Of a stretch of 64,000 bases of DNA, positions 1 through 64,000 are shown piece after piece. The stretch is taken from positions 108,449 to 172,448 of the forward strand of contig CADAPM010000005.1 of the NCBI GenBank assembly GCA_902789795.1. The letters run 5' to 3'. The stretch is from an uncultured Eubacteriales bacterium. GTDB lineage: Bacteria > Bacillota > Clostridia > Christensenellales > Aristaeellaceae. The notes beneath the pieces were generated by a model. It made no database searches, was not told the DNA's origin, and saw only the letters and a list, made by a program, of their open reading frames with translations. Position 1 is the stretch's first letter. The number at the start of each line of letters is the position of its first letter. Made by a program: the position numbers and the translations under genes.

Positions 1-1
1 T

Positions 2-433
2 GCGAAGGCCCGGGTCATGAGCGCCATCGAGATGCCACGCGTGGCTGAGGTCTTCCACGCGGGCCGCGCCATCGAATACATGGAAAAGGGCGAGATCGTT
101 TTCTTTGCGGGCGGCTCCGGCAACCCCTTCTTCACCACCGACACCGCGGTGGTGCTGCGCGCAGTGGAGACGAAGGCCGATATCATCCTGCTGGCCAAGA
201 ACATCGACGGCGTCTATACCGCGGACCCGCGCAAGGATCCCACCGCGACCCTGATCAAAGATATCACCTATGAGGAAGCCGAAGCGAAGAAGCTGCGCGT
301 GATGGACACCGCCGCTTTCACCATGTGTGCCGAGCAGAAAGTGCCCCAGGTGCGCGTGTTCGGCCTGGACGATCCCGAGAACATCCTGAAGGTTCTGGCG
401 GGCGACATGATGGGCACGGTCCTTCATCCCTGA
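2..433 (+). CDS. pyrH: UMP kinase, 3' part (5' end outside window)
   Basis: UMP kinase phosphorylates UMP to UDP in cytoplasmic pyrimidine synthesis. Only the last 143 residues are present; the reading frame is open from base 2, so the gene starts before the window. The visible part carries the family segment ending in GNPFFTTDTAVVLRA, followed by the acceptor-lid region with AKNIDGVYTADP. This is the bacterial hexameric amino-acid-kinase type and not the eukaryotic P-loop UMP-CMP kinase. The usual bacterial neighbour frr (ribosome recycling factor) does not follow; prfC comes next after 161 bases. Identification is firm from the conserved C-terminal half; nothing can be said about its start or regulation. 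Confidence 0.95.
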   Translation, partial: AKARVMSAIEMPRVAEVFHAGRAIEYMEKGEIVFFAGGSGNPFFTTDTAVVLRAVETKADIILLAKNIDGVYTADPRKDPTATLIKDITYEEAEAKKLRVMDTAAFTMCAEQKVPQVRVFGLDDPENILKVLAGDMMGTVLHP

Positions 434-484
434 ACATCTGAAAGCATTTGCGATGATTTTCAGTGATTTTCGCCCTCGCAAACA

Positions 485-512
485 TTGACAAGCCCCGCAC
501 ATCTGCTATAAA
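485..512 (+). promoter_or_regulatory. Sigma-A promoter of prfC
   Basis: TTGACA (485-490), a 16-base spacer, then TATAAA (507-512; TAAAAT at 509 gives an 18-base spacer). It lies between the pyrH stop and prfC, so prfC-typA can be transcribed separately from pyrH. Seen by eye; no mapped start. Confidence 0.65.
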
Positions 513-518
513 ATAATC

Positions 519-552
519 TGCTGTCCGGTCCCCTGACGGTGTCCAGACAGCA
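519..552 (+). promoter_or_regulatory. Hairpin in the prfC leader
   Basis: TGCTGTC (519-525) and GACAGCA (546-552) form a perfect 7-base-pair inverted repeat with a 20-base loop, just downstream of the expected transcription start. No T-run follows, so it is not a terminator. It may stabilise the message or mean nothing. Confidence 0.35.
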
Positions 553-594
553 TTTCCAGTTACAGAACTTCCCACCTATCAGGAGGCACATTTC

Positions 595-2190
595 TTGTCC
601 AATCTTCAGCAGGAAGTCGAACGCCGCAGGACGTTCGCGATCATCAGCCACCCCGACGCCGGCAAGACCACGCTGACCGAAAAGCTGCTGCTCTATGGCG
701 GCGCGATCCGCCAGGCGGGCAGCGTCAAGGCGCGCCGCGCCGAGCGCTTCGCCACCTCGGACTGGATGGAGATCGAGAAGCAGCGCGGCATCTCCGTCAC
801 GTCCAGCGCGATGCAGTTTTCCTATAACGGGTATCATATCAACATCCTGGATACCCCTGGCCACCAGGACTTTTCGGAGGATACCTACCGCGTGCTGGTC
901 GCCGCGGACAGCGCGGTCATGCTGATTGACGCCGCGAAGGGCGTCGAGGAGCAGACGGTCAAACTGTTCAAGGTCTGCCGGATGCGCGGGATCCCCATCT
1001 TCACCTTCGTCAATAAGATGGACCGCGCGGCCAAGGATCCCTTTGAGCTGATGGAAGAGCTGGAGCGCGTGCTCGGTATCCGCTCCTGCCCGGTCAACTG
1101 GCCCATCGGCGTGGACGGGGACTTCCAGGGCGTGTGCCACCGCGACGAGCGCGCTGTGGAACTGTACTTCTCCGGCGATCACGGCCGCACCCAGGCCCAG
1201 AAGACGGTCATCGGGCTCGACGATCCCGCCCTCGAAGGCGCGCTGAGCGAACGCTACCGCAAGCGCCTCCAGGACGAGCTGGAGCTGCTGGACGAAGCGG
1301 GCGACCCCTTCGACCTGGACGCCATCCGCAAGGGTGAGCTGACGCCCATGTTCTTCGGCAGCGCGGTCACGAATTTCGGCGTGGAGCCCTTCCTGGACCG
1401 CTTCCTGCGCTACACCCTCTCCCCCTCGCCCCGCGAGAGCGACCAGGGGATGGTGGAGCCGACGGACGAGCATTTTTCCGGCTTCATTTTCAAGATCCAG
1501 GCCAACATGAACCCCGCGCACCGCGACCGTCTGGCCTTCCTGCGCGTGGTATCCGGCACCTTCACCAAATCCATGACCGTCTGGCACTCGGGCACCAACA
1601 AGGATATCCAGGTCAAGCAGCCCCAGCAGTTCATGGCGGACGAGCGCGAGAGCGTGGAAGAAGCCTACCCCGGCGACATCATCGGCCTGTTCGACCCCGG
1701 CATCTACCGCCTGGGCGACACCCTCTGCGTGGGCCGCAAGCTGCGGTTTGAAAAGATCCCCGTCTTCGCCCCGGAGCGCTTTGCCCGGGTGCGGCCCCTG
1801 GACAGCATGAAGCGCAAGCAGTTCCAGAAGGGCATTTCCCAGCTCTCCGAGGAAGGCGCTATCCAGACCTTCCGCCGGGACGAGACCGGCCTCGAGGAGT
1901 TCATCGTCGGCGTCGTCGGCGAGCTGCAATTCGATGTGCTCAGCTACCGCCTGAAATCCGAGTACGGCGTGGACCTGGTCATGGACCGCCTGCCCTACCG
2001 CTATGTGCGCTGGGTCGTGAGCCCGGACACGGATGTGGACAATCTGAGCCTGACCAGCACCACCGCGCGCGGCTATGACGCGCACGAAAACCGCGTGCTC
2101 TTCTTTGAAAACGACTGGTCCATCCGCCTGGCCGGTGAAAAGAACAAGAACCTTGAACTGGCGGAGATCGCGCCCCGGGAAACCGCTTAA
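595..2190 (+). CDS. prfC: Peptide chain release factor 3 (RF3)
   Basis: RF3 is a translational GTPase that removes RF1/RF2 from the ribosome after peptide release. The 531 residues match the usual RF3 length. The G1 loop HPDAGKTT is at residues 19-26, followed by [14 protein letters not shown] (G3) and NKMD (G4); the two C-terminal domains after about residue 300 complete the family architecture. The start is TTG, chosen because AGGAGG at 581-586 lies 8 bases upstream and no ATG is well placed. It is followed after six bases by typA, giving a two-gene operon of ribosome-associated GTPases. RF3 is patchily distributed in bacteria. The identification is secure; the closest alternative, EF-G, is longer and lacks this N-terminus. 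Confidence 0.95.
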
Positions 2191-2205
2191 GGAGGAATGA
2201 ATCCC

Positions 2206-4032
2206 TTGATCCGTGAAGATATCAGAAACATTGCCATCATTGCCCACGTCGACCACGGCAAGACCACCCTGGTGGACCAGATGCTCAAGCAGGGCAACGT
2301 GCTGCGCACCAACCAGCAGATTGCTGACCGCGTTATGGACTCTAACGACCTGGAGCGCGAACGCGGCATCACCATCCTGGCCAAGAACACCGCCGTGCAC
2401 TACGGCAACACCAAGATCAACATCGTGGATACTCCCGGCCACGCCGATTTCGGCGGCGAGGTGGAGCGCATCCTGAAGATGGTGGACGGCGTGCTGCTGC
2501 TGGTGGATAGCTTTGAAGGCCCCATGCCCCAGACCCGTTTCGTGCTCTCCAAGGCGCTGGCGCTGCAGCTGCCGGTGCTGCTGGTCATCAACAAGGTCGA
2601 CCGCCCCGACGCCCGCTGCGACGAGGTCGTGGATGAGATCGTGGACCTGCTGGACGACCTGGGCGCGGACGCGGATACCCTGGACCGGCCGATCATGTAC
2701 GTCTCCGCCCGCAAAGGCACGGCCACCGATGACCTGAGCAAGCCGGGCACGGACTTAAAGCCCCTGTTCGACACCATCCTCAAGTACATCCCCGCACCCG
2801 AAGGCGACGACGAAGGCCCCGCGCAGGTGCTGATCTCCACCATCGACTACAACGATTACGTGGGCCGCATCGGCATCGGCCGCATCTCCCGCGGCAAGCT
2901 GACCGACGGCATGATGGTGGTGCGCACCAACGCCTCCCATCCCGACCAGGTCACCCAGCCCTGGCGTCTGACCGCCCTGAGCGTGTTCGACGGCCTGAAG
3001 CGCGTACCCGCGCAGGAAGTCTCCATGGGCGATATCGTGGCCCTGACCGGCCTGCAGGACATCTCCATCGGCGACACCGTCTGCGATCCGGAGCATCCGG
3101 ATCCCCTGCCCTTCGTGGCGATCACCGAGCCCACCGTCACCATGACCTTCTCGGTCAATGACTCCCCCTTCGCCGGCCGCGAAGGCGCTTACGTGACCTC
3201 CCGCCACCTGCGCGCGCGCCTGTACCGCGAGCTGGAGACGGACGTCTCCCTGCGCGTGAAGGACGGCGATACCCCGGATTGCTTTGAAGTCTGGGGCCGC
3301 GGCGAGCTGCACCTGTCCATCCTGATCGAGACCATGCGCCGCGAGGGCTATGAGTTCCAGGTCAGCAAGCCCGAGGTGCTGTACAAGACCATCGACGGCC
3401 AGCGCTGCGAGCCCATCGAGCGCATGGTGGCCGACGTGCCCCAGGCCTATGCCGGCGCGGTCATTGAAAAGATGGGCCGCCGTCACGGCACGCTGGAGCA
3501 CATGAGCGGCCTGGACCGCGTGCGCCTGGAGTTCCTGGTCCCCAGCCGCGGCCTGTTCGGCTACCGCAGCGAGTTCATGACCGATACCCGCGGCGAGGGC
3601 GTCATGTCCTCCGTGTACGATCACTATGAGCCCTTCAAGGGCGATATCCCCCACCGCAACGTGGGCGCGCTGGTCTGCTTCGAGACCGGCGAGACCACCC
3701 AGTACGGACTCTTCTACGCCCAGGACCGCGGCACCCTGTTCGTCACCTCCCAGACCCCCGTCTACGCGGGCATGATCTGCGGCCAGAACAGCCGCCCCGG
3801 CGACATCGTGGTCAACGTCTGCAAGCAGAAGCACGTGACCAACATGCGCAACGCCTCCGCCTCTGAGGACAGCCTGCGCCTGGTCAGCGTCCACCCGCTG
3901 ACCCTGGAGGAATGCCTGGAGTTCATCGACGACGACGAGCTGCTGGAGATCACCCCCAAGTCCCTGCGCATGCGCAAGCGCGAGCTCTCCCACGAGCAGC
4001 GCGCCAAGGCGGCAGCCAGGGCGAAGCAGTAA
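2206..4032 (+). CDS. typA: Ribosome-associated GTPase TypA/BipA
   Basis: TypA/BipA is a translational GTPase linked to 50S subunit assembly and stress adaptation. Motifs visible are [10 protein letters not shown] (G1), [16 protein letters not shown] (G3) and NKVDRP (G4), then the EF-G-like domains and the TypA-specific C-terminal domain with the conserved [17 protein letters not shown] segment. The total of 608 residues is normal. An in-frame ATG at 2197 sits only one base after GGAGG (2191-2195), too close to be used. The TTG at 2206 has a 10-base spacing and gives the family's usual N-terminus ([19 protein letters not shown]), so it is preferred. It is co-transcribed with prfC. A strong hairpin follows at 4048. 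Confidence 0.95.
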
Positions 4033-4047
4033 GGATAATGGAATAGT

Positions 4048-4080
4048 GAAACAGGGATGCCGAGATGGCATCCCTGTTTC
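4048..4080 (+). terminator. Hairpin terminator after typA
   Basis: A perfect 14-base-pair stem (4048-4061 with 4067-4080) closes a 5-base loop. The T-tract is weak (the right arm ends GTTTC), so termination is inferred mainly from stem strength and position. It lies between convergent genes and may serve both strands. Confidence 0.65.
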
Positions 4081-4185
4081 ATATTCAGAGCGTTTTCCAG
4101 CCCTTTATTTCTAAATAATGTTGAAGAGGAAATATCCTCCTATTCGTAATATCAGGCAAATCGAATTCATATCAAATCACGATCA

Positions 4186-4980
4186 TCAACCCTGACCGAT
4201 CACGTCATTATGGTCATTCTGCTTGATGGTCTTCCACTGGTAGTGGGGCTGCTCAGGCTGTTGGGCAGGCTGGCCCAGATGGATGGCCGTGCGGTCGGGC
4301 ACCGGCTGCTCCATGCGCCGGGCGGGAGCTGGCGGCTGCTGGCGGACCTCCTGCACTGCCGGGGCCGTCGCGTTGGGCAGCATCCGGGTGGCTCCCGGAG
4401 CGTCGCGGTATTGGCGCGTCTTTTCCGGCACGGTCCGCTTGACCGGCGGCGCGAACCTGTTGGGCCTGCGCGGAGTTCCGGGCCGCTGATACTGGGGGCG
4501 CGCATTGGCGAGCCGTACCGCATGGGCGATCTGCAGGACGCATCCCACCGCAACCAACAAGAGCGGCAGCCCCACCACGAAGCGGATCAGATCACTCGGC
4601 TCGAGGCTGTACAGCCCCAGCAGGCACCCGGCCCAGTACGTCAGCCCGCACACCGGCAGCGCGATCACACAGGCCGCCGTCTTTTTCCTCTGACCGATGA
4701 GGATGAAAGAGAGGATGACCAGCCCCAGCAGGAACATGAGCCTGGCCGCCAGCTGGCGCACCGGCTCGCTCTCATTGAACATCGTGAACAGGTACTGGAA
4801 TACCGGGATGCCCATCTTGCGGTTCGTTTTGATGATCCCGTCCAGGAAGGCGCGGCTCACATCGATCTGCATATAGGCGGCAAACCCGCTGGTCAGGATC
4901 AGGGCAAAGGTCCCGTACAGGATCAGTCGGCTCCCCCAGGTCGGGGAAGCCGGCTTCATTGTCGTCATCGTCCGGCGCAT
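4186..4980 (-). CDS. Membrane protein of unknown function, Pro-rich tail
   Basis: I do not recognise this 264-residue protein. A short basic N-terminus precedes a hydrophobic segment (about residues 18-36). A second cluster of probably three membrane spans covers residues 78-150. The remaining 110 residues are rich in Pro, Gln and Arg, look disordered and are probably cytoplasmic. No catalytic motif is visible. It starts 11 bases after the clpC stop and is probably the last gene of the ctsR-clpC transcript, which would place it under CtsR control. Any link to proteolysis or heat stress rests only on that position. Confidence 0.6.
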   Translation of the reverse strand: MRRTMTTMKPASPTWGSRLILYGTFALILTSGFAAYMQIDVSRAFLDGIIKTNRKMGIPVFQYLFTMFNESEPVRQLAARLMFLLGLVILSFILIGQRKKTAACVIALPVCGLTYWAGCLLGLYSLEPSDLIRFVVGLPLLLVAVGCVLQIAHAVRLANARPQYQRPGTPRRPNRFAPPVKRTVPEKTRQYRDAPGATRMLPNATAPAVQEVRQQPPAPARRMEQPVPDRTAIHLGQPAQQPEQPHYQWKTIKQNDHNDVIGQG

Positions 4981-4991
4981 AGAGCCTCCTG

Positions 4992-7481
4992 TTACTGATC
5001 GATGAGCACTTCTTCAGCCTCCGGCAGACAGACCGGAGTCTCGTTAGTAAGCATGATCATGCCCTCCGGGGAAACGTGGGCGGACACATGGTCGCCCAGG
5101 TGGATCTCCCCCTTCAGGAGCGCTTCGCTCAGGGTGTCCTCCAGCTTCCGCTGGATCACCCGGCGCAGGGGCCGCGCGCCGTAGGCTTCATCATAGCCTT
5201 CTTCTGCCAGCATGGCGATGACATCCTCGCCGCAGGTCAGACTGATGCCCTGCTCCTTCATCCGCGCTTCCACCTCGCGGGTCAGCAGCGCGGAGATATT
5301 CAGGATGTCCTCCCGCGTCAGGGAGTGGAAGACCACCGTCTCATCGATGCGGTTCAGGAACTCGGGGCGGAAGCTGTGCTTGACCTCCGAGAGCACCTTT
5401 TCGCGCATCTGCGGGTAGCTGTAGGCCCGGCCTTCCCCGCCGCCGAAGCCGATGCCGCCGGAGCGGATGGCCTGGGTGCCGGCGTTGGAGGTCATGATGA
5501 TGACCGTGTTCGCAAAGGAGGTCACATGGCCCATGTTGTCTGTGAGCCTGCCGTCCTCCAGGATCTGCAGGAGCACGTTAAACACGTCGGGATGCGCCTT
5601 TTCGATCTCGTCGAACAGCACCACGCTGTAGGGCTTTCTGCGCACCGCTTCGGTCAGCTGGCCGCCGTCCTCATAGCCCACATAGCCGGGCGGTGAGCCC
5701 ACCATCCGGGCTGCGGTGTGCTTTTCCATATATTCGGACATATCCAGGCGGATCATGGCGCTTTCGTCCCCGAACAGGGAAGCAGCCAGGGCCTTGCACA
5801 GCTCCGTCTTGCCGACGCCCGTCGGGCCCAGGAACAGGAAGGACCCCATGGGCCGGCGCGGATTCTTGAGCCCCGCCCGGGAGCGGCGGACGGCCCGGCT
5901 CACGGCGCTGACGGCCTCCTCCTGGCCCACCACCCGGCGGTGGAGCTCCTCCTCCAGCCGCATCAGCCGGTCGGCCTCCTGCTCCGTCAGGCGCGACGTG
6001 GGAATGCCCGTCCACAGGGCCACCACGTTGGCGATATCCTCCGCCGTGACCTGGCCGCACACTTCGCGCTTTTTATCCTCCCAGGCCACGCGCTCTTCGC
6101 TCATGGCCGATTCCAGATGGGCCTCCTGATCCCTTAGCCTCGCCGCGTGCTCATAATCCTGGAGGGTGATGGCCTCGTCCTTTTCATCCCGGATCTGGCG
6201 CAGCTCTTCCTCCTGGGTGCTCTGGTCCAGGGGCATGGGCATGCGCATGCGCACCCGGGACGCGGCCTCGTCCATCAGGTCGATAGCCTTGTCCGGTTCA
6301 AACCGGTCCTGGATATACCGCCGGGACAGACGCACAGCCGCCTCCAGCGCCTCATCTGTGATCTTCAGGTGATGATGCTCCTCGTACAGATGACGGATGC
6401 CCTCAAGGATCCTGAGCGTCGTCTCGTCGTCCGGCTCCTCCACCGTGATGGGCTGGAAGCGCCGGCACAGGGCGGCGTCCTTCTCGATATACTTGCGGTA
6501 ATCCTCCCTCGTGGTCGCGCCGATCATCTGGATATCGCCCCGGGCCAGCGCGGGCTTCAACATCGAGGCGGCGTCCATGGAGCCGTCGGTGCGCCCCGCG
6601 CCCACCAGCTGCTGCATCTCGTCCACGAACAGGATCACGTCGCCTGCTTTCTTCGTGTCCTCGATCACGGCATGGATGCGCTCCTCCAGGTCGCCGCGGA
6701 ACTTGCTGCCCGCGATGATCCGGGATACATCCAGGCTGATCAGCCGCTTATCCTTGAGCACGGCGGGGCTCTGGTCGCTGACCATTAGCTGGGCGAGGCC
6801 TTCCGCGACGGCGCTCTTGCCGACGCCCGGCTCGCCGATGAGCACGGGATTGTTCTTGGTCCTCCTCGAGAGGATCTGGATGATGCGGTCGATCTCCCGC
6901 TCCCGGCCCACCACCGGGTCCAGCTTGCCCTCCCGGGCTTCCTGGGTCAGGTCGTGGCCGAACTGCAGGAAGGCTTCGTCCTCTTTCTGCTTGGCCGTCT
7001 CCCGCTGCTCGCCCCGGGCGACGGGCTGGACATTGATCTGCACGGTCGCCTGCTGCTCCCGATCGAAGGTGACGGACTGCCTCAGCTCATCAACATTGCA
7101 GCCCATCCCCGTGAGGATCCTGACGGCGCTGCTGTCATCTGCGTCCAGGAGGCTGGCCCACAGGTGGGCGCAGGTCACCAGGGCCTCGCCCTTCCGGGCC
7201 GCGCTGATGATCGCCTGCTCCATGATGTGCTTCAGCTGCTCGCTCAGCTCCAGCTTGGAGGGCAGCTCTTTTCCCTCGCCCAGGATCTGCAGCATGGCGT
7301 CCGTCACGGATTTCACGTTCACCGTCGGCGGCATGGCAGGCACAGCGCTGCGGCCCACTGTCAAAAGGCCCAGCAGCAGGTGGTCAGAATCGATATAATG
7401 GTGCTTAAAGCGCATCGCGGTCTGGCGAGCCACGTTGATCGCGCTTTGAGCCCTGTAATCCAAACGTCCGAAAATTGCCAT
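4992..7481 (-). CDS. clpC: ATP-dependent Clp protease ATPase subunit ClpC
   Basis: ClpC is the HSP100 unfoldase that feeds substrates to ClpP and, with adaptors, also disaggregates proteins. The 829 residues show the double Clp N-domain (about 1-145), the first AAA+ module with GEPGVGKSA at 216-224 and the Walker B-type FVDEM near 285-289, a UVR/middle coiled region around 415-455, and a second AAA+ module with GPTGVGKTE near residue 550. The UVR-containing middle region marks it as ClpC and not ClpB or ClpA. It lies three bases after ctsR. In Bacillus, ctsR-mcsA-mcsB-clpC is the rule; here the two mcs genes are absent, so arginine-phosphorylation control of CtsR and ClpC is not encoded at this locus. 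Confidence 0.95.
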   Translation of the reverse strand: MAIFGRLDYRAQSAINVARQTAMRFKHHYIDSDHLLLGLLTVGRSAVPAMPPTVNVKSVTDAMLQILGEGKELPSKLELSEQLKHIMEQAIISAARKGEALVTCAHLWASLLDADDSSAVRILTGMGCNVDELRQSVTFDREQQATVQINVQPVARGEQRETAKQKEDEAFLQFGHDLTQEAREGKLDPVVGREREIDRIIQILSRRTKNNPVLIGEPGVGKSAVAEGLAQLMVSDQSPAVLKDKRLISLDVSRIIAGSKFRGDLEERIHAVIEDTKKAGDVILFVDEMQQLVGAGRTDGSMDAASMLKPALARGDIQMIGATTREDYRKYIEKDAALCRRFQPITVEEPDDETTLRILEGIRHLYEEHHHLKITDEALEAAVRLSRRYIQDRFEPDKAIDLMDEAASRVRMRMPMPLDQSTQEEELRQIRDEKDEAITLQDYEHAARLRDQEAHLESAMSEERVAWEDKKREVCGQVTAEDIANVVALWTGIPTSRLTEQEADRLMRLEEELHRRVVGQEEAVSAVSRAVRRSRAGLKNPRRPMGSFLFLGPTGVGKTELCKALAASLFGDESAMIRLDMSEYMEKHTAARMVGSPPGYVGYEDGGQLTEAVRRKPYSVVLFDEIEKAHPDVFNVLLQILEDGRLTDNMGHVTSFANTVIIMTSNAGTQAIRSGGIGFGGGEGRAYSYPQMREKVLSEVKHSFRPEFLNRIDETVVFHSLTREDILNISALLTREVEARMKEQGISLTCGEDVIAMLAEEGYDEAYGARPLRRVIQRKLEDTLSEALLKGEIHLGDHVSAHVSPEGMIMLTNETPVCLPEAEEVLIDQ

Positions 7482-7484
7482 CGT

Positions 7485-8000
7485 TTATTTCCTTTCCCGA
7501 ATGATCAGAGCGGTGGTCCCCCGGTGCTCAGACTGGATGCGGCGGATCACCGTCAGGAGCATGTTCCGCATGATCTTGGCCCTCAAGGCGGATTTCATTT
7601 CCTCCGGAATGGGCACCGCCAATGACTGGGGCGACAGCGCCGCAGCGATCATGGACGCATCCGCGGCGGTGATCGTGTTGCTGACCGTCAGCTGGCGCAA
7701 CAGCAGCCGCGCCTCCGGCTCCGTCAGGCTGGTGCCGACCCGCTCGCGGATCAGGTAATCCACATGATCCGTCGGGCTCGTCTCCACATGGATGATGCGG
7801 ATGCACCCGCCCCCGCCGCGCCGGGATTCGATCATATACCCATGCTCCGGCGTGAACCGGGTGGACAGCACATAATTGATCTGCGAAGGCGCGCAGTGGA
7901 AATACTCCGCCAGCTCGTTCCTTCGCAGCTCGATCCCGTCGTCCTCCGCCGCGCCGATCATCTCTTTGATAAAGCTCTCTATCGAATCACTCAGTCTCAT
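7485..8000 (-). CDS. ctsR: Transcriptional repressor CtsR
   Basis: CtsR is the class III heat-shock repressor of clp genes in Firmicutes. The 171 residues include the N-terminal winged-helix part with NELAEYFHCAPSQINYVLSTRF (about residues 27-48), the beta-wing segment ESRRGGGGCIRI containing the Arg-Gly tetra-Gly heat-sensing tip, and the C-terminal dimerisation domain. It heads the ctsR-clpC operon. A CtsR-type operator lies in its own promoter (8046-8062), so autoregulation is strongly implied. McsB, the kinase that inactivates CtsR in Bacillus, is not in this operon; release from DNA may depend on the intrinsic glycine-rich thermosensor alone. Confidence 0.93.
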   Translation of the reverse strand: MRLSDSIESFIKEMIGAAEDDGIELRRNELAEYFHCAPSQINYVLSTRFTPEHGYMIESRRGGGGCIRIIHVETSPTDHVDYLIRERVGTSLTEPEARLLLRQLTVSNTITAADASMIAAALSPQSLAVPIPEEMKSALRAKIMRNMLLTVIRRIQSEHRGTTALIIRERK

Positions 8001-8045
8001 ATCTCTCGCCCGCTTTCCGGTCTTGTCATTGAAGCTGTCAAAGTG

Positions 8046-8062
8046 TTTGACCTACTTTGACC
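8046..8062 (-). promoter_or_regulatory. CtsR operator
   Basis: On the minus strand this reads GGTCAAAGTAGGTCAAA, two perfect heptads GGTCAAA separated by three bases, the established CtsR box. It lies immediately downstream of the -10 element, across the expected transcription start, which is ideal for repression. Confidence 0.92.
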
Positions 8063-8069
8063 TATATGG

Positions 8070-8098
8070 AGTATAGCACAGGTTTTGACGGAATGCAA
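8070..8098 (-). promoter_or_regulatory. Promoter of the ctsR-clpC operon
   Basis: Minus strand: TTGCAT (8098-8093), a 17-base spacer, TATACT (8075-8070). The CtsR box follows directly, and the ctsR start codon is about 70 bases downstream. Confidence 0.8.
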
Positions 8099-8144
8099 GT
8101 TCATATATCAGGGTTTTACAACTATGACAAATTTTTGGCAATAC

Positions 8145-8173
8145 TTGCATTTGTATTTTTTTCGTGTTATAAC
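8145..8173 (+). promoter_or_regulatory. Promoter of the CobW-family operon
   Basis: TTGCAT (8145-8150), a 17-base spacer, TATAAC (8168-8173). A short inverted repeat GCAA-TAC-TTGC covers the upstream edge of the -35 and could bind a regulator; I do not recognise it as a Zur or Fur box. Confidence 0.65.
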
Positions 8174-8232
8174 GTCTTTGTTCCTGGCCGAAAGGCGCAG
8201 GCTCATTGTAATGTAAAGGAGCATCAGTATAC

Positions 8233-9372
8233 ATGGTCAAGATCAATGTCATTTCCGGCTTTCTGGGCGCCGGCAAAACGACCCTTATCAAAAAACTCCT
8301 GACCGGCCGTCTCCGCAACGAGAAGGTCGTGCTGCTGGAGAATGAATATGGCGAGATCGGCGTGGACGGCGCGTTCCTGCAGGACGTGGGCATCACCGTG
8401 ACTGAGCTGAACGCCGGCTGCATCTGCTGCACCCTGGCCGGAGACTTCCAGGCCGCCATCGATCAGCTGATCGACACCTACCATCCGGAGCGCATCCTGA
8501 TCGAGCCCACCGGCGTGGGCAAGCTGTCCGAGATCCTTTCCGCCGTGGAAAAGGCGAAGCAGCGCCATAACGACATCGAAGTCGGCGGCAGCGCCACCGT
8601 GGTGGACGCCGGCAAGTGCCGCATGTACCTGAAAAACTTCGGTGAATTCTTCATCGACCAGGTGAAGAGCGCTTCTACCGTCATCTTCAGCCGCACCCAG
8701 CTGCTCTCCGCCGAGCGCGTGGAAAAGAGCCGCGCCTTGATTGCCGAGACCCATCCGGACGCCCGCATCATCACCACCCCCTGGGACGACATGGAGCCTG
8801 ACTTCATGCTGGACGTGATCGAGAACGGCAAGCCCATCCAGTTCGAGGCCATGGAGGATGAGGACGAGGATGAGCATGAGCATCATCACCACGATCATGA
8901 CGAGCACGATGAGCATGACCACGAGCATGAGCATCACCACCATGATCACGATGACGACGATGACGATGAACACGAGCATGAGCATCATCATCACGAGCAT
9001 GATGAACATGACCACGATGAGCACGAACACCATCATGATCATGACGAGCATGAGCATCATCACCACCACCATCATCATGAGGGCGAGCATGATGCCGACG
9101 AGGTCTTCCAGAACATCGGCGTGGAGACCGCGCAGCGTTACACCCGTGAGGAGATCAAAAAGATCCTCGATCAGCTGGGCGACGAAGAGGAATACGGCCG
9201 CATCCTGCGCGCCAAGGGCATCCTGCAGGATGAAGAGGGCAAGTGGTTCCAGTTCGACTATGTGCCCGGCGAGTGCGACTTCCGTGACAGCGGCGCTGAC
9301 TACACCGGCCGCTTCTGCGTGATCGGCACCCAGATCGACGAAAAGGCGCTGCGGGAGTTGTTCCACGTATGA
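8233..9372 (+). CDS. CobW-family GTP-dependent metallochaperone with His-rich insert
   Basis: CobW/COG0523 GTPases deliver metals, often zinc or cobalt, to client proteins. The 379-residue protein has the P-loop GFLGAGKTT at residues 9-17 and the metal-binding GCICC motif at 62-66. Between the GTPase domain and the C-terminal CobW domain, residues about 207-290 are almost entirely Asp, Glu and His, with about 39 histidines. This insert is far longer than the short His stretches common in the family and suggests a metal store or high-capacity loading site. The start ATG follows AAAGGAG. The stop overlaps the next GTPase by four bases (ATGA), so the pair is translationally coupled. The metal is not determinable from sequence; zinc is the default guess. 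Confidence 0.9.
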   Translation: MVKINVISGFLGAGKTTLIKKLLTGRLRNEKVVLLENEYGEIGVDGAFLQDVGITVTELNAGCICCTLAGDFQAAIDQLIDTYHPERILIEPTGVGKLSEILSAVEKAKQRHNDIEVGGSATVVDAGKCRMYLKNFGEFFIDQVKSASTVIFSRTQLLSAERVEKSRALIAETHPDARIITTPWDDMEPDFMLDVIENGKPIQFEAMEDEDEDEHEHHHHDHDEHDEHDHEHEHHHHDHDDDDDDEHEHEHHHHEHDEHDHDEHEHHHDHDEHEHHHHHHHHEGEHDADEVFQNIGVETAQRYTREEIKKILDQLGDEEEYGRILRAKGILQDEEGKWFQFDYVPGECDFRDSGADYTGRFCVIGTQIDEKALRELFHV

Positions 9373-10322
9373 GCGAACAGGAATTCATCCCGGTCTATAT
9401 GCTGACCGGCTTCCTCGAGAGCGGCAAGACCACCATGGTCAAATCCATGCTGGCGGACGAGGGCTTCTCCTCCGGGCAGAAGACCCTGATCATCTGCTGC
9501 GAGGACGGCGAAAACGAGTACGAACCGGAGTATCTGAAAAAGTACAATGCCGAGCTGGCCATGTTCGACGAACAGGAGGAGATGACCAGCCTGAAATTGA
9601 AGGAGCTGAACCGGAAAGTCCGCCCCGAGCGCGTGATCATCGAGTTCAACTCCGTGTGGGGCATCGATTTTATCGGCCGCCTGCGGCTGCCGCCCCTCTG
9701 GGAGTGGGTGCAGGTCATCACCCTGGCGGATGCCACCACCTTTGAAAACTACATGACCAACATGCGCAACATCATGACCGATCCGATGAAGGAAGCGGAT
9801 CTGATCCTGGTCAACCGCTGCCAGCCCGATTTCCGCAAGAGCTACTGGCGCAAGCAGATGCGGGCCATGAACAATTCCGCCACCATCCTGTTCGAGAATC
9901 CGGACGGGACCACCGAGGACGGCGTGACGGACGAGGACCTGCCCTACGACGTGAACGCGCCGGTGATCGAGATCAGCGATGATCACTTCGGCGTCTTCTA
10001 CCTGGACGCCATGGAGCACCCGGAGCGCTACGACAAGAAGGTCATCCAGGCCGTCGGCCAGCCCTTCCCCCATGCGCGGCTCTCCAAGGGCTTCTACTTC
10101 TTCGGCCGCTACGCCATGACCTGTTGCGCCAACGACATCCAGAAAGCGGGCTGGATCTGCAAAGGCAGTCAGACCCCCAGCGCCAGCGCCTTTATCAAGC
10201 TGACCGCCCGGTGTGAAAAAGCCACCGATCCCGACGGGCAGACCGCGCTCATCCTGCGCGAAATGAAGGCCGAAAGCGCTCCCGCGCCCAAGGACAAGTA
10301 CGTATCTTTCATGAACATCTGA
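9369..10322 (+). CDS. Second CobW-type GTPase with YcgQ-like C-terminal segment
   Basis: This 317-residue protein has a CobW-like P-loop GFLESGKTT at residues 14-22, but the family GCxCC metal motif is absent and only IICCEDGE (41-48) occupies a similar region. The C-terminal 80 residues contain RYAMTCCAND (247-256) followed by a beta-rich segment. This resembles the C-terminal part of the YcgQ/TIGR03943 proteins that sit with CobW (YciC) and a YcgR permease in Bacillus-type zinc loci. The resemblance is from memory of the Cys-Cys motif and is moderate. Here no permease is present; the GTPase and the YcgQ-like segment appear fused. Translation is coupled to the upstream CobW gene. Confidence 0.75.
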   Translation: MSEQEFIPVYMLTGFLESGKTTMVKSMLADEGFSSGQKTLIICCEDGENEYEPEYLKKYNAELAMFDEQEEMTSLKLKELNRKVRPERVIIEFNSVWGIDFIGRLRLPPLWEWVQVITLADATTFENYMTNMRNIMTDPMKEADLILVNRCQPDFRKSYWRKQMRAMNNSATILFENPDGTTEDGVTDEDLPYDVNAPVIEISDDHFGVFYLDAMEHPERYDKKVIQAVGQPFPHARLSKGFYFFGRYAMTCCANDIQKAGWICKGSQTPSASAFIKLTARCEKATDPDGQTALILREMKAESAPAPKDKYVSFMNI

Positions 10323-10332
10323 GCAGGTATTT

Positions 10333-11124
10333 ATGGACCGTGTGATCCCCATCTGGCAGGATACCCCGCCCGGCTTTGAAGAAAGCTATGGCCAGGCAGC
10401 GCCCAGCATGACCCTGTACCCTGTGGAAAACGCCAAAGGCGCTGTGCTGGTGCTGCCCGGCGGCGGTTATGAGCATAAAGCCGCCCACGAAGGCGCACCT
10501 ATTGCCCGGCGTCTGAACGAGGCCGGCATCTTTGCCGCCACGCTGGATTATCGCGTCGCGCCCTATGCCGCGCCTGTCCCCCAGTGGGACGCCATGCGGG
10601 CGGTGCAGCGGCTCAGAAAACTGGCGCCGGAGTACGGGTATCAGGCGGATAAAGTCGGGATCCTGGGCTTCTCTGCCGGCGGACATCTGGCCGCCAGCGT
10701 TGCCTACATCCCGACCGCGCTCCCGGACGCGGAGGACGAAAGCCTTTTTGAAGGCCTCTCGCCCGTCCCGGACGCCGCCGTCCTCTGTTACCCCGTCATC
10801 ACCATGGGCAGCTATACCCACGCGGGGTCCAGGGACAACCTGCTCGGCCCGAACGCGGACGAAGCGTCGATCCGCCATTGGTCCGTCGAGCAGCAGGTGA
10901 GCGACGGGGCCTGCCCCGCCTTCATCTGGCATACGTCCGATGACGGAGCGGTCCCGGTCAGGAACAGCCTGCTGATGGCCTCCGCCCTTGCGGCCCATCA
11001 GATCCCCTTCTCCCTGCACATCTGGCCCCATGGCCGGCACGGCCTGGGACTGGCGGAAGACGTCCCGGACGTGAGCCGCTGGCCTGAACTGGCCGCCGAA
11101 TGGCTGCACGACCTTGGCTTCTGA
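10333..11124 (+). CDS. Alpha/beta hydrolase, acetyl-esterase type
   Basis: The 263-residue cytoplasmic protein has the oxyanion-hole segment VLPGGGYEHKAAHEGAPIA, the nucleophile elbow GFSAGGHLA, an acid residue in HTSDDGAVP and a histidine in WPHGRHGLG, completing a Ser-Asp-His triad. This is the pattern of the BD-FAE/Axe-type esterases that remove acetyl or feruloyl groups from plant polysaccharide fragments. There is no signal peptide, so it would act on imported oligosaccharides or other small esters. It follows the second CobW gene by ten bases and is probably in the same transcript, although no functional link to metals is evident. The substrate is inferred only from family resemblance. 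Confidence 0.85.
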   Translation: MDRVIPIWQDTPPGFEESYGQAAPSMTLYPVENAKGAVLVLPGGGYEHKAAHEGAPIARRLNEAGIFAATLDYRVAPYAAPVPQWDAMRAVQRLRKLAPEYGYQADKVGILGFSAGGHLAASVAYIPTALPDAEDESLFEGLSPVPDAAVLCYPVITMGSYTHAGSRDNLLGPNADEASIRHWSVEQQVSDGACPAFIWHTSDDGAVPVRNSLLMASALAAHQIPFSLHIWPHGRHGLGLAEDVPDVSRWPELAAEWLHDLGF

Positions 11125-11169
11125 ACGATATGAATTGCAAACAGTTTTCTTAAAGAAAGGGTGATCAGC

Positions 11170-11595
11170 TTGGTACGCACCGGTAAAGTAGTGAGCGCCG
11201 GTCCGGATGCCATCGAAGTGTGCTTTGAGCGTCCCGAGATGTGCGCGCAGTGCGGCGCGTGCATGGGCCACAAGCCCCATGAAACCACCGTCAAGATCCA
11301 GGGAACGGCCGAGATCGGCGATACCGTCGCGGTGGAAATGCCGGACGCCAATATCGTCAAGGTCTCCCTGATCGCCTATATCATTCCGGTGATCGGGCTT
11401 CTGCTCGGTCTGATGATCGGCCAGATCGTTCTGAAAAACGACGTCTGGGCCGCTTTGGCCGGGATCGTGGGTCTGACCGCAGGCATCCTGATCGCCCGCG
11501 TGTTCGATAAAAAACTTGGTTCCCAACCGAACTGGAAGCCCAAGCTTCTGGCTGTACATCACCCAACCGAAGAAATCAAGGAGGAAAAACCATGA
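11170..11595 (+). CDS. RseC/MucC-like membrane protein (SoxR-reducing system type)
   Basis: RseC-family proteins are small inner-membrane proteins linked to SoxR reduction, Rnf complexes or sigma-E signalling. The 141-residue product has an N-terminal cytoplasmic beta domain with a four-cysteine patch (CFERPEMCAQCGAC) and two adjacent transmembrane helices near residues 60-105. A GTG at 11161 is in frame but lies inside the Shine-Dalgarno match (AGAAAGG..GTGATC), so TTG at 11170 is the more likely start. The stop overlaps trxA by four bases. Pairing with a thioredoxin fits a role in electron transfer or thiol redox at the membrane. No rnf genes are visible here. Confidence 0.8.
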   Translation: MVRTGKVVSAGPDAIEVCFERPEMCAQCGACMGHKPHETTVKIQGTAEIGDTVAVEMPDANIVKVSLIAYIIPVIGLLLGLMIGQIVLKNDVWAALAGIVGLTAGILIARVFDKKLGSQPNWKPKLLAVHHPTEEIKEEKP

Positions 11596-11906
11596 GCGAG
11601 ATCACTTTGACGTCCGATAACTTTGAAGAAAAGGTCCTGAAGGCGGATAAACCCATCCTGGTGGACTTCTGGGCAGTATGGTGCGGCCCCTGCCGCATGA
11701 TGGCGCCCATCGTCTCCGAGATCGCCGAGGAATATGCCGGCAAAATGTACGTCGGCAAGCTGAATGTGGATGATGCGGGCGACATCGCTGCCGAATACGG
11801 CATCAACTCGATCCCCTGCTTCATTCTGTTTGAAAACGGCGAAGAAAAAGGCCGCGCCGTGGGTGTGCAGGACAAAGCCCGCCTGCTGGCTGCCCTGAAC
11901 GCGTAA
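11592..11906 (+). CDS. trxA: Thioredoxin
   Basis: Thioredoxin is a cytoplasmic dithiol reductase. The 104-residue protein has the active site WCGPC at residues 30-34 and the cis-Pro loop GINSIPCFILF, with no signal peptide. The extra Cys directly after the cis-Pro is unusual but is found in some thioredoxins. It overlaps the RseC-like gene by four bases and is the last gene of the transcript. The AT-rich stretch after it belongs to the next promoter and not to a clear terminator. Identification is secure; which reductase feeds it cannot be told from the window. Confidence 0.95.
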   Translation: MSEITLTSDNFEEKVLKADKPILVDFWAVWCGPCRMMAPIVSEIAEEYAGKMYVGKLNVDDAGDIAAEYGINSIPCFILFENGEEKGRAVGVQDKARLLAALNA

Positions 11907-11953
11907 ATTTTTGTAAAAATTAAAAATTTTTCAAAAAAAATTTGCGAAAACGC

Positions 11954-11982
11954 TTGCGAAAAAAGCAGAATCGTTCTATAAT
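11954..11982 (+). promoter_or_regulatory. Strong promoter with AT-rich upstream element
   Basis: TTGCGA (11954-11959), a 17-base spacer, TATAAT (11977-11982). Bases 11905-11950 are made of A- and T-tracts, as in an UP element. This predicts high transcription of the RNA that follows. Confidence 0.8.
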
Positions 11983-11988
11983 AGTCCC

Positions 11989-12196
11989 CGGTTAGACAAT
12001 CGGGTCTGTGGTTGTAAGCCGATGCCAGTCGCAGGCAAAGCGGTCCACGTAAGTCGTCCAAAGCGTCGATGAGCATGGTGCGGTTTAGAAGTAAGTCCGA
12101 CCGGGATTCCCGAGAGAGCAGCGTGAGGGCGCTATAGCGCAGAGCAAAGCTCCTGTCGGCGAGTGTGGGGTCAAAGACCAGGTCAGCCGGTTATCA
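11989..12196 (+). ncRNA. Dense structured RNA, raiA-motif candidate, upstream of a zinc-ribbon gene
   Basis: About 208 bases follow the promoter without an ORF and fold into many short helices. Pairs seen: AGAC 11994-11997 with GTCT 12004-12007; ATCGG 11999-12003 with CCGAT 12019-12023 (mutually exclusive with, or a pseudoknot through, the first hairpin); GTGG 12008-12011 with CCAC 12045-12048; TGCC 12023 with GGCA 12034; CCGAC 12097-12101 with GTCGG 12155-12159, enclosing CGGG-ATT-CCCG, GCGC-TATA-GCGC and GAGC-AAA-GCTC; and GGTC-AAA-GACC 12169-12179. Size, base composition and the strong promoter resemble the raiA RNA motif of Clostridia, but I cannot run a covariance model, so the class name is tentative. 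No terminator separates it from the zinc-ribbon gene, so it could also be a cis-acting leader. Confidence 0.6.
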
Positions 12197-12234
12197 CCAA
12201 ATTATTTATTTTTATTCAGGGGGTCTAGTTTACC

Positions 12235-12510
12235 ATGTATCAGGACAAGACGCTGGTGTGCCGTGACTGCGGTAAGGAATTTGTGTTCACCGCTGGTGAG
12301 CAGGAATTCTATGCTGAAAAGGGTTTCCAGAATGAGCCGTCCCGTTGCCGTGAGTGCCGCATCGCTAAGAAAACTCAGCGTGGCGGTCCCCGCGTGATGT
12401 ATGACGCAATCTGCGCTCAGTGCGGCGCGCCCACCAAGGTGCCCTTCGAGCCCAAGGACGATCGTCCGGTGTACTGCAGCGAATGCTACGCGAACATGCA
12501 GCGTCGGTAA
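12235..12510 (+). CDS. Small zinc-ribbon protein
   Basis: The 91-residue protein carries two putative zinc-binding sites: CRDCGKEF with CRECR in the N-terminal half (the 'probable zinc-ribbon' type seen in many Firmicutes), and CAQCGAP with CSECY in the C-terminal half. It is basic and has no membrane segment. Its codon choice is unlike its neighbours: CGT, GGT and GCT are frequent, as in very highly expressed genes. A strong promoter and structured RNA lie upstream and a perfect terminator follows, so it appears to be an abundant monocistronic product. Function is unknown; nucleic-acid or ribosome binding is a reasonable guess for such a protein but is not shown. Confidence 0.85.
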   Translation: MYQDKTLVCRDCGKEFVFTAGEQEFYAEKGFQNEPSRCRECRIAKKTQRGGPRVMYDAICAQCGAPTKVPFEPKDDRPVYCSECYANMQRR

Positions 12511-12537
12511 TTCATCAGTAAAACCTGACAACAACGA

Positions 12538-12565
12538 GGGAGGTGCTAATAGCACCTCCCTTTTT
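12538..12565 (+). terminator. Rho-independent terminator after the zinc-ribbon gene
   Basis: GGGAGGTGC (12538-12546), loop TAATA, GCACCTCCC (12552-12560), then TTTTT. A textbook intrinsic terminator on the plus strand. Confidence 0.95.
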
Positions 12566-12583
12566 ACTGCGCTTTTTTCCGCC

Positions 12584-14089
12584 TTATGGGCAGGCCAGCA
12601 GGGCGTCCGCCCACGCCTGGGGCACAGTATAAACCGAAGTCCCGTCCACAGTCAGGTACAGCCGCCCCATCGCGCCGGAGTAGAGCGCTGTCGTGATGGT
12701 GCCGGTGCCGTCCTCCGGAGTCACGCTGACCGTGACCACCGGCACATCCTCGCTGGACGGATGCCATACGGCCCCCTCCTCGGACGATTCAGTCCGCGTC
12801 AAGGCGCTGTCCAGCGCCATCAGCTGCGCGTAGTATTCGCTGAAAGCGTAGGCATCCACATCCTGGCCGTTCTTTCTGACGCGCATCTCATACACGATAT
12901 TCCCGTATTCGTCCGTTTCAAACTGGTTGTTGGGCAGCACGCGCTCCACGTAGCGAATCTGGTATTTCTTCTCCGTTCCCTCCGATACGACCGTCACTTC
13001 CGACAGGTTGTTCTGCTCATAGACGAAGGGGTTCGGGGATGCATAATTCTGCCAACTGAGCCTCCTGACCGCGCTGAAGGTCACGGTCGTGCCCACCAGG
13101 ATGTCTCCATTATAAATATAGTAGTCCGCCGTCTCCGAATACGCCCGTCCGAGGAGGATCGTGATATTGCTGGCAGGGATCTCGAAGGTCTGGTCCCTGC
13201 CCTCCTCGTCCGGCACCGTCAGCACAGAGGGCGCAAAGTCCAGCGACAGACGCCGCATTGCCCCTTCCAGGCGCAGCTTGTGCCGGTTCCGTTCCGTATC
13301 TTCCCCCGCCCAGGTCGCGAATCGCAGCTTTTCAAGGCTCGACAGCAGGCTTTCCACCTTGTCCGCGGCCACCGGATAACGGAACGGCGCGCTCAGCATC
13401 CAGCCCGCGGATGTCCGTTCGATAGCGAACTCCGTTTTGCCTTCTTCGTCCTCCACGGCGATCCGGTCGATCAGCTCCGCGTCGATCGCCAGGGCCGGCA
13501 CGGGGTGCAGGGTCGTGAACTGCACGTTCAAGGCATCCATCACGTCCGAGGTCACCGTATATACGTTCCCCCGGCCGCTGACGGCGGCGTAGTAGCGGAT
13601 CTCGTCCATCGGCGCGGCGTTGCCCAGGAGGATCGTGTACTCCTCCCCCGTCGTCAGCGCCACATCCACCGAGCAGGTGGGCTGCTCAAGTCCGTAATCG
13701 CTCATTTCAATCCGGCCCGCATGGCTTTTCCCCGACTCGGCGACCAGTTCTTCCGCGGTCAGATGGCTCGCGTTATACAAGAGCACCTGCACTGTCTGCT
13801 CCCGGAGCGGATAATCGGGATCGTTTTCCAATGCGGCTGTGCCTTCGTTGACCACGAGGGTATAGGCCTCGGTCCTGCTCGGGTGCACCGTGATCCGGCT
13901 GATCAGGCTCTCGTCATGATCCAGGAGGGTCAGGGACGCAGCCTGATCCTCGTCCGGCGGTTCCACCGTCTGGGCCGGGCGCAGCAGGAAATACAGCGCC
14001 GCGCCGACGGCGATGAGCAGGGCCAGCAGGATCAACAGCAGGGCCGGTCTGCAAAGGCCGGTCTTCTTTTTCGTTCTGACCGGCTGCAT
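12584..14089 (-). CDS. DUF4340 protein of a Gld-type ABC exporter
   Basis: The 501-residue protein has a basic N-terminus, one transmembrane helix (about residues 17-37) and a large extracytoplasmic part built of repeated beta-rich DUF4340-like units, for example the VYTVTSDVMDAL segment. DUF4340 proteins are regularly encoded after a GldA/GldF/GldG-like ABC system, as here. The molecular role is unknown; a periplasmic or surface partner of the exporter is likely. Its stop lies 24 bases from the end of the convergent zinc-ribbon terminator, and its start follows the gldG-like gene directly. It is the last gene of the minus-strand operon that begins near 18015. Confidence 0.8.
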   Translation of the reverse strand: MQPVRTKKKTGLCRPALLLILLALLIAVGAALYFLLRPAQTVEPPDEDQAASLTLLDHDESLISRITVHPSRTEAYTLVVNEGTAALENDPDYPLREQTVQVLLYNASHLTAEELVAESGKSHAGRIEMSDYGLEQPTCSVDVALTTGEEYTILLGNAAPMDEIRYYAAVSGRGNVYTVTSDVMDALNVQFTTLHPVPALAIDAELIDRIAVEDEEGKTEFAIERTSAGWMLSAPFRYPVAADKVESLLSSLEKLRFATWAGEDTERNRHKLRLEGAMRRLSLDFAPSVLTVPDEEGRDQTFEIPASNITILLGRAYSETADYYIYNGDILVGTTVTFSAVRRLSWQNYASPNPFVYEQNNLSEVTVVSEGTEKKYQIRYVERVLPNNQFETDEYGNIVYEMRVRKNGQDVDAYAFSEYYAQLMALDSALTRTESSEEGAVWHPSSEDVPVVTVSVTPEDGTGTITTALYSGAMGRLYLTVDGTSVYTVPQAWADALLACP

Positions 14090-15573
14090 TACAGGTGCCT
14101 CCTCGGCAGCAGGACGATCAGCGCCGCCGCCAGGATCACCAGCGGCAGCAGCACGGCCGCCCAGACCGCCCAGTCAAGCGGCTTCAGCCCCAGCCCGGCC
14201 CGGGCGGCGCTCTTCACGCTGATATCCAGGGATACCGGCTGCCGGGTGCCCAGGGCCTTCATGAGCGCCCGTAAAAACGCATCCGTATAGGTGTTTGTAT
14301 AGATCCATTCTTCGGTGAACATGGCGGAGCAGCCTACCGCGATCACGGTGCCGGAGGTCCGGTCCTCGTCATAGCGCCGCGCCAGGGCCGCCAGGTCAAA
14401 GTACCCGGTCTCGTCCCCGTCCTGGCGTTCCAGGGTCTCCAGCCCGTCCTCATAGGCCCGGATATAGGCCTCGCCGCTCTTCAGGAGCGACCCGGTATAG
14501 ATCGAGATGTCCCGGTCCTCCGAGATCGTGACGGCCCGGGCGCCTGGCATCAGCAGGATGTCCTGGCGGCTGGCGAGCAGCTCCTGGGTCTCCGGCGCGG
14601 CCTGCATATAGGGCAGCAGGGAGACAGGCGAATCTCCGTAATAGCTGGTCTGATCCGTCCCGGTGGCGACCACGACGCCCGGACGGAAGCCCAGCCCAAA
14701 CTCCCCGAGCAAGGCGTTGAAGCGCTGCAGATCCACGGGCGAGGTATAGCCGGTGATATACAGGATCCCGCCATCCGCGGCCAGGTATTCACGAAGCCAG
14801 GTGAGCTCCTGCTCCGTCAGGTCGAAGCGCGGGCAGAGGATCAGCAGAGGCTGGTCTACGTCCAGGCTGCTCTGATCGTGCAGACTGACCCGGACCGTCT
14901 GATAGCCCGCGTCATGCAGGTGGGATTCCAGGGCGGCGGTCTCCCCTGCCCCCAGTTCCCCGTGGCCGGTCAGGATCTGCACCGTGGGCGTCTCCGCGTC
15001 GGACACGTAGATGATGCCTTCCGTCAGCGCCTTCTCGACAGCGTAGCCGGATACGGCATAGCTCTGGCTGTCCAGGTCGTACTGCAGCCGGAGGAAATTG
15101 TCCGACGTCAGCATCCGGGCGTGATCCGTTCCCGGGCAGTAGACGATCACGCAGTCGGTAGTGACCTCTTCGCCGTTCAGCTGTTCGGAAAAGCGCGTCG
15201 ACCAGTTCGGGGAGCGGAGCAGACTCTCCTCCCGGAAGCTGATCAGCGGGTTCAGGCTCTGGTAGCGCTCCAACAGGGTCCTCAGGTCAGAGCGCAGCAG
15301 CGGCGAATCGCCAAAGGTGTCCGCCGTGACCGCCGTCAGCAGATACAATTCGATGGGCTGTTTCAGGCTCGAAAGGGTCTCTTTCGTCGCCGCGGACTGG
15401 AGCGTCAGCGAATTGAAGGACAGGTCCGCGCTCAGGGCGTACCGGTGCTCCAGGGCCGTCGCCAGCCAGTTGACACCGATGAACAGCAGCAGCACCACCA
15501 CCGTCAGGACGGCGGTCATGGCCAGGGCATTGCGTTTCCTGCGCAGGGAGGGACGGACATTATTCTTGCTCAT
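14089..15573 (-). CDS. GldG-like ABC transporter auxiliary protein
   Basis: The 494-residue protein has a basic start, a transmembrane helix near residues 20-40, a long extracytoplasmic region of the 'ABC-type uncharacterised transport system' family and a second helix close to the C-terminus. This is the GldG arrangement. The frame is open further upstream, but the start is placed at ATG 15573 because it overlaps the stop of the permease gene by four bases (ATGA) and is preceded by GGAGGGT. GldG with GldA and GldF is needed for gliding in Bacteroidetes; in Firmicutes relatives the exported substrate is unknown, so no gliding is implied. Confidence 0.82.
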   Translation of the reverse strand: MSKNNVRPSLRRKRNALAMTAVLTVVVLLLFIGVNWLATALEHRYALSADLSFNSLTLQSAATKETLSSLKQPIELYLLTAVTADTFGDSPLLRSDLRTLLERYQSLNPLISFREESLLRSPNWSTRFSEQLNGEEVTTDCVIVYCPGTDHARMLTSDNFLRLQYDLDSQSYAVSGYAVEKALTEGIIYVSDAETPTVQILTGHGELGAGETAALESHLHDAGYQTVRVSLHDQSSLDVDQPLLILCPRFDLTEQELTWLREYLAADGGILYITGYTSPVDLQRFNALLGEFGLGFRPGVVVATGTDQTSYYGDSPVSLLPYMQAAPETQELLASRQDILLMPGARAVTISEDRDISIYTGSLLKSGEAYIRAYEDGLETLERQDGDETGYFDLAALARRYDEDRTSGTVIAVGCSAMFTEEWIYTNTYTDAFLRALMKALGTRQPVSLDISVKSAARAGLGLKPLDWAVWAAVLLPLVILAAALIVLLPRRHL

Positions 15574-16280
15574 AAGCCCACCCTCCAGCGCCGGAGCTCC
15601 AGGGAGCGCACGCACAAAAACAGCATGAGCGCGATAAAGGACAGATCGAAGATGAGGTCGCTCAGGCCGATCCGCCCGCTCATGAATGGCGAAAGCCGCC
15701 GATACAGGCTCACGGCTTCGCCGACGCTGCTGAGCACCGGCACGCTGACTGCCTTCCACAGCAGGTCCGAAAGCCAAATGAACAGGTTCACGCCGAAGCC
15801 GGCCACCAGGGCGATCGCCGGCGTTTTCGTCAGCGACGCCACCAGCAGGTCCACCGCCAGGAAGGCGGAGCCCAGCAGGAAGAAGCCCAGGTAACCCGCC
15901 AGCGTCTCCTGCCAGTACAGCGTGCCCGTGAGCGCAATGATCAGCGGGTACAGCCCGCTCAGAAGGATGGCCGCCAGGAGTACGGTCACAGCGGCCAGGT
16001 ACTTGCCCAGCACGATGCCCGCGATCGGCAGCGCGGAGTTATACAATAGCTGGTCTCCCCCCGCGTCCCCCGCGGACAGCAGGCGCATCGTCAATACCGG
16101 CGTCAGCAGCATCCACAGATAGCTCATGCTGGAAAGCAGGCTCAGCATATCAGAAGAACGGGCAGCGATGTTGCCGATCACAAAGAATACGCTGCTCAGG
16201 CCCAAATAGACGATCAGAAATATATACATGACGGGAGTATAGAAATACCCCTGCATTTCCCGTTTCCAAACCAGGCTCAT
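15570..16280 (-). CDS. ABC-2 type permease, GldF-like
   Basis: The 236-residue integral membrane protein has about six hydrophobic segments and begins with the short cytoplasmic stretch WKREMQGYFYTPVMYIF typical of GldF/ABC-2 permeases. With the upstream ATPase and downstream GldG-like protein it forms a complete exporter. It overlaps both neighbours by four bases (ATGA at each junction), indicating coupled translation and equal stoichiometry. The substrate is unknown. Confidence 0.85.
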   Translation of the reverse strand: MSLVWKREMQGYFYTPVMYIFLIVYLGLSSVFFVIGNIAARSSDMLSLLSSMSYLWMLLTPVLTMRLLSAGDAGGDQLLYNSALPIAGIVLGKYLAAVTVLLAAILLSGLYPLIIALTGTLYWQETLAGYLGFFLLGSAFLAVDLLVASLTKTPAIALVAGFGVNLFIWLSDLLWKAVSVPVLSSVGEAVSLYRRLSPFMSGRIGLSDLIFDLSFIALMLFLCVRSLELRRWRVGL

Positions 16281-17224
16281 GTCTCTCCCTCCTCCGGCGT
16301 TCCTTCCGTCAGGGCCGACAGGAAGAGCTCCTCCAGTTCGCTTTTGACCGGACTTAAGCGCATCAGCACCGTTCCCGTCTTCGCCAGCGCCTGGGAAAGC
16401 TCCCGCTCCATGGGCGCGTCAAAGCTGCCGGTGATCAGCGCCCCGGTGATGCCCGGCGTCCGGGCGGGCAGCAGCTCCGCCCGAGTGACCGAGGGCAGAT
16501 GCTGAAACAGCTGTTCCGCCGCCTCCCGGCCCATGGCGATCTCGGCCCGCAGCGTCCGTTCCGACTGCCCTTCCTCGCTGATCCGGAGGTCCTTGATGAG
16601 CCTTCCGTGCTCCAGCATCAGCGCCCGGGTGCACAGGCCGTCCAGGTCCCTCAGGATGTGGGTGGACAGGATCACCAGCTTTTCCTTCGCCAGGTCATGG
16701 ATCAGGCTGCGGATTTCCCGGATCTGCACCGGGTCCAGACCGGTGGTGGGCTCGTCCAGGAGCACCACCTCGGGATCCCCGGCCAGGGCGGCGGCGATGC
16801 CTACGCGCTGGCGGTAGCCCTTGGAAAGGTTACCGACCCGGCGATGAAGCACGTCAGCGATACCCGTTTTTTCAGCCAACTCGCCCAAATGCCGTTCCTC
16901 ATCCTCCGGCACGACACCCTTTAAGCGGCAGACGAACTTCAATTGCTCTCCGACCGTCATCTCATCATACAGCCCCGGCTTTTCCGGCAGGTAGCCGATC
17001 AGGGGCCTGGTCTTTTCCGGCTCCCACAATACGTCACAGCCGTTGACCTCCACCGTCCCGGAAGACGGGGCCAGCCGTCCCGCCAGGATATTGAGCAGCG
17101 TCGTTTTCCCCGCGCCGTTCTGGCCGATCAGGCCCACCAGCTCCGCGCTGCCGCAGGCAAAGCTCACGTCCAGGAGCGCCTGCTTTTCCCCGTATTTTTT
17201 ACTGACCGCATCTACTGACAGCAT
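16277..17224 (-). CDS. ABC transporter ATP-binding protein, GldA-like
   Basis: The 315-residue ATPase has Walker A GQNGAGKTT, signature LSKGYRQRVGIA, Walker B VVLLDEPTTGLDP and the H-loop STHI, then a C-terminal extension of about 90 residues as in ABC-2 exporter ATPases. Upstream in-frame codons exist, but ATG 17224 is chosen because GGGAGG lies six bases before it; the ATG at 17230 directly abuts that site. It energises the permease encoded next. It follows the TraX-like gene by 14 bases and belongs to the same transcript. Confidence 0.9.
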   Translation of the reverse strand: MLSVDAVSKKYGEKQALLDVSFACGSAELVGLIGQNGAGKTTLLNILAGRLAPSSGTVEVNGCDVLWEPEKTRPLIGYLPEKPGLYDEMTVGEQLKFVCRLKGVVPEDEERHLGELAEKTGIADVLHRRVGNLSKGYRQRVGIAAALAGDPEVVLLDEPTTGLDPVQIREIRSLIHDLAKEKLVILSTHILRDLDGLCTRALMLEHGRLIKDLRISEEGQSERTLRAEIAMGREAAEQLFQHLPSVTRAELLPARTPGITGALITGSFDAPMERELSQALAKTGTVLMRLSPVKSELEELFLSALTEGTPEEGET

Positions 17225-17238
17225 GTCCATCCTCCCGG

Positions 17239-18015
17239 TCATTGCAGCGCCGCTTTCAGGAGCCACAGGATCAGCAGATGGCCCGGATAGGCGATATAGC
17301 TGAGCCAAGCCGGGTGCCGCCTGGACCAGCCGATGGGGAACAGGATCAAGGGCAGGCTCAGCACCGCGAAATTCTGCAGCCGGAACACGGCAGAATAGAA
17401 CGAAGAGGAATAAGCAGTCAGCGTCTTGAGCCCCGTAAGGTCGAGCCCGAAAAGATGATTGAGCAGGGAGGTGCCCTCGCCCCAGAACAAGCAGAAGGCC
17501 ACCATGGTGCCGATCAGCGCATGTTTCGTATCCTTGGCCAGGTAAAGCAGGATCACCACCAGCACGCCCTTAAAGCCGTAATCCACCTTCAGGATCAGCG
17601 ATACCGCCAGCGCCAGGGCCGGGGCCCAGAACTGGCTGCCGAACTTCCTGCGCTGCAGGCCGTACACCGCCAGCTGACCCAGCCACAAAGTGAAGATCAC
17701 ATTGAATTCCGTGATCCCGTGGTTCAGCGCTTTCATATAAAAGAACTGGGAGATGACCGCCACGGAAAGCAGGCGCAGGCTGTACCGGATGGGATTGCGG
17801 GTATAGCCCATGCCCACCACCAGGCACCAGGCGTAGATCGGGAACGCCAGGCGGCCGATCACGCGCCATTCCATGACGCCCCGGAAGAAGATGACCCCGC
17901 AGTGGTCGATCACCATCAGGATCAGCGCCAGCACCTTCAAAAAGGCGGTCTTCTCGTTCCCGGCGGTCCTGTAGCCCGTATATCCTTTATCGTCGATCAT
18001 TCTCAGATCCATCAT
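17239..18015 (-). CDS. TraX-family membrane protein
   Basis: The 258-residue polytopic protein begins with a cytoplasmic stretch and the family-typical KVLALILMVIDHCG helix. About seven more hydrophobic segments follow. TraX was named for F-pilin N-acetylation, but chromosomal TraX-like proteins of Firmicutes are probably membrane acyltransferases of unknown target. The start is placed at the ATG-ATG pair (18015/18012) behind GAGGA. It is the first gene of the operon driven by the promoter at 18089-18117, followed by the Gld-type exporter. Whether it works with the exporter is not known. Confidence 0.8.
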   Translation of the reverse strand: MMDLRMIDDKGYTGYRTAGNEKTAFLKVLALILMVIDHCGVIFFRGVMEWRVIGRLAFPIYAWCLVVGMGYTRNPIRYSLRLLSVAVISQFFYMKALNHGITEFNVIFTLWLGQLAVYGLQRRKFGSQFWAPALALAVSLILKVDYGFKGVLVVILLYLAKDTKHALIGTMVAFCLFWGEGTSLLNHLFGLDLTGLKTLTAYSSSFYSAVFRLQNFAVLSLPLILFPIGWSRRHPAWLSYIAYPGHLLILWLLKAALQ

Positions 18016-18088
18016 TTCATCCTCATGCAAAAATGTAAAATCGCACAGCAGAAACCATTCACAAACCAAATCGAACGGCTGTTTCCGC

Positions 18089-18117
18089 ATTATACCATTT
18101 AATTTCCCGGCTCGCAA
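18089..18117 (-). promoter_or_regulatory. Promoter of the TraX/Gld-type operon
   Basis: Minus strand TTGCGA (18117-18112), a 17-base spacer, TATAAT (18094-18089). It stands back to back with the plus-strand comM promoter; the two -35 elements are five bases apart, so a regulator bound here could affect both. Confidence 0.8.
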
Positions 18118-18122
18118 TACGC

Positions 18123-18152
18123 TTGACGTAACAACGCTTCCGTTGATATAAT
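18123..18152 (+). promoter_or_regulatory. Promoter of the comM leader RNA and operon
   Basis: TTGACG (18123-18128), an 18-base spacer, TATAAT (18147-18152). Transcription would begin near 18159, leaving a 200-base leader before comM. Confidence 0.8.
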
Positions 18153-18158
18153 ATAGAC

Positions 18159-18347
18159 GGTTCATCCAATTGGTCCACCAATTAATTCGTGAACGTGGAT
18201 GCGGTGATATAAGTGGTGAGAGACAAGGAACGAAACCGCAGGCGTACCCGAAGGTACGGCAAGGTTCCGTGACGCAGGATACCACCGCTTAGATCATCGC
18301 AGATAGTTCAGGAATTAGTTGGGGGATCAATAACATGTGATTCTGAC
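18159..18347 (+). ncRNA. Unclassified structured leader RNA upstream of comM
   Basis: The leader has no credible ORF but extensive pairing. Module 1: GTTCA 18160-18164 with TGAAC 18190-18194, enclosing AATTGG-TCCA-CCAATT (18168-18183). Module 2: GCGGTGAT 18201-18208 with ATCATCGC 18293-18300 (one G-U), then TAAGTGGT 18210-18217 with ACCAC 18281-18285 plus CTTA 18288-18291, then GGAAC 18227-18231 with GTTCC 18264-18268, and an apical CGTACC-CGAA-GGTACG (18243-18258). GCGGTG 18201-18206 can instead pair perfectly with CACCGC 18283-18288, so two exclusive folds exist, as expected of a switch. It matches no riboswitch class whose conserved core I can recall (TPP, FMN, SAM, lysine, glycine, cobalamin, c-di-GMP, ZTP, guanidine, T-box). 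Confidence 0.6.
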
Positions 18348-18359
18348 GGGAGGCTCACC

Positions 18360-19898
<1,539 letters not shown>

Positions 19899-19922
19899 AA
19901 ACAGAACTGAGGTGATGAATGT

Positions 19923-20756
19923 ATGAAATGGCGTATCGTAACAGATTCCAGCTGTGACGTGCTACCCGCCCTCGAATGGGATGACGTCACCTATGGCAAA
20001 GTCCCCTTTGTCTTTCAGATCGGCAGCCGTGAAATAACGGATGACGAGAACCTGAGCATCCCCGAGATGCTCACTGAAATGGAAAGGTGCCCGGACGCCA
20101 GTCATTCCGCCTGCCCCGCGCCCGGCCTGTGGTCGGAGCAATTTGAACAGGCTGACCGGGTCATTGCGCTGACTATCTCCGCCAACCTGTCCGGCAGCTA
20201 TGAGAGCGCCGTCGTCGCCCGGGAGATGACCCTGGAAAAGCACCCGAACAAAAAGATCCTGATCCTCAACTCCCTGAGCACCGGTCCCGTCCTCAATATG
20301 GCGGTGGAAAAGGCGCTGGGGCTCATCAAGACGGGCTTCTCCTTTGAGAAGATCAGCACGGTGATGACCGACTATATCCACAGCCTGCACACCATTTTTG
20401 CCCTGTGCAGCTTCAACAACCTGGTCAAGAACGGCCGCGTGAGCCGCCTGGCGGGGCTGATCGCCGGCAAGCTGGGCATCTGGGGCATCGGCATCGGCGA
20501 CAGCGAAGGCAAGATCGAGATGGCCGCCAAGGTGCGCGGCACCCGCCGCATCATCCAGACCATCACGGACAATATGAAACAGAACCACTTTTCCGGCGGT
20601 CAGGTCGTGATCTCCCACTGCCTGAACCCGGACTTTGCCCTGCAGCTGAAGGAGGGCATCCAGAAGGTCTGGCAGAACGCCCGGGTCATGCTGACGGAGA
20701 CCGGCGGCCTGTGCAGCTTTTACGCCGAGCGCAGCGGGCTGATCGTGGCCTATTGA
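19923..20756 (+). CDS. DegV family fatty-acid-binding protein
   Basis: DegV/FakB-type proteins bind a fatty acid and present it to a kinase (FakA) for incorporation into phospholipid. The 277 residues begin with the characteristic ITDSSCDV segment and include SANLSGSYESAV and the FNNLVKNGRVSRLAGLIAGKL region that closes the lipid pocket. No FakA gene is in the window. It is 24 bases after comM and 13 before fbp. The family assignment is secure; whether it is a true FakB or another DegV member cannot be told. Confidence 0.92.
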   Translation: MKWRIVTDSSCDVLPALEWDDVTYGKVPFVFQIGSREITDDENLSIPEMLTEMERCPDASHSACPAPGLWSEQFEQADRVIALTISANLSGSYESAVVAREMTLEKHPNKKILILNSLSTGPVLNMAVEKALGLIKTGFSFEKISTVMTDYIHSLHTIFALCSFNNLVKNGRVSRLAGLIAGKLGIWGIGIGDSEGKIEMAAKVRGTRRIIQTITDNMKQNHFSGGQVVISHCLNPDFALQLKEGIQKVWQNARVMLTETGGLCSFYAERSGLIVAY

Positions 20757-20769
20757 CAGGAGTGCGACG

Positions 20770-22677
20770 ATGACGGAAGAGAGACTCAAGTACCTCCAGC
20801 TGCTGGGCGAGCGCTACCCGAACGTGGAAGCGCTGTGCACCGAGATCACGCGCCTGAGCGCCCAGCTGAGCCTGCCCAAGGGCACCGAGCACTTCATGAG
20901 CGACATCCACGGGGAATACGAAGCCTTCTGCCATATCATGAACAACTGCTCGGGCGTCATCCGCGAAAAGGTGGAGCTGTGGCTGGGCTCCCAGCTCACG
21001 CGCGCGGAAGCGGACGAGCTGTGCACCCTCATCTACTACCCCCAGTCCGTCATCCGCAAGCGCCAGCTCCAGCCTGAGGATATCGACAGCTGGTACCGCA
21101 CCCAGACCCACCACCTCGTGCTGCTGGCCAAGATGCTGTCCAGCAAGTATACCCGGGAGAAGGTGCGCAAGGAAATGGCCCCCGAATGGGCCTTCCTGAT
21201 CGACGAGCTGCTGCATTTCCAGGATGACGAGAGCGCCATCCACACCGAGCAGGACCGCAACCGCTTGAAATACCACGACGCCATCGTCGACACGGTCATC
21301 CGGACGGAGAGCATCGACGGCCTGCTGATCGCCCTCACGGACCTGATCAAGCACCTGGCGGTGGACCGCCTGCACGTGGTGGGCGATATCTTCGACCGCG
21401 GCCCGCGCGCGGACAGCATCATGGACATTCTGATCCGCCACCCCTCCGTGGACATCCTGTGGGGTAACCACGACATCCTGTGGATGGGCGCGGCGGCGGG
21501 CTCCGAGGTCTGCATCTTCGGCGTCCTGCGCAACTCCCTGGCCCACGGCAACACGGTCATCCTGGAGCGCGGCTACGGCATCCCCCTGCGCAGTCTGACG
21601 CTGGCGGCCCAGAAGATCTATCCCGACATGGGCGCGGACCGGGCGGCCCTGCACTTCATCAACATCGTGCTGTTCAAGCTCGAGGGGCAGCTGATCGACC
21701 GCAACCCCGATTTCGGCATGGAGGGGCGCAAGCTGCTGCACCTGGCGGATTTTGAAAATGGCGTGATCGAGATCGGCGGCAAGACCTGGCCGCTCAAAAC
21801 GCTGCCGCACAACACCATCGACCCCGCCGCGCCCTATGAGCTCACCGAAGAAGAGGCGCTGGTGGTGCGCGAGCTCAGCCACTCCTTCCGTCACAGCCTG
21901 CGGCTGCGCGAGCACATCGCCTTTTTGTACCGCCGCGGCTGGATGTACCGCGCTTACAACGGCAACCTCATGTACCACGGCTGCATCCCCCTCAATGAGG
22001 ACGGCAGCTTCCTGGAGGTCCGTCTGCACGGCCAGGCCCTGAGCGGGAAGAAGCTGATGGATTACGCGGACCAGATGACGCGCCGCGCCTATTTCTCCCA
22101 CGACCGGCAGGCCCTGGACTTCATGTGGTACCTGTGGTGCGGGGTCGACTCGCCGGTCTGTGGGCGCGAGGTCAAGACCTTCGAGCGCGCCTTCATCCCC
22201 GACAAGGCCGCCTGGGAGGAGCCGCGCAACGCCTACTACACCTGGTACAACGACGAGGACGTCTGCCTGAACATCCTGCAGGAGTTCGGCCTGGACGGCC
22301 CCTTCGCCCATATCATCAACGGGCACACGCCCATCCGCGTGACCCACGGCGAAAGCCCTCTGAAGGCCGGCGGACGGCTGATCGTCATCGACGGCGGCTT
22401 CTGCAAGGCGTACCAGAAGACCACCGGCATCGCCGGCTATACCCTGATCGCCAACAGCCACGGCATGCGCCTCATGTCCCACCAGCCCTTCACCTCGCTT
22501 AAGGAGGCCCAGGAGCTGGGCCAGGACATCCACTCCCAGTCCTTTGAGTTCACGGTCTATCCCTCCCGCCGCTATGTGCGGGATACGGACTACGGCCAAG
22601 CCCTGAACGAACGCATCGAAGAACTGACCGACCTGCTGAAAGCCTGCAGGAGCGGCCAGATCCACCTGAAATTCTAA
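20770..22677 (+). CDS. fbp: Fructose-1,6-bisphosphatase, class III
   Basis: Class III FBPase hydrolyses fructose-1,6-bisphosphate to fructose-6-phosphate in gluconeogenesis and is characteristic of Firmicutes. The 635-residue protein carries the calcineurin-like metallophosphatase signatures: [10 protein letters not shown] near residue 45, VGDIFDRGP and [10 protein letters not shown] in the middle, and NGHTPI near the C-terminus. Length and domain order are typical. It follows degV by 13 bases and precedes deoC by 14, within a carbon-metabolism part of the operon. No allosteric feature can be read from sequence. Confidence 0.96.
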
Positions 22678-22691
22678 TAAGGAGGCCCCGC

Positions 22692-23351
22692 ATGAAAAAA
22701 CAGATGATCGCCGCCATGATCGACCACACCCTGCTGAAGGCAACCGCCACCACCGCCCAGATCGAACAGCTCTGCAAGGAAGCCAAGGAATACCAGTTCG
22801 CTTCTGTGTGCGTGAACCCCGTGCACGTGGCCTGCGCCGCCGAGCTCCTCAGGGATTCCACCGTCAAGGTCTGCACCGTCATCGGCTTCCCTCTCGGCGC
22901 GAACACCAGCGAAGTCAAGGCCTTTGAGACCATGAACGCCGTCAACAACGGTGCGGATGAGATCGACATGGTCTTGAACGTCGGGGCCGCCAAGGAAGGC
23001 GACTGGCTCACCGTCGAAAGCGACATCCGCGCCGTGGTCAACGCCGCCGCGGGCCGCCTGGTGAAGGTGATCCTGGAGACCTGCTACCTGACGCCCGATG
23101 AGATCGTCTGCGCCTGCAAGGCCGCGGCCAAGGCCGGCGCGAACTTCGTCAAGACCAGCACGGGCTTCGGCACCGGCGGCGCGAAGGCGGAGGACGTGGC
23201 GCTGATGAAGAAGAGCATCCCCGAGGACATGTGCGTCAAGGCCTCCGGCGGCATCCACACCTATCAGGAAGCCTTGGCCCTGATCGAGGCCGGCGCGTCC
23301 CGCATCGGCGCCAGCGCGGGCATCCAGATCGTCCGGGACGCCGAGGACTGA
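22692..23351 (+). CDS. deoC: Deoxyribose-phosphate aldolase
   Basis: DeoC cleaves 2-deoxyribose-5-phosphate to acetaldehyde and glyceraldehyde-3-phosphate, feeding deoxynucleoside carbon into glycolysis. The 219 residues include the N-terminal [11 protein letters not shown] segment, the reactive Schiff-base lysine in [13 protein letters not shown] and the second lysine in VKASGGIHT. The ATG follows AAGGAGG. The remaining deo genes are not adjacent. It precedes the sirtuin gene by only three bases. Secure assignment. Confidence 0.96.
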
Positions 23352-23354
23352 CAA

Positions 23355-24074
23355 ATGGATACCGAAGCGCTCGCGCGCCTCAGTGAGATCACGAAAAAGG
23401 CCAAGAACATCGTCTTTTTCGGCGGGGCCGGCGTCTCCACCGAGAGCGGCATCCCCGACTTCCGCAGCGTGGACGGGCTGTACAACCAACGCTATGCAGA
23501 ACCGCCGGAGGAGATCCTGAGCCACCATTATTTCATCTCGAAGCCGGAGGAGTTCTTCCGCTTTTACCGCGACAAGATGCTCTATCCGGACGCGGAGCCC
23601 AATGCCGCCCACAAACGCCTGGCACAGTGGGAGCAAGAAGGCCGGCTTTCCGCGGTCGTCACGCAGAACATCGACGGCCTGCACCAGAAGGCGGGCAGCA
23701 AGACCGTGTATGAGCTGCACGGCAGCGTCTTGCGCAACCACTGCATGCGCTGCAAAAAGTTTTATGACCTGCAGTTCATCATGCGCTCCAAAGGCGTCCC
23801 GCGCTGCGAGTGCGGCGGCATCATCAAGCCTGACGTGGTCCTGTACGAGGAAGGGCTGGATGAGCGCACCATCCGCGGCGCCGTGTCCGCCATTTCCCGG
23901 GCGGATGTGCTGATCATCGGCGGCACCTCGCTGGCGGTCTATCCCGCCGCCAGCTTCGTCAATTATTTCGAGGGCGACCACCTGGTCCTGATCAACCGGG
24001 ACCCCACGCCCCAGGACCGCTACGCCTCCCTCATCATCCGGGATCCCATCGCGCAGGTGCTGGGCGCTTTGTGA
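23355..24074 (+). CDS. cobB: NAD-dependent protein deacylase, sirtuin
   Basis: Sirtuins remove acetyl or longer acyl groups from lysines while consuming NAD. The 239-residue protein has the NAD-binding GAGVSTESGIPDFRS, the catalytic TQNIDGLH..LHGS region with the active-site histidine, and a zinc site of the form CMRC..CECGG. The Ala-Tyr/Arg pocket marking desuccinylases is not obvious, so a deacetylase is more likely. It is the last gene of the comM operon. The closest symbol is cobB; the assignment to family is secure. Confidence 0.92.
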   Translation: MDTEALARLSEITKKAKNIVFFGGAGVSTESGIPDFRSVDGLYNQRYAEPPEEILSHHYFISKPEEFFRFYRDKMLYPDAEPNAAHKRLAQWEQEGRLSAVVTQNIDGLHQKAGSKTVYELHGSVLRNHCMRCKKFYDLQFIMRSKGVPRCECGGIIKPDVVLYEEGLDERTIRGAVSAISRADVLIIGGTSLAVYPAASFVNYFEGDHLVLINRDPTPQDRYASLIIRDPIAQVLGAL

Positions 24075-24130
24075 GACAGGCCCCATCATATTTATGCCTT
24101 ATTTTTGTCAGACTTTGTCCCCTGAATGAT

Positions 24131-24187
24131 TTGAACCTGCCCGCATAATTGATTATAATAAGTTGGTCGGAGTCTATCCGGCCAACT
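24131..24187 (+). promoter_or_regulatory. Promoter and 5' hairpin of the DUF5685 gene
   Basis: TTGAAC (24131-24136), a 17-base spacer, TATAAT (24154-24159). A 10-base-pair stem follows (24161-24170 with 24178-24187, one G-U), which would stand at the very 5' end of the message and could protect it from decay. No T-run follows. Confidence 0.65.
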
Positions 24188-24206
24188 ATTGCATCAGGCG
24201 GTAAGT

Positions 24207-25046
24207 ATGTTTGGCTATATCACAGTAAACAGCGAGGGACTCAGCGATCAGGAAAAGGCCCGGTACAGGACGTACTACTGCGGCCTTTGCCGCGCATTGC
24301 ACCGGAAATACGGCACGCTCTCGCGGCTGACCCTGAGCAATGACATGACCTTCCTGGGCCTGACCCTGAGCTCCCTCTATGAGCCGGCCGAGCTGCAGAA
24401 CGCCGGCATCTGCCCCGTGCACCCGGTGCGCAAGCAGGCCTACCTAAAGAGCGCCGCCCTGGATTACGCGGCGGACATGAACATCCTGCTCTCCTGGTAC
24501 GTGAACCAGGACCATCTGCTGGACGACCATTCGGCCAATGCAGGGCTGATGATCCGCAGGCTGAAGCCCTATTACACCGAGCTGAGCCAGCGTTACCCGG
24601 ACAAGTGCAAGCAGATCGAGGTCTGCCTGGACCGCATCCACGTGCTGGAGGCCCAGTCCTCCGTCCAGCTGGACACCCTCTGTCACCTGTCGGGCCGCAT
24701 CCTGGGCGAGGTCTTCCGCTGGAAGGACGATATCTGGGGCGACGCCCTGCGCTGCATCGGAGAGGCCCTGGGCGCGTTCATCTACCTGGTGGACGCCATG
24801 GATGATTTTGAGAAGGACCAGCGGCGCAGGCACTTCAATCCCCTGACGGAATTGCACAGCCAGCCGGACTATTTTGAAACGATGCGCCAATCCCTGACCC
24901 TGATCGCCGCCCAGGCCGCCGAAGCCCTGGAATCCCTGCCCCTGGAGCAGGATATCGGCCTGATCAGGAACGTGATCTACAGCGGCATTTGGGTCCGGTA
25001 CGAGCAGCTGCTGTCCGCATCCCAAAAGAAGGAGAAGAAGTCATGA
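24207..25046 (+). CDS. DUF5685 family protein
   Basis: The 279-residue protein opens with MFGYITVN and the [12 protein letters not shown] motif, the hallmark of this Firmicutes family; several conserved acidic and His residues (for example in NQDHLLDDH and AMDDFEKD) suggest a helical, possibly metal-binding domain, but no activity is known. ATG 24207 is preferred over TTG 24189 because AGGCGG lies just before it and the family begins there. The stop overlaps the J-domain gene by four bases. The trio DUF5685, J-domain protein and small zinc-ribbon membrane protein looks like one functional unit. Confidence 0.85.
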
Positions 25047-25693
25047 ACGGAGACCCGTTCCAGATCCTCGGCGTTTCTTCCCAGGCGACGGAGGACGAGA
25101 TCAAGAGCGCTTACCGCAAGCTGGCCAAGAAGTACCACCCCGATCTCAACCCCAACTCCCCCACCGCCGAGGCAAAAATGAAGGAGATCAACGAGGCCTA
25201 TACCGAGGCCATGCGCATCAAGAAGGGCGGCGGCAGCTCGGGATCCTGGTACAGGAGCCAGTCCTCCGACTACCAGTACAGCGGCTTCAATAACTGGCAG
25301 TACGATTACCGGCCCAATGACGCCAGCCAGTTCCAGCCCCAGTTCCAGGCGACGTACGATTATATCAGCACCTCCCGCTATTATGACGCTTTGCAGATGC
25401 TGCACCAGATCCCGGATCGCAACGCGCTGTGGAACTATCTGGCCGCCCTGGCCAACATGGGCCTGGGTAACCGGTTGACGGCCGTCAATTATGCCCGGAG
25501 CGCCTACCAGATGGAGCCCGGCAACGCCCAGTACAGGGAGCTGTATGAGCAGCTGAGCGCGCCCGCGCGCAGCTACCAGCAGCAGGGCACCCATTACGGC
25601 TATCCCATGAACAGCCTGTGCAGCAATCCTTTCATCTCATGCATCGCCATCAACCTGTTCTGCAACTGTTTCCGCTGCGGGCGGTGCTGCTGA
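25043..25693 (+). CDS. J-domain (DnaJ-like) protein with Cys-rich tail
   Basis: Residues 3-65 form a J-domain with the HPD motif in [10 protein letters not shown], so the protein should stimulate a DnaK-type chaperone. The zinc-finger and substrate-binding domains of true DnaJ are missing. A Tyr/Gln-rich linker is followed by a helical TPR-like region and a C-terminal hydrophobic, cysteine-rich tail ([17 protein letters not shown]). The tail could bind metal or insert in the membrane. Length is 216 residues; ATG 25043 lies behind AAGGAG and overlaps the upstream stop. The client protein is unknown; the adjacent DUF5685 and zinc-ribbon membrane proteins are candidates. Confidence 0.85.
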
Positions 25694-25714
25694 TATTCTC
25701 AGGAGGTTTTTACC

Positions 25715-26128
25715 ATGGACTTTTTCAACAAACTCAGGTGGCGTTTACAGCAGCTGATGCAGGGCCGCTACGGCCCCGACCAGCTGACCCGGGCCCAGCT
25801 CTGGACCGGACTGGCCTTTTATGTGCTGAACCTTTTCCTGCGCTGGCCGATCCTGGTCTATCTGTCCCTTGGCATCTACATCTGGGCCGTGTACAGGATC
25901 TTTTCCCGCAACCGCGTCGCCCGCGCCAAGGAGAACCAGCGCTTCCTGGAGATCTGGTACAAAGTCAAGCAGAAGCCGGCCCAGTACAAGCTGCGGATGC
26001 AGAACAGCAAGGAATACAAGTATTTCCACTGCCCCAAATGCCACACCGTGCTCCGCACCCGCCGCGGCGGCGGCAAGCGCACCATCACCTGCCCTAAGTG
26101 CGGCAACCAGTTTGAAAAGAAATCATAA
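25715..26128 (+). CDS. Small membrane protein with C-terminal zinc ribbon
   Basis: The 137-residue protein has an amphipathic N-terminus, two close hydrophobic segments (about residues 27-60) and a basic linker ending in a zinc ribbon: CPKCHTV and CPKCGNQF separated by a basic loop. The ribbon would face the cytoplasm. AGGAGG precedes the ATG. It follows the J-domain gene by 21 bases and ends at a good terminator, so it closes the three-gene unit starting at 24207. No function is known. Confidence 0.8.
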   Translation: MDFFNKLRWRLQQLMQGRYGPDQLTRAQLWTGLAFYVLNLFLRWPILVYLSLGIYIWAVYRIFSRNRVARAKENQRFLEIWYKVKQKPAQYKLRMQNSKEYKYFHCPKCHTVLRTRRGGGKRTITCPKCGNQFEKKS

Positions 26129-26137
26129 GGATTTATA

Positions 26138-26165
26138 AAAGCGCCCTTTGCAGGCGCTTTGTTAT
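26138..26165 (+). terminator. Rho-independent terminator
   Basis: AAAGCGCC (26138-26145), loop CTTTGCA, GGCGCTTT (26153-26160), then GTTATT. It ends the DUF5685-J-domain-zinc-ribbon transcript. Confidence 0.88.
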
Positions 26166-26190
26166 TATCCGCATGTACAGGAGGTCCGAC

Positions 26191-27552
26191 ATGAAGCACA
26201 CTGTCAGCCTGTTGACCATTATTCTGTTCATTGCCCTGCTGCCTGTTTTCTGTACTTCTGAGTCGAAGGATGAGAGTACCCCTTCTCCTATCCTGACCGC
26301 TGAGGATGCAGACGCCTTCATCCGTGTGTTCCTGAACGGCGATGCGTCTTCCCTGGACGGCGAAGTGCTGATGACGGAACAAATGGCGCAGGCCGTCAAA
26401 AAGTCCGGCGGATTTCAAGGTCTGGCCGCTTCTCTGAAGGCGATGGGCAAGGCCGGCAGGATCTATCCTGTTCAGGAAATGGAGTTGGGAGCACTGCACG
26501 CATACCGGATCCCATGCCGCTTTTCCCTGATCCCGCTGGATCTGGTGCTGACGGTCCAGGACGGCGCACTGGCCGGCCTCGTGACTGCTGAGTTTACGGG
26601 CGTGGAAGCAGAAGACTCGGGATCCGTTTCCAAAGAGCTATACAGTGAACAGGAACTCCCGCTGCCCGTGCCCGCCTTGAACGGAGAACTGCCCGGCACC
26701 CTGCTTTTGCCCGATGGCGACGGTCCTTTCCCGGCCGTGGTACTGGTGCACGGCTCCGGCCCCAATGACCGGGATGAAACGATGACGGCCCAGAAACCCT
26801 TCCGGGATATCGCAGAGGGACTGGCAGAAGCGGGCATCGCCGTCTACCGCTATGACAAGCGCACCTATGCCTATGGCGCTGCCTTGGCCGGCGATACCGC
26901 GTTGACTCTCCGGGAAGAAACCATCGATGACGCCGCTGCAGCGGTTCAGCTGTTAGCCGCCCAGGAAAAGATCGACAAGAGCCGGATCTTTGTGCTGGGA
27001 CACAGCCTGGGCGCCATGGCGGTACCGGCCATCAACGAGGCATTGATGGACGCGGGAACAAAAGCCTGCGGCTTTATCCTGATGGCGCCGTCCGCCCGGC
27101 CTCTGGATCAGCTGATGAAGGATCAGCTCGACTATCTGTATTCGCTGCTGCCCGCCATCAGCGAAGAACAGCGGGCTGTACGAGAGCGGCTGTTTGCTGA
27201 CCTCGAACAGCTGAAGGACCTCGACGAGCTGCCGGATGATACCCTGATCGCCGGTGCCTACGCACCCTATTGGCGCTGGCTTGACGGCTATGACCCGCTG
27301 GAAAGCGCCCGCGGGATCACAGGACCCTGCCTGCTCCTGCAGGGAGAAGAGGACTATCAGGTCACCATGGAAGATTATTCCCTGTGGCAAGCTGCTCTTA
27401 AGGATCTTCCCAACTGGCAGCTGATCTCTTATCCCGGCTTGGTACATAGCTTCACCAAAGGCCAGAAGACAGAAGGATCAGCCGCCTATATGCGATCCGA
27501 AAAAGTCAGTCAAGAGGTCATAAATGATATCGCGGGTTTCATCACTCAATGA
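26191..27552 (+). CDS. Exported alpha/beta hydrolase with DUF3887-like N-domain
   Basis: A signal peptide (residues 1-22, MKHTVSLLTIILFIALLP) leads to a DUF3887-like cystatin-fold domain (about 30-135) and then a serine hydrolase domain. VLVHGSGPNDRDETM supplies the oxyanion hole, GHSLGAMAVP the nucleophile, and a C-terminal His occurs in YPGLVHSFTKG. This matches the 'alpha/beta hydrolase, DUF3887' proteins of Clostridia, probably surface or extracellular esterases or peptidases. ATG 26191 is chosen over 26173 because AGGAGGT sits five bases upstream. The signal has a Cys near the cleavage zone (PVFC) but not a canonical lipobox. It stands alone between a terminator and the tRNA cluster. Confidence 0.82.
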   Translation: MKHTVSLLTIILFIALLPVFCTSESKDESTPSPILTAEDADAFIRVFLNGDASSLDGEVLMTEQMAQAVKKSGGFQGLAASLKAMGKAGRIYPVQEMELGALHAYRIPCRFSLIPLDLVLTVQDGALAGLVTAEFTGVEAEDSGSVSKELYSEQELPLPVPALNGELPGTLLLPDGDGPFPAVVLVHGSGPNDRDETMTAQKPFRDIAEGLAEAGIAVYRYDKRTYAYGAALAGDTALTLREETIDDAAAAVQLLAAQEKIDKSRIFVLGHSLGAMAVPAINEALMDAGTKACGFILMAPSARPLDQLMKDQLDYLYSLLPAISEEQRAVRERLFADLEQLKDLDELPDDTLIAGAYAPYWRWLDGYDPLESARGITGPCLLLQGEEDYQVTMEDYSLWQAALKDLPNWQLISYPGLVHSFTKGQKTEGSAAYMRSEKVSQEVINDIAGFITQ

Positions 27553-27731
27553 GGAATAATCATGGCACTACAATTCTGTTGTTGTACCGTGCCCGCATCC
27601 ATGCCAATCTCTCCGCCCTCTGACTCGGGCTTTTTGCTCGTTACGAATTCAGTGTTTGCAATATTTGATAAAGTGTCCTAAATCATGCTTTGCGAAGCAA
27701 GCTACCGCTTCTTTTCTCTTTTCACTCTCCC

Positions 27732-27770
27732 CTCTTCACTTGTACAAGCCTCTGAGAGAAAAGTGAAGAG
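27732..27770. repeat. 10-base-pair inverted repeat between hydrolase and tRNA cluster
   Basis: CTCTTCACTT (27732-27741) and AAGTGAAGAG (27761-27770) with a 19-base spacer. It lies between the hydrolase stop and the tRNA terminator. Neither side has a T-run, so its role is unclear. I see nothing else in 27553-27777. Confidence 0.45.
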
Positions 27771-27777
27771 TACAAAA

Positions 27778-27805
27778 GAAAGAAGTCGCTTTCGCGACTT
27801 CTTTC
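27778..27805 (-). terminator. Terminator of the tRNA cluster
   Basis: A perfect 12-base-pair stem (27778-27789 with 27794-27805) and a 4-base loop. On the minus strand the right arm runs into TTCTTTCTTTTG, giving a U-rich tail. It lies four bases past the 3' end of the last tRNA. Confidence 0.9.
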
Positions 27806-27808
27806 ATT

Positions 27809-27884
27809 TGGTGCGCCATCAGGGACTCGAACCCGGGACACCCTGATTAAGAGTCAGGTGCTCTACCAACTGAGCTAATGGCGC
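27809..27884 (-). tRNA. tRNA-Lys (CTT)
   Basis: 76 bases including an encoded CCA. The anticodon loop is CTCTTAA with anticodon CTT; D-arm GCTCAGTTGG and T-loop GGTTCGAGTCC are normal. Last gene of the eight-tRNA transcript. Confidence 0.95.
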
Positions 27885-27903
27885 ATAATGTGAGGAAATT
27901 TGC

Positions 27904-27977
<74 letters not shown>

Positions 27978-27982
27978 ACGCT

Positions 27983-28016
27983 GGATTTGGAGCGGTAGTG
28001 GATTTGGAGCGGTAGA
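27983..28016. repeat. 17-base tandem duplication at the 3' end of tRNA-Gly(GCC)
   Basis: GGATTTGGAGCGGTAGT (27983-27999) is followed directly by GGATTTGGAGCGGTAGA (28000-28016), 16 of 17 bases identical. The second copy contains the CCA and 3' acceptor strand of tRNA-Gly(GCC); the first is an orphan copy in the spacer, a scar of slippage or of a tRNA duplication. Confidence 0.85.
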
Positions 28017-28080
28017 CGAGGCTCGGACTCGCGACCTCCACCTTGGCAAGGTGGCGCTCTACCAACTGAGCTACTACCGC
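28005..28080 (-). tRNA. tRNA-Gly (GCC)
   Basis: 76 bases with encoded CCA; anticodon loop TTGCCAA, anticodon GCC; acceptor GCGGTAG pairs with CTACCGC. Confidence 0.95.
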
Positions 28081-28093
28081 AGGCTGTAATAAG

Positions 28094-28174
28094 TGCGGGC
28101 GAAGAGACTCGAACTCATACGCCTTGCGACACCAGATCCTAAATCTGGCGCGTCTGCCATTCCGCCACGCCCGC
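28094..28174 (-). tRNA. tRNA-Leu (TAG), CCA not encoded
   Basis: 81 bases with a short class II variable arm; anticodon loop TTTAGGA, anticodon TAG. The acceptor GCGGGCG pairs with CGCCCGC and A is the discriminator, but the next bases are CTT and not CCA, unlike the other seven tRNAs here. Maturation therefore needs a CCA-adding enzyme. Confidence 0.92.
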
Positions 28175-28196
28175 ACGGGCGAGCACTTTACATGAA

Positions 28197-28272
28197 TGGT
28201 GACCCATCGGGGATTCGAACCCCGGACACCTTGATTAAAAGTCAAGTGCTCTGCCAACTGAGCTAATGGGTC
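28197..28272 (-). tRNA. tRNA-Lys (TTT)
   Basis: 76 bases with encoded CCA; anticodon loop CTTTTAA, anticodon TTT. The body is close to tRNA-Lys(CTT) of the same cluster. Confidence 0.95.
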
Positions 28273-28276
28273 AGAT

Positions 28277-28351
28277 TGGCTGGGGTGGCAGGGATCGAAC
28301 CTACGAATGCGGGAGTCAAAGTCCCGTGCCTTACCTCTTGGCGACACCCCA
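28277..28351 (-). tRNA. tRNA-Gln (TTG)
   Basis: 75 bases with encoded CCA; anticodon loop CTTTGAC, anticodon TTG; acceptor TGGGGTG pairs with CACCCCA. It should be charged by the glutaminyl-tRNA synthetase encoded next to the cluster. Confidence 0.95.
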
Positions 28352-28368
28352 TCATTCTAAGAAAAGAA

Positions 28369-28444
28369 TGGGGTGGGTAGTGGGACTCGAACCCACGACT
28401 TCCAGAGCCACAATCTGGCGCTCTACCACTGAACTACACCCACC
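28369..28444 (-). tRNA. tRNA-His (GTG)
   Basis: 76 bases with encoded CCA; anticodon loop TTGTGGC, anticodon GTG. The extra 5' G(-1) opposite discriminator C, the identity element of tRNA-His, is present in the genomic sequence. Confidence 0.95.
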
Positions 28445-28458
28445 ATAAGGTTAGAGGC

Positions 28459-28535
<77 letters not shown>

Positions 28536-28660
28536 AAGCCGCGGAGCGATTTCCTCCGTCAACCTCATAGTTTTGTCAAGCACTTTTTTCAGGTTTTTCA
28601 CAAATTTGTCAAACAACGCTGAATGGGCCGATATTTCGCTCGATCGGGCAGGTTCAGCGC

Positions 28661-28689
28661 TTGTAATTTTTGTAATTCCATAATATAAT
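28661..28689 (+). promoter_or_regulatory. Promoter of glnS
   Basis: TTGTAA (28661-28666), a 17-base spacer, TATAAT (28684-28689), about 45 bases before the glnS start. The leader is too short for a T-box. Confidence 0.7.
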
Positions 28690-28732
28690 GGTTTGAACGG
28701 TCGAAGAATCGTCCGTCTCAGGGGGAGAAACT

Positions 28733-30478
28733 ATGTCAGAAATTCAGGAAAACAAGAATTTTATCTGGGAAGCGGTGGAGCAGGATCTGGCCTCCGGCCG
28801 CTATGAGCGCGTGCAGACGCGCTTCCCTCCCGAACCCAACGGCTATATGCATATCGGTCACTGCAAGGCGCTGATCATGGACTTCCTGACCGCTGAAAAG
28901 TATGGCGGCCTGTGCAATCTGCGCTTTGACGATACCAACCCGGCCAAAGAGGATATGGAATATGTCCGCGCCATCCAGAAGGACATCGAGTGGCTCGGTT
29001 TCCATTGGGCGAACATCTTCTACGCCTCCGACTACTACGACAAGTGCTACGAGATCGCGGAGGACTGGATCCGCCGCGGCCTGGCCTATGTGGACGAGCT
29101 CAGCAAGGAAGAAATGCGCGAATACCGCGGCACCCTGACCGAGCCCGGCAAGAATTCCCCGTGGCGCGACCGCCCGTGGGAGGAATCCCTGGACCTGTTC
29201 CGCCGCATGCGCGCGGGCGAGTTCCCGGAAGGCAGCAAGACCCTGCGCATGAAGATCGACATGGCGTCGCCCAACATCGTCATGCGCGACCCCGCCATGT
29301 ACCGCATCCTGTACAAGGAGCACTGGCGCACCGGCAGCAAGTGGTGCATCTACCCCATGTATGATTTCGCCCATCCCATCGGCGACGCCATGGAGAACGT
29401 GACCCACTCCCTCTGCTCCCTCGAGTATGAGATCCACCGTCCGCTGTACGACTGGGTGGTGGAGCACAGCAAGGATATGCTGCCCGGACGTCCGCGGCAG
29501 ATCGAGTTCGCGCGCCTGAACCTGACCCAGACGGTCATGTCTAAGCGCTACCTGCGCGCCCTGGTCGAGGGCAAATACGTGCGCGGCTGGGACGATCCCC
29601 GCATGCCCACCCTGACGGCCATGCGCCGCCGCGGCTACAGCGGCGAGGCCGTGCGCGACTTCGTGAACCGCATCGGCCTCAGCAAGGCGGACAGCGTGGT
29701 CGATTACGCCATGCTCGAAAGCTGCGTGCGCTCCGATATGGACGATAAGGCCACCCGCGTCATGGCGGTGCTCGACCCGGTCAAGGTCGTCCTGACCAAC
29801 TGGCCGGAGGGCGAGACCAAGACCCTGACGGTGGAAAATCACCCCAAGCATCCCGAACTGGGCACCCACACCGTCACCTTCGGGCGCGAGCTCTGGATCG
29901 AGCGCGAGGACTTCCTGCCCGAACCCATCAAAGGCTTCAAGCGCATGTATCCGGGCAATGAAGTGCGCCTCAAGGGCGCGTACATCGTGCGCTGCGACGA
30001 TTACGTCACGGACGCGGACGGCAAGGTGACCGAGATCCGCTGCACGGTGGACCTCTCCACCGAGAGCGGCACCCCCGGATCCGAGCGCAAGATCAAGGGC
30101 GCGACCCTGCACTGGGTCAACGCCGCGGACTGTGCCGAGATCGAAGCGCGGCTGTATGAGCCGCTGCTGACCGCCGATACCGACGAGAACGAAGCCGCCC
30201 CGGAAGCCGCCGAAGCGGACGCCCCGGATGAGACCGAGGAGCTGAACTCCACCGAGCGCAAGCTCCGCGAGTTCATCCGCCGCCTCAATCCGGACAGCCT
30301 GACGGTCAAGAAGGGCTATGCGGAGCCCATCGTCCGCGAAGCGCCGTCCGGCAGCACCTACCAGTTCCTGCGCACCGGCTATTTCTGCAAGGATCCTGAC
30401 TCCACGGACGCGCTGCCGGTCTTCAACCGGACCGTGAGCCTGAGAGACAGCTTCAGCAAGCAGAAGGCCGGAGCCTGA
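28733..30478 (+). CDS. glnS: Glutaminyl-tRNA synthetase
   Basis: GlnRS charges tRNA-Gln directly. Class I signatures are present: RFPPEPNGYMHIGHCKA (HIGH motif near residue 40) and MSKRYL (KMSKS equivalent near residue 270). The C-terminal two beta-barrel anticodon-binding domains are present; the total is 581 residues. An Ala/Glu/Asp-rich insert (EAAPEAAEADAPDETEE) lies near residue 490. Many Firmicutes lack GlnRS and use GatCAB instead, so this gene is informative. It is followed 37 bases later by gltX and is divergent from a tRNA cluster that includes tRNA-Gln(TTG). Confidence 0.96.
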   Translation: MSEIQENKNFIWEAVEQDLASGRYERVQTRFPPEPNGYMHIGHCKALIMDFLTAEKYGGLCNLRFDDTNPAKEDMEYVRAIQKDIEWLGFHWANIFYASDYYDKCYEIAEDWIRRGLAYVDELSKEEMREYRGTLTEPGKNSPWRDRPWEESLDLFRRMRAGEFPEGSKTLRMKIDMASPNIVMRDPAMYRILYKEHWRTGSKWCIYPMYDFAHPIGDAMENVTHSLCSLEYEIHRPLYDWVVEHSKDMLPGRPRQIEFARLNLTQTVMSKRYLRALVEGKYVRGWDDPRMPTLTAMRRRGYSGEAVRDFVNRIGLSKADSVVDYAMLESCVRSDMDDKATRVMAVLDPVKVVLTNWPEGETKTLTVENHPKHPELGTHTVTFGRELWIEREDFLPEPIKGFKRMYPGNEVRLKGAYIVRCDDYVTDADGKVTEIRCTVDLSTESGTPGSERKIKGATLHWVNAADCAEIEARLYEPLLTADTDENEAAPEAAEADAPDETEELNSTERKLREFIRRLNPDSLTVKKGYAEPIVREAPSGSTYQFLRTGYFCKDPDSTDALPVFNRTVSLRDSFSKQKAGA

Positions 30479-30515
30479 CCCTACGAACCCCAAAGAACAA
30501 AAGAAGGAACCAACC

Positions 30516-31961
30516 ATGCAAGTAAGAACGAGATTTGCCCCTTCCCCCACCGGCTTCATGCACTTAGGCGGCGTGCGCACCGCGCTGTACGCCTACCTGC
30601 TGGCCAAGAAGCATAACGGACAGTTCATCCTGCGCATCGAGGATACGGACCAGGGCCGCCTGGTCGAGGGCGCGGTGGACGTCATCTACGACACCCTGCG
30701 CGAATGCGGCCTCAAGTGGGATGAAGGCCCCGACATCGGCGGCCCCTGCGGCCCCTATGTCCAGTCCGAGCGCAAGGACCTGTACCTGCCCTACGCCCAG
30801 CAGTTGGTCAAGACCGGCCACGCCTACTACTGCTTCTGCACCAAGGAAGAGCTGGATGCCCGCCGGGAGGCCGCCGAGGCCCGCGGCGAGGTCTTCAAGT
30901 ATGACAAGCACTGCCTGCACCTGAGCCAGCAGGAGATCGACGAAAAGCTGGCCGCGGGCGTCCCCTACGTCATCCGCATGAACGCGCCCACCGAGGGCGA
31001 GACGGGCTACCATGACCTGGTGTTCGGCGACATTTCCATGCCCAACGACACCCTGGACGACATGGTGCTCATCAAGGCTGACGGTATGCCCACCTACAAC
31101 TTCGCCAACGTGATCGACGACCACCTGATGGGCATCACCCACGTCATGCGCGGCATGGAATACCTGTCCTCCACGCCGAAGTACAACCTGCTGTACCAGG
31201 CCTTCGGCTGGGAGATCCCGGAGTACATCCACCTGCCCACCGTCATGCGCGACGCGCAGCACAAGCTGTCCAAGCGCGACGGCGACGCCTACTACAGCGA
31301 CTACATCGACAAGGGCTTCCTGACCGAGGCGCTGATCAACTACCTGGCGCTGGTGGGCTGGAACCCCGGCGACGACCGCGAGTTCTTCACCCTGGACGAG
31401 CTGGTCCAGGCCTTCGACGTCAAGGGCATCAACCGCGCGCCGGGCATCTTCGACCCCGAGAAGCTCAGGTGGTTCAACTTCGAGTACATCCGGAAGCTGC
31501 CCTTCGAGGAGTATCTTGAAAAGGTAACTCCCTGGTTCGACAAGGTGCTCAGCGCAGACCGCTTCGACTACAAGCGCCTGGCGGAGCTGATGCAGGACCG
31601 CACGGAGACCTTCGGCGAGGTCCCGGACAAGGTGCGCTTCCTGGCCGAACAGCCCGAGTATGACACGGAACTGTTCGTGAACAAAAAGCAGAAGAGCTCC
31701 CTGGAGTCCTCCCTGGACGCCCTCAAAATGGTCGAGCCGATCCTTAAGGACCTGCCCGAATGGACCGAAGCCGCCCTGCACGACACCGTGATCGCCGCCA
31801 TCGCCGAGCACGGGCTCAAGAACGCCACCGTTCTCTGGCCCATGCGCATCGCGATCTCCGGCCAGCTTTCCACCCCCGGCGGCGCGTTTGAGATCGCCTA
31901 CCTGCTGGGCCGGGAGGAGACCCTGCGCCGCATTGAAAACGCTATTCAAAAACTCTCCTGA
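30516..31961 (+). CDS. gltX: Glutamyl-tRNA synthetase
   Basis: GluRS of 481 residues with RFAPSPTGFMHLGGVRTALY at the N-terminus (HxGH site as HLGG) and KLSKRDGD as the KMSKS loop near residue 250. The HLGG variant is the normal GluRS form. A helical anticodon-binding domain forms the last third. The ATG follows GAAGGAACC. Together with glnS it forms a two-gene synthetase unit. With a dedicated GlnRS next door, this GluRS is probably discriminating. Confidence 0.96.
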   Translation: MQVRTRFAPSPTGFMHLGGVRTALYAYLLAKKHNGQFILRIEDTDQGRLVEGAVDVIYDTLRECGLKWDEGPDIGGPCGPYVQSERKDLYLPYAQQLVKTGHAYYCFCTKEELDARREAAEARGEVFKYDKHCLHLSQQEIDEKLAAGVPYVIRMNAPTEGETGYHDLVFGDISMPNDTLDDMVLIKADGMPTYNFANVIDDHLMGITHVMRGMEYLSSTPKYNLLYQAFGWEIPEYIHLPTVMRDAQHKLSKRDGDAYYSDYIDKGFLTEALINYLALVGWNPGDDREFFTLDELVQAFDVKGINRAPGIFDPEKLRWFNFEYIRKLPFEEYLEKVTPWFDKVLSADRFDYKRLAELMQDRTETFGEVPDKVRFLAEQPEYDTELFVNKKQKSSLESSLDALKMVEPILKDLPEWTEAALHDTVIAAIAEHGLKNATVLWPMRIAISGQLSTPGGAFEIAYLLGREETLRRIENAIQKLS

Positions 31962-31999
31962 ACCATAAATCAACGATCAATACTGGAGGTATCACAATT

Positions 32000-32227
32000 A
32001 TGAAGTCTGTCACCATAAAACTCACCCAGGCCGAAGAAGTCAAGGAATTCGTCAACACCGTGAACCGCTATGAATACGAGATGGACCTGCGCGCGGGCCG
32101 TCACGTGGTGGATGCCAAGTCCATCCTGGGCATCTTTTCCCTGGATCTGTCCAAGCCCATCTCCCTGGAAGTGTACTCCGAGCAGTGCGACGACCTGCTC
32201 CGGGACATCCAGCGCTTCACCGTCTGA
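32000..32227 (+). CDS. HPr-like protein lacking the active-site histidine
   Basis: The 75-residue protein resembles HPr of the phosphotransferase system over its second half: VDAKSILGIFSLDLSKP corresponds to the Ser46 region of HPr. The N-terminal HARPA segment with catalytic His15 is absent; that region reads NRYEYEMDLRAG. It therefore cannot accept phosphate from enzyme I in the usual way. A serine is kept at the HPr kinase site (AKSILG), so it could be a regulatory HPr-like (Crh-type) protein, as Crh also lacks His15. It precedes phoH; the ATG follows GGAGG. Confidence 0.75.
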   Translation: MKSVTIKLTQAEEVKEFVNTVNRYEYEMDLRAGRHVVDAKSILGIFSLDLSKPISLEVYSEQCDDLLRDIQRFTV

Positions 32228-32263
32228 TCGGGAACATCCTGAAAAGAAGAAGGAAGTACGCCT

Positions 32264-33208
32264 TTGCTGAAGACTTTGGAACTGCTGTCTGACAGCTATA
32301 TCGCTGTATTCGGGGTCAATGACCAGCTGTCCGGTCTGCTGGAGGAAAGCCTGAACGTCCGTCTGCGCACCCAGGACGGGACGCTGATGATCGAAGGCGA
32401 TCCCGACCAGGTGGAGCTGGCGGCGCAATGCGTGGACACACTGATCGCTATGGCGCGGACCCGGGCCATTGACCCTGCCACCTGCCGCCTGGTGCTGCAT
32501 TATGCCCGGGAGGACCGGCTGAGCGAGCTGGATGAGCTGCTGAACCGCGTGGTGGCTGTGACCGCCCACGGCAAGCCCATCACCTGCCGCACCGCCGGCC
32601 AGCTCAAATATGTGAACGCCGTGCACAAGCATGAATTGACCATCGCGGAAGGCCCGGCCGGCACCGGCAAGACCTATCTGGCGGTGGCCATGGCCGTGAC
32701 CGCCCTCAAAAACCGGGAAGTAGAGCGCCTGATCCTGACCCGCCCCGCCGTGGAAGCCGGCGAGCGCCTGGGCTTCCTGCCCGGCGATATGAGCCAGAAG
32801 ATCGACCCCTACCTGCGTCCGCTCTACGACGCGCTCTATGAGCTGACAGGCAGTGATTCCACCCAGCGGATGCTGGACCGGGGTATCCTGGAGATCGCGC
32901 CGCTGGCCTTCATGCGCGGGCGTACGCTCAGCCACGCCTTCGTGATCCTGGATGAGGCGCAGAACACCACCTCTGAGCAGATGAAGATGTTCCTGACCCG
33001 TCTGGGCACCGGCTCACGTTTCGTCATCACCGGTGACGCGACCCAGGTGGACCTGCCGGGCTCCCAGATATCCGGCCTTCGGCAGGCCCTGGAAGTGCTC
33101 AAGGACGAGCCGGCCGTCAGCATCGTGCGCCTGACCGCGGAAGACGTGGTCCGGCACGAGCTGGTGCTCAAGATCATCCAGGCCTACGAACGGTATCAAA
33201 AACGCTGA
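32264..33208 (+). CDS. PhoH-family ATPase
   Basis: The 314-residue protein has an N-terminal KH-like domain (about 1-100) and the PhoH ATPase core with GPAGTGKTYLAVAMAV (Walker A), TRPAVEAGERLGFLPGD and Walker B FVILDEAQNTT, plus ITGDATQVDLP. PhoH proteins are predicted RNA-associated ATPases or helicases and are regularly linked with ybeY. The start is TTG at 32264 behind AGAAGGAAG. It is followed ten bases later by pgpH, then ybeY-cdd and era, the classic Firmicutes order. Confidence 0.92.
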   Translation: MLKTLELLSDSYIAVFGVNDQLSGLLEESLNVRLRTQDGTLMIEGDPDQVELAAQCVDTLIAMARTRAIDPATCRLVLHYAREDRLSELDELLNRVVAVTAHGKPITCRTAGQLKYVNAVHKHELTIAEGPAGTGKTYLAVAMAVTALKNREVERLILTRPAVEAGERLGFLPGDMSQKIDPYLRPLYDALYELTGSDSTQRMLDRGILEIAPLAFMRGRTLSHAFVILDEAQNTTSEQMKMFLTRLGTGSRFVITGDATQVDLPGSQISGLRQALEVLKDEPAVSIVRLTAEDVVRHELVLKIIQAYERYQKR

Positions 33209-33227
33209 CAGAAGGGATGTGACTGCT

Positions 33228-35678
33228 GTGAAGCGGCCCGAAAGCGCCCGAAACAACCGGCCTGAAAGAAGCGAAAAACTGCGCTGCGCACTTTTGTGCG
33301 TAGCTTTTCTGCTGCTGATGCTGCTGATCTTCATCGTCAGCATCATCCCCACGCGCTATGACATCCGGCTGGGCCAGGTCCCCAATGTGACCATTGCCGC
33401 CACGAAGGACGTGGTGGACGAGATCACCACCGAGCAGCTGCGGCAGATCGCAGCCGCCAGCATCAACCCGACCTACCAGTATCAGGACGGCGTCACCGAA
33501 AAGGTCCTGCAGCAGCTGGACCAGCTGTTTGCCGAACTCAAGGTGGTGCGCCAGTACGGCGAGACCCTGAGCAAAGAAGCAGGCGAGGATTACACGCGCG
33601 AAGAGCTCGAGTACGCCCGGAACATCCTGACCGGCGTCACCCTCCGGGATTACCAGCTGGAGACCCTGCTCAACACCAGCGCGGAGGAATTCGAGGCCTT
33701 ATATAACTCCCTGTACAGCGCCGTGCGCGGCACCATGGACAGCCATGTCACCGAGGGACAGGAGAGCGAAGCCATCCAGTCCATCAGCATCATCGTGGGC
33801 TACACCACGGACGCCGATCTTCTGCAGAATGTGGCCCTGCCCATCCTGCAGGCCTGCATCGAACCCAACATGATCATTGACCAGGAGGCCACCGAAAAGC
33901 TGCGGCAGGAAGCCGCCGCTGCGGTGGACGACGTGATCTACAAACAGGGCCAGAACATCGTGGTCAAGGGTGAAGGCCGTATCACGGCGAGCCAGATCCG
34001 CATGCTCAGCACCCTGGGCCTGCTGAATACCAGCGATATAGACCTGACCTTCTATCTGGGCGCGGCGATCATCGTGTTCCTGGCGACGCTCCTCTATTTC
34101 TGGACGCTGCGCATCCTGGACAAGCGGGTCACCATCACCTTCAAGTACCTGCTGGTGGTGCTGTCCGTGCTGCTTTTGACCATGCTCCTGTGCGTGGCCG
34201 CCAAGCGCATCCTCTCCTACTCCATGCCCGTGATCATGGCGGCGATCCTGCTGGCGTCGCTGATCGGCGCCAGGACCGCCCTGGTCAGCAACATCTATAT
34301 GGCCATCCTCGTCACCGCGCTGTCTGCGGGCGGCAACGAATCCTACATGTCGGAGATGATCCGCATCTTCGTTTCCACCGTCATGGGCGGCACCCTGAGC
34401 GTGCTGATGATCAAGCGCAGCACCAGCCGCCTGCTGCCCCTGCTGACGGGCGCGGCCGCCGCGGTAGTGACGCTGGCGCTCACCTATTCCATCGGATTGC
34501 TCACGGACTCCTCCCAGTCCGGGATCATGTCCAACGCTTTCCTGAGCATGATCGGTCCCGCCCTGTCCGGTATCCTGGTCCTGGCGGTCCAGCCGCTGTT
34601 CGAGACGATCTTCAATCTCCCGACGCCCATGCGCCTGCTGGAGCTGAGCAACCCGAACCAGCCGCTGCTCAAGAAGCTGATGGTCGAAGCCCCCGGTACC
34701 TATCACCACAGCATCCTCGTAGCCAACCTGGCGGAAGCCTCCGCCGAAGCCATCGGCGCGAATCCCCTGCTGGCCAGGGTCGCGGCCTACTACCACGACA
34801 TCGGCAAGCTGAAGCGCCCCGCCTATTTCAGCGAAAACCAGATCAACGGCGAAAACATCCATGACCACACGGAGCCCGAGGTTTCTGCGAAGATCCTGAC
34901 CGCCCACCCGCGCGACGGCGTATTGCTGGCCCGCCAGTACCGCCTGCCGGTGGAGATCCAGCGCATCATCTCCGAGCACCACGGCAACTCCCCCGTCATG
35001 TACTTCTATCACAAAGCGGTGCAGCAGGCCAACGGCGAGGCCGTGGATATCAACGATTTCCGCTATGACGGCAACCGCCCCTCCTCCAAGGAGAGCGCCA
35101 TCATCATGATCTGCGATACCATCGAGGCCGCCGTGCGCAGCCGCAAGAGCAGCATGAGCCAGAGCGAGCTGGAGGAGTACATCCTGAAACTGGTGCGCGG
35201 CAAGCTCTCCGACGGCCAGCTCAGCAACGCCCCCCTGACCCTCCGGGACATCGACGCCATCTGCGCATCCTGCGCCATCGTGCTCAAGGGCGTCAACCAT
35301 GAGCGCGTCGCCTACCCCACCGATCAGAAGAACAAGCGCCGCATCGGCGGCAAGCGTCCCGGCCGTCTGCAGCCCAGCCCGAGCGCAGACGGCAAGGACG
35401 AGAGCAAGTCTGAAACTTCCCCGGCCAGGGAAGCGGCAAAAGCTAAGGTTTCGCCCGTGCCCATGACCACCGGCGAGAACCTGGTCATCCATCCTGAACC
35501 TGCCGCGGCCCCGGTGCCGGTGGACAGCATCCTGGAAGAGCCCGAAGAGATCCGCGAGGTGCGTCCGGAAGAGACCGAGCTGCCGCCTGCCTACATCGGG
35601 CAGAAGGAAAACGAGCCCGAGCTGCCCGATCCCGCACCCGAAGCGATCCTGCCGGATCAGGAGGGAGCGGAAGGATGA
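33228..35678 (+). CDS. pgpH: 7TM-HD phosphohydrolase, PgpH type (c-di-AMP phosphodiesterase)
   Basis: The PgpH family degrades c-di-AMP at the membrane. The 816-residue protein has one N-terminal helix, a long extracellular 7TMR-HDED domain (about 50-270), a block of seven transmembrane helices (about 275-480) and a cytoplasmic HD domain with TYHHSILVANLAE and YYHDIGKLKRP plus further metal-binding histidines (HDHTEPEVS, EHHGNS). The C-terminal 130 residues are a charged, Pro-rich tail. GTG at 33219 is in frame but too close to GAAGGG; GTG at 33228 gives better spacing and is used here. The stop overlaps the ybeY-cdd start by four bases. The enzymatic assignment is by family. Confidence 0.9.
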   Translation: MKRPESARNNRPERSEKLRCALLCVAFLLLMLLIFIVSIIPTRYDIRLGQVPNVTIAATKDVVDEITTEQLRQIAAASINPTYQYQDGVTEKVLQQLDQLFAELKVVRQYGETLSKEAGEDYTREELEYARNILTGVTLRDYQLETLLNTSAEEFEALYNSLYSAVRGTMDSHVTEGQESEAIQSISIIVGYTTDADLLQNVALPILQACIEPNMIIDQEATEKLRQEAAAAVDDVIYKQGQNIVVKGEGRITASQIRMLSTLGLLNTSDIDLTFYLGAAIIVFLATLLYFWTLRILDKRVTITFKYLLVVLSVLLLTMLLCVAAKRILSYSMPVIMAAILLASLIGARTALVSNIYMAILVTALSAGGNESYMSEMIRIFVSTVMGGTLSVLMIKRSTSRLLPLLTGAAAAVVTLALTYSIGLLTDSSQSGIMSNAFLSMIGPALSGILVLAVQPLFETIFNLPTPMRLLELSNPNQPLLKKLMVEAPGTYHHSILVANLAEASAEAIGANPLLARVAAYYHDIGKLKRPAYFSENQINGENIHDHTEPEVSAKILTAHPRDGVLLARQYRLPVEIQRIISEHHGNSPVMYFYHKAVQQANGEAVDINDFRYDGNRPSSKESAIIMICDTIEAAVRSRKSSMSQSELEEYILKLVRGKLSDGQLSNAPLTLRDIDAICASCAIVLKGVNHERVAYPTDQKNKRRIGGKRPGRLQPSPSADGKDESKSETSPAREAAKAKVSPVPMTTGENLVIHPEPAAAPVPVDSILEEPEEIREVRPEETELPPAYIGQKENEPELPDPAPEAILPDQEGAEG

Positions 35679-36568
35679 TCCTGGACCTTGAATGCAGGAA
35701 CCCTGCGGAGCTCAGGGAGGATTGGCTGCCCCTCCTCCATACCGCCGCGGATGCCGCGCAGAAAACGGAGGGCGTCGCCATTCCCCTGGCAGTCCATGTG
35801 CTGATCACAGATGATGAGGAGATCCACCGGGTGAACCGCGAACAGCGGAAGATCGACAGGGCCACCGACGTGCTTAGCTTTCCGGCCGTCGCCTATCCCC
35901 CGTCCCGCCACGCAGCAAACGCCCAGGAACTGCTGGAACAGGAATACGATCCGGATTACGGCGCGGCGTATCTGGGAGATATCGTCATCTCCATGGATCA
36001 CGTCCGCGCCCAGGCCCAGGAGTACGGGCACAGCCTGGAGCGCGAGCTCTGCTACCTGCTGGTCCACGGCCTGTTCCATCTGTTTGGCTACGACCATATG
36101 GAAGAAAATGATAAGCGCCTGATGCGCGAAATGGAGGAAAAGACCTTGTCAGACATCAAAGTGGAGCCCTACGACCGCAATGAGCTCATTGCCCGGGCGA
36201 AGGCGGCGATGGAGTATTCCTATTCGCCCTATTCCCACTATCGCGTAGGCGCTTGCCTGCTGGGCAAGAGCGGGAAGATGTACACGGGCTGCAATATCGA
36301 AAACGCCGCCTACGGTGCCGTCAACTGCGCGGAGCGCACCGCCCTGTTCAAGGCCGTCAGCGAGGGCGAACGGGAATTTACCGCCATCGCCGTCGCCACG
36401 GAAAAGTTCCTGGGATGGCCCTGCGGCATCTGCCGTCAGGCGCTGTATGAGTTCGCGCCGGACCTCATGGTCATCGTGGCCTGCAAGGACGAGGTGGACA
36501 GCATGCCCCTGAAGGAGCTTTTGCCCCACGGCTTCGGCGCCGCACCCGACAAGTTAGGGAAGGAGTAA
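35675..36568 (+). CDS. ybeY-cdd: Fusion of rRNA maturation endonuclease YbeY and cytidine deaminase
   Basis: One uninterrupted 297-residue frame joins two enzymes. Residues 1-155 are YbeY, with the metal-binding HGLFHLFGYDH at 131-141. From about residue 163 the protein is a homotetramer-type cytidine deaminase: YSPYSHYRVGA, CNIENAAYGAVNCAE (zinc Cys218, catalytic Glu220) and PCGIC (zinc Cys250 and Cys253). All catalytic residues of both are present, so both activities are expected. In related bacteria the order is ybeY-dgkA-cdd-era with separate genes; here dgkA is missing and the flanking genes are joined by a linker of about ten residues (SDIKVEPYDR). The 5' end overlaps pgpH by four bases, and era starts two bases after the stop. 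Confidence 0.93.
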   Translation: MILDLECRNPAELREDWLPLLHTAADAAQKTEGVAIPLAVHVLITDDEEIHRVNREQRKIDRATDVLSFPAVAYPPSRHAANAQELLEQEYDPDYGAAYLGDIVISMDHVRAQAQEYGHSLERELCYLLVHGLFHLFGYDHMEENDKRLMREMEEKTLSDIKVEPYDRNELIARAKAAMEYSYSPYSHYRVGACLLGKSGKMYTGCNIENAAYGAVNCAERTALFKAVSEGEREFTAIAVATEKFLGWPCGICRQALYEFAPDLMVIVACKDEVDSMPLKELLPHGFGAAPDKLGKE

Positions 36569-36570
36569 CC

Positions 36571-37455
36571 ATGGCTTTCCATTCCGGATTCGCGGCCATC
36601 ATCGGCCGGCCCAACGTGGGCAAATCAACGCTTCTGAACCGTTTTACCGGCTTGAAGGTCTCCATCGTCAGCGCCAAGCCTCAGACCACGCGCACCCGGG
36701 TCCAGGGCGTGATGAACCGCCCCGATACGCAGATCGTATTTGTGGACACGCCCGGCATCCACCAGCCGCGCACCCGCCTGGGCGAATACATGGACAAGTC
36801 CATCTCGGAGGCGCTGAAGGATATCGACGCGCTTCTGTACGTGGTGGATACCTCCCACATCACCGAGAAGGATTACGAGCTGGCCGAGGCCTATTCAAAG
36901 GTCAACTGCCCCAAATACCTGATCCTCAACAAGATCGACCTGGTACCCGCGGACACGCTTTTGCCGGCCATCGAGCGCTTCCGCGCCCTCAGCTATGACG
37001 ACTTTTTCCCGGTCAGCGCCGAGTCCGGAGAAGGGATCGACGAGCTCGAAACCGCGCTGATCAAAGCCATGCCGGAAGGGCCCATGTACTACCCCGAGGA
37101 TATGCCCACCGACCAGCCCGAGCAGTTCATCTGCGCCGAGCTGATCCGCGAAAAGGCCCTGCGCCACCTGCGGGACGAGGTGCCCCACGGCATCGGCGTG
37201 GAGATCCTCCGGTACGAGAAAAATGGCAATCTGCGCGTGATCGACGCCACTATGTACTGTGAAAAGGCTTCCCACAAGAGCATCATCATCGGTAAAGGCG
37301 GCCAGACCCTCAAGGAGATCGGCTCCGAGGCGCGGCGGGATATGGAAAAGCTGACCGGCGAGAAGATCCACCTGCAGATCTGGGTCAAGGTCCGTCCCGG
37401 CTGGCGCGACAACGCCGATGACCTGAAGACTCTGGGCTATACCATGAAGAACTGA
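36571..37455 (+). CDS. era: GTPase Era
   Basis: Era is an essential GTPase that binds 16S rRNA and helps 30S assembly. The 294 residues contain GRPNVGKSTLLNRF (G1), the switch region with QTTRTR, DTPGIHQP (G3), NKIDL (G4) and a C-terminal KH domain with GKGGQTLKEIGSEARRDME. It is normal in length and sits directly after the ybeY-cdd fusion, keeping the conserved YbeY-Era linkage in 16S maturation. The ATG follows GGAG. Secure. Confidence 0.97.
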   Translation: MAFHSGFAAIIGRPNVGKSTLLNRFTGLKVSIVSAKPQTTRTRVQGVMNRPDTQIVFVDTPGIHQPRTRLGEYMDKSISEALKDIDALLYVVDTSHITEKDYELAEAYSKVNCPKYLILNKIDLVPADTLLPAIERFRALSYDDFFPVSAESGEGIDELETALIKAMPEGPMYYPEDMPTDQPEQFICAELIREKALRHLRDEVPHGIGVEILRYEKNGNLRVIDATMYCEKASHKSIIIGKGGQTLKEIGSEARRDMEKLTGEKIHLQIWVKVRPGWRDNADDLKTLGYTMKN

Positions 37456-37465
37456 CGGGGACGAT

Positions 37466-38110
37466 ATGGAGATCACAGGAAAGACCATCGAATTCGATTA
37501 TGCGGGCCGTCACCTGAAGCTGTGCAACCAGCGCTGCCGGGATTGGACCCACCCTTACGGCTACCTGGATAACGACAACACCCTCTCCCACGCGGGCTGC
37601 GGTATTTTTTCCATCGTGAACGCGTCCCAGTGGCTGACGAGCGTTTTCCATGACCCGGATGAGCTGGCCCAGTTCTCACTGGATCACGGCGGCCGCGGCG
37701 ACGACGGCACCGACCGGCCCGTATTGCTGCAAGCGATGCAGGATATGGGCCTCGCCCGGGAATTCGGGTTTTCTTACTGCAGCGACGGCCTGCGCAATGA
37801 CCTGCCCGTGCTCTTTGAGCACCTGATGAAGGGCAACGCCGCCCTGTGCAACCTGCGGGTCGGGCACATCGTTGCCCTGGTAGCCGCACGCGAACAGGAC
37901 GGAGTCCGTCAGGTACTGGCCGCTGACCCCTACAGCGAGAGCATGGACAGCCGGGTGATCGAGCGCGTGTGCGAGGTCATCCCCGGTTCCGAGATCGTCA
38001 GCCCCGCCGTTAATGACCGCGGGCTCACCGTGGGCTGGCAGAAGAGCTATGCCCTGTTCTGGGCAGAGCTCGACACCGTCCGCGATTTCAACCTGCTGCA
38101 CCGCTTATGA
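37466..38110 (+). CDS. C39-like cysteine peptidase fold protein, cytoplasmic
   Basis: I do not know a named family member. The 214-residue protein has no signal peptide or membrane segment. It has the pattern of papain-like C39 peptidases: HAGCGIFSIVNASQ with Cys45, RVGHIVALVA with His134, and AADPYS with Asp154. In secreted C39-like domains the same motifs are GCGPTS, GHWV and DP. The active site is therefore plausible, but the substrate is unknown. The stop overlaps the SpoIID-like gene by four bases (ATGA), implying co-translation with a cell-wall-related exported protein. It follows era by ten bases. Confidence 0.65.
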   Translation: MEITGKTIEFDYAGRHLKLCNQRCRDWTHPYGYLDNDNTLSHAGCGIFSIVNASQWLTSVFHDPDELAQFSLDHGGRGDDGTDRPVLLQAMQDMGLAREFGFSYCSDGLRNDLPVLFEHLMKGNAALCNLRVGHIVALVAAREQDGVRQVLAADPYSESMDSRVIERVCEVIPGSEIVSPAVNDRGLTVGWQKSYALFWAELDTVRDFNLLHRL

Positions 38111-39795
38111 AGCAGTCGGTCGTCCTGAAACGCCTTGCGGCGATCCTGCTCCTTCTGTGCCTGGTGCCGGTAAGCGCTTTCTCGGCAGCCAAGCAGGATG
38201 ACAGGATCCGCGTGCTGCTGACCAGGTTCTCCTCCCTCAGCGAGCTTTCCGTCAACATCTCCGGCAGCTACAGCTGCGGGGATATGTACTTTCAGCGCGG
38301 CATGACCGTCAACCTGGCTCCGGGCGCCGCCAAGGACCAGCTGATCCTGATATATGAGGGTCTGGCCTTGGTCCACAAAGGAGCACTGACCTTTACGCGG
38401 CATCAGGCGGACGGCGAGAACGGGCTGCGCTTTCAGGGCAGCATGAGCCTGTATCACGGGGACCTGACCGTCAGAAACCAGAACGGCCAGCTGCGGCTGA
38501 TCCTTTCTGTTCCCCTGGAGGAATACCTGCTGGGCGTGCTCCCCTGGGAAATGAGCTCGGCCTTCCCGCTGGAAGCCCTAAAAGCCCAGGCGGTGGCCGC
38601 TCGCACCTATGCCCTGACCCGCAGGAACAGCGCCCAAGACTATGACATGACCGACAACACCAATGATCAGGTGTATGCCGGCGTTCCCGATAACGCGGAC
38701 ATCATCCGCAGGGCTGTCGCCGAAACGGCGGGCATCTGCGTCTATTACCAGGACCAGCTGGCGACCTGCTATTATACCGCCAGCAACGGCGGACGGACCG
38801 AGACCGCCGAGCGCGTGTGGGGCAAGTCCTCCTCCCCCACCGGTCACACGGTCGCCAAGGCGGATCCCTACGACCTGGACAACGACGAGAGCGTCGTGCG
38901 CCAGGCGGAGATCCCCAAAGACCTGACGGAAGACGACCTGCCCGCCCTGCAGGCGCTTTTGGCTGAAAAGGCCGCGCCAGTCCTCAAACAGCTGGGGTAT
39001 TCCGACGCGCCGGAGGACATCCGCATCCGGGAGATCACTGACATCACTGCCAACGAGAAGGATCATGTGGCGGAGAGCCTGACCTTTTCTCTGCGGGTCG
39101 CCGGTGTCAGGACAACGGATTGGGACGAGGAGGAAACCTCCTTCCTGACCGGTGATGTATTGGACATACCGGTGCAGCCAGCTGCGTCAACTGCTGAAAA
39201 GCAGTTCTACAGCCTGAGCAATCCCATCTCAGTGACTGTGCCGATCTTTCCCGAGCTCGAGGCGGCGCTGGAGCTGAGCATCAACAGGACCCCCAATGAG
39301 GTCTGGACCGTACGGTCCCTGAAGAACAGCTTCGTCATCGAAGCCCGGCGCTTCGGCCACGGCGTGGGCCTGAGCCAGCGCGGCGCCCAGCGGATGGCCG
39401 CTGCCTTCGGCTGGAATTATAAGCAGATCCTGCACTTTTATTACTCGGGCGTCACCCTGAAGCAGACGGGCCTGACCGCCTTCACGCCCGCGCCGAAGGT
39501 CGATTTTGACTACGACGCGACGCCTGGCCCGCGCCCGACGCCCACCCCGCGGCCCACCCTGATGCCCGTGTCCTTGAAGCCGGGCAGCAAGGAGACCCTG
39601 GTCGTGGTGGACGGCGTCGCGGAGGATTCAAGCCTGAACCTGCGCGCCGCGCCGGACACCGCCTCGGATATCATCACGCGCCTGTATTACGGTCAGCAAT
39701 TAGCGGTCATCGAAGCCGCCGACGGCTGGCTGCACGTGCGCACCGACGTGCTGGAAGGCTACGTCATGGAAAAATTCGTCTCATCGATCGAATAA
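38107..39795 (+). CDS. Exported SpoIID/LytB-domain protein with SH3 domain
   Basis: A signal peptide (about residues 1-26, ending SAFSA) is followed by a SpoIID/LytB domain (about 110-460). LGVLPWEMSSAFPLEALKAQ is its conserved start, ASNGGRTETAERVWG its middle and RRFGHGVGLSQRGAQRMA its end. SpoIID is a lytic transglycosylase acting on denuded glycan; LytB-type relatives act in vegetative cells. A Pro/Thr linker (PRPTPTPRPT) leads to a bacterial SH3 domain (about 495-562) that would bind the wall. The SH3 fusion argues for a vegetative wall hydrolase or modifier and not the sporulation-specific SpoIID. 562 residues. Confidence 0.88.
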   Translation: MKQSVVLKRLAAILLLLCLVPVSAFSAAKQDDRIRVLLTRFSSLSELSVNISGSYSCGDMYFQRGMTVNLAPGAAKDQLILIYEGLALVHKGALTFTRHQADGENGLRFQGSMSLYHGDLTVRNQNGQLRLILSVPLEEYLLGVLPWEMSSAFPLEALKAQAVAARTYALTRRNSAQDYDMTDNTNDQVYAGVPDNADIIRRAVAETAGICVYYQDQLATCYYTASNGGRTETAERVWGKSSSPTGHTVAKADPYDLDNDESVVRQAEIPKDLTEDDLPALQALLAEKAAPVLKQLGYSDAPEDIRIREITDITANEKDHVAESLTFSLRVAGVRTTDWDEEETSFLTGDVLDIPVQPAASTAEKQFYSLSNPISVTVPIFPELEAALELSINRTPNEVWTVRSLKNSFVIEARRFGHGVGLSQRGAQRMAAAFGWNYKQILHFYYSGVTLKQTGLTAFTPAPKVDFDYDATPGPRPTPTPRPTLMPVSLKPGSKETLVVVDGVAEDSSLNLRAAPDTASDIITRLYYGQQLAVIEAADGWLHVRTDVLEGYVMEKFVSSIE

Positions 39796-39809
39796 ACAAA
39801 GAGGTCAGC

Positions 39810-40301
39810 ATGGAAGCAAATCCGCAGCTCAAACACGTGATCCTGTATACCGACGGTGCCTGCTCCGGCAATCCCGGCCCCGGCGGCTGGGCAGCTGTGC
39901 TCAGCTACGGCGGGCACCAGAAAGAACTTTCCGGCTCCATGGGCTCCACCACCAACAACCGCATGGAGCTCTTTGCGGTGATCAGCGGCCTGGGGGCCCT
40001 CAAGACCCGCTGCCGCGTCTCCGTTTATTCCGATTCCACCTATGTGGTCGACGCCATCAATCAGCACTGGCTGGACAGCTGGATCAAAAAGAACTGGAAG
40101 AACGCGGAAGGGGATCCGGTCGCGAATCAGGACCTCTGGAAGCTGTTGCTGATCATCCTCAAAAAGCACGAGGTCACCTTCTACAAGGTCAAAGGCCACG
40201 CCGATGACGCCCTCAACAACCGCTGTGACGAGCTGGCCCGGGCCGCCATCAAGGAATACCGCCAGCGCAATCAGGACCTGTTTCCGGAAGGGAACGAATG
40301 A
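39810..40301 (+). CDS. rnhA: Ribonuclease HI
   Basis: RNase HI degrades the RNA of RNA-DNA hybrids. The 163 residues contain YTDGACSGNPGPGGWAAVL with the first catalytic Asp, MELFAVISGL with the Glu, VYSDSTYVVDAI with the second Asp, and the basic protrusion around DSWIKKNWKN; KGHADDALNNRCDELA supplies the last acidic residue. Typical bacterial length. The stop overlaps the next gene by four bases. Confidence 0.96.
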   Translation: MEANPQLKHVILYTDGACSGNPGPGGWAAVLSYGGHQKELSGSMGSTTNNRMELFAVISGLGALKTRCRVSVYSDSTYVVDAINQHWLDSWIKKNWKNAEGDPVANQDLWKLLLIILKKHEVTFYKVKGHADDALNNRCDELARAAIKEYRQRNQDLFPEGNE

Positions 40302-40849
40302 TGGCGGAGGGACTCGTGCGCGCGGCTGTGATCCTGCTGGCCGTGCTGATGCTGTACTGGAGCAAGGTGCGGCTCGACTGCCTGTTTTACAGCGCGTTCG
40401 AGTTTGCCCAGGCTTCCCTGATTCGGTCTGCCCTGCCCCTCGCCGCCCGCGCTTTCTGCGCGGAGCATTGGTTCTACAGCCGCTTCTTCACCGGACACAA
40501 GGCCGTCCTTCTGGGGGGCTATTATGCTTCCGCCGCAGCGATCCTGCTGTGCATATTCCTGCACGGCACGGTCCTGAATGTCTTTGGCATCCTGTTTGCC
40601 GCCGCAGCCTTCGGCGCAGTCATCTATTGGCATCTGAGCCGGGTGACCTGCAGGGGCGGAGAGCGGCACATCCCCTATAATGCGTTCGCGCCGCTGACTG
40701 AGCATCAGCGGCGCGAATTGAATCAACAGCGGAACCAGCTCCGGCTCACCCGGCTGTTCCAGAGGATGGACCTGTTCAGGTCCGGCATGAAGCCTGATAT
40801 CAGCACAGCGGATCGCCAGGCTGTCGCCGAAAAATACGGGCGTTACTGA
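40298..40849 (+). CDS. Small membrane protein of unknown function
   Basis: The 183-residue protein has three or four hydrophobic segments in its first 120 residues and a charged C-terminal tail. I do not recognise the family. It starts with ATG overlapping the rnhA stop and ends in a seven-base overlap with the convergent amylase gene. No motif hints at a function. Confidence 0.65.
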   Translation: MMAEGLVRAAVILLAVLMLYWSKVRLDCLFYSAFEFAQASLIRSALPLAARAFCAEHWFYSRFFTGHKAVLLGGYYASAAAILLCIFLHGTVLNVFGILFAAAAFGAVIYWHLSRVTCRGGERHIPYNAFAPLTEHQRRELNQQRNQLRLTRLFQRMDLFRSGMKPDISTADRQAVAEKYGRY

Positions 40850-42498
40850 ACGACGCGCAATACCGCGCTCGTCTGCCCGTCCAGGATGACCGCATTCCCA
40901 TCCTGCGCGGCCTCCCCCATGCCGACGGCTTCGCAGAGGACAGCGGTCATGCCCTCGGGAAGCTCCAGCCTCTCCTGGCCCTTCGTCGTGTTGTGCAGCA
41001 CGATGACAGAACTGCCCTGCCAGGCGCAGACATATCCCCCGGCCTTCGTATTCTCAAAGCTCAGCGCAGTCAGTGTACCGCGGGCGATCTCAGGATGCGC
41101 TTTCCTGATCATCAGCAATCGCTTGTAGTACGTCAGCGGACTGTCGCTGCGCTTTTTTTGCTGCTGCACGGTAAATTCCGTCTGCTTCGTGTAGGTCGAG
41201 CCCACGGGATCCTGCACGGTATCCCCGTCGCCCCACACCATGGCCAGGCGGCGGTTCGCGTCCGTATTCGCGCCGCCGCGGGACCCGCGCAAGCCGATCT
41301 CCTCGCCATAATAGATGAAGGGCGATCCGGGCGCCAGCAGGTACAGGTTGGCCGCCATCTGCATCTGCCCGCTGGCAACCGTCAGGTATCCCGCCGCGCG
41401 GTCCGTATCATGGTTGGCGATGAAGGGGATGTTCATGGCCTCCGGGTTGATGCTCCTGATCCGCTCCTGGTTCTTTTCCAGATAAGAAGCATAGCGGTTC
41501 ACATCGCCCGCCTGGGCGGTCTCGGTGATGAGCCCGCTGGTCTGGCTGGTGGTGAAATTGAAGCAGTTCATGGCGGGAAGATAGAGGTCGGTGATGCCCT
41601 CGCTGTCCCAGACCTCCGCCACCGTATACAGATCCGGCTTGATCGCCCGCAGGTCCGTAAGATAGTGTGTCCAGAAGGCCAGGTTCCGCTCGTGGTCGTT
41701 CAGGTATAGATACTTGGCGGCATCGAAGCGGAAGCCGTCCACGCCCAGATCGAGCCAGTATCTGGCCACATCGACGATCTGGTCATAGACGTAAGGATCA
41801 TCAAAATTGAGCTCGGGCATATCGTCCGAGAAATTCGACTCATACAGCAGGTCCTGGTTGCCGACCTTCGTGAAATGGCGGCCTGCGGGCCGCGCATCCG
41901 CGGAGGTCAGCCAGGTGTAAAAGTTATACCACGTATTGGTGTCGTTATGCAGCATATGGGCGTTCAGGAAGTTCTTGAACCACCGGTTCTGACTGCCCGT
42001 ATGGTTGATGGGCAGATCCAGGATCACCCGGACATCCCGCTCGTGGCACAGATCCACCAGCTCCTTCAGGTCCTCGTTGGTGCCGAAGGCGGGATCGACC
42101 GTATAGTAGTCCGTCACGTCGTACTTGTGATAGCTCGGCGAAGTGAACACCGGCGTCAGCCAGATGCCCTCGACCCCCAGGCTGAAGCCTGACTGCGGAT
42201 CGCCGTCGTTCAGGTAATCCATCCGGTCGATGATGCCGCGCAGGTCGCCGATGCCGTCGCCATCCGAATCCGAGAAGGACCCGACGAAGATCTCATAAAA
42301 CACCCGATGATCATCCCGGACGTCCCAGTCCCCTTCAAAGGTGACGTCATTGACCTGCGCCTCCCCGTTTTCGTTGACGGGGTAACGGAACATCAGCATG
42401 AGCAGCTCATCCTCGTCCTCCGCCAGGGAGAGCGGGGATGAAAGCGCCAGCAGCCCGCAGAGCAGGAAACACATATACCGCACGATCATTCTGTTCAT
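40843..42498 (-). CDS. Exported alpha-amylase family glycoside hydrolase (GH13)
   Basis: The 551-residue protein begins with a signal peptide (about 1-26) and an acidic N-terminal stretch, followed by the GH13 barrel. Region I is DLPINHTG, region II DGFRFDAAK with the nucleophile Asp, region III VAEVWDS with the acid/base Glu, and region IV IANHDTDR with the stabilising Asp. A short C-terminal beta domain follows. All catalytic residues are intact. It would cut starch or maltodextrins outside the membrane and is the last gene downstream of the maltodextrin ABC transporter genes on the same strand, so it supplies oligosaccharides for uptake. Exact specificity is not determinable. Confidence 0.92.
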   Translation of the reverse strand: MNRMIVRYMCFLLCGLLALSSPLSLAEDEDELLMLMFRYPVNENGEAQVNDVTFEGDWDVRDDHRVFYEIFVGSFSDSDGDGIGDLRGIIDRMDYLNDGDPQSGFSLGVEGIWLTPVFTSPSYHKYDVTDYYTVDPAFGTNEDLKELVDLCHERDVRVILDLPINHTGSQNRWFKNFLNAHMLHNDTNTWYNFYTWLTSADARPAGRHFTKVGNQDLLYESNFSDDMPELNFDDPYVYDQIVDVARYWLDLGVDGFRFDAAKYLYLNDHERNLAFWTHYLTDLRAIKPDLYTVAEVWDSEGITDLYLPAMNCFNFTTSQTSGLITETAQAGDVNRYASYLEKNQERIRSINPEAMNIPFIANHDTDRAAGYLTVASGQMQMAANLYLLAPGSPFIYYGEEIGLRGSRGGANTDANRRLAMVWGDGDTVQDPVGSTYTKQTEFTVQQQKKRSDSPLTYYKRLLMIRKAHPEIARGTLTALSFENTKAGGYVCAWQGSSVIVLHNTTKGQERLELPEGMTAVLCEAVGMGEAAQDGNAVILDGQTSAVLRVVQ

Positions 42499-42510
42499 AA
42501 TCCGCCTCGT

Positions 42511-42993
42511 TTATTCCACCGTCAGGTCCGCATATTGAGCGCCGATCAGTCCGCACAGGTCATCCGAGGACAGGATCACCTGTTCCCCACGCTTGCCCGC
42601 GCTCACGGATATCGCCTCGAACAGCTGCGCCGTTTCGTCGATATAGGTCGGGAACGGCTTTTTCATGCCGATCGGGGAGCACCCGCCGCGCACATAGCCG
42701 GTCAGGGGCAGGAGCTCCTTGAGCGGCAGCATCTCCACCCGTTTTCTGCCGGAGGCGCGGCCCGCCTTCTTTAAGTCCAGCTCCTGGGTGACCGGGATGC
42801 AGCACACCACGTGCCCGCCTTTGTCATCCACACAGACTAGGGTCTTGAACACGCTGTCGGGATCTAATCCCAGCTTGTGGGCCACTGAGTTCCCGTCATA
42901 CTGTCCTTCCTCGACCTCGTAGGACATGGCGCGAAAGGCGATCCCCTGGGCCTCCAGGACACGCATGACGTTGGTTTTCGTATGCAATTCCAC
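42511..42993 (-). CDS. ybaK: YbaK/EbsC-type Cys-tRNA(Pro) deacylase
   Basis: YbaK hydrolyses cysteine mischarged on tRNA-Pro. The 160 residues have the family core: HTKTNVMRVLEAQGI at the start, DPDSVFKTLVC with the catalytic lysine, GRKRVEMLP and the substrate loop GYVRGGCSPIGMKK. The frame is open further upstream, but GTG 42993 is chosen because GGGAG lies six bases before it and homologues start there. It stands between the transporter ATPase gene and the amylase gene, an unrelated function inserted in a sugar locus. Confidence 0.9.
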   Translation of the reverse strand: MELHTKTNVMRVLEAQGIAFRAMSYEVEEGQYDGNSVAHKLGLDPDSVFKTLVCVDDKGGHVVCCIPVTQELDLKKAGRASGRKRVEMLPLKELLPLTGYVRGGCSPIGMKKPFPTYIDETAQLFEAISVSAGKRGEQVILSSDDLCGLIGAQYADLTVE

Positions 42994-43058
42994 ATTGAAC
43001 TCCCGTAAACTGATTGAGGAGCGGAGACAAAGTCCCCGCTCCTGCAATTTTGATCTTA

Positions 43059-44186
<1,128 letters not shown>

Positions 44187-44203
44187 TTCGGTTTCCTCCT
44201 CGC

Positions 44204-45100
44204 TTATCCTTTCACAGCGCCGCCGGTGACGCCCTCGACGTAGTACTTCTGCAGGCACATGAACAGCACGGTCACGGGGATCGCGACCAGCACGCCGCCT
44301 GCGCAGAACATGGTATAGGACTTGGCGATCTGGTCCTTGTTCAGCCAGTTATACAGACCGACAGCCACGTTCATACCGGACGAAGTACCGAATGATACGT
44401 ACCGCGCGAAGACAAAGTCGCCCCACGGCCCCATGAACGCCGTCAGCACCGTATAGATGACGATGGGCTTGGAGAGGGGCAGGATGATCTTCTTGAGCAC
44501 CTGGAAGCGCGTCGCGCCGTCCACGCGCGCCGCTTCATCCAGCGATTTGGGGATCGTGTCAAAGAAGCCCTTGGAGACATAGTAGCCCATACCGGAGGAC
44601 GCCACATACACCAGGATCAATCCGGGCAGGGCGTTGGCCTGGGTCAAGCCCAGGTCGCTCAAAACGCGGTACAGGATGATCATGGTCAGCATGCCCGGGA
44701 ACATGGACAGAATCAGCATGAACCGCATGAGGCCCTTGCGCATCTTGAAGCGGAAACGGGAGAGGGTGTAGCTCATGCAGAGCACGATGATGGTCTGCAG
44801 GATCGCCGTGAAAAGGGCGGCGATGAAGGTATTCGTATACCAGCGCGGGAAATCGGTTTTGAACAGCGCACGGTAATTGTCCAGGCCCCACTGCTTGGGG
44901 ATGACGTAGCTTTCCTGCCAGGTGCTCTCCACGCGGAAGGACTGCAGGACGATGCAGATGAAGGGGATCAGCCAGACGACGCTGATGACGACCAGGAGCA
45001 CATAAATGGAGGTGTTCGCAAGGGTGCGTGACGCCTTCAAGCCCATGTGCCGCTTGACCGGCGCGTCGGAAGAGCGATCCAATAATCGATTTTCACTCAT
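44204..45100 (-). CDS. malG: Maltodextrin ABC transporter permease, MalG type
   Basis: The 298-residue permease has six transmembrane segments and the EAA loop LDEAARVDGATRFQVLKKIILPLSKP that contacts the ATPase. GTG at 45103 and ATG at 45100 are both possible starts behind AGGAGG; either overlaps the malF stop, so the two permeases are translationally coupled. Substrate inference comes from the neighbouring amylase and the starch-binding-like solute-binding protein. Confidence 0.9.
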   Translation of the reverse strand: MSENRLLDRSSDAPVKRHMGLKASRTLANTSIYVLLVVISVVWLIPFICIVLQSFRVESTWQESYVIPKQWGLDNYRALFKTDFPRWYTNTFIAALFTAILQTIIVLCMSYTLSRFRFKMRKGLMRFMLILSMFPGMLTMIILYRVLSDLGLTQANALPGLILVYVASSGMGYYVSKGFFDTIPKSLDEAARVDGATRFQVLKKIILPLSKPIVIYTVLTAFMGPWGDFVFARYVSFGTSSGMNVAVGLYNWLNKDQIAKSYTMFCAGGVLVAIPVTVLFMCLQKYYVEGVTGGAVKG

Positions 45101-46641
45101 CACTGGAAGTCCTCCTCATTCTTGATAGACGGCAGCAGGTTGTACACGATCAGCGAGATCAGCGCCACGACCACGAAGACCAGGATGCCGACGACGGAGG
45201 CCAGGTAATACTGGGATTCCGCGCCGGTGGTGATCTTGAACAGCCAGGTGATCAAAAGGTCCGTATAGCCGACCGCGCCTGCCGCGCCCGAGGCTGCCGG
45301 GTTCGTCGGCGCGCCGCCGGTCAGCAGGTAGATCACGTTGAAGTTGTTCATATTCCCCGTAAAGCTGGTCAACAGGTAGGGACCGGTGACGAACAGCATG
45401 TAGGGCAGGGTGATCTTGGTGTACTGCTGCCACGGGTTCGCGCCGTCGATGCGGGCGGATTCGTACAGGTCCGCCGGGATATTCATCAGGATACCGGTCG
45501 CCACCAGCATCAGGTACGGGATGCCGATCCAGACGTTGATGAGGATCACGGTGATGCGCGCCCAGGTCGGATCATCCCAGAAGGGCAGCGCCTGCTGGAT
45601 CCAGCCCATGCTCATCAGGAAGCCATTCAGGATGCCGTTCTTGGCGAACATCTTGGACACGTACAGCAGGCTGATGAACTGCGGGATGGCGATGGTCAGC
45701 ACCAGGACCGTACGCCAGACCTTCTTGAACTTGATGCCCTTCTTGTTGATGGCCATGGCCACGAACATGCCCAGGAAGTAGTTGGTGAAGGTGGCAAAGA
45801 AGGCCCAGATCAGCGTCCAGGTCAGCACCTCACCGAAGGTGGCCGCGTAGGACTGGGTGCCGCCGCCGCTCTTCACGTTCCAGTTGAGCATCGTGTTGAA
45901 GTTGTCCAGGCCGACCCAGGTGAACAGGTTGTTGGAATACCCGTTGTGCGTGCCGTCATAATTGGTGAAGGCCACCAGGATCATGAACACGATGGGCAGC
46001 ACCGTGAACACCAGGATGCCCGTCATGGGCAGGGCCAGCAGGGTTTTGTGGAACTGGTCATCCACCAGGGACTTGAGATCGTCCTTCCCGCTCTTCAGGG
46101 GCTTGCCGGAGGCCAGGATCTTTTCGGCCAGCTTGTTCTGCTTCACGTTCTGCCGCCAGGTGTAGATGAAGGCGATGATGAAGAACATCGTCAGCACGCC
46201 GTAGAGCAGGATCTTGAAGGAGTTGTCGTTGTAGGTGGTCGTGTAGATATCCAGGACCTCGTCATAGGTCTCGGTGGGGCCCACCTTGCCCAGGGAGGGC
46301 AGCATGGACAGCCAGTATCCCCCGGCCAGGACCATATAGCCGATGAAGACCACCTCAAACAGCAGGAAGAGCAGGCCGCGCAGGATCTGCCCGCGGGCCA
46401 GGTTGCCAAAGCCCATCACGAGGAAGGAAAGCTTGGTCTTCCAGTCGCCGTTCACAAAGGTCGACCAGATATCCGCGGCCTCGTTTTTGACCGCCAGACC
46501 GGCACCCTTGATGCCGCCCCAGATCCTTTTTAACAGATTCAGCAGCGCTGTGGGGATGCCCGTGAAAAACCGGGCGCACTTGTACCCGGCCTTTTGCCAT
46601 TTCGAAAGCTTCAGGAATTCGAGATCGCTGTATTGCGTCAT
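45100..46641 (-). CDS. malF: Maltodextrin ABC transporter permease, MalF type
   Basis: The 513-residue permease has the EAA loop ESARIDGANPWQQYTKITLPYM in its C-terminal half. The N-terminal 190 residues carry extra hydrophobic segments and a cytoplasmic stretch, longer than the common 300-residue sugar permeases and like MalF, which also has an extended N-terminus. With MalG it forms the membrane channel. It starts at ATG 46641 about 110 bases after the binding-protein gene, with a strong hairpin between them. Confidence 0.9.
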   Translation of the reverse strand: MTQYSDLEFLKLSKWQKAGYKCARFFTGIPTALLNLLKRIWGGIKGAGLAVKNEAADIWSTFVNGDWKTKLSFLVMGFGNLARGQILRGLLFLLFEVVFIGYMVLAGGYWLSMLPSLGKVGPTETYDEVLDIYTTTYNDNSFKILLYGVLTMFFIIAFIYTWRQNVKQNKLAEKILASGKPLKSGKDDLKSLVDDQFHKTLLALPMTGILVFTVLPIVFMILVAFTNYDGTHNGYSNNLFTWVGLDNFNTMLNWNVKSGGGTQSYAATFGEVLTWTLIWAFFATFTNYFLGMFVAMAINKKGIKFKKVWRTVLVLTIAIPQFISLLYVSKMFAKNGILNGFLMSMGWIQQALPFWDDPTWARITVILINVWIGIPYLMLVATGILMNIPADLYESARIDGANPWQQYTKITLPYMLFVTGPYLLTSFTGNMNNFNVIYLLTGGAPTNPAASGAAGAVGYTDLLITWLFKITTGAESQYYLASVVGILVFVVVALISLIVYNLLPSIKNEEDFQ

Positions 46642-46660
46642 ACCATCACTCCTTTACAAA

Positions 46661-46696
46661 AGCGGCTGGAACCAATCAGAACTGGCTCCAGCCGCT
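46661..46696 (-). terminator. Intercistronic hairpin between malE and malF
   Basis: AGCGGCTGGA (46661-46670) and TCCAGCCGCT (46687-46696) form a perfect 10-base-pair stem. On the minus strand it is followed by TTTTGTAAAGG, so it may act as a partial terminator or as a 3' stabiliser that keeps malE expressed above the permeases. Confidence 0.7.
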
Positions 46697-46752
46697 CGTT
46701 ATTCCGATTGCCAGGAGATAGCTTCCCTCAGATCAGGAGGCCATTCAGCCTG

Positions 46753-48252
46753 TTACTGAGCAATCAGAGTAATGGTGCCTTCAGCAACATTCAGCTGAAC
46801 CTTGTAAGTGCCGTCAGCTTCGACTTTGACGTTCGCGCCGTTCAGGCCGTCAGAGCCATAGTTGACATCCCAGGAAGCGCCCTGGCGGCACTTGAACTCT
46901 TCGCCGGCATGCAGCTCGAGGGCTTCAGACTCGAACACATCCGTCGCAACTTCCGTCATGGGGAAATCTTTGTCCCACATGGTGCCGCCGATGCTGCCGA
47001 TCACGCCCCAGGCGTTCATTTCTTCTTCGCTCATGGTGAACAGGGCAGCCATCTTGTCTTCGTAGTTCTGCAGCGCCTGCTGGAGGCCGGCTTCGTCCGT
47101 AGCAGCCTTCACGTCATCCGCGATGACCTTGGCGATATCCCACCAGGAGCCGTGGATCTGGCCCTGAGGCAGAGAGTACGGGGACTGCTTGTACAGGGCA
47201 GCCAGACCGGGGTTGGCCTGGACCTTCTCAGACTGCTGGGCAGCCAGGTTGGCCGGGCCCCAGGCGCGCGCTTCGAAGCGCTGCATCTGGCACTCTTCAC
47301 CGGTCAGGTAACGGGCCAGACGATGGAGGGCAGCCGCCTTCACGGCATCTTCCTGGGGCTTGACGCCCATCAGCTTGCAGCCGTTGAAGGAACCCAGGTG
47401 ATACTGCTGACCGTCCACTTCAAAGCTCGGCAGGTCGGTGACGCCCATGTTCTCGCCCAGCATCTTTTCGATGTCAGTGTAAGCCCAGGTGCCGGTCACA
47501 ACGATCGCGGCGTTGGAAGCGAAGGAATCCTGAGAGGAGGAGTTCAGATGGAAGGGAGAATCCACCAGCTTCTTCATGCCCTTGGCGGCGATCAGGCCGG
47601 CGGGGCTGTTGAAGGTATCGTGTACGGAGATGAACTTTCCGGCATCGTCCGTCTTCCATTCGGACACGCAGCCCGTGCCGAAGAAGAAGGAGGCGGCATA
47701 CCAGGCGGAGGTGTTCATTTCAAACGCGAAGTACTTCTGGGCGGCTTCGCAGTCGGCGATCAGCTTTTCCAGGCTGTCCACATCCTCATCGGGGATGTAG
47801 CGCTTGTCATAGTACATGAAATAGCCGTTGTCGGCGGTCATCGGGTAGGCATAGAGCTCATCACCGGACTTGGCAGCGCCCACGACACCGGCGTCATTGG
47901 CGGCGGAGACTTCTTCCGCGGCAGCTTTGCCCAGCTTGGCCAGAGCGCCAGCCTGCACAAGGCGGGAAAACTGGTCCTGCGCGAAGCAGTAGATATCGCC
48001 GCCGGCGGCGACATCAGTGATCATGTTGGTGGCGGCATCCGCTTCGGATACGGGCTCGATGGTCGCATTGATCACGATGCCCGCGTCATTGGAAGCGTTG
48101 AAAGCCTCGACCTGCTGCTTGGTCAGGTCCACGATCTCGTTCGCGACCCAGATGGTCACGTCATAGGTGCCGGCCAGGCTGGACGCGCCCGCGAAAGAGC
48201 ACACGGACAGGACCATCATAGCGGCCAGAAGGACACTCAGAAATTTCTTCAT
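46753..48252 (-). CDS. malE: Maltodextrin-binding protein with C-terminal starch-binding-like domain
   Basis: The 499-residue protein has a signal peptide (about 1-23, ending FAGA), a family 1 solute-binding domain (about 28-405; ADNGYFMYYDKRY and NAAIVVTGTWAY are typical) and an extra C-terminal domain of about 85 residues. This starts at WGVIGSIGGTMWDKDFPMT and contains WDVNYGSDGLNGANV and GTYKVQLN, the pattern of the SusE/SusF-type starch-binding modules. Fusion of such a module to a binding protein would concentrate starch fragments at the transporter. The canonical lipobox is missing (the only Cys context is LSVC), which is unusual for a binding protein in a single-membrane cell. First gene of the operon. 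Confidence 0.88.
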   Translation of the reverse strand: MKKFLSVLLAAMMVLSVCSFAGASSLAGTYDVTIWVANEIVDLTKQQVEAFNASNDAGIVINATIEPVSEADAATNMITDVAAGGDIYCFAQDQFSRLVQAGALAKLGKAAAEEVSAANDAGVVGAAKSGDELYAYPMTADNGYFMYYDKRYIPDEDVDSLEKLIADCEAAQKYFAFEMNTSAWYAASFFFGTGCVSEWKTDDAGKFISVHDTFNSPAGLIAAKGMKKLVDSPFHLNSSSQDSFASNAAIVVTGTWAYTDIEKMLGENMGVTDLPSFEVDGQQYHLGSFNGCKLMGVKPQEDAVKAAALHRLARYLTGEECQMQRFEARAWGPANLAAQQSEKVQANPGLAALYKQSPYSLPQGQIHGSWWDIAKVIADDVKAATDEAGLQQALQNYEDKMAALFTMSEEEMNAWGVIGSIGGTMWDKDFPMTEVATDVFESEALELHAGEEFKCRQGASWDVNYGSDGLNGANVKVEADGTYKVQLNVAEGTITLIAQ

Positions 48253-48340
48253 ACAAAAACTTCCTTTCCTAAATATTATTCAAAGGCGTTAAGCCTCGGA
48301 ATACAACATTGACAATCATTTTGTTCCTTTGTACGGAAGT

Positions 48341-48369
48341 ATTCTAATGGTTTTTCGCCGTTTTGTCAA
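48341..48369 (-). promoter_or_regulatory. Promoter of the maltodextrin operon
   Basis: Minus strand TTGACA (48369-48364), a 17-base spacer, TAGAAT (48346-48341); the leader to malE is about 80 bases. No catabolite-repression (cre) palindrome is clear in the region. Confidence 0.8.
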
Positions 48370-48428
48370 TGCTTTTGTCAAAATTCAGGAAAGGAAGCTA
48401 TTATTTATGACGCAGGATCAGACGCGGA

Positions 48429-50048
48429 TCAACCCCAGAGCACGGCCAGGGCGGGAACGACCTGCTTCTTGCGCGAGACCACGCCCGGCAGGAACACGTG
48501 GCCCTCCCCGGCGTCATCCAGGCCGAAGGCCTGGCGGATGATCTCGCGTTCGCCGATATACACCAGCTCCGTGCCCTCTTTGAGCACGTCCGTGATCATC
48601 AGCAGGTACATGTCATAGGCTTTTTCATCCCGGAAGGCCGCCATTTTCGCGGACAGCTCGTCGATCCTGTGCATCATGCGCTCAGAATCCATGGTGGTCA
48701 CCTGGCTGATGCCGATGCGGTGATCACCCAGGTGGAATTCCTTGAAGTCCGTCTTCAGCAGGGTCTCGGCAGGCTTATCCCCCAGCTGGCTGGCGGAGAA
48801 GACCTCCTTGCCCAGGGTTTCCAGATCGAGGCCCGCGATGCGCGCCAGGCGCTCCGCCAGGCGGCGGTCCCGGGGCGTGGCGGTGGGCGACTTGAACATG
48901 ACTGTGTCAGAGACGATGGCCGCGGCCATCAGGCCCGCCAGTTTCTCCCCCGGCATGACACCCTGCTCCTGGTACATGGTAGCCACGATGGTGGTGGCGG
49001 AGCCCACCGGCTCGTTGCGCATGAACACCGGATAGCCCGTCATGACGTCGCCCAGGCGGTGGTGGTCGATGATGCCGATCAGCTCCGCCTGCTCGAGCCC
49101 AGGCACCGACTGGCCGACCTCGTTATGGTCCACCAGCACCACCCGCTTGCGGCGCGGCCGCAGCAGATGGTAGCGGCTCAGGGCGCCGACTACGTGCCCG
49201 TTATCGTCCAGCACAGGATAACTGCGGTGGCGGCTCTGGAGCACGATCTCCTTGACATCGTCCAGGAAGTCGTCCAGATGGAAGGTCACCAGGTCGTCCG
49301 TCTCCGCGATGCGGCTGACGGGGATCGCCTGATAGATGAGCCGCGCCGCGCGGTAAGCCTCGCAGGGCGTGGCGATGATGCAGGTCTCCGCGCTGCAGTC
49401 GCGGTATTTCTCCGCCAGGGTGCTCTGGCACAGGATCACGGTGCTGGCGGGCAGCTCCAGAGCCTTCTCCAGCACGTCTTCCTGCTGACCGCAGATGACG
49501 ATGGAGCCGGGCTTCACGCCCTTCAGGGGCTCACCGCCCGTGGGCAGGGCGATCACCACCTCGCCCGAAATGGTATCGAACAGCTGGTCCTCGCTGTTGA
49601 GCACGTGGCCCTCCAGCGCGGCCAGCACATTGAAGACGGGCACGTCCTTCACCACCGGCGTGCGGATGGAATCCATATCGCTCTGGGCGATGCTGCCGGA
49701 GGTCACGACGCCGTAGAGGGTGCTGTCCTCATTGGTGACGGGCAGGATGTTGAAGCCGTCCCCGTCCTTCAGCACCTCCCAGGCGTGGCTGACCGGCACG
49801 TCCTTGCTGAGCAGCGGCGGCTGGTCAAACTCGATATCCCTGACCTGGGTGCGCACGGTGGACAGGAACATGGGCGGCTCAAAGCCGAAGCGCTTGAGCA
49901 AAAAGGTGCTCTCGTCGTTCGGGTGTCCCAGGCGCGCCGGCACGTAACCGTTGTCCCCCAGGGCGTTCATCAGGCTGGCATAGGCGATGGCGGACACGAT
50001 GGAATCCGTGTCGGGATTGCGGTGTCCACATACATAAGTCGTGTTCAT
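48429..50048 (-). CDS. ppaC: Manganese-dependent inorganic pyrophosphatase with CBS-DRTGG regulatory insert
   Basis: Family II PPase hydrolyses pyrophosphate. The 539 residues contain the DHH-type motifs HRNPDTDS near residue 8, VDHNE and IDHHRLGD, and the C-terminal DHHA2 domain. Between them an insert of about 240 residues has two CBS domains (around DVPVSHAWEVLKDGDGFNILPV and DDFLDDVKEIVLQSRHRSYPVL) flanking a DRTGG domain. In this subfamily the insert binds adenine nucleotides, including diadenosine polyphosphates, and controls activity. The start is ATG 50048 behind GGAGG. The architecture is that of Clostridium and Moorella enzymes. Confidence 0.93.
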   Translation of the reverse strand: MNTTYVCGHRNPDTDSIVSAIAYASLMNALGDNGYVPARLGHPNDESTFLLKRFGFEPPMFLSTVRTQVRDIEFDQPPLLSKDVPVSHAWEVLKDGDGFNILPVTNEDSTLYGVVTSGSIAQSDMDSIRTPVVKDVPVFNVLAALEGHVLNSEDQLFDTISGEVVIALPTGGEPLKGVKPGSIVICGQQEDVLEKALELPASTVILCQSTLAEKYRDCSAETCIIATPCEAYRAARLIYQAIPVSRIAETDDLVTFHLDDFLDDVKEIVLQSRHRSYPVLDDNGHVVGALSRYHLLRPRRKRVVLVDHNEVGQSVPGLEQAELIGIIDHHRLGDVMTGYPVFMRNEPVGSATTIVATMYQEQGVMPGEKLAGLMAAAIVSDTVMFKSPTATPRDRRLAERLARIAGLDLETLGKEVFSASQLGDKPAETLLKTDFKEFHLGDHRIGISQVTTMDSERMMHRIDELSAKMAAFRDEKAYDMYLLMITDVLKEGTELVYIGEREIIRQAFGLDDAGEGHVFLPGVVSRKKQVVPALAVLWG

Positions 50049-50085
50049 TTCGGCCTCCGTCACTCAGGTCATACAGCGGCTAAGC

Positions 50086-50574
50086 TCATTCTTCCTCGAC
50101 GACGATCCTCGCGCCTTCGATCTGCACCACGCGCACGGTCTTGCCCTTGTCGATAAACTGGCCTTCGGATACGACGCTGACCCGCTGCGTATCGAACAGG
50201 ACGATGCCCGCCGGACGCAGCATGGTCTCCGTGACACCCGTGTCGCCGACGCTCAATTCCGCCTCGGCCTTGACCGTCTCACCCGTGGTGCCGTCCTCCT
50301 TCAGGAACACCTTGGAGCGGCTGAGCTTGCCCTTGGACGCGGAGCGCAGGGAGACGATCAGGCATATGATGGTCAGGATCAGCACCGCGATCATCATCAG
50401 CGAACCGGCCATGGCACCGTAGTTGATCCAGGTGAAGGCCACCGCCCCGCCCAGGAGCAGGATGCCCGAGAACCCGACGAAGCCGAAGCCCGGCAGGAAC
50501 ATCTCGATGACGATCAGCACCAGACCGATCAGGAGACAAAGGATAGTCGGCAGATTATTGACGAAAAACTCCAT
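50086..50574 (-). CDS. NfeD-like membrane protein
   Basis: The 162-residue protein has three or four closely spaced transmembrane helices (about 8-80) and a C-terminal OB-fold domain (about 95-160, with GETVKAEAELSVGDTGV and LRPAGIVLFDTQRVSVVSEGQFIDKG). This is the short NfeD form, which normally partners a stomatin/flotillin-like protein; no such gene is adjacent. It starts behind AGGAGG and lies between UDG and ppaC. Confidence 0.88.
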   Translation of the reverse strand: MEFFVNNLPTILCLLIGLVLIVIEMFLPGFGFVGFSGILLLGGAVAFTWINYGAMAGSLMMIAVLILTIICLIVSLRSASKGKLSRSKVFLKEDGTTGETVKAEAELSVGDTGVTETMLRPAGIVLFDTQRVSVVSEGQFIDKGKTVRVVQIEGARIVVEEE

Positions 50575-50612
50575 ACTTGTTACCTCCTGTTATGATTGTT
50601 CCGGGACAGGCT

Positions 50613-51197
50613 TTACGAATCGGCCTGTTCCCGCTGTGCAAGCTCGTTCAGTTTGTCGCGGACGGCCTGCAGGTCGTGCCAGGCCTCCCGCTTCTTGATA
50701 CCGGTCTCGTCCCTCAACAGCGCCGAGGGGTGGTAGGTCGGCATGAACCAGACCCCGTTCTTTTCGACGAAGCGCCCGCGATCCCGGGTGACGCGGAAGT
50801 TATCCCCCAGCGTATATCTGCCGGCGGTCGCGCCCAATAGCAGAATGACCTGAGGTCGGACCAGGGAGAACTGCATGCGCAGGTACGGCAGGCACGCCGC
50901 CGCTTCTTCCGGCTCGGGGACGCGGTTCCTGGGCGGTCGGCACTTGACGATGTTGCAGATATACACCGCTTCGCGCTCCAGGCCGATGCTTTTCAGCATC
51001 TTGGTCAGCAGCTGCCCCGCCGGACCCACAAAGGCCAGGCCGCTCTTGTCCTCCTCGAACCCGGGTCCCTCGCCGATGAGCATGAGCCGCGCATGTGGAT
51101 CGCCCTGGCCCGGCACCTTGTGATGGATCTCCCGGCACAGTCCACACTTCTGGCAGCCGGAGATCATTTCGTTCAGGCTGTCCCAGCTCACGTTCAT
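50613..51197 (-). CDS. Uracil-DNA glycosylase, family 4 (iron-sulfur)
   Basis: Family 4 UDGs excise uracil from DNA and carry a [4Fe-4S] cluster. The 194 residues have cysteines in CQKCGLC (about 15-21) and further along, GEGPGFEEDKSGLAFVGPAGQLL as the active-site loop, CNIVKCRPP and the HPSALLR motif near the C-terminus. The start overlaps the preceding small gene by four bases. Secure family assignment. Confidence 0.93.
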   Translation of the reverse strand: MNVSWDSLNEMISGCQKCGLCREIHHKVPGQGDPHARLMLIGEGPGFEEDKSGLAFVGPAGQLLTKMLKSIGLEREAVYICNIVKCRPPRNRVPEPEEAAACLPYLRMQFSLVRPQVILLLGATAGRYTLGDNFRVTRDRGRFVEKNGVWFMPTYHPSALLRDETGIKKREAWHDLQAVRDKLNELAQREQADS

Positions 51198-51403
51198 TGC
51201 AGGCCTCCCATCAGGGTGTTCAGGAACACGGTCGCGCTCTGCCGCACGAAAGCAAACATGCTGAACAGCAGCGCCAGCAGCGCAAACACCACGATCGCGC
51301 CGATCAGCCAGGCGTAAAAATCCCCCACCCGGCTCACATTCCGCCAGAAGCGCAACCGCTCCCTGCGGTTTTTGCGCTCTTCCTCGGCAAACGGATCAAA
51401 CAC
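51194..51403 (-). CDS. Small single-span membrane protein
   Basis: The 69-residue product has a charged N-terminal third (EEERKNRRERLRFWRN) and one strong hydrophobic helix (about 31-55). GTG start behind GGAGGA, three bases after the hydrogenase stop, and a four-base overlap with the UDG gene make it a convincing translated gene. No family is recognised. Confidence 0.65.
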   Translation of the reverse strand: MFDPFAEEERKNRRERLRFWRNVSRVGDFYAWLIGAIVVFALLALLFSMFAFVRQSATVFLNTLMGGLQ

Positions 51404-51406
51404 GGC

Positions 51407-52924
51407 TCACTCCTCCAGCTGGGGCAAGATGCTCTGGTACTCGCTCTCATAGGCGTGGGCATTGGGCGTCTTCTTCATGATCTGCGCCACCTCCTGCGCG
51501 GCCTTGGGGATCAGCTGCACCGTACCCGCGCCGCCGATACAGCCGCCGGGACAGGCCATGCCCTCCAGCAAGTAGCCGTTCAGCCGTCCCGCCTTCGCCC
51601 GCATCAGCATCTTGCGGCACTCGTTCAGGCCCTCGGCGCGCTCCACATTGATCTCGCGGTCCGGCGCGATGTGCTTAAGGCAGTTCATGACCGCGTCCGC
51701 CACGCCGCCGCTCACGGAGAAGCCGCGGCCGTCCGCGCTGGCGTTGCCGGGCACGGGCGCGGCCTTCAGCGCGGCAAAGTCCACGTTCTTCGCTTCAAAC
51801 ATGCCCATGACCTCTTCAAAGGTCAGAACAAAGTCCACATCGCTGCGGACGGAACGGCGGCTGGCCTCCAGCTTCTTGGCCGCGCAGGGGCCGATGAAGG
51901 CGACCTTGCAGCCGGGATGCTCCTTTTTGATCAGGCGGCCGGTCAGCACCATGGGCGTCAGAGCCATGCTGATGCAGTCAGCATGCTGCGGGAATTCCCG
52001 CTTCGCCATCACAGACCAGGCCGGGCAGCAGGAGGTGCCCATGAAGGGCAGGCGTTCGGGGACCTCCTTGAGGAAATCCTCCGCCTCCTGGATGGTGCAC
52101 AGGTCCGCGCCGATGGCGACCTCCACCACGTCGTGGAAGCCCAGGGCCTTGAAGGCGGCCCGCATCTTTTCCGGCGTCAGCTCCTTGCCGAACTGCCCGG
52201 CGATGGCCGGAGCGATAGCGGCGTACACCGGCGTTTCGCTGCGGATCGCCTGGATGCACTGGAAGATCTGCGCCTTGTCGGCGATCGCGCCGAAGGGGCA
52301 GTTAGCCAGGCACATGCCGCAGCTGACGCACTTTTCCTGGTCGATATCAGCGCGGCCGTACTCGTCACTGCGGATGGCTTTCATGCCGCAGGCCACAGCG
52401 CAGGGGCGCTCCAGGCGCATGATGGTGCCGTACTGGCACACACTCATGCACTTGCCGCACTTGATGCACTTGTCCTGGTCGATATGGCACTGCCCGCGCT
52501 CAAAGTAAATGGCATCCTTCGGGCAGACCTGGCGGCAGGGCTGCGCCAGACAGCCCTGGCACTGGTCCGTGATGACGACCTTGTTGTCCGGGCATTTGTG
52601 GCAGGCGAACTTGATGATGTTGATGAGGGGCGGCTGGTAATATTTTTCCGGGTGGACGCACTCCGCGGCGCCCTGGGACACCGGCGCGTGCTCCGCGGCG
52701 GTGCGCAGCGGCAGGCCCATGGCCAGGCGCATGCGCTCCTTGACGATGGCGCGCTCCAGGAAGACGCTCTCGCGATAGGTGGATTCCTCACCGGGAATGA
52801 TCCGGTAGGGGATGTTCTCCATATCGGAAAGGTCGCCGCTGTATTCATACGAAAGCCGTGCGACTTCCGAAAACACCTTCTTGCGGATATCGTTGATCGA
52901 TGTGTGAATGCCTCTCATGCCCAT
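51407..52924 (-). CDS. [FeFe] hydrogenase, monomeric, group B-like
   Basis: The 505-residue cytoplasmic protein carries three to four ferredoxin-type [4Fe-4S] motifs in its first 215 residues (for example CIKCGKCMSVC and CVSCGMCLANC). The catalytic H-cluster domain follows: TSCCPAW at 297-303, GPCAAKKLE at 345-353 and MACPGGCIGGAG at 456-467. All H-cluster cysteines and the proton-relay cysteine are present, so it should be active. Replacement of the usual MPC by GPC in the second motif suggests the group B (ferredoxin-dependent) class and not the prototypical group A. It probably disposes of electrons as H2 in fermentation or senses redox state. Maturation genes hydEFG are not in the window. 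GGAGA precedes the ATG. Confidence 0.88.
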   Translation of the reverse strand: MGMRGIHTSINDIRKKVFSEVARLSYEYSGDLSDMENIPYRIIPGEESTYRESVFLERAIVKERMRLAMGLPLRTAAEHAPVSQGAAECVHPEKYYQPPLINIIKFACHKCPDNKVVITDQCQGCLAQPCRQVCPKDAIYFERGQCHIDQDKCIKCGKCMSVCQYGTIMRLERPCAVACGMKAIRSDEYGRADIDQEKCVSCGMCLANCPFGAIADKAQIFQCIQAIRSETPVYAAIAPAIAGQFGKELTPEKMRAAFKALGFHDVVEVAIGADLCTIQEAEDFLKEVPERLPFMGTSCCPAWSVMAKREFPQHADCISMALTPMVLTGRLIKKEHPGCKVAFIGPCAAKKLEASRRSVRSDVDFVLTFEEVMGMFEAKNVDFAALKAAPVPGNASADGRGFSVSGGVADAVMNCLKHIAPDREINVERAEGLNECRKMLMRAKAGRLNGYLLEGMACPGGCIGGAGTVQLIPKAAQEVAQIMKKTPNAHAYESEYQSILPQLEE

Positions 52925-52942
52925 AGCGGCGTCTCCTTTTTC

Positions 52943-53458
52943 TTAAACATAATCCATCCAGGGGAGTGCTTCGTCGTCCCGGCCCGTCAGATGGCCCTCG
53001 GCGCTCAGGTTCGCAAAATCCTGCTGCCGGAGGGCCTCATACAGCACGATGGCCACGGAGTTGCTCAGGTTCAGCGACCGCGCCTCCGCCCGCATGGGGA
53101 TGCGGATGCAGCGGTCATAGACGCGGCTCAGCAGGGATTCCGGCAGGCCCTTGGTCTCACAGCCGAACACCAGCACGTCCTCCGGCCCGTACCGGACCTC
53201 CGCGTAGGAGCGCGGGGCTTTGGTGGTGGCAAAATGGTAGTTAGCGTCCGGGAATTCCTCCATGAAACGGTCGAAGGAGGGCATCACGCGGATGTTCACC
53301 AAGCTGAAATAGTCCAGTCCGGCCCGCTTCAGGTACTTATCCTCCAGGCGGAAGCCCAGGGGCTGGATCAGGTAGAGATCCGTGCCGGTGGCCGCGCAGG
53401 TGCGCGCGATGTTGCCGGTATTCTGGGGGATCTCCGGGTTATAGAGGACGATCTTCAT
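52943..53458 (-). CDS. trmL: tRNA (cytidine/uridine-34-2'-O)-methyltransferase
   Basis: TrmL is a SPOUT methyltransferase that modifies the wobble base of certain tRNA-Leu. The 171 residues begin VLYNPEIPQNTGNIARTCAA, and contain VFGCETKGLPES and the knot region RIPMRAEARSLNLSNSVAIVLYEALRQ with the family Asn and Arg residues. The start ATG 53458 overlaps the upstream stop by four bases. Length and motifs are typical. Confidence 0.94.
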   Translation of the reverse strand: MKIVLYNPEIPQNTGNIARTCAATGTDLYLIQPLGFRLEDKYLKRAGLDYFSLVNIRVMPSFDRFMEEFPDANYHFATTKAPRSYAEVRYGPEDVLVFGCETKGLPESLLSRVYDRCIRIPMRAEARSLNLSNSVAIVLYEALRQQDFANLSAEGHLTGRDDEALPWMDYV

Positions 53459-54087
53459 TCTTCGTCCCCCGTGAGCATCTGGCGCAGGCCCAGGATCTGT
53501 ATATCCGTCATGGCCTCGGTCAGCCGGTCGGGCAGCCATTCGAGCTCCCGGAGGTCCCGGCCCCAGATCTCCTCATCCGCCAGCACCGCATAGCACAGGC
53601 TTTCCGCCTGCATATCCCAGCTCAGGGTGCTGAAGGAGCGCAGCGCCTTTTCGTCCCGGGTCAGGCACTGATCTTTTAAGCTCTCCTGGGGCAGATAGTA
53701 TCCCCCGTTCCCCCGCCGGACCCCGGTAAACAGCATGATCAGCGCGGCAAAGGCCTGGATCATGCGCGGAGTGCGCTCGCTCATCAGGGGCAGGATATGC
53801 AAAGTCCAGCTGTCCACCAGGCCGTCCACCAGCTCGCTCAGCTTCATGGACGCCGGCTTGAAGGACAGGTAACGGCAGGCCTGGATGACCGCCTCCTCCC
53901 GCCCGTCCGCGGGCATCTGGGGCATGATCTCGTCCTGCAGCAGGTGTCCGAACCAGGGCCGGATCTCGGGATCGTTCATGCAATCCGCCACGGTATCCAG
54001 CCCCATCAGGATCCCGATGGGGGTCAGCAGGCATTCCGCCCGCGCCTTCAATAGCACTTCGGCACTCACGACCGAAAACTCACGCAC
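53455..54087 (-). CDS. Stand-alone C-terminal domain of a mannitol-dehydrogenase/UxaB-type reductase
   Basis: The 210-residue protein resembles the helical C-terminal domain of polyol-specific long-chain dehydrogenases such as tagaturonate reductase (UxaB). TPIGILMGLDTVADCMNDPEIRPWF and DEIMPQM correspond to the domain core, and AFAALIMLFTGVR to its end. The N-terminal NAD-binding Rossmann half is entirely missing and there is no room for it: the prsW stop lies three bases before the GTG start, which has AGGAGG 11 bases upstream. No frameshift or stop interrupts the frame. It is either a relic or a domain kept for another purpose; it cannot be a complete reductase. The resemblance is judged by eye. 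Confidence 0.6.
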   Translation of the reverse strand: MREFSVVSAEVLLKARAECLLTPIGILMGLDTVADCMNDPEIRPWFGHLLQDEIMPQMPADGREEAVIQACRYLSFKPASMKLSELVDGLVDSWTLHILPLMSERTPRMIQAFAALIMLFTGVRRGNGGYYLPQESLKDQCLTRDEKALRSFSTLSWDMQAESLCYAVLADEEIWGRDLRELEWLPDRLTEAMTDIQILGLRQMLTGDEE

Positions 54088-54090
54088 GGT

Positions 54091-54897
54091 TCAACGTTCC
54101 TCCTCATTCAAACTGCTGGGCTGCTGGCGGTTCCAGTCGATCCCCTCCGCCTTTTTGGTGATATAGGCGTCAGACTCGGACATCCGCTTGACCAGCCTCC
54201 AGCAGAACACGAACATGGCGATGATATAGATGACGAAGATCGCCGTCACGCCGCCGACGCCGGTATTCGTGGCGATAAAGTCAAAGGCGCCGTGGGCCAG
54301 GGCAGGCGCCAGCACCGCCAGCACGTTCGCCTTCCTGGCGTTCGAGGACTCCCCGGCCAGCTCATATTTCCGGGCTGCGCCGTAAAACACTCCCATGAAC
54401 ACAGAAAAGCAGATATGGGCTGGGATCGAGACGATGCCGCGCATGAACAGCACGCCCCCGCCATAGCGGAACATGTACATGATGTTTTCCGCCAGGGCAA
54501 AGCCCGCGGACACCGCCACGGCGTACACCAGGCCGTCATAGGTGCAGTTGAAAGCGTCGCTGCGCCAGGTGCGCCAGCGCAGCACCAGGTATTTGCTGAT
54601 CTCCTCGCCGATGCCCACCACCAGGAACCACTGCAGCAGCTGGAAGATGAGCGCATCTTCCGAAAACAGCCGGGTCAGCACGATCAGGCCGGCCGTCTCC
54701 AGCACCATCGCCAGCAGGACGGAAGCGCAGCCCAGGCCCACCAGCGTCCAGATCAGCCGGGGCGGTTCCGGCTCCAGCCGGTCCATTTTGCGGACGTACC
54801 GGAGCAAAAGCAGCGCGGGCAGCACCGCCAGCAGGATCATCCTCAGGATGGGCAGGGTAAACACCAGCTCAAACAGTAATTCGAACAGCAGTGCCAA
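54091..54897 (-). CDS. PrsW-family intramembrane metalloprotease
   Basis: The 268-residue polytopic protein has the PrsW/CAAX-protease-like signature: GIGEEISKYLVLR with the catalytic Glu pair, and later conserved His residues in IPAHICFSVFMG and APALAHGAFDF. PrsW of Bacillus cuts the anti-sigma factor RsiW; no sigma/anti-sigma pair is visible here. The start is TTG 54897 behind GGAGG. It has its own promoter (54962-54991). Confidence 0.88.
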   Translation of the reverse strand: MALLFELLFELVFTLPILRMILLAVLPALLLLRYVRKMDRLEPEPPRLIWTLVGLGCASVLLAMVLETAGLIVLTRLFSEDALIFQLLQWFLVVGIGEEISKYLVLRWRTWRSDAFNCTYDGLVYAVAVSAGFALAENIMYMFRYGGGVLFMRGIVSIPAHICFSVFMGVFYGAARKYELAGESSNARKANVLAVLAPALAHGAFDFIATNTGVGGVTAIFVIYIIAMFVFCWRLVKRMSESDAYITKKAEGIDWNRQQPSSLNEEER

Positions 54898-54959
54898 ATG
54901 AATGCGCCTCCAAATCCAAGGGGGTTCAAATATGCCGTTCAGCGCTCCGCCTCACGTGA

Positions 54960-55592
54960 TCATAATACCATACTGTACGCCTGTACGTCAAACGGCTCGC
55001 AGGCTGCGTCCTGCCTCAGGTACAGCGGGTGATGGGGATGCCCCTTTTTGCTCCTTTTCCCAAAGGTGACCCATTGGGCCCCACGGTGCTCCGCGATCGG
55101 GATGAGATCCCGGAGCAGTTCCGCCAGGTAGGGGCGCTTTTCGATCATCGTCCCCCAGGCCGCCCAGACCACCGGGCGCTCGGAAAGCCCCAGGGCATAT
55201 GCAAAAGCTTCCGCGTTGCTCTGGCGGAGGACGTCCGGGTACTGCGCGGCCATATCATCCGGATCGGTGGCCCGCTGAGCGCAGAGGTTGAGCATCATGA
55301 AGGAGTCGTACCCATTTTGAAGGGCGATGCGCTCCACGCTCTGCAGGGTGGGGTCCAGATGGTCCGGCCGGGCGGTGGAGGGGTTGATGCCGATGCAGAT
55401 CAGCGGCTTCACTCCCCGGGTGCCCAGCAGGTACCGGTATTCCGTATACGCCGGCGGCACGAACAGCCACCGGGAGACGTCGTAATCCTCCCGGGGCTTT
55501 CCCGCCGCTTCGATCGCCTCCGAAAAGGGCAGGATGTCCATCTGTCCCAGGTCGCCGGACGGCACATGCCGCCTTCCCACAGGTTCCGACAT
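54960..55592 (-). CDS. DUF1643 family protein
   Basis: The 210-residue cytoplasmic protein has the DUF1643 core: YRYLLGTRG, ICIGINPSTA, NLCAQRATDPDD and VVWAAWGT, ending with FGKRSKKGHPHHPLYL. Its function is unknown, although conserved polar residues suggest an enzyme. ATG 55592 is chosen because GAGGAGG lies six bases upstream; longer starts would fall inside that site. It is the last gene after metI. Confidence 0.82.
   Translation of the reverse strand: MSEPVGRRHVPSGDLGQMDILPFSEAIEAAGKPREDYDVSRWLFVPPAYTEYRYLLGTRGVKPLICIGINPSTARPDHLDPTLQSVERIALQNGYDSFMMLNLCAQRATDPDDMAAQYPDVLRQSNAEAFAYALGLSERPVVWAAWGTMIEKRPYLAELLRDLIPIAEHRGAQWVTFGKRSKKGHPHHPLYLRQDAACEPFDVQAYSMVL
54962..54991 (-). promoter_or_regulatory. 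Promoter of prsW and following genes
   Basis: Minus strand TTGACG (54991-54986), an 18-base spacer, TATTAT (54967-54962). It overlaps the last codons of the DUF1643 gene, so the 54.9-to-48.4 kb genes can be expressed independently of metQNI. Confidence 0.65.
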
Positions 55593-55603
55593 GGCGGGCC
55601 TCC

Positions 55604-56313
55604 TCACTGCTTCAGGCGCTTATCCGACTTACGGGCCAGCCAGGTGCCGAAGGACTGGAACACCTGCACCAGGATGACCAGCACGATCAGCGCCGCGATC
55701 AGCACCGCCTGATTGTAACGCTGCTGGCCCTGGGTGATCGCCAGGTTGCCCAGGCCGCCGCCGCCCACCGCGCCGGACATGGCCGTGTAGCCGAGGATGG
55801 TGGTAATGGCCGTCGTAAAGCTGGTGATCAGCGAGGGCACGCTTTCGGGCAGCATGACGTGGAAGACCGTCTCCCAGGTGGACGCGCCCATGGACTGGGA
55901 CATTTCAATGATGTTGGGGTTCACTTCCCGCAGGGATCCCTCCACCAGACGCGCCACGAAGGGAAACGCCGCGATGATCAGCGGCACGATGACCGCCGCG
56001 TTGCCGACCGCCTTGCCCACGATGGCACGGGTGATGGGCATCAGCACGACGATCAAAATGATGAACGGCGCAGAGCGCAAGAGGTTGATGAATCCGTTCA
56101 GGAAGCTCATCAGCGGCTTGGGGAGCGGGCGGATGCCCTTGGCATCGCCGGTCACCAGGAGCACACCCAGCGGCAGCCCGATCAGGATGGCGAACAGCGT
56201 CGCCATCAGCGTGATATAGAGGGTTACGCCGGTCTGGGCCAGGAAATCCGTCCTGATGACGTCCCAGGCCTTCGCCAGCTTGTCGGGATTGAAATAGGTC
56301 TGGATATAGTTAT

Positions 56314-56317
<4 letters not shown>
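55604..56317 (-). CDS. metI: Methionine ABC transporter permease
   Basis: The 237-residue permease has five to six transmembrane segments and the EAA-like loop EMSQSMGASTWETVFHVMLPESVP of the MetI subfamily, plus the GYTAMSGAVGGGGLGNLA signature. It overlaps metN by four bases. With MetN and MetQ it imports methionine. Confidence 0.94.
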
Positions 56318-57381
<1,064 letters not shown>

Positions 57382-57408
57382 GCCATCATCCTCCAGAGAA
57401 TCAAAACA

Positions 57409-57430
57409 GCCGGCGGCACAGGCCGCCGGC
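57409..57430 (-). terminator. Hairpin terminator between metQ and metN
   Basis: GCCGGCGGC (57409-57417), loop of four bases, GCCGCCGGC (57422-57430). On the minus strand TGTTTTG follows. It lies downstream of the metN promoter and 28 bases before the metN start, so it both limits readthrough from metQ and sits in the metN leader. Confidence 0.75.
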
Positions 57431-57452
57431 GTTTCAAGCAGCTTGACAGTTT

Positions 57453-57481
57453 ATTTTACCGGATTATCGGCAGTCTGTCAA
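57453..57481 (-). promoter_or_regulatory. Internal promoter of metN-metI
   Basis: Minus strand TTGACA (57481-57476), a 17-base spacer, TAAAAT (57458-57453). It begins 14 bases after the metQ stop. Confidence 0.75.
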
Positions 57482-57494
57482 AGCTTTTATGGGA

Positions 57495-58355
57495 TCATTC
57501 AGCCGCAGCGATGCCCAGCTTCGCCAGGTCCGCCTGCTGGCCGCCATACAGGCCCATGGGTTCCACATGCACGCCCGCGATGGTGACTAAGTGGGTGTTG
57601 TTTTCCTCGTTGAAGGAATCCTGGTAGGGCTGGTGCGCAAAGTAGTTCGCGAACACGTCGCCGTCCTCGACGAAGGTGTTGGGGGTCACATAGTCGGTCA
57701 CTTCGATCACTTCGAGGGTGATGCCTTTTTCAGCCAGGATCCCGGCCACCACGTCCTTGAGGATCTCTTCATGGGGCTTGGGGGTAGCGGCGATGGTGAT
57801 GGTCTGGCCCTTGAGCGCCTCATAATCCACGGTGGGATCATAGCCGTCGGTCACGTTCTCGACCGCGATGACCACGACGCCGCTGTAGGTCGCTTCGATG
57901 TAGTCCAGCACCTGCTGGCTGGTAGCGGCCGCCGCCAGGGCTTTCGCCAGGTCAGTGTTCTCATTGCCTTCCTTGACGCTGATCACGTTGATATAGGGGT
58001 TGCCGATGGCCGCCTCAGTCACCAGAGCGTTCCGGGGATCCAGGCCCGCATCCAGCGCGTAGTTGCCATTAATGAACGCATAGTCCACATCCGTGAGGAC
58101 GCTGGGGACCACAGCGGCTTCGACCTCATAGAATTCGATCTGGGCAGTGATGAATTCCGCGATGTCATTCTTGGTCGCAGTAATGCCCGCGCCTTCCTTC
58201 AGCTTGATCACGCCCGCGTCCTGCAGGATATTGAGCGCGCGGCCTTCATTGGTGGGGTCATTGGGGAGCGCGATGGTCACGGTCTCCGCCAGAGCAGAAA
58301 CGCCGGACAGAACCACAAGGGACAGAGCAAGCAGAACAGACAGCAGCTTTTTCAT
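57495..58355 (-). CDS. metQ: Methionine-binding protein, NlpA/MetQ type
   Basis: The 286-residue protein is the solute-binding component of MetNIQ. A signal peptide (about 1-23, ending SALA) precedes the mature start ETVTIALPNDPTNEGRAL. The family segments FINGNYALDAGLDP and NVISVKEGNENTDLAKAL are present. A lipobox Cys is absent (LVVLSGVSALAE), although MetQ/NlpA proteins are normally lipoproteins. Upstream is a 300-base leader with a Met/Cys-rich small ORF and a terminator. GAAAGGAG precedes the ATG. Confidence 0.93.
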   Translation of the reverse strand: MKKLLSVLLALSLVVLSGVSALAETVTIALPNDPTNEGRALNILQDAGVIKLKEGAGITATKNDIAEFITAQIEFYEVEAAVVPSVLTDVDYAFINGNYALDAGLDPRNALVTEAAIGNPYINVISVKEGNENTDLAKALAAAATSQQVLDYIEATYSGVVVIAVENVTDGYDPTVDYEALKGQTITIAATPKPHEEILKDVVAGILAEKGITLEVIEVTDYVTPNTFVEDGDVFANYFAHQPYQDSFNEENNTHLVTIAGVHVEPMGLYGGQQADLAKLGIAAAE

Positions 58356-58394
58356 GGAAATTCTCCTTTCGATCTTTCAATTGTTTATTTGATG

Positions 58395-58431
58395 GAATGC
58401 GGTACAGGGTCTGGTTATGAGCATCGCATTC
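58395..58431 (-). repeat. Inverted repeat in the metQ leader
   Basis: GAATGCG (58395-58401) and CGCATTC (58425-58431) pair perfectly over seven bases with a 23-base loop. It lies between the leader terminator and metQ and covers the end of the second small ORF. Its role is unknown. Confidence 0.5.
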
Positions 58432-58459
58432 GGTCAATCGCGCTTCCGATCCGGATCAT
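58415..58459 (-). CDS. Second small ORF in the metQ leader (14 codons)
   Basis: ATG at 58459 lies eight bases after a strong AAGGAGG and opens a 14-residue frame, MIRIGSAIDRMRCS, ending in TAA. It begins about 17 bases downstream of the leader terminator's stem, so it is translated only on readthrough. The strong ribosome site in an otherwise non-coding leader is notable, but the product may be accidental; a role in coupling or stabilising the message is possible. Confidence 0.4.
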   Translation of the reverse strand: MIRIGSAIDRMRCS

Positions 58460-58475
58460 GGTCTTTCCCTCCTTC

Positions 58476-58506
58476 AACAAAAACAGGCGCCCTTTGCGGC
58501 GCCTGT
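58476..58506 (-). terminator. Attenuator-type terminator in the metQ leader
   Basis: Minus strand ACAGGCGCC (58506-58498), loop GCAAAG, GGCGCCTGT (58491-58483), then TTTTGTTG. A perfect 9-base-pair GC-rich stem with a U-tract, 27 bases after the leader-peptide stop and 120 bases before metQ. GCCGCAA (58500-58494), in its left arm and loop, can pair with TTGCGGC inside the leader ORF (58555-58549). Confidence 0.92.
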
Positions 58507-58533
58507 CATGAGAAGGTCATGCCTTCAAAACCA

Positions 58534-58626
58534 TCACATCCGGCAGCAGCCGCAAGCAAGCGAAGAACGGCACATGCACATCTGCATGCACCAGCGGCGC
58601 ATACCCATCATCGCGTTCAGCTTCAT
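58534..58626 (-). CDS. Met/Cys-rich leader peptide (30 codons)
   Basis: An ATG at 58626, eight bases after AAAGGAG, opens a 30-codon frame ending in TGA (58536-58534). Methionine stands at positions 1, 6, 7, 9, 14, 16, 18 and 30 and cysteine at 13, 17, 19, 25, 27 and 28, so 14 of 30 residues contain sulfur. The start region reads MKLNAMMGMRRWCMQMCMC. It is followed by a small hairpin (GAAGG-CATGA-CCTTC, 58524-58510) and an intrinsic terminator. Position, composition and structure match leader peptides of amino-acid operons controlled by ribosome stalling. The alternative, a functional metal-binding micro-peptide, is not excluded. Too short for standard gene finders. Confidence 0.72.
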   Translation of the reverse strand: MKLNAMMGMRRWCMQMCMCRSSLACGCCRM

Positions 58627-58658
58627 GTCGGCTGCTCCTTTCCTTAAAACTTGGGAAT

Positions 58659-58687
58659 ACACTATCACAATCGTTTTTCGATGTCAA
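58659..58687 (-). promoter_or_regulatory. Promoter of the metQ leader
   Basis: Minus strand TTGACA (58687-58682), a 17-base spacer, TAGTGT (58664-58659) with an extended -10 TG one base upstream. It lies directly after the mazG stop and about 33 bases before the leader-peptide start. Confidence 0.72.
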
Positions 58688-58703
58688 GGGTTCTTTCGGA
58701 CTC

Positions 58704-60050
58704 TCATTGTTTTTTGGCTGTACTGGCGCTTTCTTCGCAGACCTTCCTGACAAAGCCGTCCGTGACGTCCGCCAGGGCGACCTCGCTGTCTACCTCCCGC
58801 ACCCGGGCCAGGTTCACGCAGGCAAAGAGCAATTCGCCCAGGGCCTGACGCGCCTCGTCCGATCCTTTCCCGGCCTTTTTTATCCGTTCCAGGGCGGCAG
58901 CGGCATGCCCGAGGGCCGCTTCCCCATTCTCCGTCTCGGCACCCAGGCCGTTCGCCTTGCGCAGCACCTTCTGGGCGCGCACGAGCGGCGGCAGGGAGGC
59001 GGGGATGTCGTTCAGCACGTCGCTCAGGCCCTTCTGCCCGCGCTCCTCGCGCTTGATGGCGTCCCAGTTCCGGGACACGGCTTCGGAGGTGTCCGCCTCG
59101 GTCCTGTCAAAGATGTGCGGGTGCCGATGGATCATTTTCCGGCAGATGGCCGTGGTGACGTCGCTCAAGGTCAGCGTGCCGTACTGGTCCCCGATATTCG
59201 CCTGGAAGACGACCTGCAAAAGCACGTCGCCCAGCTCGTCGGCCACGTGCAGCCAGTCCTCCTCCCGGATGGCCTGGGTCACCTCATAGGCCTCTTCCAC
59301 CAGGTAGGGCCGCAGGGATTCGTGGGTCTGCGCCTTGTCCCAGGGGCAGCCCTCCGGCCCGCGCAGGATCTTCATGATCCTGACCAGATCGTGGACGGTA
59401 TAGCGCTCCTTATTGGTCAGCGGCTGCGGGGCGAGATACAGGGCGGCGGTATGGTCATACTTCTTCTGCCGGTCCAGGTCCTGCAAGGGGATCTCTTTTT
59501 CCCGGCGCACCGGCTCTAAGGACGGCGCGTACCAGATGCAGGGGCAGTCCGCGCCAAACCAGTCGATCAGCCGGAGCTTGATCTCCCCGGCCAGGAGCGC
59601 GCTGTCGATCTCCACGATCAGCAGCTCCTCATCCCCCAGCGCAGTAGGAAGGTCCTCCGCCGCGCAGATGCGGGCGGCGGGATGCAGAAGCCTGAGGCCG
59701 TCGAACAGGCCGGCGCCGGGCAAAACCCTGACCTGCTCCGCATGGTTTTCCATCAGGTTGTGAACGCTCTCGTCCCACTGGGCATCCAGCACCGCGTACA
59801 CCACAGGCGTGGCTTCGGCGGCCTCCAGCACGGCCTTTGTCAGCGCCGCGTTGAGCGCGTCAAAATCCTCGGCGTCCTCATACAGCGCGTCGAGAGTCTC
59901 GTAGGCGATGCCCTTCTCACGCAGATAATTCGCGGACGGCGTCTGCTCCGTGCGCAGGATCAGCCGCTGGGCCGATCTCATGGCCTCCAGCGACCCGAGG
60001 GTCAGGCTGTCCGGGCTGTTGCCCAGGCTGACCACGGTGATCAAATTCAT
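58704..60050 (-). CDS. mazG: MazG-family nucleotide pyrophosphohydrolase with tetrapyrrole-methylase-like N-domain (YabN type)
   Basis: The 448-residue protein has an N-terminal tetrapyrrole (corrin/porphyrin) methylase-like domain (about 1-200, ITVVSLGNSPDSLTLGSLEA) and a C-terminal MazG domain. The latter has ILRGPEGCPWDKAQTHESLRPYLVEEAYEV and ELGDVLLQVVFQ, the two Mg-binding EExxE/ExxD helices, followed by a second, weaker MazG-like repeat. This is the YabN arrangement of Firmicutes, thought to remove non-canonical NTPs. The start overlaps the mnmG stop by four bases. Confidence 0.92.
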   Translation of the reverse strand: MNLITVVSLGNSPDSLTLGSLEAMRSAQRLILRTEQTPSANYLREKGIAYETLDALYEDAEDFDALNAALTKAVLEAAEATPVVYAVLDAQWDESVHNLMENHAEQVRVLPGAGLFDGLRLLHPAARICAAEDLPTALGDEELLIVEIDSALLAGEIKLRLIDWFGADCPCIWYAPSLEPVRREKEIPLQDLDRQKKYDHTAALYLAPQPLTNKERYTVHDLVRIMKILRGPEGCPWDKAQTHESLRPYLVEEAYEVTQAIREEDWLHVADELGDVLLQVVFQANIGDQYGTLTLSDVTTAICRKMIHRHPHIFDRTEADTSEAVSRNWDAIKREERGQKGLSDVLNDIPASLPPLVRAQKVLRKANGLGAETENGEAALGHAAAALERIKKAGKGSDEARQALGELLFACVNLARVREVDSEVALADVTDGFVRKVCEESASTAKKQ

Positions 60051-61831
60051 GCTTGCCCGCTCCTTTCGTATCGGCTGAGCCAGACCGTCAGCACGGCGAT
60101 ATCCGCCGGGGAAACGCCCGGGATGCGGGAGGCCTGTCCCAGGGTGGCGGGCTGCTGGCGGGACAGCTTCTGCCGGGCCTCGATCCGGAGCCCGGAGATC
60201 TCCTGATAGGGCAGGTCCGCGGGCAGGGCCTTCGTCTCCATAGCCCGCGCCTGGGCGATGCGCGCCTGCTCCTTGCTCAGATACCCTTCAAACTTGATCT
60301 GCAGCTCGGCCTCCTCGATGGCCGCCTGCAGGTAGGTCCCCCAGTCTCCAGGCACCTGCAGGCGCTCCTCCGGCCTGCGCAGAAGCGCATCCATGCGGCT
60401 GTCGCGGATCCTGCGGGTCAGGTCGTCGATCTGGGCCCGCTTTTGCTCGGTCCTGCGCATGCGCTCGTCCGTGGCCAGGCCCAGCCTGCGGGAAAGCTCC
60501 GTCAGGCGCAGGTCCGCGTTGTCCTGGCGCAGGTACAGCCGGTATTCTGCGCGGCTGGTCATCATGCGGTAGGGCTCGTCGGTGCCCTTGGTGGTCAGGT
60601 CGTCGGTCATGACGCCGATGTAGGCCTGGTCCCGGCCCAGGGAGAAGGGAGCCTCGTTGCGCACGTACAAAACGGCGTTCATGCCCGCGATCAGGCCCTG
60701 GGCCGCGGCCTCCTCATAGCCCGAGGTGCCGTTGATCTGCCCCGCCGTAAAGAGCCCCGGCACGTGCCGGACCGCCAAAGAGGCGTTCAGGGCCGTGGGG
60801 TCGATGCAGTCATACTCGATGGCGTAAGCCAGGCGCGTGAGCACCGCCCGGTGCAGGCCCTGGATGGAGCGGTACATCTGCTCCTGCACATGGCGCGGCA
60901 GGCCGCTGGACATGCCCTGGATGTACCACTCAGGATAGTCGAGGCCTTCCGGCTCGATGAACAGCTGGTGCCGGTCCTTGTCCGCGAAGCGGATGACCTT
61001 ATCCTCGATGGAGGGGCAGTAGCGGGCACCGGTAGAGTGCAGCTTGCCCGAATACATGGGCGCTAAATGGATATTGTTCCGGATGATCTCATGGGTGCGC
61101 TCGTTGGTCCAGGTCAGGTAGCACACCGCCTTGTTGACGGGCGGCGTGTCCGTCAGGAAGGAGAAGGGGGTCACCGGCTCGTCGCCGTTCTGGACCTCCA
61201 TCTGGTCAAAATCGATGCTCCTGTAGTCAACCCGGGCAGGCGTGCCCGTCTTGAACCTGCGCAGGGTCAGGCCGCAGTCCAGCAGGGACGCGGACAGGCT
61301 GTTGGCAGGCAGCAGGCCCTGGGGCCCCTGTTCCCACATCTGGTCGCCGATGATGATCTTGCTCTTCAGGTAGACGCCAGTACAGACCACCACGGCCCTG
61401 CACTCGATCCTGCCCCCGTCCTGGGTCAGCAGGCCGGTGACGCGGCCGTTTTCCGTCAGGATCTCCGTGGCCTCCGCCTGGATGATCGTCAGGTTGGGCT
61501 GGCGGTACAGGGCGCGGAGCATGCGCAGATGGTAGGCCCGCTTATCCTCCTGGGCGCGCAGGGACCGCACCGCGGGGCCTTTGCCCGTATTGAGCATCCG
61601 GCCCTGGATCAGCGCGTCGTCCGCCGCCAGGCCCATCTCGCCGCCCAAGGCGTCCACCTCCCGTACCAGGTGGCCCTTGCCCGTGCCGCCGATGGAGGGG
61701 TTGCAGGGCATCAAGCCCACCGATTCCAGGTTCAGGGTGAGCAGCAGCGTCTCCATGCCCATCCGGGCAGCCGCCAGGGCCGCCTCGCAGCCCGCATGGC
61801 CCGCGCCGATCACCGCCACATCCGTCTTCAT
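60047..61831 (-). CDS. mnmG: tRNA uridine-5-carboxymethylaminomethyl modification enzyme MnmG (GidA)
   Basis: MnmG with MnmE modifies the wobble uridine of several tRNAs. The 594 residues start with the FAD-binding GAGHAGCEAALAAARMG and include NPSIGGTGKGHLVREVDALGG, GTPARVDYRSIDF and GQINGTSGYEEAAAQGL. The C-terminal helical domain ends with PADIAVLTVWLSRY. Slightly shorter than the usual 620. The start ATG 61831 has no good GGAGG before it (GTGACGATATT), so initiation may be weak. mnmE is not adjacent. Promoter at 61901-61929. Confidence 0.95.
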   Translation of the reverse strand: MKTDVAVIGAGHAGCEAALAAARMGMETLLLTLNLESVGLMPCNPSIGGTGKGHLVREVDALGGEMGLAADDALIQGRMLNTGKGPAVRSLRAQEDKRAYHLRMLRALYRQPNLTIIQAEATEILTENGRVTGLLTQDGGRIECRAVVVCTGVYLKSKIIIGDQMWEQGPQGLLPANSLSASLLDCGLTLRRFKTGTPARVDYRSIDFDQMEVQNGDEPVTPFSFLTDTPPVNKAVCYLTWTNERTHEIIRNNIHLAPMYSGKLHSTGARYCPSIEDKVIRFADKDRHQLFIEPEGLDYPEWYIQGMSSGLPRHVQEQMYRSIQGLHRAVLTRLAYAIEYDCIDPTALNASLAVRHVPGLFTAGQINGTSGYEEAAAQGLIAGMNAVLYVRNEAPFSLGRDQAYIGVMTDDLTTKGTDEPYRMMTSRAEYRLYLRQDNADLRLTELSRRLGLATDERMRRTEQKRAQIDDLTRRIRDSRMDALLRRPEERLQVPGDWGTYLQAAIEEAELQIKFEGYLSKEQARIAQARAMETKALPADLPYQEISGLRIEARQKLSRQQPATLGQASRIPGVSPADIAVLTVWLSRYERSGQA

Positions 61832-61900
61832 AATAATATCGTCACATCCGATCTCTCAGCAAAAAATGCGTGCCCCCGTTGCGCCGGGAACAGCGCCTCC

Positions 61901-61929
61901 ATAATAACGAATCTTCACCAAAGTTGCAA
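61901..61929 (-). promoter_or_regulatory. Promoter of mnmG-mazG
   Basis: Minus strand TTGCAA (61929-61924), a 17-base spacer, TATTAT (61906-61901). The leader to mnmG is about 65 bases. Confidence 0.65.
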
Positions 61930-61970
61930 GTATGAAAAGTTCAAAAATCGTGCATCAATGGGACATGCAC

Positions 61971-61999
61971 TTGTATTCTCCTCTGACGGAGACTATAAT
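61971..61999 (+). promoter_or_regulatory. Promoter of the 62039 gene and murI
   Basis: TTGTAT (61971-61976), a 17-base spacer, TATAAT (61994-61999). It stands divergent to the mnmG promoter, about 40 bases away. Confidence 0.7.
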
Positions 62000-62038
62000 G
62001 TCAATATCATCATAAGAGACGTTCAGGGAGGGACGGAC

Positions 62039-62731
62039 ATGCAGGCTGCTAAAACAGTTCGGAGGACCATGCTGAAAAGGCATCTGGTCTATGATGGGTG
62101 GAAATATCTGCTGATCATCGCGCTGTGCTGGTTCGGCTGGGACCTGCTGTACACCACCACCGCCTACCGTTCTCCCCAGGACAAGCGCATCGACGTCATG
62201 ATCATGAGCGCTACTGCGTCGGACGAGGTGCTGGAGGCCTTCCTGAAGCCCATCTGGGAGACGGCCACGCCCGATATGGAGCTGGTGGAGGGCGTCTCCC
62301 TGCTGCCGGGCAGCGCGGACGACTATACCGCCAATGTGAACCTGACCGTCAAGCTGGCGGCCGCCGAGGGCGATATCTACCTGCTGCCCCACGACGTCTT
62401 CAAAAACTTCGCGCTCAACGGCTCCTTCATGGGCTTGGACCAGTTTATCGCTGACGGCGTGATCAATGTGGAGGGCCTGAAGCTGGACAGCGCGCGCCTG
62501 ACCCTGCTGGATGAGGAAACGGGCGCCGCCACCACCCAGGTGTACGGCATCCCCACTGAATCCCTGTACGGGTTCATGGACGGGCTGCAATTTGACAACC
62601 GCAACGCGGTGATGGCCATCGCCGTCAATAACGGGAATGATGAGAACGTCGTCAAATTCTTCAACGCCCTGCTGCAGGCGGGCCGGGGAGAAAAGCCCGA
62701 GTGGCTGCAGGAAGCGGAGGCATCAGATTGA
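62039..62731 (+). CDS. Membrane-anchored protein of unknown function
   Basis: I do not recognise the 230-residue product. A basic N-terminus and one transmembrane helix (about residues 22-40) anchor a mostly acidic extracytoplasmic domain of about 185 residues with alternating beta and helix character (VMIMSATASDEVLEAFL, GDIYLLPHDVFKNFA). Parts are faintly reminiscent of solute-binding-protein folds, but this is weak. GGGAGG precedes the ATG by seven bases. The stop overlaps the murI start (TTGA), so it is co-translated with a cell-wall precursor enzyme. Confidence 0.7.
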   Translation: MQAAKTVRRTMLKRHLVYDGWKYLLIIALCWFGWDLLYTTTAYRSPQDKRIDVMIMSATASDEVLEAFLKPIWETATPDMELVEGVSLLPGSADDYTANVNLTVKLAAAEGDIYLLPHDVFKNFALNGSFMGLDQFIADGVINVEGLKLDSARLTLLDEETGAATTQVYGIPTESLYGFMDGLQFDNRNAVMAIAVNNGNDENVVKFFNALLQAGRGEKPEWLQEAEASD

Positions 62732-63516
62732 GTTGTGAAATTGATCCCAGGCTCTGCCCCATCGGCGTGTTCGACAGCGGAGTCGGCGGCCTGAGCGTTT
62801 TAGGGGAAGCCGTTAGGCAGCTGCCCCATGAGGATTTTATCTACTTCGGCGATACCTACAACGCCCCCTATGGCACCAAAGCGCCCGAGCAGGTCCGTGA
62901 GCTGGCCTTCGGCATCGTGGAAAGCTTCTGCGCCCGCCGGGTCAAGGCCGTGGTCATCGCCTGCAACACCGCCACCGCGGAGGCCGCCAAGGAGCTGCGG
63001 GCCCACTACAGCTTCCCCATCATCGGCATGGAGCCGGCGCTGAAGCCCGCTTCGGAGCTCGAAGGCCCCGGCCTGCGCCTGGTGCTGGCGACCCCCGGCA
63101 CCCTGAGCAGCGAAAAGTACGCGAGCCTCTACGCGCGCTTCGGCCAGAACGCCGTGTCCCTGCCCTGCCCGGGGCTCATGGACTTTGTGGAATCCGGGGA
63201 CCGCGGCTCCCCCGCCCTCCGGGATTACCTGGAGCATCTGCTCCAGCCCTATCTGCACGAGAACGTCACCGCCGTGGTCCTCGGCTGCACCCACTACCCC
63301 TTCATCCGTCCGCTGATCGCGTCCTTTTTCCCGGAAAGCACGCGCATCCTGGACGGGAACGCCGGCACCGTGCGCCAGCTCAGGCGCGTGCTCAGACAGA
63401 AGGATCTGCTCAAGACGGAGGGGACCGGCACCGTCACGCTGGAGACCAGCGGGAACGATCAGACGCTCACGCTGATGAAGGCAATGTTTGAAGAAGCAAA
63501 AGAAATGATCTCCTGA
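62728..63516 (+). CDS. murI: Glutamate racemase
   Basis: MurI makes D-glutamate for peptidoglycan. The 262 residues include PIGVFDSGVGGLSVL, the catalytic ACNTATA with Cys and GCTHYPF with the second Cys. The start is TTG 62728, seven bases after GGAGG and overlapping the upstream stop; an earlier in-frame start would lack a ribosome site and extend the N-terminus beyond the family. It is followed by a strong terminator. Confidence 0.95.
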   Translation: MSCEIDPRLCPIGVFDSGVGGLSVLGEAVRQLPHEDFIYFGDTYNAPYGTKAPEQVRELAFGIVESFCARRVKAVVIACNTATAEAAKELRAHYSFPIIGMEPALKPASELEGPGLRLVLATPGTLSSEKYASLYARFGQNAVSLPCPGLMDFVESGDRGSPALRDYLEHLLQPYLHENVTAVVLGCTHYPFIRPLIASFFPESTRILDGNAGTVRQLRRVLRQKDLLKTEGTGTVTLETSGNDQTLTLMKAMFEEAKEMIS

Positions 63517-63557
63517 AGGGAGGCACTTCGTAAGGAAGTTGCCTCCCTTCGGCTTTT
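63515..63557 (+). terminator. Rho-independent terminator after murI
   Basis: An 11-base-pair stem GAAGGGAGGCA (63515-63525) with TGCCTCCCTTC (63540-63550), with CTTC/GAAG extending it inside, then GGCTTTTG. The left arm overlaps the murI stop codon. Confidence 0.85.
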
Positions 63558-63613
63558 GTAATCAGCCAGAATGATTGAATTGCAGGAATCAATCTTATTT
63601 GGAGGATTACATC

Positions 63614-63928
63614 ATGGAAAAGTACATCTACGACGAGAAGATTGGGCTTTGGTACGAGCTGCAAGGCGATTACTACATTCCTTGCTTGAAACGTTCCATC
63701 GGCATTTGGGGACAACGGCATCTGCGGTATCTCCGGCAACACCGCAAGGCACTGTACACAGAGCTGCTGACCTCCGACACGCTGAACGGTTATCTTGCCG
63801 ATCTGAACAAACAGGCTGAATCTATGTTTCTTGAGCTGGTTAAGCAGATGGCGGCCCGTGAAGGCGTCACAGAACAACTTAAGGTCCAGGATCAAATGCT
63901 GTGGGTGCAGCAAATCAGGAAGTTGTGA
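63614..63928 (+). mobile_element. tnpV: TnpV-like transposon-encoded gene, shortened
   Basis: The 104-residue product matches the TnpV proteins carried by conjugative and mobilisable transposons of gut Firmicutes: EKYIYDEKIGLWYELQGDYY, IGIWGQRHLRYLRQHRK and YLADLNKQAE are characteristic. The family usually ends with a longer MNNIRACAxEIV-type tail; here the frame stops at WVQQIRKL, as after a small deletion or frameshift. GGAGG stands nine bases before the ATG. Base composition is visibly less GC-rich than the neighbours, consistent with transfer. No transposase or recombinase is present before the window ends, so this may be an isolated remnant or the edge of an element. Confidence 0.8.
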
Positions 63929-63937
63929 TTTTCCCGA

Positions 63938-63966
63938 AAATCCAAACTTAAAAGAAATCCAAACTT
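63938..63966. repeat. Direct repeat of 12 bases after tnpV
   Basis: AAATCCAAACTT occurs at 63938-63949 and 63955-63966, a 17-base period. It may mark an iteron-like site or an element end; the window stops too soon to tell. Confidence 0.6.
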
Positions 63967-64000
63967 TTGGAGAGGAATCGTAGAAAACAGGTCAATTTCC

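Follow-up and report, generated by a model that had tools for sequence, protein, structure and literature searches.

What controls the synthesis of the methionine importer in an uncultured clostridial bacterium, where the metQNI genes are preceded by a very short reading frame crowded with methionine codons and by a transcription stop signal? The methionine genes of Bacillota are textbook cases of riboswitch and T-box regulation, in which the S-box (SAM riboswitch) and the methionine T-box act through premature termination of transcription. The attenuators of the trp, his and leu operons of enteric bacteria consist of a short leader ORF with many codons for the amino acid whose pathway is controlled, a terminator, an antiterminator inside or just after the relevant codons, and the pathway genes downstream. 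All of these parts, the antiterminator as a candidate, recur before the metQ gene of the window (the whole 64,000-nucleotide stretch of DNA analysed here), and the tiny Met-rich gene and stop signal probably test for methionine shortage before the importer is made.

The locus lies on the minus strand between 58687 and 55604, in the order promoter, ribosome site, Met/Cys-rich leader ORF, intrinsic terminator, second small ORF, metQ, metN and metI. The promoter (58687-58659) has a -35 element TTGACA (58687-58682), a spacer of 17 nt and a -10 element TAGTGT (58664-58659) that is weak, matching three of six consensus positions and absent from the output of a promoter consensus scan; TTGACA is also found upstream of the leaders of two related loci, L002 and L027. 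A Shine-Dalgarno site AAGGAG (58640-58635), with AGGAG or a close variant before the related leaders, precedes the leader ORF MKLNAMMGMRRWCMQMCMCRSSLACGCCRM (58626-58534), whose 30 codons include eight for Met, counting the start, and six for Cys. Codons 6-19 (58611-58570), with Met at 6, 7, 9, 14, 16 and 18 and Cys at 13, 17 and 19, are the putative stalling site, and codons 24-26 contain TTGCGGC (58555-58549). Next comes the terminator hairpin GACAGGCGCC-GCAAAG-GGCGCCTGTT (58507-58482) with its U-run (58483-58476); GCCGCAA in its 5' arm and loop (58500-58494) is complementary to TTGCGGC, as an earlier note on this DNA had stated. That note also placed the promoter, ribosome site, ORF, terminator and metQ correctly, all of them readable from the sequence. 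Its terminator is present as well, with a stem that it gave as nine base pairs and that computation makes ten, the outermost being G-T. It missed a second conserved uORF, MIRIGSAIDRMRCS (58459-58415), which has its own ribosome site, AAGGAGG (58474-58468). The importer genes, identified by profile matches, are metQ for the methionine-binding protein (58355-57495), metN for the ATPase (57381-56314) and metI for the permease (56317-55604). Directly after metI lies a gene for a DUF1643 protein (54960-55607, minus strand), whose GTG start overlaps the metI stop and which is possibly a member of the metQNI operon.

The best model for this arrangement, and in our judgment very probably the right one, is attenuation of transcription by a translating ribosome, as in the trp, his and leu operons; the device would sense charged tRNA-Met, perhaps also tRNA-Cys, and control metQNI. 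The ORF, its codons, the terminator, the cross-species alternative pairing and the importer genes are there to be read; we infer the transcription start, the stalling, the direction of control and the sensing of charged tRNA. RNA polymerase would start at about 58652, and a ribosome would begin the leader. With ample Met-tRNA the ribosome would reach the stop codon and cover the 3' end of the leader (58555-58549), so that the terminator could form and transcription would end before metQ. During methionine shortage the ribosome would stall on codons 6-19 and leave the leader 3' end free to pair with the left arm and loop of the terminator, allowing transcription to continue into metQNI.

The first point to establish is that the leader is exceptional. 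It holds 13 internal Met and Cys residues (seven Met among the 29 residues after the start, and six Cys), a count that reaches at most seven among the other 79 Shine-Dalgarno-led ORFs of 20-45 codons when the window is scanned on both strands, and again at most seven among 2206 such ORFs on the plus strand of 30 Markov-shuffled windows. The window leader is thus a strong outlier in Met plus Cys. Conservation was examined by searching for metQ in the genome of the window and 99 relatives, and in named genomes. This gave 74 upstream regions, namely 17 family loci (15 long metQ matches and two members of a group of diverged paralogues) together with 57 named relatives, which are mainly uncultured Clostridia, a few being labelled otherwise, e.g. 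Treponema; L033 was dropped as a copy of L011, and L089-L110 stand outside the 74. Leaders were picked by ribosome site and Met/Cys content only, and weak or RM-type candidates (see below for the RM-uORF) were dropped before counting (L032, L041, L045, L050, L064, L071, L079, L082, L092, L093).

On these terms a Met/Cys leader with a ribosome site stands upstream of 33 of the 74 metQ genes (14/17 in the family of the window, 19/57 among the named relatives) and is lacking upstream of the other 41. When related metQ upstream regions are compared, as the earlier note had proposed, a Met-rich ORF with its ribosome site is found together with the terminator before these 33 genes. Within the genus of the window, seven of eight genomes have the leader; the only metQ seen in the remaining one, G001, is of the classical type. 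The device is also present in L039, recorded as Oscillibacter sp. ER4, where the leader begins MKTSYSANCMMMPMMRMFSMCMLCHG. Loci read later added leaders in six of nine cases, made up of five of eight loci of a metQ paralogue group and L181. A core M-x-M-C-M is common to the leaders, the remainder of which differs widely.

Which amino acid is being sensed? An attenuator of the same build could respond to cysteine, or to Cys and Met jointly as a general sulfur-starvation sensor, and the six Cys codons of the window leader, the median of three Cys over the 33 leaders, and the occurrence of Cys-Cys-Arg-Met in other leaders, before both metY and metQ, all speak for such a signal. Two of the 33 leaders, however, have no Cys at all and three have a single one, whereas internal Met never falls below four, has a median of seven and makes up 22% of the residues after the start. 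Moreover, the genus has four leaders of nearly the same sequence, in which none of the six Met codons of the run has changed but Cys13 and Cys19 have not been preserved, so that two Cys positions drift where Met positions are fixed. Since five of 33 leaders have no more than one Cys while the Met minimum is four, Met rather than Cys is, by comparison of the leaders, their constant signal. Cysteine as the main signal was judged unlikely, and we give a cysteine or joint signal roughly one chance in eight. The suggestion of a Met, and perhaps Cys, attenuator made in the earlier note is therefore upheld for Met, Cys having turned out not to be constant.

Every one of the 33 leaders is followed by a hairpin and a U-run, 15-49 nt past the stop codon, and so are all six of the leaders read later. 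The hairpin finder works without a threshold, and a control with shuffled segments was therefore added: 32 of the 33 hairpins are at -11 kcal/mol or stronger (median -17.4), vs 3 of 330 shuffled segments, the weakest being that of L013 at -6.9 kcal/mol.

The antiterminator demands more care. In the window, the seven-base complementarity by itself is no more than chance would give (p 0.45 and 0.64 against shuffles), and most single-species pairings are no better than shuffles, although those of a few single leaders are. The comparison was consequently made over species, with the 3' part of each leader (codon 19 to the stop) set against the left arm and loop of its own terminator or of the terminators of other species. 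Duplexes of leader and own terminator have a mean of -19.2 kcal/mol vs -15.3 kcal/mol with species permuted (z -7.4, p <= 1e-5, 100,000 permutations). The z value is -6.9 after removal of six close relatives and -7.5 for the loop +/-3 nt alone, where the loop bases are dispensable for the terminator hairpin itself. Matched changes of loop and leader include ATCG/CGAT (L068, L086), TTTG/CAAA (L040, L054), GTTG/CAAC (L061) and TTCG/CGAA (L006, L066); in L029 the pair that opens the window duplex is C-G where the window has U-A, with both sides altered. Leader-terminator pairing has thus been kept while the sequence changed, which is the covariation that the earlier note called for. On this comparative evidence the alternative pairing is the antiterminator, and the case for it is collective over the species.

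Folding calculations agree with the two proposed states. With a ribosome placed on a middle Met codon, and with transcripts cut before the terminator 3' arm, 29 of 33 transcripts have the left arm and loop paired for the most part with the ORF, compared with 187 of 330 when foreign terminators are substituted. With the ribosome at the leader stop, all 33 terminators are left free. Some of the results are less tidy: in five leaders (L002, L013, L046, L060 and L073) the strongest duplex is not placed neatly downstream of most Met/Cys codons, and the own pairing of the six later leaders ranks 1, 5, 8, 8, 10 and 21 of 38. A fixed-offset block test, using the sequence after the last early Met in 30 of the 33 leaders, was weaker (p 0.008); such an ungapped test suffers because loop sizes differ, and the duplex-energy permutation replaced it. 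An unrestricted ungapped motif search in the leader 3' halves returned the M-C-M core itself. Taken at the level of sequence, the defining features of an attenuator that were tested are all present: a Shine-Dalgarno-led ORF, an excess of Met codons, a terminator and, collectively, an antiterminator.

Three other explanations of the leader have to be weighed against these results. The recurrent M-x-M-C-M core could belong to an arrest peptide, whose nascent chain would sense SAM or free methionine in the exit tunnel instead of charged tRNA; yet the surroundings of the core vary freely, its position in the chain shifts, and conservation is confined to the pairing and to how many Met codons there are, all of which makes this reading improbable. 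The ORF might instead be incidental to an RNA that binds a metabolite or a protein. The conserved alternative RNA pairing is the sole point in favour of this view, and ribosome site, frame and Met codons are preserved over diverged sequences. In addition, the leader site belongs to no known RNA family in an Rfam scan of the whole window, where the nine matches are one raiA RNA and eight tRNAs; at gathering score neither the T-box (RF00230) nor the S-box/SAM riboswitch (RF00162) matches upstream of metQ, and near the metQ genes of the 57 named relatives the only Rfam match is a T-box at L072. (Of the 74 loci, the scans covered that of the window and those of the 57 relatives.) We regard an incidental ORF as very improbable.

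The same slight chance is given to the view that the leader encodes a useful Met/Cys-rich small protein, e.g. for metal binding, with the terminator merely ending its transcript. Met/Cys-rich peptides can bind copper, but the leader has no Pfam or NCBIfam match above cut-off, the terminators pair specifically with their own leaders, and leaders are so far known only before metQ-type genes. The search for others was weak, however. At E < 0.03 a leader-peptide profile found only metQ leaders on which it had been trained, in 8 genomes. Leaders later seen before metQ paralogues in G004, G009 and G014 escaped it, so that its silence at other genes says little; its weaker matches, L139-L153, include L146, which is the known leader of L012.

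If the leader is a methionine attenuator, as we favour, how widespread is it? In a class-wide sample of 147 genomes, none of nine permuted metQ loci (see below for the permutation) had a Met/Cys leader, two of the nine (L264, L270) being probably the same contigs as L075 and L056. Because the device is absent from these nine loci, it is restricted to certain lineages and is not a feature of the class. Of the classical metQ loci in that sample, 44 of 50 were read, the start of L277 being doubtful; at many of them metQ is possibly the last gene of an operon, so that a leader farther upstream would escape detection. In G005 (L029) and G007 (L027) a leader nearly identical to that of the window precedes the gene for a MetQ paralogue that shares only about 30% identity with the window MetQ, as if leader and gene had been exchanged.

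Other devices are found at some of the loci where the leader is not. In streptococci, a site TATAGTTTSAAACTATA bound by CmhR controls metQ and other methionine genes (PMC5359408). A similar palindrome, TATA-N9-TATA, precedes 19 of the 74 metQ genes (5/17 in the family, 14/57 among the named relatives), with 21 occurrences vs 0.9 expected. It occurs together with the Met leader in three loci and in 16 of the 41 leaderless ones, and none lies within 500 nt before the window metQ; the streptococcal system, moreover, works through a DNA-binding protein and not through translation. Leader, RM-uORF and CmhR-like site are all absent from 21 of the 74 loci, and a MET-box-like site occurs in three of the nine permuted loci of the class-wide sample. 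Riboswitches and T-boxes are not rare in these bacteria. S-boxes were found in 40 of 60 genomes searched, including that of the window, where the match is at a contig end, and T-boxes in 59 of 60; the genome of the window has one S-box and nine T-box matches (E up to 0.001). They differ from the metQ device in where they stand: nine of ten S-box loci read in relatives precede metK (judged by eye, with one fragment checked by profile; the tenth is L113), and L072 is the only one of the 57 named metQ genes with a T-box. The contrast with S-boxes and T-boxes drawn in the earlier note was thus right in part. Leader peptide, DNA site and T-box are interchangeable before one gene family, metQ.

Comparison with the enteric trp, his and leu attenuators shows the same plan, from the leader ORF with its excess of one amino acid, through terminator and antiterminator, to the pathway genes downstream. 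The metQ device differs in using Met, in its clostridial host and in having a second uORF between terminator and gene. Leader peptides as such are not foreign to Bacillota, and to that extent the earlier note's view of a misfit with the phylum must be qualified. The ilv-leu operon of Staphylococcus aureus has a leucine-rich leader-peptide attenuator supported by selected mutants (PMC5794164); it differs in serving a biosynthesis operon, with Leu/Ile as the amino acids, and in that its proposed antiterminator pairs with the U-run, whereas that of metQ pairs with the arm and loop. In bacilli, His leader peptides are predicted before hisZ and hisS where relatives have T-boxes, and were, to their authors' knowledge at the time, the first outside Proteobacteria and Actinobacteria (PMC2965389); these concern histidine and synthetase-type genes and are predictions only. 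No report of a methionine leader peptide was found in the open-licence PMC literature, where absence is weak evidence. What is new is therefore methionine as the amino acid of leader-peptide attenuation, the bacterial group, and the tandem uORF, in a phylum whose methionine genes are otherwise the textbook cases for riboswitches and T-boxes.

The device also bears on transcription-translation coupling. Bacillota are classed at the phylum level as having runaway transcription in a 2026 paper (PMC13323073), a state that such a device must locally overcome. Since it needs a ribosome close behind the polymerase, a conserved device argues for local coupling, and it opens to test the view that in these Clostridia lineages the two processes are linked, at least on a local scale.

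The second uORF of the window, here called the RM-uORF, is conserved as well. Its core is the codon pair CGA-ATG (58432-58427), followed in the window by CG. In the region from -135 to -40 there are 36 copies of the hexamer CGAATG, spread over 33 of the 74 loci, with 1.9 occurrences expected and an average of 1.6 loci for hexamers of the same composition. In 31 of the 36 it is read as CGA-ATG in the frame of an ORF led by a ribosome site (two and two in the other frames), and in 34 TG or CG follows. Among the paralogue loci the RM-uORF is present in six of eight, in four of these in tandem with a Met leader, and it is found in two of the nine permuted loci of the class-wide sample. A local hairpin around CGAATG was considered, and is not claimed, the region being only slightly more paired than shuffles.

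A pattern built on one clade (Arg, any, Asn, Ile/Phe/Leu/Met, CGA-ATG-YG) gave 30 matches in 291 genomes of the class, of which 16 are such uORFs; the other 14, being no uORF before metY or metQ, were dropped. Fourteen of the 16 stand before metY (O-acetylhomoserine sulfhydrylase; neighbours recognised by eye, two confirmed by profile); the remaining two precede metQ, which in one case is of the classical lipoprotein type. Relaxing the pattern to any Arg codon at R-M, with the next codon free, gave 19 matches: the same 16, a seventeenth uORF before metY with CAA as the next codon (L200), and two unrelated frames with CGG and AGG for CGA (L184 and L185), one a 29-residue frame before an unrelated ORF and the other inside a 536-codon frame. 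All 17 uORFs use CGA, while over the 16 distinct sequences of the original pattern six codons are found at one of the other two Arg positions and five at the other. An arrest peptide of the TnaC/ErmCL type, a reading considered for this uORF, would be expected to keep residues at its C-terminal end through synonymous changes. In the clade R-x-N-F-R-x-G-R-M is kept with free codons except CGA; the other RM-uORFs, including that of the window, share R-M only. Because CGA is invariant while the other Arg codons vary, this clade is constrained in the peptide and, at a single position, in the codon too.

It is conceivable, though we put it forward only tentatively, that the RM-uORF represents a type of sensor for sulfur amino acids that depends on translation and has not been described before, whose core is the codon pair CGA-AUG and not an RNA fold, and in which one Met codon would sense starvation. 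The sensor would comprise an in-frame CGA-AUG, usually followed by UG or CG, in a short uORF some 50-130 nt before metQ or metY. With a CGA in the P site held by weak inosine-adenine wobble, reading of the AUG that follows might need Met-tRNA to an unusual degree, and the stalled ribosome might shield the mRNA or alter initiation of the next gene; in the window, where the Met leader would gate transcription, the RM-uORF could then add a further gate acting on translation or on the stability of the mRNA. Yeast has inhibitory codon pairs, CGA-CGA for example, and bacterial leaders using them were not found in the open-licence PMC literature, absence again being weak evidence. The tandem CGA-AUG uORF, common to metQ and metY, lets one ask whether a single codon pair can be a nutrient sensor.

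A third arrangement was seen in passing, in which M-C-C-R-M is followed by a CTCCCGGG strand and a matching terminator; the gene behind it is metY in L203-L205 and a classical metQ in L278, L279 and L282, so that it is seen in distant families and at two different sulfur genes. A palindrome ACCTATTGACAnGGTAGGT, or close variants of it, lies over the -35 element before metY in L154, L166, L168, L169, L176-L178, L203-L205 and L214, and before metQ in L181, L278, L279 and L282. We take this palindrome to be the likely operator of an Rrf2/CymR-like repressor.

Circular permutation marks the MetQ protein: in the family profile, positions 31-165 match the C-terminal half of solved MetQ relatives, and positions 186-279 the N-terminal half. 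With 4ib2, for example, the match (E 8e-92) consists of two swapped stretches. The best stretches of all 22 solved relatives, found by sequence, fit the classical order. By BLAST, the permuted order is present in 91 loci (duplicates included) and the classical order in 30. Relative to classical MetQ/NlpA, the window protein has no lipobox Cys near its N terminus. Its structure model is a confident one (pLDDT 93), and in Foldseek only about one half (83-146 columns) aligns, among the solved MetQ-type chains listed. Elsewhere in the window, at 11995-12195 on the plus strand, lies the raiA RNA, a large conserved structured RNA, with a score of 176 bits.
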